DNA of 20,248 bases from a virus: IMG/VR virus record IMGVR_UViG_3300030333_000941, positions 1-20,248 of that record, one strand, 5' to 3'. The translations under genes were made by a program, and so were the position numbers. The notes beneath the pieces were generated by a model that had not been told where the DNA came from, ran no database searches, and saw only the letters and a program-made list of their open reading frames with translations. Numbering within the stretch: position 1 is the stretch's first letter; every line of letters begins with the position of its first letter. Of the stretch, positions 1-20,248 are shown in pieces.

Positions 1-12
1 GGTTATTCGCGC
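1..12. repeat. Left copy of 12-nt terminal direct repeat (cos candidate)
   Basis: GGTTATTCGCGC at the first base of the window is repeated exactly as the last 12 bases. It lies about 60 nt upstream of the small terminase gene, where lambda cos lies relative to Nu1. Lambda ends are 12-nt 5' overhangs; filling in such ends would give a 12-bp direct repeat like this. A circular assembly with a short overlap is the alternative. Confidence 0.75.
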
Positions 13-16
13 TCCG

Positions 17-41
17 ATTAATCGCTAGATATTAATCGCTA
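17..41. repeat. Two iterated 11-mers ATTAATCGCTA
   Basis: ATTAATCGCTA occurs at 17-27 and again at 31-41, a 14-nt period, between the end repeat and terS. Iterated sites beside cos are what a Nu1-like terminase small subunit usually binds (cosB R sites in lambda). The repeat is seen directly; the binding role is inferred from position. Confidence 0.5.
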
Positions 42-50
42 AAAGAATGT

Positions 51-67
51 CTAACTAAATTAGTTAG
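51..67. promoter_or_regulatory. 17-nt perfect dyad upstream of terS
   Basis: CTAACTAA-A-TTAGTTAG is a perfect inverted repeat around one central A and ends 6 nt before the terS start codon. It leaves no room for a normal Shine-Dalgarno sequence. It could be an operator, part of the packaging site, or a hairpin controlling terS translation. None of these can be decided from the sequence. Confidence 0.45.
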
Positions 68-73
68 TTACGA

Positions 74-565
74 ATGAGTGAAGAACAATTAAGCGAATGG
101 GTAACGAAATCCGAGTACGCAAGGTACCGAGGTGTAACGCCAATTTACGTTTCGCGATGGATTGAACGCGACAAAGTACCGACGAAAGACGGCAAGCTCG
201 AAGTCGAAGTCGCAAACCGTTACTGGCACAAGCGACCGCAATCGCGCCAAAAGAAAATCGATTTTGACGAAGCGCGGACCAAGAAAATGGAAGCAGATGC
301 GCGGCTTGCGGAAATGAACGCCGATGCAATGGCGAGCCAATTGGTTGAAACGCAAAGCGTGGTCGAAACCTGGGAGCGTTCCTTCGCAAAAATCAAAACG
401 AAAATGACCGCGCTTCCTAACAAGATGGGTCCGATTTTAGCGGTTCAAGACGATCCTAAAATCGTCACGAACCAATTAAAGAATGCAATCAACAAAATAC
501 TTAACGAATTGGCAACCAACGCCAGAAGGCGAAACGCCAGAAGAGCGGAATCAAAGGCTTCTTGA
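74..565 (+). CDS. Terminase small subunit (Nu1-like)
   Basis: This 163-aa protein should recognise the packaging site and recruit the large terminase subunit. Residues about 11-35 read as a winged helix-turn-helix of the lambda Nu1 type (TKSEYARYRGVT followed by a recognition helix ending VSRWIERDKV). The middle (about 50-90) is highly charged and probably helical. It is the first gene after the end repeat and overlaps the large terminase gene by 83 nt, the expected terS-terL order. The ATG at 74 has no clear Shine-Dalgarno because a dyad sits directly upstream; a GTG at 78 is out of frame, so 74 is the best start. The family call rests on the HTH pattern and position. Confidence 0.8.
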   Translation: MSEEQLSEWVTKSEYARYRGVTPIYVSRWIERDKVPTKDGKLEVEVANRYWHKRPQSRQKKIDFDEARTKKMEADARLAEMNADAMASQLVETQSVVETWERSFAKIKTKMTALPNKMGPILAVQDDPKIVTNQLKNAINKILNELATNARRRNARRAESKAS

Positions 566-2357
566 CGAAATAGTCGAGAAAACATTTCAGGTGTTTGCAA
601 CACCACCTGAAATGACGATCAGCGAATGGGCCGATACCGAAAGACAACTATCAAGAGAATCATCAAGCGCATTTGGTCAATGGGAAACATCAATAAACGA
701 ACCGCTCCGCGGGATCATGGACGCGATCAGCGATCCCGAAGTCGAGGAAGTTGTGGTGATGAGTGCGTCACAAGTTGGGAAAACCGAAGCGATATTGAAC
801 GCGATTGGATATCACATTCAAAACGATCCGTGTCCAATTCTCTCGGTGATGCCGAACGAAGCAATGGCGATGTCGATGTCACGCGACCGAATCGCGCCGA
901 TGATCCGCGACACGCCAGCGTTGAAGGAATTAGTGAGCGACCCGAAGTCGAGATCGACGGGAAATACGATTTTACACAAGACGTTTCCTGGCGGACATAT
1001 AACTTTAGCATCCGCGCAAAGTCCTGCGAACCTCGCGGCGCGTTCATGTCGATTGGTGCTTCTCGATGAAGTGGATCGATTCCCCGCGTCAAGCGGAAGC
1101 GAGGGCGATCCCGTTTCACTCGCAAAACGTCGAGCGGTTTCGTTTTGGAATCGGAAAATTGTTTTAACATCTACGCCAACGATTAAAGGTGAATCACGAA
1201 TCGAAGCCGCATACGAAACGAGTGATCAACGCCGTTATTTCGTTCCTTGCGGAGAGTGCGGCGAATTTCAAACTCTTGATTGGTCAAATGTCATTTGGGA
1301 TTCCGGGGATACACAAAGCGCCAGATACCAATGCGGATCTTGTGATTCAAAATGGACTGATATCGAGCGAAGGCGAGCAATCACTAAAGGAGAATGGCGA
1401 GCTTCTCAAAATTGTTCAGGAGTGGCGGGCTTTCACCTCTCCGGACTTTATTCGCCATTCGTTACGCTCGGACAAGCCGCAACCGAATTTGTAAACGCGA
1501 AAAAGCATCCAGAAATATTAAGAACGTGGGTCAATACCTATTTAAGCGAATCTTGGGAAGAAGATAGTGAGCAACTTGACACAAACGAGCTTATTGAGCG
1601 CCGCGAGGCGTATGCTGATCCGATTCCAGACGGCGTTCTCGTACTCACCAGCGGCGTTGATGTCCAGGCGGATCGTCTTGAGTGCTTGGTTGTGGGTCAT
1701 TCCCATGCAGACGAATTGTATTTTATCGATCAAAAGATTTTCTATGGTTCTCCGGCTAATGATCAAGTATGGGAAGAACTTAGCGATTATTTGCGGTCTT
1801 CTTGGACGCATCCAAGCGGCAAAGATATGCGGATCATACAAACGCTTATTGATAGCGGTTACGAAACACAAGCGGTCTATCGATTTTGTAAACGGATGGT
1901 CGGTTCAAGAGTCAACGCGTCTAAAGGCGTTGGAGGTACGGGCAGACCTGCGGTCGGACGTCCTTCAAAAGCAAATAGCGCAAATTGCAACGTTTTTCCG
2001 GTTGGAACCAACACGCTCAAAGAAGTCCTCTTTGCAAGATTGCGAGTCAAAGAACCAGGACCGGCATTTTGGCACATTCCCGACCATTTCGATGAAGAAT
2101 TCTGCTACCAACTTACGGCTGAAAAAGCCGTTAAAAGATATTCAAAGGGAATTCCGCGAATTGAATATATTAAACTTAGACCCCGTAACGAAGCGCTTGA
2201 TTTAGCGGTTTTGAACCTTGCGGCTTTCGCAATGCTGAACGTGAACACGAATGCGGTACAAAAACGATTACAAGATCAGCGAAAACAAGACCCGAAACAG
2301 AAAACCAGGAATAAAAGATCCTGGGTTTCTGGGGTATCACATAAAAGGCGATTTTGA
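483..2357 (+). CDS. Terminase large subunit (GpA family)
   Basis: ATP-driven packaging motor and genome-cutting nuclease, 624 aa, close to lambda gpA (641 aa). Visible motifs: adenine-binding/entry segment PPEMTISEWA (41-50), Walker A SASQVGKT (94-101), Walker B LVLLDEVDRF with D195/E196, a zinc-finger-like pair PCGECG (C256, C259) and QCGSCD (C284, C287), and RNase H-like nuclease acids in GVDVQADRLE (about D393) and LIDSGY (D457). The ATG at 483 gives an 83-nt overlap with terS; no better in-frame start precedes the conserved N-terminus, and the next Met (611) would cut into it. A hairpin lies at 583-614 and another at 2299-2330 just before the stop. The stop overlaps the TTG start of the next gene (TTGA). 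Confidence 0.95.
   Translation: MQSTKYLTNWQPTPEGETPEERNQRLLDEIVEKTFQVFATPPEMTISEWADTERQLSRESSSAFGQWETSINEPLRGIMDAISDPEVEEVVVMSASQVGKTEAILNAIGYHIQNDPCPILSVMPNEAMAMSMSRDRIAPMIRDTPALKELVSDPKSRSTGNTILHKTFPGGHITLASAQSPANLAARSCRLVLLDEVDRFPASSGSEGDPVSLAKRRAVSFWNRKIVLTSTPTIKGESRIEAAYETSDQRRYFVPCGECGEFQTLDWSNVIWDSGDTQSARYQCGSCDSKWTDIERRRAITKGEWRASQNCSGVAGFHLSGLYSPFVTLGQAATEFVNAKKHPEILRTWVNTYLSESWEEDSEQLDTNELIERREAYADPIPDGVLVLTSGVDVQADRLECLVVGHSHADELYFIDQKIFYGSPANDQVWEELSDYLRSSWTHPSGKDMRIIQTLIDSGYETQAVYRFCKRMVGSRVNASKGVGGTGRPAVGRPSKANSANCNVFPVGTNTLKEVLFARLRVKEPGPAFWHIPDHFDEEFCYQLTAEKAVKRYSKGIPRIEYIKLRPRNEALDLAVLNLAAFAMLNVNTNAVQKRLQDQRKQDPKQKTRNKRSWVSGVSHKRRF
583..614. other. Intragenic hairpin, 11-bp perfect stem
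   Basis: CATTTCAGGTG (583-593) pairs fully with CACCTGAAATG (604-614) across a 10-nt loop. It sits in the terL coding sequence just past the terS stop codon. There is no T-tract, so it is not a normal terminator. Confidence 0.75.
2299..2330. other. Intragenic hairpin, 12-bp stem with one mismatch
   Basis: The arm 2299-2310 (AGAAAACCAGGA) pairs with 2319-2330 (TCCTGGGTTTCT) except for one A-G mismatch; the loop is 8 nt (ATAAAAGA). It lies near the 3' end of terL, 24 nt before the TTG start of the next gene. Confidence 0.65.
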
Positions 2358-2965
2358 GTAATTTATTCGACAGCACGAATTATCCGACCATCGAGCCGAC
2401 GTTAGCGCTTTACGATTCGCCAATCGTCGCAGGCGATACCGTGAACTGGAAAAAAACGGGTTACGTCGATGACTATCCATCAAGTGGTTATGCAATGGCA
2501 TACAAAGCGACCCTGAACGGAGCCGCTTCGACGAATTTTACGGTAAGCGGATCGGACTCAAGTGGCGAATGGGTTTTTTCCATCGCGCATGGAACGACTG
2601 CGAGTTTCACCATCGGAATTTACCAATGGAATCTATACGTCACGAAAAGCTCATCATCGGAACGGATACGCCTGGAATCAGGCGAATGGGAAGTCGTTCA
2701 AAATATATCGACCGATACCTCGAACGATCCGCAAAGCCATGCGCGGAAGGTATTAACCGCGATTGAAGCAGTTATCGAGGGACGCGCTTCAGTCGATCAA
2801 TCGAGCTACTCGATTGCAGGGCGAAGCCTATCGCGCATGAGCATTGACGAGCTTCTCCTTTTCCGCGACCGATACAAGGCCGAATGGTTAAAAGAAAAGC
2901 GCCTTGAACGCGCCAAGAAAGGCAAAGGTCATCACGGCATAATCTTAACGCGCTTTACGAACTAA
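2354..2965 (+). CDS. Head-tail joining protein, gpW-like C-terminus
   Basis: This 203-aa protein sits where lambda gpW sits, between terminase and portal. Its C-terminal half (about 128-195: HARKVLTAIEAVIEGR, then LSRMSIDELLLFRDRYKAEW and a Lys/Arg-rich tail) resembles the short helical gpW-type connector that stabilises packaged DNA and allows tail joining. The N-terminal half is a polar beta-rich domain, probably immunoglobulin-like (alternating hydrophobic strands, GDTVNWK, GEWVFSI). The start is TTG, overlapping the terL stop as TTGA, which implies translational coupling; no ATG fits the N-terminal domain. The stop overlaps the portal start (TAATG). The gpW call is from position and pattern; the N-terminal domain is not recognised. 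Confidence 0.7.
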   Translation: MSNLFDSTNYPTIEPTLALYDSPIVAGDTVNWKKTGYVDDYPSSGYAMAYKATLNGAASTNFTVSGSDSSGEWVFSIAHGTTASFTIGIYQWNLYVTKSSSSERIRLESGEWEVVQNISTDTSNDPQSHARKVLTAIEAVIEGRASVDQSSYSIAGRSLSRMSIDELLLFRDRYKAEWLKEKRLERAKKGKGHHGIILTRFTN

Positions 2966-4461
2966 TGGGACTCTTCAATTTTTTTAAAAAGAAAACGCGG
3001 AAGAGAATAACGCGGGACCAAATGCTCCACCTCTCGCGCCAATTCGATTCCGCGAAGTTCGACAACATATTCGCAGGATGGACCGGAACCAGCGCGACCG
3101 CAGACGAGGAATTGCGTGGATCGCTTTCGACGATGCGAGCGCGGACGAGATCGCTTTGTCAAAACTCCGAATACGCCAAAAAGTTTTTAAATCTGACGAA
3201 ATCAAACGTGATCGGATCGCGTGGGTTTAAGTTCCAAGCGAAGACGAGAAACGAGCAAGGCGCGTTGGATAAGCTCGATAACAATTATATTGAACGCTTG
3301 TTTTTCGAGTGGTCAAAAAATCCCGATTACGTTTCCATCGATGGACGTTTGGATTGGTTAGGCGTTCAGAATGTAGTCATGGAAACGCTGGCGCGTGACG
3401 GCGAGGTGTTCATTCGAATGATGAAAGGCGGGGCCGATAACCCTTTCGGATTTTCGCTTTGGGTCCTGGAAGGCGATTCGATTCCAATCGATAACAATCT
3501 AAAGCTCAAAGATGATCAATATATCATCATGGGAATTGAGCAGAATAAATATGGGAAACCTCTCGCCTATTATCAAGCGATCAAAACGCCTAATCAGCTA
3601 TACGATTATTCCTACGATGTAAAAACGGAGCGCGTTCCTGCTTCCGATATGATTCATTTATATTTGCAGGAACGACCATCGCAAAGTCGAGGAATCCCGT
3701 GGCTTAATACCGCGATTCGACCTCTCCAAATGCTAAACGATTACACCGAAAGCGAGCTTGTTGCATCGCGAATTGGATCGTCATCAATGGGATTTTTTAA
3801 ATCGCCAGACGGCGCGGGTTACGTCGGAGACGGCGAGGACGAAGCAGGAAATCTATTGACAGATTTCCAGCCTGGAACGTTTCAGCAATTGCCTAGCGGA
3901 ATGGAATTCGAAGCGTTCGACCCGAAACATCCGACGACCGCATTTTCCGATTTTATCAAAGCGATTCTACGCGGAGCCGCAAACGGATGCGGAGTCTCTT
4001 ACAACGCACTCGCAAACGATCTTGAGAACGTCAATTACTCATCGATTCGCGCAGGCGTTCAGGAAGATCAAGCGCATTGGAAAACGCTTCAGCAATTTAT
4101 GATATCGCGCTTCTGTTATCCGGTTTATCGCAACTGGCTGAAAATGGGAATGACAACGGGTCAAATTGATTTACCAATAAGCAAACTTTTCAAGTTCGAG
4201 GAAGTCGTTTTTCATGGTCGCGGATGGAGCTATGTCGATCCGTTGAAAGAATTAAAGGCGAAAGAATTAGCGCTCCAAATGGGCGTAACGTCAATCGGAA
4301 AGATCACAAGCGAAGCGGGTGAAGAATGGACCGATATCTTCGCCGAACTCGCCGCAGAAAAAGACGTTGCCGAGGGACTCGGTTTGAACTTAACGGGACC
4401 AGTAAATCCCGCACCAACGGAAACCATCGAGGTCGAAAATGGAACAAACGAAGAAAATTGA
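2965..4461 (+). CDS. Portal protein (lambda gpB family)
   Basis: This 498-aa protein forms the dodecameric ring at the capsid vertex through which DNA enters and the tail attaches. The lambda-type portal pattern is clear: an N-terminal basic stretch, then SEYAKKFLNLTKSNVIGSRG, ETLARDGEVFIRMMKG, VLEGDSIP, and the wing/stem region SELVASRIGSSSMGFFKSPDG, followed by VSYNALANDLENVNYSSIRAG, a signature of the family. The start ATG overlaps the upstream stop (TAATG). The end overlaps the protease-capsid gene by 23 nt. Length is slightly below lambda gpB (533 aa). Nothing looks broken. Confidence 0.93.
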   Translation: MGLFNFFKKKTRKRITRDQMLHLSRQFDSAKFDNIFAGWTGTSATADEELRGSLSTMRARTRSLCQNSEYAKKFLNLTKSNVIGSRGFKFQAKTRNEQGALDKLDNNYIERLFFEWSKNPDYVSIDGRLDWLGVQNVVMETLARDGEVFIRMMKGGADNPFGFSLWVLEGDSIPIDNNLKLKDDQYIIMGIEQNKYGKPLAYYQAIKTPNQLYDYSYDVKTERVPASDMIHLYLQERPSQSRGIPWLNTAIRPLQMLNDYTESELVASRIGSSSMGFFKSPDGAGYVGDGEDEAGNLLTDFQPGTFQQLPSGMEFEAFDPKHPTTAFSDFIKAILRGAANGCGVSYNALANDLENVNYSSIRAGVQEDQAHWKTLQQFMISRFCYPVYRNWLKMGMTTGQIDLPISKLFKFEEVVFHGRGWSYVDPLKELKAKELALQMGVTSIGKITSEAGEEWTDIFAELAAEKDVAEGLGLNLTGPVNPAPTETIEVENGTNEEN

Positions 4462-6253
4462 AACGGGTATTTTAACCCGCATTTTAGAAGTCAAAGAACG
4501 AAACGCGGACAAGGATTCGCGAACACTAGATATTTCCTTTTCGTCCGAGGCTCCGGTGGAACGGAGTTTCGGCGCGGAAATCTTAGACCACAAACCCGAA
4601 TCGGTTCGACTTGGACGGTTGAACAATTCGGCCCCGGTCTTATTTAATCATGATATCGACCAACCCGTCGGAGTCGTGGAAAGTGCCAGGATCGAAGAAA
4701 AAATCGGTAGAGCTTCAATTCGATTTGGAAACTCGGAACGAGCAAACGAAGTTTTTCAAGATGTCATGGATGGAATCTTACAAAACGTCTCGGTCGGATA
4801 CGCGGTTCATCGGATGGAACAAACCAAAGACAACCCACCCGAATATCGAGTAACCGATTTTGAACCTCACGAAATCTCAATCGTAACCGTTCCTGCCGAT
4901 ATTTCGGTCGGGATATCACGCGAGCGAGAAACACGGGTTCAAACCGAGGTAATTGAATTACCCGAATTGAAAGAAAAGAAAATGGAAGTTGAAGTTCAAG
5001 AACAAGCGGTGAACACCGCGGCGCTCGAAGCAAAAGTGCGAGCCGACGAATTGAAGCGAGTACGCGAAATTGAAGCTTATGGGCGCGAACATAAAGAGTC
5101 CGAGCTTGCAGAAGAATATATCAAAAGCGGTAAATCCGAAGGCGAATTTGCTCAAGCCGTATTGGAGCGAATCAAGAATCGCCCGAAAGAGCATTTCGAT
5201 ATTGGATTGACCAAGAAGGAAACAGGCGAGTTCTCAATGCTTCGCTTGATCAACGCCTTGGCGCGTCCGCATGACCGAACCGCGCAGGATGAAGCTTCAT
5301 TCGAGCTTCAAGCTTGTCAGGCCCAAGAAGGAAAGCAAAAGCGAGCCGCTCGCGGTGTTTATATTCCAAACGAGGTTTTAAACGAGCGAAGCCTTTCCCG
5401 CGCCAGCTATCAAAAGCGCGAACTTCAAGCGGGTTCCGGTGACGGCGCAAACCTTGTTCCAACCATTCTTGATTCCTCAAGTTTTATCGAGTTCCTCGAT
5501 AATAACATGGTTTCGGTTGCAATGGGTGCGCGGGTAATGCGCGGACTTGATGGAATTATCAAGATTCCTCGCAGGGACGCGGCTATATCTGGCGGATGGT
5601 TAGCTGAAAGCGGAGACGCTGGAGACGTAACACCCTCGTACGACCAAGTCACGATGCAATTAAAAACATATGGATTGCGCGTTGATTTGTCACGCCAGTT
5701 GCGCTTGCAATCAAGCCTGGATGTTGAGCGATTGGTACGCGAGGAGATATCTCTTTCAACCGCGATTGCTCTTGATCAGGCCGCATTAAGCGGGACAGGT
5801 TCAAGCAATCAGCCAACCGGAATTGCCGCAACAAGCGGAATCGGTTCTGAAACAATTAACGCGAATCAACTCAGTTATGATCAAGCAATTGCGATGCAAG
5901 GCGATGTTATGGCGGCGAACGCGTATTTCGGAAAGCTTGGATATGTTATTCATCCAACGCTTGCCGCTGATGCGAAAGCTCGAACCATCGATTCCGGTTC
6001 AGGTCGTTTCGTGATGGAAAACAATACCATTGACGGGTTTAGAGCGCTTGTGAGCGCCCAGGCGACTTATTCCTCGCAGAATAAGGTTTTCTTCGGAAAT
6101 TTTGACGATCTTATGATCGGCTACTGGTCACCTGGAATTGACGTTAGCGTTCACAAGGAATTTGACGATGGACGCGTCAGATTGATCGTTTTTGTGGATG
6201 CCGATATTGCCGTAAGGCACGCGGGATCATTCTCGATGACAGTAAACGCTTAA
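4439..6253 (+). CDS. Fused prohead protease and HK97-fold major capsid protein
   Basis: One 604-aa reading frame joins two jobs usually done by separate genes. Residues about 8-165 match an HK97-type prohead protease (S78/U35 family), with candidate catalytic H71 (in LFNHDIDQPVG), S118 (in LQNVSVGYAV) and E145 (in HEISIVTVPAD). Residues about 165-290 are Glu/Lys-rich and likely coiled coil, suiting a scaffold (delta-domain) role. Residues about 300-604 match the HK97 major capsid protein: SSSFIEFLDNNMV, GGWLAESGDAGDVTPSYDQV, LSRQLRLQSSLDVERLV, ALSGTGSSNQPTGI, and C-terminal DIAVRHAGSF. No separate protease or scaffold gene is visible. The fusion would presumably cut itself during head maturation, probably in the region 280-310 (inference). 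Confidence 0.92.
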   Translation: MEQTKKIETGILTRILEVKERNADKDSRTLDISFSSEAPVERSFGAEILDHKPESVRLGRLNNSAPVLFNHDIDQPVGVVESARIEEKIGRASIRFGNSERANEVFQDVMDGILQNVSVGYAVHRMEQTKDNPPEYRVTDFEPHEISIVTVPADISVGISRERETRVQTEVIELPELKEKKMEVEVQEQAVNTAALEAKVRADELKRVREIEAYGREHKESELAEEYIKSGKSEGEFAQAVLERIKNRPKEHFDIGLTKKETGEFSMLRLINALARPHDRTAQDEASFELQACQAQEGKQKRAARGVYIPNEVLNERSLSRASYQKRELQAGSGDGANLVPTILDSSSFIEFLDNNMVSVAMGARVMRGLDGIIKIPRRDAAISGGWLAESGDAGDVTPSYDQVTMQLKTYGLRVDLSRQLRLQSSLDVERLVREEISLSTAIALDQAALSGTGSSNQPTGIAATSGIGSETINANQLSYDQAIAMQGDVMAANAYFGKLGYVIHPTLAADAKARTIDSGSGRFVMENNTIDGFRALVSAQATYSSQNKVFFGNFDDLMIGYWSPGIDVSVHKEFDDGRVRLIVFVDADIAVRHAGSFSMTVNA

Positions 6254-6471
6254 TGCTAACCACTAAGAACGCAGGCGGTCTAATAGGGGCCGCCAGCGAG
6301 ACAGGCGGAAAAGTGAAAATAACCATGTTACGCGGAGCATTTATCGCGGGAGAGAATCACCCAGCGGGTGAAACGCTTGAAGTCGATGACCGCATCGCAC
6401 GCCAACTCATTGGATCGAATAAAGCCGTAGCGGCTGAAGACGCACCGAAAAAGGCGACTAAGAAAAAATAA
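6253..6471 (+). CDS. Small head-region protein at the gpFI position
   Basis: A 72-aa protein whose start overlaps the capsid stop (TAATG). It holds a compact beta-type segment at about 23-55 (VKITMLRGAFIAGENHPAGETLEV, then an ARQLIGSNKAV helix) and ends in a Lys-rich tail (KKATKKK). Short proteins with this GE..PAG..LEV pattern are common next to capsid genes in siphophages. By position it corresponds to lambda gpFI. A decoration or packaging-accessory role is possible but not shown by the sequence. Confidence 0.65.
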   Translation: MLTTKNAGGLIGAASETGGKVKITMLRGAFIAGENHPAGETLEVDDRIARQLIGSNKAVAAEDAPKKATKKK

Positions 6472-6473
6472 CG

Positions 6474-6800
6474 ATGGGAGTCGAAAGCGCGTCCGATTTA
6501 TCCGATTTTTTCCTAACCGATGATTTCGGGATCGCGGCAACCTATACGCCCGACGGCGGAAGCGCTTCAACGATCAACGTTTTATTTGATAACCCGTTCT
6601 CATCCGTTCCCCTGGATACGGGGGAACGGGATGTAGAATCGAACACGCCGACCGCGCTTGCAATATCTTCGGATGTTTCAAGCGTGGCGCATGGCGATGT
6701 GATCGTAATCAACTCGATTACTTACCACATCGTCGGCGTGCAAAAAGATTCAGGAAGTGGATATCAGGGAACGACTCTATTAATGCTTGAGAAGCAATAA
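6474..6800 (+). CDS. Head-tail joining protein, gpFII/Phage_attach-like
   Basis: This 108-aa protein probably sits on the portal ring and forms the surface to which the tail attaches. The pattern SDFFLTDDFGIAATYTP near the N-terminus, followed by a beta-barrel-like series (INVLFDNP, DVIVINSITYHIVGV, TTLLMLEKQ), resembles lambda gpFII relatives. It lies 2 nt after the previous stop and its last base overlaps the next start (AATAATGG). An internal 12-bp hairpin spans 6601-6633. Confidence 0.75.
   Translation: MGVESASDLSDFFLTDDFGIAATYTPDGGSASTINVLFDNPFSSVPLDTGERDVESNTPTALAISSDVSSVAHGDVIVINSITYHIVGVQKDSGSGYQGTTLLMLEKQ
6601..6633. other. Intragenic hairpin, 12-bp stem with one bulge
   Basis: CATCC-GTTCCCC (6601-6612) pairs with GGGGAAC (6621-6627) and GGATG (6629-6633), with G6628 bulged out and an 8-nt loop. 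It lies in the gpFII-like gene, away from any gene boundary. Confidence 0.65.
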
Positions 6801-7252
6801 TGGCAAACCACTTGAGGCGACAAATCCGCGAGCGCATAGCGACACGCGTTACATCGCTTTCTACAACCGGATCGAATGTTTTTCAATCGCGAGCCTATCC
6901 GATTGAAGAATCAAAGCTTCCTTGTTTGCTGGTTTACGATTCCGAGGAAACCGTCACGCTTCAAGCGATGGGCGGAACTCGCGGAGTCGCGTCAGAATTG
7001 ACGGTAAACATTGAAGGATATTGCCAAGGCGGAGACGGTCAAACCGTCATGAATACGCTGGCGGCAATTCAGAAGGAGGTTCAAATCGCAATGCAGGGAG
7101 ATATTAATATCAATAATCTTGCGCGTGATTCGTACCTTACCAGCGCTGACGCGTCTATTAACGCGGAAGCGACGAAACCGACGGGATCGGTTCGGTTATC
7201 GTATCTCGTCGAATATCAATATTTGGAAAACGCGCCTGACGTAGCCGCGTAG
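6800..7252 (+). CDS. Tail terminator, gpU-like minor tail protein
   Basis: This 150-aa protein is placed between the gpFII-like gene and the tail tube gene, as expected for the tail terminator that ends tube growth. It starts with a helical segment (LRRQIRERIATRVTSL), then strands SRAYPIEESKLPCLLVYD and a long central strand-helix (SELTVNIEGYC..TVMNTLAAIQKEVQIAMQGD), ending in VRLSYLVEYQYLE. This alpha/beta order and the C-terminal VEY strand are typical of the lambda gpU/HK97 gp10-like terminator families. The assignment is by position and fold pattern rather than strict motif. Confidence 0.65.
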   Translation: MANHLRRQIRERIATRVTSLSTTGSNVFQSRAYPIEESKLPCLLVYDSEETVTLQAMGGTRGVASELTVNIEGYCQGGDGQTVMNTLAAIQKEVQIAMQGDININNLARDSYLTSADASINAEATKPTGSVRLSYLVEYQYLENAPDVAA

Positions 7253-7263
7253 AAAGAAACAAA

Positions 7264-7680
7264 ATGGCCGCATCTAGTGGAAACGGTGGCGTTCTCCAAA
7301 CGTCGCCTGATGATTCAACCTATTCAGCGATAGCATCGCTTCAATCATGGACGCTTGAGCAAGCGGCGGACACGATTGAAACCAGCGCAATGGGAACCGC
7401 GCTAACCAAATCGTTTATTCCTGGTCAAACTTCGTGGTCTGGAAGTGCGGAAGCGCTTTGGAACGACGACGATACAAGCCAAGAATCGATTCAAACCGGA
7501 CTCTCGTCGGGAGATACGAGTTTTTATGTAAAACTGTATCCGGTTGGAACTTCAAGCGGTGATTATTATTCAGGGTCAATTGTAATTACTGGCGTTTCAA
7601 TTTCATCGTCTTTAAATAGTCCGATTGGATTTTCCTTTACTTTCCAGGGAACCGGAACGCTCACCTTAAATAACGCGTAA
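7264..7680 (+). CDS. Major tail tube protein
   Basis: A 138-aa, Ser/Thr/Gly-rich, all-beta protein directly upstream of the tail chaperone gene, the fixed position of the tube protein in siphophages. The central QSWTLEQAADTIETSAMG, AGTSWSGSAEAL-like segment (GQTSWSGSAEALWNDDD) and the C-terminal strand pair (GSIVITGVSISSSLNSPIGFSFTFQG) fit tail-tube proteins that record a D/E-T-S turn and repeat as hexamers. It ends 3 nt before the chaperone ATG. An AAAGAAA just before the start is a weak ribosome site. Confidence 0.75.
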   Translation: MAASSGNGGVLQTSPDDSTYSAIASLQSWTLEQAADTIETSAMGTALTKSFIPGQTSWSGSAEALWNDDDTSQESIQTGLSSGDTSFYVKLYPVGTSSGDYYSGSIVITGVSISSSLNSPIGFSFTFQGTGTLTLNNA

Positions 7681-7683
7681 CGG

Positions 7684-8025
7684 ATGGACGTACTTAAATC
7701 CGCCAAGTCTCACTTCAAGGAGAGACTTGGCGAGGAACTCAAATGCTTAACGGTTCCCGAATGGAATAATGCAAAAATTTATTATCGCCCTGCGATCAAG
7801 TTATCTCAAAGAGCGATAGTGATGAAGCATATCCAGCGCGACGAATGGGATAAGTGCATCGCCTGGGGAATGATATTCCGGTGTAGGGACGAAAACGGAA
7901 AACCCTTATTTAATCGCGGTCATTTAGATCAAATCATTGATGAATTCGATCCTGACGTATGTCAGCGAATCATTGAAGAAATGAACGCGAACGATCCAAC
8001 GCAGGACGAGATTAAGGGAAACTAG
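7684..8025 (+). CDS. Tail assembly chaperone, short form (gpG-like)
   Basis: A 113-aa acidic helical protein between the tube gene and the tape measure gene, the position of lambda G. Segments KSAKSHFKERLGEELKCLTVPEWNN, RDEWDKCIAWGMIFRCRDENGKPLF and FDPDVCQRIIEEM match tail chaperones that coat the tape measure before tube assembly. The last sense codons are AAG GGA AAC followed directly by TAG, so the slippery heptamer GGGAAAC touches the stop codon. A perfect 11-bp hairpin begins 18 nt inside the gene (7701-7732) and could tune its translation. Confidence 0.85.
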   Translation: MDVLKSAKSHFKERLGEELKCLTVPEWNNAKIYYRPAIKLSQRAIVMKHIQRDEWDKCIAWGMIFRCRDENGKPLFNRGHLDQIIDEFDPDVCQRIIEEMNANDPTQDEIKGN

Positions 8026-8174
8026 AAAGCGATCCCGATCTTTACGCGTGTTTTCAACTCGCGGAAATTTTGCATAAAACCGTCGAAGAAATTATGCAAA
8101 TCAGCGAGTTCGAATTAAAGGGATGGATCGCATATTTTGAGCTAAAGGAAAAACGTGCCAAGCACAACCGTTGA
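7684..8174 (+). CDS. Tail assembly chaperone, -1 frameshift form (gpGT-like)
   Basis: A -1 shift on GGGAAAC (8016-8022, read G GGA AAC) moves ribosomes into an open frame that continues for 50 codons to TGA at 8172-8174, giving about 163 aa. The extension reads LESDPDLYACFQLAEILHKT and ends in ELKEKRAKHNR, a helical, charged domain like the T part of lambda gpGT. It overlaps the GTG start of the tape measure gene by 20 nt. Lambda uses the near-identical heptamer GGGAAAG at the same place. A Shine-Dalgarno-like AGGA (8003-8006) lies 9 nt upstream, which could stimulate the shift. The low-level long form is standard biology of this gene pair; the site here is read directly from sequence. Confidence 0.88.
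7701..7732. other. Intragenic hairpin, 11-bp perfect stem
   Basis: CGCCAAGTCTC (7701-7711) pairs fully with GAGACTTGGCG (7722-7732) across a 10-nt loop. It lies 15-50 nt downstream of the chaperone start codon, close enough to affect initiation or early elongation. Confidence 0.75.
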
Positions 8175-9873
8175 AATTTTAGGACGCGATAAAACGAAGA
8201 AAGCGTTTTCGTCGGTATCAAAATCGATGGATCGTTTGAAATCTTCAATGGGCAGTCTTAAAGGCGCGGTTGCGGGTTTAATCGGTGGCGCGGGTTTGGG
8301 TGCGTTAGCGTTGGATTTACGCAACACCGCGGACCAAATCGGGAAAGTTTCAGCGCGTTTGGGGGTTGGTTCTGCGGATTTGCAAAAATTCCAATTTGCC
8401 GCAATGAAAAGCGGAATGGATGTCCGCCAATTTAACATTGCGCTTCAGCGTTTCACTCGACGAACTTCCGAAGCATTTATCGGGACAGGCGAAGCAAAAG
8501 ACGCAATCGCGGAATTCGGCATTCAACTAAGTGATTCAAATGGACAGTTAAGAAGCAATTCGGATTTATTGCTTGAAGTCGCAACCATTATGGCAAGCGA
8601 TTTAACACCTCAAGCCGACAAAGTTCGTTTAGCGTTTAAATTATTTGATTCCGAAGGTGTCAAAATGCTGAATATGCTTCAGCTTGGACCTGAAGCAATA
8701 AAGGGAATGGGGCGCGAGCTTGAAGCATTAGGCGGAGTAATAAACGATGAAACCATAGTCGCGTCAGAACAGTTGGGCGACCGTTGGGATATGATTATGG
8801 CAAAGGTAAAAAACGCCTTTGCTCCCGCAATTATTGGCGCAAACGAATTGCTCGGAGTCTTTACCAAAGAAGCCGAAATGGCGGGTATGACTTCAGCAGA
8901 ATTAGAAAAGCATATTACGGATGTCAGAGACTCATTAATCGAAAAAAAGAAGGCTCTTGATGAAAACGATGTCGGCTTAAAAAAACTTTTTTTAGCCGCA
9001 CGAATGAGCGCAGGACAAATTGAAAATGAAAAAAAGAAAATAGACGAATCCATTGCTTCAATGAATGAGCAATTGGATGCAATGAAAAAAGTTAAACAAT
9101 GGCGCGATAAACAAGTCGAAGCAACATTAGCGCAAATCAAAGCAACGCAAGAAGAAAACGAATTAAGACAGCAAGCTAATAACGATCAACTTTTGTTTAA
9201 TGACTTATTAGCAGTCCAGCTTCAAATGTATGGAGAAGGGTTGTTAATGATGGAAGAAAGCGCACAAAAACAAAGAGAAATAAACGAACAAAAGATAATT
9301 GATTTTCATCGAGAGATTGACGAATTTGAGCGGATGGAAACTGCAAAACAAGAAATGCAGGAAGCAACCGCAAGAGCGACAATTTCGACTATGGCATCAA
9401 TGGCAAGCGCTGTAAAAGACGAAGGCGTTGAGCTTTTCCGATTTTGGCAAGCCGCGGCAGTAGCTAACACTTGGATGTCGACTTATGAAGCGGCAATGAA
9501 AGCATGGGCGCAACTTGGAGTATTTGGAGGCCCAGCCGCCGCCGCCATTGCGATATTAGGAGCCGCGCAAATTGGGAAAATACTTTCGACAAAACCACCA
9601 GGAAAACAAGCGGGGGGTGATGTCCGCCCAGGCGAAACGTATTTGGTCGGAGAACGCGGTCCAGAGTTGCTCACCATGGGCCAATATGGCGGAAACGTCA
9701 CGCCAAACCGAAACCTTGCGCAAGGCGTGATCATTAATATCTACGACGGGACGGGACGCAAAATCGATCAAGCGCTGTCGGACCTGCGCGTCGAAGTCGT
9801 CGAACGCGCTCAACAATTTGGCGAATTTGCGGCCTTAGAATCTCGACAATATACGCAAAATGCCTTCGCTTGA
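8155..9873 (+). CDS. Tail tape measure protein
   Basis: This 572-aa protein should set tail length and pass into the cell with the DNA. At about 0.15 nm per residue it predicts a tail near 85 nm. The N-terminal part has a Gly/Ala-rich hydrophobic stretch (about 34-54) and LGVGSADLQKFQFAA..SGMDVRQFN, a common tape-measure pattern; residues about 245-400 are highly charged, Lys/Glu/Gln-rich and coiled coil; a second hydrophobic segment spans about 440-475; PGETYLVGERGPELL follows at about 490, typical of tape-measure C-termini. The start is GTG at 8155, preceded by AAGGA, and lies inside the frameshift extension of the chaperone gene. Hairpins occur at 8973-8998 and 9786-9809. No peptidase domain is seen. 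Confidence 0.88.
   Translation: MPSTTVEILGRDKTKKAFSSVSKSMDRLKSSMGSLKGAVAGLIGGAGLGALALDLRNTADQIGKVSARLGVGSADLQKFQFAAMKSGMDVRQFNIALQRFTRRTSEAFIGTGEAKDAIAEFGIQLSDSNGQLRSNSDLLLEVATIMASDLTPQADKVRLAFKLFDSEGVKMLNMLQLGPEAIKGMGRELEALGGVINDETIVASEQLGDRWDMIMAKVKNAFAPAIIGANELLGVFTKEAEMAGMTSAELEKHITDVRDSLIEKKKALDENDVGLKKLFLAARMSAGQIENEKKKIDESIASMNEQLDAMKKVKQWRDKQVEATLAQIKATQEENELRQQANNDQLLFNDLLAVQLQMYGEGLLMMEESAQKQREINEQKIIDFHREIDEFERMETAKQEMQEATARATISTMASMASAVKDEGVELFRFWQAAAVANTWMSTYEAAMKAWAQLGVFGGPAAAAIAILGAAQIGKILSTKPPGKQAGGDVRPGETYLVGERGPELLTMGQYGGNVTPNRNLAQGVIINIYDGTGRKIDQALSDLRVEVVERAQQFGEFAALESRQYTQNAFA
8973..8998. other. Intragenic A7/T7 hairpin with one bulge
   Basis: CGGCT (8973-8977) and seven A pair with seven T and AGCCG (8994-8998); T8978 is bulged and C8986 is the centre. 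It could act as a terminator-like signal on either strand, but it lies in the middle of the tape measure gene. Confidence 0.55.
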
Positions 9874-11407
9874 AATAGAGATTGAAATGGTTACGCCCAC
9901 AGATAGCGATCCCGCTGGAACGAATGCGAAATTCTACGTTTCAGACCATTCGCATATTGGCGCGAACGGCGAATATTATCATGGTTTCATCCAGAAAGCG
10001 CCTAATCTCAAGCTTCAAGATTCGGGATCGGGTCAAATCGAAATGAGTGGCGCATCAATCGTTTTATCAAACGAACCAAACAACGCGGATCATCCATTCG
10101 GACAATCAAACTACACAAAAATTTTAAGCGATACGGGACCATATTACATAGGCATTAAATATCAGACCGCATACAACCTGTTCGAAGGTCAATTATATAT
10201 CCAGGCGATTGATTCGGAATCGATCCGATGCAACGTCAAAAGTATCAGACCGACCGACTCCGGTCCGGTCTGGAATACATCGCAAGAGGGAATTAGTGGG
10301 ACGAGTAGCGATCTTGTTTCGGGTTTTATTTGGGGTGATGTTGTCGATTGGAAAGTCGAACGCGACGATTCAGACGTTGGATCATGGGATGCAATAGGCG
10401 GATCAGCGGTTCAAGCGGCGTTATATTTTTTTAATGCAGTTTCAAGCGTAACGCCGACGATCAAAGTTAATTCTAACGCCTCAACGTGGGCCTCGACTGG
10501 TTCGGTTCGATATGATGCTAACGCGTCCGATGATGGAAGCGCGGATGCGCAACTCGGCGCGTATCAATCAACCAACGATTACGCGGATGGGACTGAATAC
10601 TCGTTTTCTGCGACGGGCATTAAAAATCGATTTTTATCGAGTGGAACAAACCGCGCAACCGCAGGACGTACCATTGCAGAGTTTGCGGAAACTATGGCAT
10701 ATATAAGCTCGGCGGCGGATACGCATATCCCGCGTTTAACTAATGATAAATTTTATATATTAGAAACCGAGACAATTGACACCAACAAAGCGCCTTCCCC
10801 GCCGAATCTTTCTTTTGTTTGGGATAAGGGAATTATTACAACGCTTGAAGCGTTGCGCCTTGTCAGCTTCGCGTCTAATTATCAGTTTTTTATTCTTCCA
10901 TCACAGACAAACGGGAATCGAACTTTATTCTTAATTGATAAAGCAAACGCGCCATCTTCGAGTTCAGCGTTCTACAATACGGTTTCCGAAAACGATATTC
11001 TTAATTTGGTTATTCGCGGACCTGAAGAAATCAAAAGCATAAAAGGAAATTTTGAATATTACCGCTGGCAAGGAACCGAGCTTGTAGAAACAAAAGGCCG
11101 ATCAACACTTTTCCTGAATGCAACGGGCAAGGAAGTTTCTTTTGATGCGCTGATCACTAACCCATCACAACAAACAAACCTGACGAATTTTTTAAACGCA
11201 ATGAAAGCGTTTTATGAAAAGCCGACTTTGAGCGTTGAAATAAACGATTTGCACGACGAATGGCGACCAGGAGATCGAATTGTTTTCAATCGACGCGATG
11301 AATTTGTAAACGTGGACATGATTATTCGATCAATCGAGTGGAATTTTAACGATCTTACGACAACCATCGAAGGCGACGCAACGCTTACGCCCTACGTCCA
11401 AGAATGA
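9860..11407 (+). CDS. Large tail-tip protein (baseplate/hub-like)
   Basis: This 515-aa, beta-rich protein follows the tape measure gene (14-nt overlap), where distal-tail and hub proteins are coded. The N-terminus (SLEIEIEMVTP..HGFIQKAPNLKL) and middle (SDLVSGFIWGDVVDWKVERDD) are polar strands. The C-terminus (about 455-515: VEINDLHDEWRPGDRIVFNRRDEF then MIIRSIEWNFNDLTTTIEGD) resembles the closing module of hub proteins of the gp27/gpD type (a bound-strand followed by a hydrophobic-T-T-hydrophobic strand). A role in the tail tip is inferred from this and from position; no enzyme motif is visible. Its stop overlaps the next start as ATGA. A hairpin lies at 10246-10272. Confidence 0.55.
   Translation: MPSLEIEIEMVTPTDSDPAGTNAKFYVSDHSHIGANGEYYHGFIQKAPNLKLQDSGSGQIEMSGASIVLSNEPNNADHPFGQSNYTKILSDTGPYYIGIKYQTAYNLFEGQLYIQAIDSESIRCNVKSIRPTDSGPVWNTSQEGISGTSSDLVSGFIWGDVVDWKVERDDSDVGSWDAIGGSAVQAALYFFNAVSSVTPTIKVNSNASTWASTGSVRYDANASDDGSADAQLGAYQSTNDYADGTEYSFSATGIKNRFLSSGTNRATAGRTIAEFAETMAYISSAADTHIPRLTNDKFYILETETIDTNKAPSPPNLSFVWDKGIITTLEALRLVSFASNYQFFILPSQTNGNRTLFLIDKANAPSSSSAFYNTVSENDILNLVIRGPEEIKSIKGNFEYYRWQGTELVETKGRSTLFLNATGKEVSFDALITNPSQQTNLTNFLNAMKAFYEKPTLSVEINDLHDEWRPGDRIVFNRRDEFVNVDMIIRSIEWNFNDLTTTIEGDATLTPYVQE
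10246..10272. other. Intragenic hairpin, 11-bp stem with one bulge
   Basis: CAGACCG-ACCG (10246-10256) pairs with CGGT (10261-10264) and CGGTCTG (10266-10272); C10265 is bulged and the loop is ACTC. It lies in the first third of the 515-aa tail gene. Confidence 0.65.
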
Positions 11408-12621
11408 AAATTTTACACGACGACAAAATCACCGCGGTTTCCGTTTCATCTGGCGCTCAATTTTCTTCGAGTTATGCGGTTTCAAATGTTCAAAATGATA
11501 TCCCGCAAAACGTATTCATGGCGAATTCGGCAAGTGCGACCATAAGTGCGACCATAAGCGCTGGCGTTCAAGCGGTTTTCGTTTCGGGACTTATGGCAGA
11601 TAATGCGACCATCGAGATCACCGATTCAGACAACTCGCTTGCTTACACCGAGGTTTTAAATACAACGAAATTTTCATCGCTCAAAATACTTGGACGCAAT
11701 AACGATCAGCAAATCCCTTGCTCGCTCGATCCGTTTACAATTTCGCCTTACACGGGGACGGTTTTAACGTCACCGCTCACAAGCGACACCACGATCACCG
11801 ACTCGCTAAAAGCCGCGCCTAATACTCTTGAGCTTCAAGCAAATCTCACGCTCGGCGATGGTGGTGAGGAAGAGGTGATTCTTGAGCTTGGATTAGGATC
11901 GACCGAGAACGCGATTCAAAATAATTTTGACGGGTCCGCATTGGGTGCGGGAACGATTCGAATCGTTCTCGAATCTCAAGACGACCTCAAAGACTCGCCC
12001 ATTGAAGGAAACGCGATTGCGAAATGGAATCAATCATCAGGCGCGACTGGACGCTTCGACGATTCATCTGACGCGGTAGTGAATTGCATTAGTCATGGAA
12101 ATGTTCGCGTCGGATCGTTGGTCACGATTGGCGGGGTCGATTATCAAGTCACAAAAATCGTCGGACAAGGGACGGGGAACGCGGACGTAACGCTTTCGGG
12201 GACGGTAACGGATGGAACGATCACCGCGATCAAGAATCCGGTCCGAGTCGGGATTGTTCGCGCTTCCGCTTGCATAAGCCTGGAAAATCCCCAAATAGGG
12301 TTTTCCAAGGCACTCAAAGATTTTTCAATTCGCAAACCGTTAATCAATGGCGGATATCGCCAAACGCCAAAAAACGTAGCGAAACAATTCACCATCGATG
12401 CGGTTTTGCCAATCGCGCAAGCGAATAATCTATTCGATTTTTATTATGCTTTCCGCTCAAAACCGTTTCCGATTGCCGCGCTTCAGGGGATGCCTAACGC
12501 ACAAAGCGAAGCGCAAGAATATAGCGGATTTTGTTATTTATTAGACGCGCCAGAAATGCAAAGCGCGACCATTGACGGGTCTTATCAAAACGTAAATTTC
12601 TCAGTATGCGAGGTGATTTAA
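11404..12621 (+). CDS. Tail protein of unknown role, 405 aa
   Basis: I do not recognise the family with certainty. The protein is beta-rich and polar, with three parts: an N-terminal region with a short Ala/Ser repeat (SATISATISAG, about 43-53, encoded by a 12-nt tandem repeat at 11533-11556), a central part ending in a small barrel-like segment (about 230-275: VGSLVTIGGVDYQVTKIVGQG..DVTLSGTV), and a conserved-looking C-terminus (about 300-405: FSKALKDFSIRKP, NLFDFYYAFRSKPFPIAALQG, ending FSVCEV). It is coupled to the gene before it by ATGA and followed 1 nt later by the fibre gene, so it probably forms part of the tail tip between hub and fibre. Confidence 0.5.
   Translation: MKILHDDKITAVSVSSGAQFSSSYAVSNVQNDIPQNVFMANSASATISATISAGVQAVFVSGLMADNATIEITDSDNSLAYTEVLNTTKFSSLKILGRNNDQQIPCSLDPFTISPYTGTVLTSPLTSDTTITDSLKAAPNTLELQANLTLGDGGEEEVILELGLGSTENAIQNNFDGSALGAGTIRIVLESQDDLKDSPIEGNAIAKWNQSSGATGRFDDSSDAVVNCISHGNVRVGSLVTIGGVDYQVTKIVGQGTGNADVTLSGTVTDGTITAIKNPVRVGIVRASACISLENPQIGFSKALKDFSIRKPLINGGYRQTPKNVAKQFTIDAVLPIAQANNLFDFYYAFRSKPFPIAALQGMPNAQSEAQEYSGFCYLLDAPEMQSATIDGSYQNVNFSVCEVI
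12278..12311. other. Intragenic hairpin, 13-bp stem with two bulges
   Basis: The arm from 12278 (GCCTGGAAAATCCC) pairs with the arm ending at 12311 (GGGTTTTCCAAGGC), with T12288 and one A near 12307 bulged; the loop is about 6 nt. It lies in the 405-aa tail gene. Confidence 0.55.
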
Positions 12622-12622
12622 A

Positions 12623-13327
12623 ATGGCAGATCGAATAATAAAACCAGACAGCGGAAACGACGTTGTAATTCAAAACAACGGCGGAACGCGGAAAATCGAA
12701 GTTACAAATTCGGGAGACGTTGAAGTCACGGGAGACTTTAAAGCGACAACCGTAAAAGCGACGAATTTAAAAGCGAACGACGGGACCGCATCGCTAGAGA
12801 TCGCAGATTCAACGGGTGATATAGGGTTTTCAGGAAATACAAATCTAAAATTTAAATTACCATCTGCAGGGGGGATTTACGAATCAGACGGATCAACAGA
12901 GATTTTAACGGAATCAAGCGGGGCAGTTTCATTGAAAAATACTGCAATTGATTCAACTGTCACAATGTCAGCAAATCAATCAGCAGTTAAAACAGCGATC
13001 AATGCTTCTGGTTCTGCCCCAATTTATGCTTGCCGAGCTTGGGTCAATTTTAATGGTTCTGGAACTGTATCAGTAACTGCTTCAGGTAATGTTTCCAGCA
13101 TAACTGATAATTCTACTGGTAATTACACAGTAAACTTTGCAACTGCAATGTCTGACGCAGACTACTGCGTTACCTTTGGCGCACCAAGATTTAACCCGGG
13201 AAACCCTGTTTTCGTCTTTCAAGAAGATGCTAACACTGCAAGAACAACATCAGCATTCAGGATGTGGACAAATCAAAACGCTTCATCTTATGACCTTGCT
13301 CTTATCCAAGTAGCAATTTTTCGCTAA
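12623..13327 (+). CDS. Tail fibre / receptor-binding protein
   Basis: A 234-aa protein with a fibre-like N-terminus of short Val/Thr-alternating strands (DVEVTGDFKATTVKATNLKAND) and a C-terminal globular tip beginning near residue 130 (PIYACRAWVNFNGSGTVSVTASGNVSSITDNSTG..VNFATAMSDADYCVTFG, ending DLALIQVAIFR). This tip is a widespread receptor-binding C-terminal domain found on fibres of cyanophages, pelagiphages and other marine phages. From about base 12,850 the base composition changes: CpG almost disappears and codons such as TCT, GCT and ACT replace CG-rich ones. The tip therefore looks swapped in as a host-range module. Confidence 0.75.
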   Translation: MADRIIKPDSGNDVVIQNNGGTRKIEVTNSGDVEVTGDFKATTVKATNLKANDGTASLEIADSTGDIGFSGNTNLKFKLPSAGGIYESDGSTEILTESSGAVSLKNTAIDSTVTMSANQSAVKTAINASGSAPIYACRAWVNFNGSGTVSVTASGNVSSITDNSTGNYTVNFATAMSDADYCVTFGAPRFNPGNPVFVFQEDANTARTTSAFRMWTNQNASSYDLALIQVAIFR

Positions 13328-13336
13328 AGTAAAACT

Positions 13337-13546
13337 ATGAGCCAGAAAATTATTTATCCAAATGAAACAGGAATTGCAGTAATCACTCCAACTGGTGATC
13401 TTTCTGTTGAAGAAACTGCATTAAAAGATGTTCCAAGTGGTGTTAAATACAAAATCATTGATGCTTCTGATTTGCCTTCAGATCGTGATTTTCGGAATGC
13501 TTGGGAGTACGATTTTTCAACTAATTTTGATGGAGTGGGGGCATGA
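13337..13546 (+). CDS. Small fibre-associated protein, 69 aa
   Basis: Short proteins with this pattern (KIIYPNETGIAVITPTGDLSVEETALKDVPSGVKYKIIDASDLPSDRDFRNAWEYDF) commonly follow tail-fibre genes in marine phages. Their function is not known; a fibre chaperone or tip-associated role is likely from context. The gene has the same CpG-poor composition as the fibre tip. It starts 9 nt after the fibre stop and overlaps the next gene as ATGA. Confidence 0.65.
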   Translation: MSQKIIYPNETGIAVITPTGDLSVEETALKDVPSGVKYKIIDASDLPSDRDFRNAWEYDFSTNFDGVGA

Positions 13547-13770
13547 TCACAATCAACATGGATAAAGCTAAAGACATTACCAAGGAAAGATTAAGGATTG
13601 AAAGAAAACCCTTATTAGAGGAACAAGATGTTCTCTTTATGCAAGTACAGGAATCTGGTGCTGACACAACTGAAATCGTAGCAGAAAAAAACAGATTGAG
13701 AGACATTACAAACCAAGTCGATTCCTGCACTACGACTGACCAATTAAAAGCACTTTCCTGCTCGACCTAA
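13543..13770 (+). CDS. Small fibre-associated protein, 75 aa (fibre-assembly-like)
   Basis: A charged, helical 75-aa protein. The order MDKAKDITKERLRIERKPLLEEQDVLFMQ, then IVAEKNRLRDITNQVDSCTTTDQLKAL resembles the short helical proteins that accompany fibre genes (a helix-rich fragment with R..R.PLL..LDV.FM and LRD.T, seen in tail-fibre-assembly-like proteins). It is coupled to the gene before by ATGA and ends with TAATG into the lysis region. The CpG-poor composition ends exactly here. Confidence 0.6.
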   Translation: MITINMDKAKDITKERLRIERKPLLEEQDVLFMQVQESGADTTEIVAEKNRLRDITNQVDSCTTTDQLKALSCST

Positions 13771-14096
13771 TGGATCACCACTTGCCCGCGCAAACGGATA
13801 TCACGGATATCCCAAATCGATTTGCAGACGTTCTTTTTACTCAAGCAAGTTTGCTTGAAATGGTTTTGTGCGGAATGCTTGTCGCGCTAGCGTGGTATAT
13901 TCATTACGAAGGCAAATCCGCAAAAGGCGAACGCAAATTAAATCAGGAAAAATTTGAATCGCTTATTATTAGAACGCAAGACTCGACCATAAAAATGGCA
14001 TCCGATATATCAAATGTTTCGGCGCGTCTTGATAACATAGAACGCGAACTTGAATCTCAAAAAGATTTTATATTCGCAAATCTAAGGACAAAATGA
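13770..14096 (+). CDS. Single-TM membrane protein, holin-like
   Basis: This 108-aa protein has one membrane segment at about 26-45 (ASLLEMVLCGMLVALAWYI) and a long coiled-coil C-terminus (about 55-100, heptad-like FESLIIRTQDSTIKMASDISNVSARLDNIERELE). It precedes the endolysin by one gene, the usual place of a holin or a spanin-like partner. The architecture (short N-terminus, one TM, cytoplasmic coiled coil) occurs in several one-TM holins. It could also be a membrane protein unrelated to lysis. Start and stop are coupled to neighbours (TAATG and ATGA). A perfect 8-bp dyad lies at 13841-13858. Confidence 0.5.
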   Translation: MDHHLPAQTDITDIPNRFADVLFTQASLLEMVLCGMLVALAWYIHYEGKSAKGERKLNQEKFESLIIRTQDSTIKMASDISNVSARLDNIERELESQKDFIFANLRTK

Positions 14097-14278
14097 TCGC
14101 AACGCTCGCACCCGTAATCGCGGGAACCGTCAAAACAATGGCGCTTTCTTTTTTTAGCGAAAAACTACTAATCAAAGTAGTTTTTTTGCTTCTTGAAAAA
14201 CTCGTCAAATCGACTGAAAACGACCTGGACGATAAAATCTTGGCCGAATACGAAAAGTCGATGACGGGGAAACTGTGA
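14093..14278 (+). CDS. Small amphipathic protein of the lysis region, 61 aa
   Basis: A 61-aa protein whose first 37 residues are hydrophobic or amphipathic (MIATLAPVIAGTVKTMALSF and LLIKVVFLLLEKLV) followed by an acidic tail. It overlaps the membrane-protein gene as ATGA and precedes the endolysin by 52 nt. A hairpin followed by a T-run lies inside it (14160-14187), so part of its transcript could end there. Small proteins of this sort are frequent near phage lysis genes; a second holin or antiholin is possible but unproven. Confidence 0.5.
   Translation: MIATLAPVIAGTVKTMALSFFSEKLLIKVVFLLLEKLVKSTENDLDDKILAEYEKSMTGKL
14160..14187 (+). terminator. Terminator-like hairpin inside the lysis gene
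   Basis: AAAAACTACT (14160-14169) pairs fully with AGTAGTTTTT (14176-14185) across loop AATCAA, and the T-run continues to 14187. The form is that of an intrinsic terminator but the stem is A/T-rich and lies within a coding gene, so attenuation of endolysin transcription is possible rather than full termination. Confidence 0.45.
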
Positions 14279-14330
14279 TTCGGTCGCGCTTATATTACGA
14301 CGAACATTTATCGTTACGGCGGGAGCGCTC

Positions 14331-14699
14331 ATGCTTGAGATGATAACGCCGAACTTTAGCCGCGCTGAAATGCAATGCAAGTGCGGATGCGGTCTATCGC
14401 ATATGGACGACGAGTTTATGCGAATGCTTCAACTATTGCGCGACAAACTCGGACCACTTCCAATTACATCTGGCGCAAGGTGCGAAGAACATAACAAGCG
14501 CGAAGGCGGATATCCGAAAAGCGCTCATCTTCAATCGAAGGCCGCGGATATTCGAATTTACGGACCGCGTGCGCTTGCCTTAGTTGAGGAAGCGCGTCGA
14601 ATTGGATTCTCGGGAGTCGGGATCTCGCAGAAAGGAGATCACGCCAAGCGCTTTATCCATCTTGATACTCTCCCACGCGCCGCGATCTGGTCGTATTAA
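14331..14699 (+). CDS. Endolysin, M15-type zinc peptidase
   Basis: This 122-aa enzyme probably cuts peptidoglycan cross-links at the end of infection. It matches the D-Ala-D-Ala carboxypeptidase-like M15 family: TSGARC with R50, the zinc motif SAHLQSKAADI (H66 and D73, the H-x6-D spacing of the family) and RFIHLDT (H110 as third ligand). The usual Gly in HLQGKAAD is Ser here, a mild variant. EMQCKCGCG near the N-terminus is common in phage members. There is no signal peptide, so it needs a holin. The ATG at 14331 follows GGGAG (about 8 nt upstream). Confidence 0.92.
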   Translation: MLEMITPNFSRAEMQCKCGCGLSHMDDEFMRMLQLLRDKLGPLPITSGARCEEHNKREGGYPKSAHLQSKAADIRIYGPRALALVEEARRIGFSGVGISQKGDHAKRFIHLDTLPRAAIWSY

Positions 14700-14745
14700 A
14701 AAGCGTAATAATTTCAGTCTTTTAAGTAATTAATTAAAATATTTG

Positions 14746-14774
14746 TTGACAGCATGAACGGATATCTGTATCTT
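14746..14774 (+). promoter_or_regulatory. Sigma70-like promoter for 14834 gene and early region
   Basis: TTGACA (14746-14751), a 17-nt spacer, then TATCTT (14769-14774; 4 of 6 consensus) in an A/T-rich gap with no gene. The -35 box is perfect. It is the only good promoter seen between the lysis genes and the early genes, so it probably starts early transcription. Confidence 0.65.
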
Positions 14775-14800
14775 TATCCGTAAATGCGATTTACGCATTT
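14759..14800. promoter_or_regulatory. Operator-like dyads over the -10 and start region
   Basis: CGGATA (14759-14764) and TATCCG (14775-14780) flank the -10 box. Directly downstream AAATGCG (14782-14788) and CGCATTT (14794-14800) form a 7-bp dyad with loop ATTTA. Both fit repressor sites or a 5' leader hairpin. The HTH protein coded at 15073 is a possible binder, which is inference only. Confidence 0.5.
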
Positions 14801-14833
14801 GCAAACAATCAACAACCGAAACGAGAGGGTCAA

Positions 14834-15028
14834 ATGAGAAAAGGATATATCAAACACGGGAAAGATTTATATCAGAAGTTTTACATGGGGATGATGTTTC
14901 ATGAAGGAAGATATTGGGACAAAGATGAGAATGGTAATTGGTATTCAGTCGGGATTGATAAAGAAGGGTATCCAGAATTTGACAAAGTTTTTGAATCTAA
15001 AACAGGAATGGGTTCAGAACCCCAATAA
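14834..15028 (+). CDS. Unknown 64-aa protein, possible early gene
   Basis: I do not recognise this protein. It is rich in Tyr, Lys, Gly and acidic residues (MRKGYIKHGKDLYQKFYMGM, then HEGRYWDKDENGNWYSVGIDKEGYPEF), with no membrane segment or known motif. It has a ribosome site (AGAGGG, about 5-10 nt upstream) and lies alone between a promoter (14746) and a strong terminator (15040-15071), so it is probably made first and in quantity. It has only about two CpG in 195 nt, unlike its neighbours, hinting at a separate origin. An early host-takeover peptide is one possibility. Confidence 0.65.
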   Translation: MRKGYIKHGKDLYQKFYMGMMFHEGRYWDKDENGNWYSVGIDKEGYPEFDKVFESKTGMGSEPQ

Positions 15029-15039
15029 ATAAACAAACC

Positions 15040-15071
15040 GCGCCCGCGCTGGGCGCCCAGCACGTTTTTTT
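15040..15071 (+). terminator. Strong intrinsic terminator with an alternative stem
   Basis: GCTGGGC (15048-15054) pairs with GCCCAGC (15055-15061), then ACG and seven T (15065-15071). An overlapping upstream stem GCGCCC (15040-15045) with GGGCGC (15051-15056) excludes the first. The T-run ends 1 nt before the ATG at 15073. Confidence 0.75.
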
Positions 15072-15072
15072 C

Positions 15073-15303
15073 ATGGACGAGACAAACGCGCCATTGACGG
15101 CGCAAAAGCGATGTACCGATCTGTTTAGCGACTCGAATTCCGAGATTCTGAACACGACTCAAGCCGCGTCTATCTGCGGCGTTTCATATCACAAATTCTT
15201 ACGCGAGTTTGGAGAGATTCCGTATTCGTTCGTCTATCCAGGCGGTCCGCGCATTTATATGCGCTCAGAAGTCCGCGCTTTCATTGAGGGGCGGAATAAA
15301 TGA
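15073..15303 (+). CDS. Helix-turn-helix DNA-binding protein (excisionase/MerR-like)
   Basis: This 76-aa protein carries one compact winged HTH at about 24-72: ILNTTQAASICGVSYHKFLREFGEIP, then the wing PRIYMRSEVRAFIEG. The T-x-x-A-A-x-x-x-G-V pattern and C-terminal R-x-x-V-x-x-F match the HTH_17/AlpA/excisionase group. It is likely a small regulator of the early operon or of the promoter at 14746. The ATG directly follows a terminator T-run and has no Shine-Dalgarno, so the true start may be the TTG at 15094, which keeps the whole domain. It is linked to the next gene by ATGA. Confidence 0.75.
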   Translation: MDETNAPLTAQKRCTDLFSDSNSEILNTTQAASICGVSYHKFLREFGEIPYSFVYPGGPRIYMRSEVRAFIEGRNK

Positions 15304-15485
15304 GAGACGACGTAGCGAAGCGATTCGACGCGTGGATCGATCCCGCAGGATGTGATCGGGATTACACCGGATCACATCCCGACCTCGATATCTATCCGCG
15401 TCCTGATCCTGATCTCGCATGGAAACGATTCTGCGAGCAATGGGAGAAATGGTGCAGATTGCAACCGCTGGCGTTAGGAAAATGA
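15300..15485 (+). CDS. Small unknown protein, 61 aa
   Basis: This protein is not recognised. It is acidic and Trp/Asp/Pro-rich (AKRFDAWIDPAGCDRDYTG, then DLDIYPRPDPDLAWKRFCEQWEKWCRL), with two Cys-containing helices and no known motif. It is coupled at both ends by ATGA (starts at 15300, and its stop overlaps the methyltransferase start at 15482), so it is a real member of the early operon. It contains a 10-bp hairpin at 15348-15379. Confidence 0.6.
   Translation: MRDDVAKRFDAWIDPAGCDRDYTGSHPDLDIYPRPDPDLAWKRFCEQWEKWCRLQPLALGK
15348..15379. other. Intragenic hairpin, 10-12 bp stem
   Basis: GGATGTGATC (15348-15357) pairs fully with GATCACATCC (15370-15379). Two more pairs (GG with CC at 15358-15359 and 15367-15368) form if G15369 is bulged, leaving loop GATTACA. 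Confidence 0.7.
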
Positions 15486-16144
15486 AAGATTTTTATAAGG
15501 CAAAAGGCGTTTTGTTGATTTGCGGAGATAATAAAGATTTTTTTGATTACATAACGCAATGCGACGCGCTTTTAACCGATCCGCCATACGGAATTGGATT
15601 TGGCAAAAAGCACACAAAATGGAGCGCGAATCGTGGTACGCACTTAGGCGAGTGGGACAACATTACGCCAGAAATAAAACCGTTTTTAAAATTTGGCGAA
15701 AAACAAATTATTTGGGGCGGAGAAAGATTCAATTTACCAACTTCAAGAGGTTGGCTTACATGGGTTAAACCTGACGCACCACATACCTTTGCGTCAACCG
15801 AATACGCCTGGACGAATCAAGATCGACCCGCACGGCATTTTACATATCCAATTAGCGCGACAAATCAAGAGCGCGTCGGGCATCCTACACAAAAGCCACT
15901 TGCTTTAATTGAGTGGTGCATTTCTTTTTTACAAGATTCAAAAACTATATGCGACCCATTTATGGGAAGCGGTACGACTGGCGTCGCTTGTATTAATCAC
16001 AACAAAAAATTTATCGGCATTGAAAAAGACAAAAGATATTTTCAAATAGCATTGGATCGAATTAAAAAAGCACAAAAGCAAACTGTTATAAACTTTGAAA
16101 AACAAACTTATCAGCAAACAGATTTTTTAAATGAAAGCGCATAG
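15482..16144 (+). CDS. DNA methyltransferase, beta-class order (N6-adenine-type)
   Basis: A 220-aa enzyme that should transfer a methyl group from S-adenosylmethionine to DNA. Motif IV DPPYG (33-37) comes first, then the conserved HPTQKP (134-139) and motif I DPFMGSGTTG (158-167) with E181, the order of the beta class. DPPY favours N6-adenine. It is short for the class (CcrM about 360 aa), so the target-recognition part is small. The start is ATG 15482, overlapping the upstream stop (ATGA); the longer frame from 15419 adds 21 residues inside the previous gene and is unlikely. No matching endonuclease gene is obvious, though the next gene codes a PD-(D/E)XK protein. The target is unknown. It may protect phage DNA or change host gene expression. 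Confidence 0.9.
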   Translation: MKDFYKAKGVLLICGDNKDFFDYITQCDALLTDPPYGIGFGKKHTKWSANRGTHLGEWDNITPEIKPFLKFGEKQIIWGGERFNLPTSRGWLTWVKPDAPHTFASTEYAWTNQDRPARHFTYPISATNQERVGHPTQKPLALIEWCISFLQDSKTICDPFMGSGTTGVACINHNKKFIGIEKDKRYFQIALDRIKKAQKQTVINFEKQTYQQTDFLNESA

Positions 16145-16514
16145 CCGCCCAATAAAGCGACGCGTTCCTGGTGCGATGAGCAAAACCGAGGAACGCTTCG
16201 CTAATCTCTTAAACGAGTACGCACGCGATAAACAGATCGTCTCGTATGCCTTCGAACCCGTGACGTTTAAACTCGCTGAAGGCGTTCGTTATACGCCCGA
16301 TTTCATGGCGGTCTTCGCAGATCCGACGAGGGGCGTAGCGTTTTACGAGATCAAGGCGAGTGAGTTTCACGCCAGCGGTAAATCGAATCAGATGAACTCG
16401 TTGACGAAACTCAAAGTCGCGGCGCGGACGTTTCCGCAATTTTATTTTTTCAAATGTTATCCGCGAGCCAAGCGAGAGGGCGGATCGTGGGTGATCGAAT
16501 TGATTAAAGTATGA
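16131..16514 (+). CDS. DUF1064 family PD-(D/E)XK nuclease
   Basis: This 127-aa protein matches the DUF1064 pattern: MSKTEERFANLL (E20/E21), YAFEPVTFKL, VRYTPDFMAVF (D57), AFYEIKASEF (E73-x-K75) and the helix LTKLKVAARTFP. The E..PD..ExK arrangement is that of a restriction-type nuclease fold; members are thought to act as Holliday-junction resolvase-like or structure-specific nucleases in phage replication and packaging. It overlaps the methyltransferase by 14 nt and the next gene by ATGA. A restriction partner of the methyltransferase is a less likely alternative. The basic N-terminus (KAHSRPIKRR) suits DNA binding. Confidence 0.85.
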   Translation: MKAHSRPIKRRVPGAMSKTEERFANLLNEYARDKQIVSYAFEPVTFKLAEGVRYTPDFMAVFADPTRGVAFYEIKASEFHASGKSNQMNSLTKLKVAARTFPQFYFFKCYPRAKREGGSWVIELIKV

Positions 16515-17308
16515 ATCCTTACGCAATCGACGGTCCCGCGGTAATTAGTTTCAGCGGCGGACGCTCAAGCGGTTTTATGTTGCGCAATATCATTGACGCG
16601 CATGGCGGAACGCTCCCCAACGATATCAAGGTAATATTCGCAAATACGGGTCTTGAGCATCACGAAACCTACGAGTTTATTCATCGGATCGAGTTAGCGT
16701 GGTGCGAGGTCGTGTGGTTGGAATATACGCTTAACGGCGAAAATAAGCATTCTTTTAAAGTCGTTGATTATGAAAGCGCATCACGCGCTGGCGAGCCTTT
16801 CGATCAACTGATCGAAAAGAAAAAATATTTGCCGAATCCGGTTGCGAGACTTTGCACCGAAAACCTCAAAGTTTTAACCATCAAGAAATACGCAAAACAA
16901 GAGCTTGATCTTGATACTTGGTCAAACGTGATTGGTTTGCGCTACGACGAACCGAAACGAGTCGCCAGAATGCGAGATCGTGAGAACGTCATAATTCCTA
17001 TGGCGGACGCGCATCACGATAAATGGGACGTTTTAGAGTTTTGGATCGGCGACGATATGGATTTGAAATTGCCAATCAAGGGCAATTTCTTCTCCAATTG
17101 CGTCGGGTGTTATCTCAAGAGTTATTCATCGCTTGAGGAAATCGCCAGACGCGAACCTGATTATTTAGATTGGTGGATCGATACCGAGGAATTTACTGGA
17201 TCAAAATTCCGCGTAGATCGGCCCGATTACGCAACCATTAAACACAACGCGCACCGACAACTCGCTTTCGATTTTGGCGATTCGGTTTCGTGTTTTTGTA
17301 CTGATTAA
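16511..17308 (+). CDS. PAPS-reductase-like PP-loop ATP-pyrophosphatase
   Basis: This 265-aa protein has the PP-loop SFSGGRSS (13-20) and the follow-up VIFANTGLEHHETYEF of the PAPS/APS reductase and DndC superfamily, which adenylates or activates substrates with ATP. Later RLCTENLK (C115) and NCVGC (C197, C200), plus CFCTD at the C-terminus (C261, C263), could hold an iron-sulfur cluster. Phages often carry such proteins with unknown substrates. Possible roles are sulfur assimilation, tRNA or DNA sulfur modification, or nucleotide chemistry. It closes the early operon beside a methyltransferase and a nuclease, which favours nucleic-acid work. A 9-bp hairpin lies at 17065-17089. Confidence 0.88.
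   Translation: MNPYAIDGPAVISFSGGRSSGFMLRNIIDAHGGTLPNDIKVIFANTGLEHHETYEFIHRIELAWCEVVWLEYTLNGENKHSFKVVDYESASRAGEPFDQLIEKKKYLPNPVARLCTENLKVLTIKKYAKQELDLDTWSNVIGLRYDEPKRVARMRDRENVIIPMADAHHDKWDVLEFWIGDDMDLKLPIKGNFFSNCVGCYLKSYSSLEEIARREPDYLDWWIDTEEFTGSKFRVDRPDYATIKHNAHRQLAFDFGDSVSCFCTD
17065..17089. other. Intragenic hairpin, 9-bp perfect stem, loop AATCAAG
   Basis: GAAATTGCC (17065-17073) pairs fully with GGCAATTTC (17081-17089). The loop AATCAAG shares AATCAA with the loops at 14170 and near 18447. Confidence 0.7.
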
Positions 17309-17470
17309 TGAACCGCTTTCCCGTGCAAATTCGTTGTCTCTCCTCTCGCCGCGACCCTCAGTACGCGGAAGTTATCGGCATCGTTTATCGGTCTAGGTTC
17401 TAGCATTCGAACCAGCGTCTAACATTGCGCAAGGGCTGACGCGGGAAAGCATAATGAAAGGGGTGTTTTT
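17309..17470 (+). ncRNA. Candidate structured leader RNA (unclassified)
   Basis: This 162-nt gap has no gene and looks folded. GCTTTCCCG (17315-17323) pairs with CGGGAAAGC (17442-17450) as a closing stem. Inside are CCGCG/CGCGG (17349-17353 with 17364-17368) and GGTTC/GAACC (17396-17400 with 17409-17413), and TTATCGG occurs twice. It matches no tRNA or riboswitch I know. It precedes the ssDNA-binding-like gene, so a regulatory leader, replication signal or free ncRNA are all possible. Confidence 0.4.
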
Positions 17471-17523
17471 ATGAATGCAAACTCAAACATAACCGCAATC
17501 GCAAACGAACGGAAAAAAATATG
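17471..17523 (+). other. Possible leader peptide or displaced N-terminus
   Basis: ATG 17471 has a good ribosome site (AAAGGGG, 7-8 nt upstream) and opens MNANSNITAIANERKK, which runs into an A7 run and then, in the -1 frame, into the SSB-like gene starting at ATG 17521. One extra A, or a -1 slip on the A-run, would give a single longer protein. It could otherwise be a leader peptide. Confidence 0.4.
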
Positions 17524-18150
17524 GAATCAACGATCAAAATGGACCCAACGAAAATGTCAAATACTGAATTTCTTAATAGCATTAGTGAAGAAAAAATCGG
17601 TTTCTTTCCTAAAGTCGAAGCGACCCAATCGCAAGGCGCTTACCTTAAAGTTTCAGCGATCGGATCAGCGTATTCTAATCCGCTTAAAATCCGAATCCTC
17701 GGCGCGTTTATTGACGATTCGATGATCGAAGGCTGGCGCGCTTTTAATACAAGCGGAATGCCTATGCGGAAGAAAACTAAAGACGAAATTGATTTAAGTC
17801 AACTCGGAAAAAATAACTTTGGACAGGACGAAAAGCCCATCAAATTTTGGGCTTTTCCGGTCTTTGTCTATGACGAAAGTAACGTGCAAATTTGCGAGAT
17901 ACATCAAGTCGGATTAATGCGTGAATTGGAGCGATTAGGCAATGACCGAAACTGGGGCGATCCGCGCCAATACGATATATCGATAATGAAGACTGGAAGC
18001 GGAAATCGAACCGCGTATCAGGTCACGCCCTCGCAAGCTCAATTCCCGCAAGAACACGTTGACGCGGTTGGAAAAGCGATCGATCAAATCGATTTGCAGA
18101 AATTATTCGTGAACGAGGACCCGTTTCTCACTTCACCGAATGGCGCGTAA
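17521..18150 (+). CDS. Putative single-stranded DNA-binding protein (OB-fold-like)
   Basis: This 209-aa protein matches phage proteins with a strand-rich core and the pattern WAFPVFVYDESNVQICEIHQVGLMRELERL, then DRNWGDPRQYDISIMKTGSGNRTAYQV. These occur next to phage replication genes and are usually taken as OB-fold ssDNA-binding proteins. GWRAFNTSGMPMRKK and KPIKFWAF upstream fit the nucleic-acid-facing strands. The ATG at 17521 has only a weak ribosome site, while the ATG at 17471 has a strong one in another frame. This is the only replication-type protein I can propose here. A 10-11 bp hairpin spans 17829-17859. Confidence 0.55.
   Translation: MESTIKMDPTKMSNTEFLNSISEEKIGFFPKVEATQSQGAYLKVSAIGSAYSNPLKIRILGAFIDDSMIEGWRAFNTSGMPMRKKTKDEIDLSQLGKNNFGQDEKPIKFWAFPVFVYDESNVQICEIHQVGLMRELERLGNDRNWGDPRQYDISIMKTGSGNRTAYQVTPSQAQFPQEHVDAVGKAIDQIDLQKLFVNEDPFLTSPNGA
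17829..17859. other. Intragenic hairpin, 10-bp perfect stem plus one pair
   Basis: GAAAAGCCCA (17830-17839) pairs fully with TGGGCTTTTC (17848-17857); C17829 pairs with G17859 if C17858 is bulged. The loop is TCAAATTT, so ATCAA runs from the stem into the loop. It resembles a terminator stem but is within a gene. Confidence 0.7.
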
Positions 18151-18186
18151 TCGCTCTAATACCAACGCCTAAACGCAATACGCAAC

Positions 18187-18564
18187 ATGGAAAACGAAAA
18201 CGCAAAACCTCTACTCTCTGGTGGGGGGGAAATATATAACCCTAAAGGGTTATATTCCCCCCCATCCAGAGAGTGCGAGAATTCGCAATCGCGAACCGAT
18301 GCCGCGAAACGCACTTTGAGCGCGCTGAAAAAGCGCGTTCGCTTTACGCCTGAAGTGGAAACGCCGAAAGACGAACTGCGCCGATGCGAGGACGGGAATA
18401 TTCGCGGAACGCTGAACGGAATCGAAACGGAAATATTCCAGGGCGAATCAAATCGCCCTGGAGCGATTCCCGGAATTAAATACGATTTCGTGCGATTTAA
18501 AAATCATCCTGCATTCGATGAATACGGAAACTATATTGGAAAGAATAAAATAATAGGCGAGTAA
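18187..18564 (+). CDS. Unknown hairpin-rich gene, 125 aa
   Basis: I do not recognise the protein. It has a low-complexity N-terminus (MENENAKPLLSGGGEIYNPKG), a basic middle (SALKKRVRF) and a C-terminus with KYDFVRFKNHPAFDEYGNYIG. No enzyme motif is visible. What stands out is the DNA: three strong hairpins (18213-18274, 18318-18340, 18437-18462) fill much of the gene, and the first is encoded in frame. The start has no Shine-Dalgarno, so the true start could be lower and the first hairpin could be non-coding. The gene ends with TAATG into the next. The region is a candidate for a replication origin or a cis-acting RNA. Confidence 0.55.
   Translation: MENENAKPLLSGGGEIYNPKGLYSPPSRECENSQSRTDAAKRTLSALKKRVRFTPEVETPKDELRRCEDGNIRGTLNGIETEIFQGESNRPGAIPGIKYDFVRFKNHPAFDEYGNYIGKNKIIGE
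18213..18274. repeat. Near-perfect 28-bp inverted repeat with G7/C7 core
   Basis: ACTCTCTGG (18213-18221) pairs with CCAGAGAGT (18266-18274), T plus seven G (18222-18229) with seven C plus A (18257-18264), and ATATAACCCT (18234-18243) with AGGGTTATAT (18246-18255). Only T18265 and about three bases near 18230-18233 are unpaired; the loop is about TAAA. It is the strongest structure in the window. Confidence 0.85.
18318..18340. other. Intragenic hairpin, 9-bp stem with one G-T pair
   Basis: GAGCGCGCT (18318-18326) pairs with AGCGCGTTC (18332-18340) across GAAAA, using one G-T pair. It is the second of three hairpins in the 18187 gene. Confidence 0.65.
18437..18462. other. Intragenic hairpin, 10-bp perfect stem, loop ATCAAA
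   Basis: TCCAGGGCGA (18437-18446) pairs fully with TCGCCCTGGA (18453-18462). AATCAA runs from the last stem base into the loop. It is the third hairpin in the 18187 gene. Confidence 0.75.
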
Positions 18565-18800
18565 TGGAACAAGCTGAAAGCTACGGAAAAATTACTTGGG
18601 ATAAGAAACATTTATTTTTGCAATTAACGGAATACGAATATTCGTTATTAAAAAAACATTTTAATCAAATGTTTTATAATCATTTACCGATTAAAGATAA
18701 TGTTTACGAAATGAATAGAACGGAGAATGTCGATTTCGTTAAGTTAATTGCAAAAATAAAAGATGATGAACGCGTCTGGTCAAAAAGAAATGAATTATAA
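18564..18800 (+). CDS. Unknown small protein, 78 aa
   Basis: This protein is not recognised. It is A/T-rich in DNA and Lys/Asn/Tyr-rich in protein (EYEYSLLKKHFNQMFYNHLPIKDNVYEMN, then FVKLIAKIKDDERVW), apparently helical and soluble, with no known motif. The start overlaps the previous stop (TAATG), and a 9-bp hairpin lies at 18653-18675 with AATCAA across its loop edge. The base composition differs from the CG-rich neighbours. Confidence 0.6.
   Translation: MEQAESYGKITWDKKHLFLQLTEYEYSLLKKHFNQMFYNHLPIKDNVYEMNRTENVDFVKLIAKIKDDERVWSKRNEL
18653..18675. other. Intragenic hairpin, 9-bp perfect A/T-rich stem
   Basis: AAAACATTT (18653-18661) pairs fully with AAATGTTTT (18667-18675) across TAATC, so AATCAA (18663-18668) runs from the loop into the right arm. 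Confidence 0.6.
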
Positions 18801-19005
18801 ACGATTATTTAACTCGCAAGAACGCTTTATCGGAAAGCGTCAAGGCTGGCGCATCTTCTTAGACAAAGAAGCCAAATATTACGCGCTTAACAAAAACGAT
18901 AAATCGCCAGCGTTCACCTATCGATCTGATCTTAATCGATGGATCGCGAACCGCGACAAACAATTGCGCGATCAGCAAACGTCCAACCAAGCAGAGTTGT
19001 TTTGA
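18790..19005 (+). CDS. Unknown small protein, about 71 aa
   Basis: This protein is not recognised. The sequence MNYKRLFNSQERFIGKRQGWRIFLDKEAKYYALNKNDKSPAFTYRSDLNRWIANRD is basic and aromatic, perhaps a small RNA- or DNA-binding protein. I prefer the ATG at 18790 (11-nt overlap with the previous gene) to the ATG at 18763, which overlaps by 38 nt. The stop overlaps a TTG start of the next gene (TTGA). Confidence 0.6.
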   Translation: MNYKRLFNSQERFIGKRQGWRIFLDKEAKYYALNKNDKSPAFTYRSDLNRWIANRDKQLRDQQTSNQAELF

Positions 19006-19448
19006 CAAACTCCGCTTGTAGGCTGACGCGCATAGGCGATGCGGGTAAGGATCGTTGGAGCAAGAAACGCGGCTTGTATCGTTGCACTTGCGGAACCGAG
19101 AAAGAAATCGACGATCATTCGGTGCGAACTGGTAAAACGAAATCGTGCGGATGCTTGAACCGTGAAAGCTTGCAAGATCGAGCCAAGATGCGCCAAAGAC
19201 AAATTGCTGGCGGACTCGCAATCAAAGGGCGACCAGGATCGTGCAAAGGATTAATTCGAATTTACGAATTCGAATCGAAATACTCGAAACCGCGAGGGCG
19301 CAATCTTTGGGTGACGCTTGAAGAACTAGCGCAAATCTATCATGGAGTTCTTCCCGATCCATTCGCGGAACCGGAACGCTTTGCGCAAGTGCGACCCTAC
19401 AAGAAAACACGCTACAACGGGAACCGCTTCGTCAAGCTTCGCAAGTGA
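19002..19448 (+). CDS. Zinc-ribbon protein, possible HNH/AP2-linked type
   Basis: This 148-aa protein has the ribbon YRCTCGTEKEIDDHSVRTGKTKSCGCLN with C28, C30, C49 and C51 (numbered from the TTG start). This CxC...SCGCL ribbon is common in HNH endonucleases and AP2-like mobile DNA-binding proteins, but no HNH motif is seen. The C-terminus (about 75-140: RPGSCKGLIRIYEFESKYSK.., then LWVTLEELAQIYHG) looks HTH-like. TTG 19002 overlaps the previous stop as TTGA, as at 2354, and keeps the conserved region; the ATG at 18939 would overlap the upstream gene by 67 nt. It is probably a DNA-binding regulator, perhaps of late genes (inference). Confidence 0.6.
   Translation: MTNSACRLTRIGDAGKDRWSKKRGLYRCTCGTEKEIDDHSVRTGKTKSCGCLNRESLQDRAKMRQRQIAGGLAIKGRPGSCKGLIRIYEFESKYSKPRGRNLWVTLEELAQIYHGVLPDPFAEPERFAQVRPYKKTRYNGNRFVKLRK
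19254..19275. other. Intragenic hairpin, 9-bp perfect stem
   Basis: ATTCGAATT (19254-19262) pairs fully with AATTCGAAT (19267-19275) across TACG, in the zinc-ribbon gene. Confidence 0.65.
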
Positions 19449-19482
19449 TTCCACAAATCTGCAAATGCATTCGCACTATTTT

Positions 19483-19511
19483 TTGACACGATTTGATACT
19501 TCGCAGATGAT
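19483..19511 (+). promoter_or_regulatory. Second sigma70-like promoter, likely late promoter
   Basis: TTGACA (19483-19488), a 17-nt spacer and GATGAT (19506-19511; 4 of 6) lie in the 96-nt gap before the gpZ-like gene. With ends joined, the transcript would run through the end repeat into terS and the head genes. Confidence 0.55.
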
Positions 19512-19544
19512 TACGATAACGCGTAATTTTCCCCGATTGCATGG

Positions 19545-20207
19545 ATGCAAATCGATATACGTTCCGATATCAAAGAGCTTACAAGATCGCTGAACCGCAT
19601 CCAGCGAAAGCAAATCCCCTTCGCAACTTCTAAAGCGCTAAACGCAACCGCGTTCGATGTTCGCAAGACGCTTCAAGATGGACTTGATATCCATCTTGAT
19701 CGTGTCACCTCGTACACAAAACGCGGGGTCCAAGTCGAAAAATCTACCAAGAAAAATCTAGTCGCGAAAGTCGGGTTTCGATCAAACAAATTCGGAAAAG
19801 GTCAAGGGAAGATTACGCAAGCCGAATACATGAAACGCCAAATCAAAGGCGGGACTCGATTCCCTAAAGGCCAAGCGATACCAGTACCCGTGCCGAAGAA
19901 TATGAGAACAAACAAATTCGGGAACATACCACGCGGGAAGATTGATCGCCTGCTTGGTGACAAGGATCGATACTTCAGCGGTACGCCTAAAGGAACGCAA
20001 GACGCGCCTGGAATCTGGCAACGTATGCCCGCGAACTCTAAGCGCAAGAAACAAGGCGGGAAGATTCGAATGGTAATCGCATGGGAACCCAAAACGGATT
20101 ACTCCCCGCGCTTCCCATTCCGCCAGATCGTTTCGAAGTCGGTACGAATTAATTTTAAAAAGCGATTCGATTATGCGCTACGGCAAGCACTTTCAACGGC
20201 GCGGTAA
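19545..20207 (+). CDS. gpZ-like minor tail / neck protein
   Basis: This 220-aa basic protein resembles lambda minor tail protein Z relatives: an N-terminal helix with SLNRIQRKQIPFATSKALNATAFDVRKT (the AxxxALN.TA..VR pattern), then strands and the C-terminal AWEPKTDYSPRFPFRQIVSKSV. gpZ-type proteins are needed to join and stabilise head and tail. In lambda it lies between FII and U; here it stands alone upstream of the end repeat and would be the first gene of a late transcript. A 10-bp hairpin spans 19673-19699. The start has no clear ribosome site. Confidence 0.6.
   Translation: MQIDIRSDIKELTRSLNRIQRKQIPFATSKALNATAFDVRKTLQDGLDIHLDRVTSYTKRGVQVEKSTKKNLVAKVGFRSNKFGKGQGKITQAEYMKRQIKGGTRFPKGQAIPVPVPKNMRTNKFGNIPRGKIDRLLGDKDRYFSGTPKGTQDAPGIWQRMPANSKRKKQGGKIRMVIAWEPKTDYSPRFPFRQIVSKSVRINFKKRFDYALRQALSTAR
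19673..19699. other. Intragenic hairpin, 10-bp perfect stem
   Basis: TCAAGATGGA (19673-19682) pairs fully with TCCATCTTGA (19690-19699). The loop CTTGATA contains TTGAT, the reverse complement of the ATCAA seen in other loops. Confidence 0.7.
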
Positions 20208-20236
20208 AACGGGTCCTTCTGACGTTATTTTTAGAG

Positions 20237-20248
20237 GGTTATTCGCGC
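20237..20248. repeat. Right copy of 12-nt terminal direct repeat (cos candidate)
   Basis: GGTTATTCGCGC, identical to bases 1-12, ends the window 29 nt after the gpZ-like stop. See the left copy. Confidence 0.75.

Follow-up and report, generated by a model that had tools for sequence, protein, structure and literature searches.

The window, by which we mean the whole stretch of DNA analyzed, comprises the 20,248 bases of one virus record, that of a small phage of marine type, in which a small gene containing a strong hairpin follows a gene for a single-stranded DNA-binding protein (SSB)-like product. Genome ends and genes that bear on this locus are as follows.

1 to 12, + strand: left terminal repeat GGTTATTCGCGC (cos-type end), where the window, G001, G004, and G007 start
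16131 to 16514, + strand: TnsA/resolvase-like nuclease gene of the early module (weak matches)
17521 to 18150, + strand: SSB-like gene, always adjoining the hairpin gene (scans, gene order in relatives)
18187 to 18564, + strand: 125-aa ORF containing the hairpin (dN/dS, disorder prediction, alignment)
18939 to 19448, + strand: HNH endonuclease-like gene (PHROG/Pfam scans)
20237 to 20248, + strand: right terminal repeat GGTTATTCGCGC

The related contigs G001, G004, and G007 start at the same sequence as the window, G007 one base earlier; at the other end, G007 shares all 12 terminal bases with the window, and G001 and G004 each have T in place of one C. Because its ends look as they would after assembly of linear DNA carrying cohesive ends of 12 nt, the window most likely represents a whole genome of 20.2 kb bounded by 12-nt terminal repeats of the cos type. 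IMG/VR classes it as being without end repeats, despite the 12-nt direct terminal repeat. All sequences of the window family are metagenomic; the final 11 bases of G002 (L027), AGATCGGAAGA, are Illumina adapter sequence and hence an assembly artefact.

PHROG and Pfam scans of the window identified packaging, head, tail, and lysis genes together with a small early block, the latter encoding an excisionase-like HTH protein, a DNA methyltransferase, the TnsA/resolvase-like nuclease, a PAPS-reductase-like protein, the SSB-like protein, and the HNH protein. No helicase, primase, polymerase, or initiator was recognized in the window by PHROG, Pfam, and further library scans, nor was any of these four enzyme types recognized among the extra (cargo) genes tested in relatives, which encoded methyltransferases, recombinases, Mom-like and queuine-transferase-like proteins, and one protein of unknown function. 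As far as the libraries searched reach, this bears out an earlier note on this DNA, made from the sequence alone, which had stated that no replication enzyme is encoded. Across the early regions of all family genomes, cargo between the lysis and SSB-like genes is freely exchanged, the swapped genes including those for methyltransferases, Mom-like, queuine tRNA-ribosyltransferase-like, and PAPS-reductase-like proteins, serine-type recombinases, and other integrases. In G008 (L014), the conserved HTH protein (gene at 6791-7084, counted with the contig reversed) carries an in-frame insertion of ~20 residues that is absent from relatives.

Within the 125-aa ORF, the hairpin comprises the following elements.

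18213 to 18274, + strand: hairpin of 27 pairs with loop TAAA and covarying arms (folding, alignment of relatives)
18232 to 18234, + strand: 3-nt bulge AT[AG] in the 5' arm, ATA in the window, its position invariant in all versions
18240 to 18249, + strand: core CCCTAAAGGG, common to presumed CRP phage origins, a single occurrence in the window
18265, + strand: 1-nt bulge (T) in the 3' arm, invariant

Positions 18213-18222 pair with 18264 and 18266-18274, 18223-18231 with 18255-18263, and 18235-18242 with 18247-18254, leaving the loop at 18243-18246. The earlier note had described an in-frame palindrome with G7/C7 and two small bulges; all of this was confirmed, including the G7/C7 in the stem, and the ORF was indeed 125 aa long and in frame with the palindrome. 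RNA folding of the 81 nt around the hairpin gave -52.4 kcal/mol (z = -8.7), a value equaled by 0 of 200 shuffles. The hairpin is the strongest local fold in the window (-48.3; next best -31.7) and also the top local fold in every related genome that reaches the gene. An Rfam search returned no match for it. The T run of an intrinsic terminator is absent 3' of the hairpin, where GCGAGAATTCG comes next, and the site is not among the predicted terminators. A programmed frameshift was likewise rejected, since no slippery heptamer was seen by eye 5' of the stem. A hairpin in L056/L060 has a like loop and bulge layout but overlaps the ribosome-binding site of another gene and was judged unrelated; L060, an unrelated phage, has three near-perfect tandem hairpins before a minus-strand gene (L060:1334-1500), the first of which covers the ribosome-binding site of that gene.

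IMG/VR protein searches returned seven close relatives of the hairpin gene, a DNA pattern search added one contig ending just past the hairpin, and an alignment search with the SSB-like protein found a distant relative, L041, whose SSB-like protein is 63% identical. The hairpin was kept in all nine homologs found in IMG/VR phages, its base lying 26 nt past the ATG in each, and, like the gene of the window, each of the eight full-length homologs is exactly 125 codons long. The lower stem of L041 has CCCCTTGGA in place of ACTCTCTGG, and the partner arm has changed too, leaving pairing intact. Covariation counts rest on seven distinct hairpin versions, across which 189 of 189 cells pair and the bulges hold their position. 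Two-sided change occurred in 14 of the 27 pairs, compared with 5.5 ± 1.6 in shuffled controls, which are inflated by relatedness, and 1 to 3 in slid structures, which retain that relatedness and yet fail. A hand alignment gave two-sided change in 15 of 27 pairs, with 188 Watson-Crick pairs and one G-U, almost no intermediates, and many transversions. The loop of L005 is inverted, reading TTTA in place of TAAA. Hence, the hairpin structure is maintained by paired changes, with fixed bulges and loop, inside a translated gene.

The 125-aa protein is made and selected, as judged from a dN/dS of 0.09 over codons 57-125; over hairpin codons 10-29, dN/dS was 0.80. Synonymous difference (pS) was 0.17 in the hairpin codons versus 0.44 in the C-terminal part, and this low value implies that the bases there are constrained by something besides the protein. 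Residues ~9-30 are encoded by the hairpin, residues 1-31 are predicted to be disordered, and residues 57-125 form a conserved domain of unknown fold with a modest, mostly beta prediction. Pfam, PHROG, and NCBIfam returned no match for the protein, and neither a PDB sequence search nor Foldseek of two AlphaFold models (pLDDT 62 and 72) gave anything significant. Structural matches to SSB/PriB (OB-fold) proteins were scattered, with E ~1, and were set aside. That the protein is what remains of the CRP helicase, or of the gene following that helicase, was also rejected (hhalign probabilities of 7.5% and 0.05%, respectively).

The earlier note had counted three hairpins in the gene. All three exist, the two further stems lying at ~18315-18340 and at the site below, but only the first is clearly special.

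18438 to 18461, + strand: third stem named in the earlier note, its pairing lost in L005, L007, and L008; outside the element

Both further stems lose pairing or shift position in relatives. Outside the first hairpin, the gene scored z of ~-2 to -3.6 against synonymous-codon shuffles in the near clade and -0.7 in the distant relative, while 7% of all coding stretches of the window phage score below -2.5. The second and third stems are thus not convincingly conserved as parts of the element and fall within the phage's own background. Homologs that keep the protein and lose the pairing, which the earlier note had named as the outcome that would speak against it, were found for both smaller stems and for none of the versions of the first hairpin. 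For comparison, an in-gene hairpin at ~6594-6704, within the head-closure gene (6474-6800), scores z of -7.8 versus synonymous shuffles and is mismatched or missing in relatives.

Two further features flank the hairpin.

18164 to 18202, + strand: cluster of short [AT]ACG repeats, possible iterons, at 18164, 18172, 18179, 18193, and 18199
18513 to 18812, no strand assigned: AT-rich stretch, a possible unwinding region, the most AT-rich 300 nt of the window

In nine of nine genomes, [AT]ACG occurs four to six times per 60 nt just upstream of the hairpin (genome mean 0.7-0.9), and the stretch downstream is among the four most AT-rich 200-nt stretches. Genes in the latter are mostly not homologous between the nine genomes. 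Both features were noticed after looking and so count as suggestive only. Within the AT-rich stretch, 18611-18628 and 18743-18760 are the arms, 114 nt apart, of a perfect 18-nt inverted repeat in a gene found only in the window. The SSB-like and hairpin genes occur together in all records reaching both, and the pair is intact in G002 and G003 although their terminase, capsid, or tail genes are of other lineages. A small ORF in another frame (17471-17725; MNANSNITAIANERKK...) overlaps the start of the SSB-like gene; similar ORF starts (MN..I..IANE...) occur in L008, L041, and L044, and the ORF perhaps encodes a conserved leader peptide. GC skew, which the earlier note had proposed as a check for an origin at the hairpin, showed no switch in the window, also at fourfold-degenerate sites. 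DnaA-like boxes were isolated ones only, none of them at the hairpin.

The closest isolated relatives, as judged by their lambda-type TerL (~49% identity), are Roseobacter CRP phages. Their early block runs nuclease, SSB, RepA-type helicase, followed in CRP-823, CRP-811, and CRP-831 by an annotated gap. A covariance-model search of 305 kb with the hairpin gave one weak match (E 0.22), in CRP-823, and this sits in the 186-nt gap right behind the helicase gene (L017:3166-3351). Each of the family genomes checked has a single copy of the core 10-mer, within the hairpin, and CRP-823 has one copy as well. The CRP-823 gap is AT-rich (0.67 versus 0.48 for the genome), and CTACAAA occurs there 11 times, counting both orientations, on either side of the core AACCCTTTAGGGTT; the CRP-811 gap is the same. 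In the CRP-831 gap (L067:3860-4034), 10 copies of GTATAAA replace CTACAAA while the core is unchanged. Directly behind the helicase gene of CRP-406 lie GGCTGGA repeats with the core AACCCTAAGGGTT, one base shorter. The concerted replacement of iterons from CRP-823 to CRP-831 suggests that they co-evolve with an initiator that binds DNA. Repeats that vary together around a constant palindrome, downstream of a replicative helicase, are what is expected of an iteron origin, and we infer that the CRP gap, with its iterons and core, is the CRP replication origin. Beyond the CRP phages, the core pattern picked out five unrelated contigs, and in two of them, L053 and L054, the core directly follows an AAA_25 (RepA-like) helicase gene and is accompanied by GGGGTG repeats. 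Rhodoferax phage P26218 and Rhizobium phage RHph_Y3_1 each have a strong hairpin with a related core behind the helicase. Several other RepA-type phages looked at had no such hairpin behind the helicase.

Judged from sequence, the hairpin of the window occupies a slot matching the CRP core gap. As in the CRP-822-type gaps (CRP-823, CRP-811, CRP-831, and CRP-406), three of which are AT-rich, the same core palindrome (one base shorter in CRP-406) lies after the SSB/helicase block and ahead of the late genes. Unlike those gaps, which are noncoding, with strong iterons and an adjacent helicase, the site in the window is coding, has weak repeats only, and has no recognized helicase. The bulges of the CRP hairpin are also placed differently, and the SSB-like protein of the window is not recognizably homologous to the CRP SSB. 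Only records with a DNA helicase, capsid, and TerL were taken as members of the CRP-822-type family (PMC12629253), a requirement that would leave out helicase-less genomes such as the window. The window, which shares TerL at the above identity and has no recognized helicase, falls outside the family.

Of the options raised in the earlier note, a replication origin is favored, because the hairpin corresponds in its core and its genomic position to the iteron-rich gap that follows the RepA-type helicase of CRP phages, even though no skew switch was found. We consider it somewhat more probable than all other readings together that the hairpin is a cis-acting DNA element, an initiation hairpin of the phage replication origin that was absorbed into the start of a small early gene. 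In such an origin, the upstream [AT]ACG repeats would act as iterons, the AT-rich stretch downstream would open as the unwinding region, and the SSB-like protein would coat the opened single strands. By analogy with pRN1 and RSF1010, the bulged hairpin on SSB-coated single-stranded DNA might then mark the loading site of a helicase or primase. As none is recognizably encoded by these phages, this enzyme would be supplied by the host or a co-infecting phage, and the 125-aa protein perhaps recruits it. Several observations count against an origin: besides the missing skew switch, the different bulge placement in the CRP hairpin, and an SSB-like protein that is not recognizably homologous to the CRP one, these phages are without the RepA helicase that accompanies the core in CRP phages, the constant 26-nt spacing to the ATG is more directly explained by a function in the mRNA, and the hairpins behind other RepA-type helicases gave a mixed picture. 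A more specific version, which we regard as rather unlikely, is that this family of complete 20-kb phages dropped its replicative helicase and kept a helicase-type origin inside a protein gene, taking the helicase from the host or from co-infecting CRP-type relatives (replication piracy), with the 125-aa protein as adaptor to the hairpin.

The main rival, possible though clearly less probable than an origin, is an element acting in the mRNA, whereby the hairpin in the transcript of the SSB-like/125-aa operon controls that operon through ribosome pausing at ~codon 5, protein binding at the bulges, or an RNase III cut. Consistent with this, the ATG spacing is fixed in all homologs, TGGGG is found at ORF nt 36-40 in all of them, L041 included, the bulges are invariant, the fold remains at ~-41 to -49 kcal/mol across relatives, and the reading frame is always open. 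The sole non-Watson-Crick pair is also a G-U on the coding strand, but a single G-U is little evidence. A function in the mRNA leaves unexplained both the core shared with the noncoding gap behind the CRP helicase and the AT-rich stretch, and neither a slippery site nor a terminator tail was found. Of the structured RNA overlapping a gene that the earlier note had suggested, a conserved structure overlapping the gene is well supported, and this structure may act as RNA or as DNA.

It is improbable that the palindrome has no function and owes both its formation and its perfect pairing to template switching as the DNA replicates, being tolerated because a disordered protein leader is encoded there. 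The two-sided changes with almost no intermediates and many transversions would be expected of that process, and the inverted loop of L005 is a template-switch signature (PMC8794818). Both bulges persist, however, although the mechanism tends to erase mismatches, and the in-frame 3-nt bulge, which could vanish without damage to the frame, is kept. Moreover, the hairpin is lost in no homolog, its synonymous sites are constrained, and the comparable in-gene hairpin at ~6594-6704 of the same phage decays in relatives. Template switching thus probably contributes to the joint arm changes, as the inverted L005 loop indicates, but is not the whole story, given the kept bulges and constrained synonymous sites; under the origin reading, it may supply the mutations through which the two arms change jointly. 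Insertion in frame of a mobile palindromic element (RPE, REP, or MITE type), the Rickettsia-like option of the earlier note, would account for an in-frame palindrome encoding a disordered segment but is highly improbable, as there is one copy per genome, in one gene at a fixed distance from the ATG, no copy by pattern or protein in 84,980 bacterial and archaeal genomes, and no homolog without the palindrome.

If the origin reading is correct, the hairpin would provide a concrete origin for tailed phages without a recognizable replication enzyme. Comparison with the CRP phages further suggests that origins beside RepA-type helicases in marine phages may be marked by a hairpin with a CCCTAAAGGG core, around which the iterons are free to change. 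In either case, the locus is a clear instance of nucleic-acid structure and protein coding on the same bases, with two-sided changes at at least 14 pairs.

Several known systems resemble the window in part. Microbacterium cluster EE phage KillerTomato (OR159653) is likewise linear and small (~17 kb), with an HNH gene at its right end and no replication enzyme annotated; it is without a comparable in-gene hairpin, its strongest hairpin lying between convergent genes. Rickettsia palindromic elements are in-frame palindromes; unlike these dispersed elements, the window hairpin occupies a single site. RNA hairpins maintained by template switching show simultaneous compensatory changes and loop inversion (PMC8794818), which describes a mutational mechanism and not a function, and in the window family the bulges are kept. 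At RSF1010 oriV, the ssiA and ssiB hairpins are exposed by unwinding and used for priming (PMC4234260); repeats and small hairpins are common to both loci, but RSF1010 encodes RepA, RepB', and RepC, none of which was found in the window. The stem-loop of the pRN1 origin is needed for replication and conserved in structure, not sequence, and such a stem-loop is also reported for Bordetella phage BIP-1 (PMC4234260). The pRN1 stem-loop, of ~100 nt with a 58-nt loop, is noncoding and lies behind the primase-polymerase/helicase gene, whereas the window hairpin lies behind an SSB-like gene rather than behind a primase/helicase gene of its own. As at the pRN1-type origin, where the stem-loop sits between better conserved flanks, the structure of the window hairpin is kept while its sequence varies.
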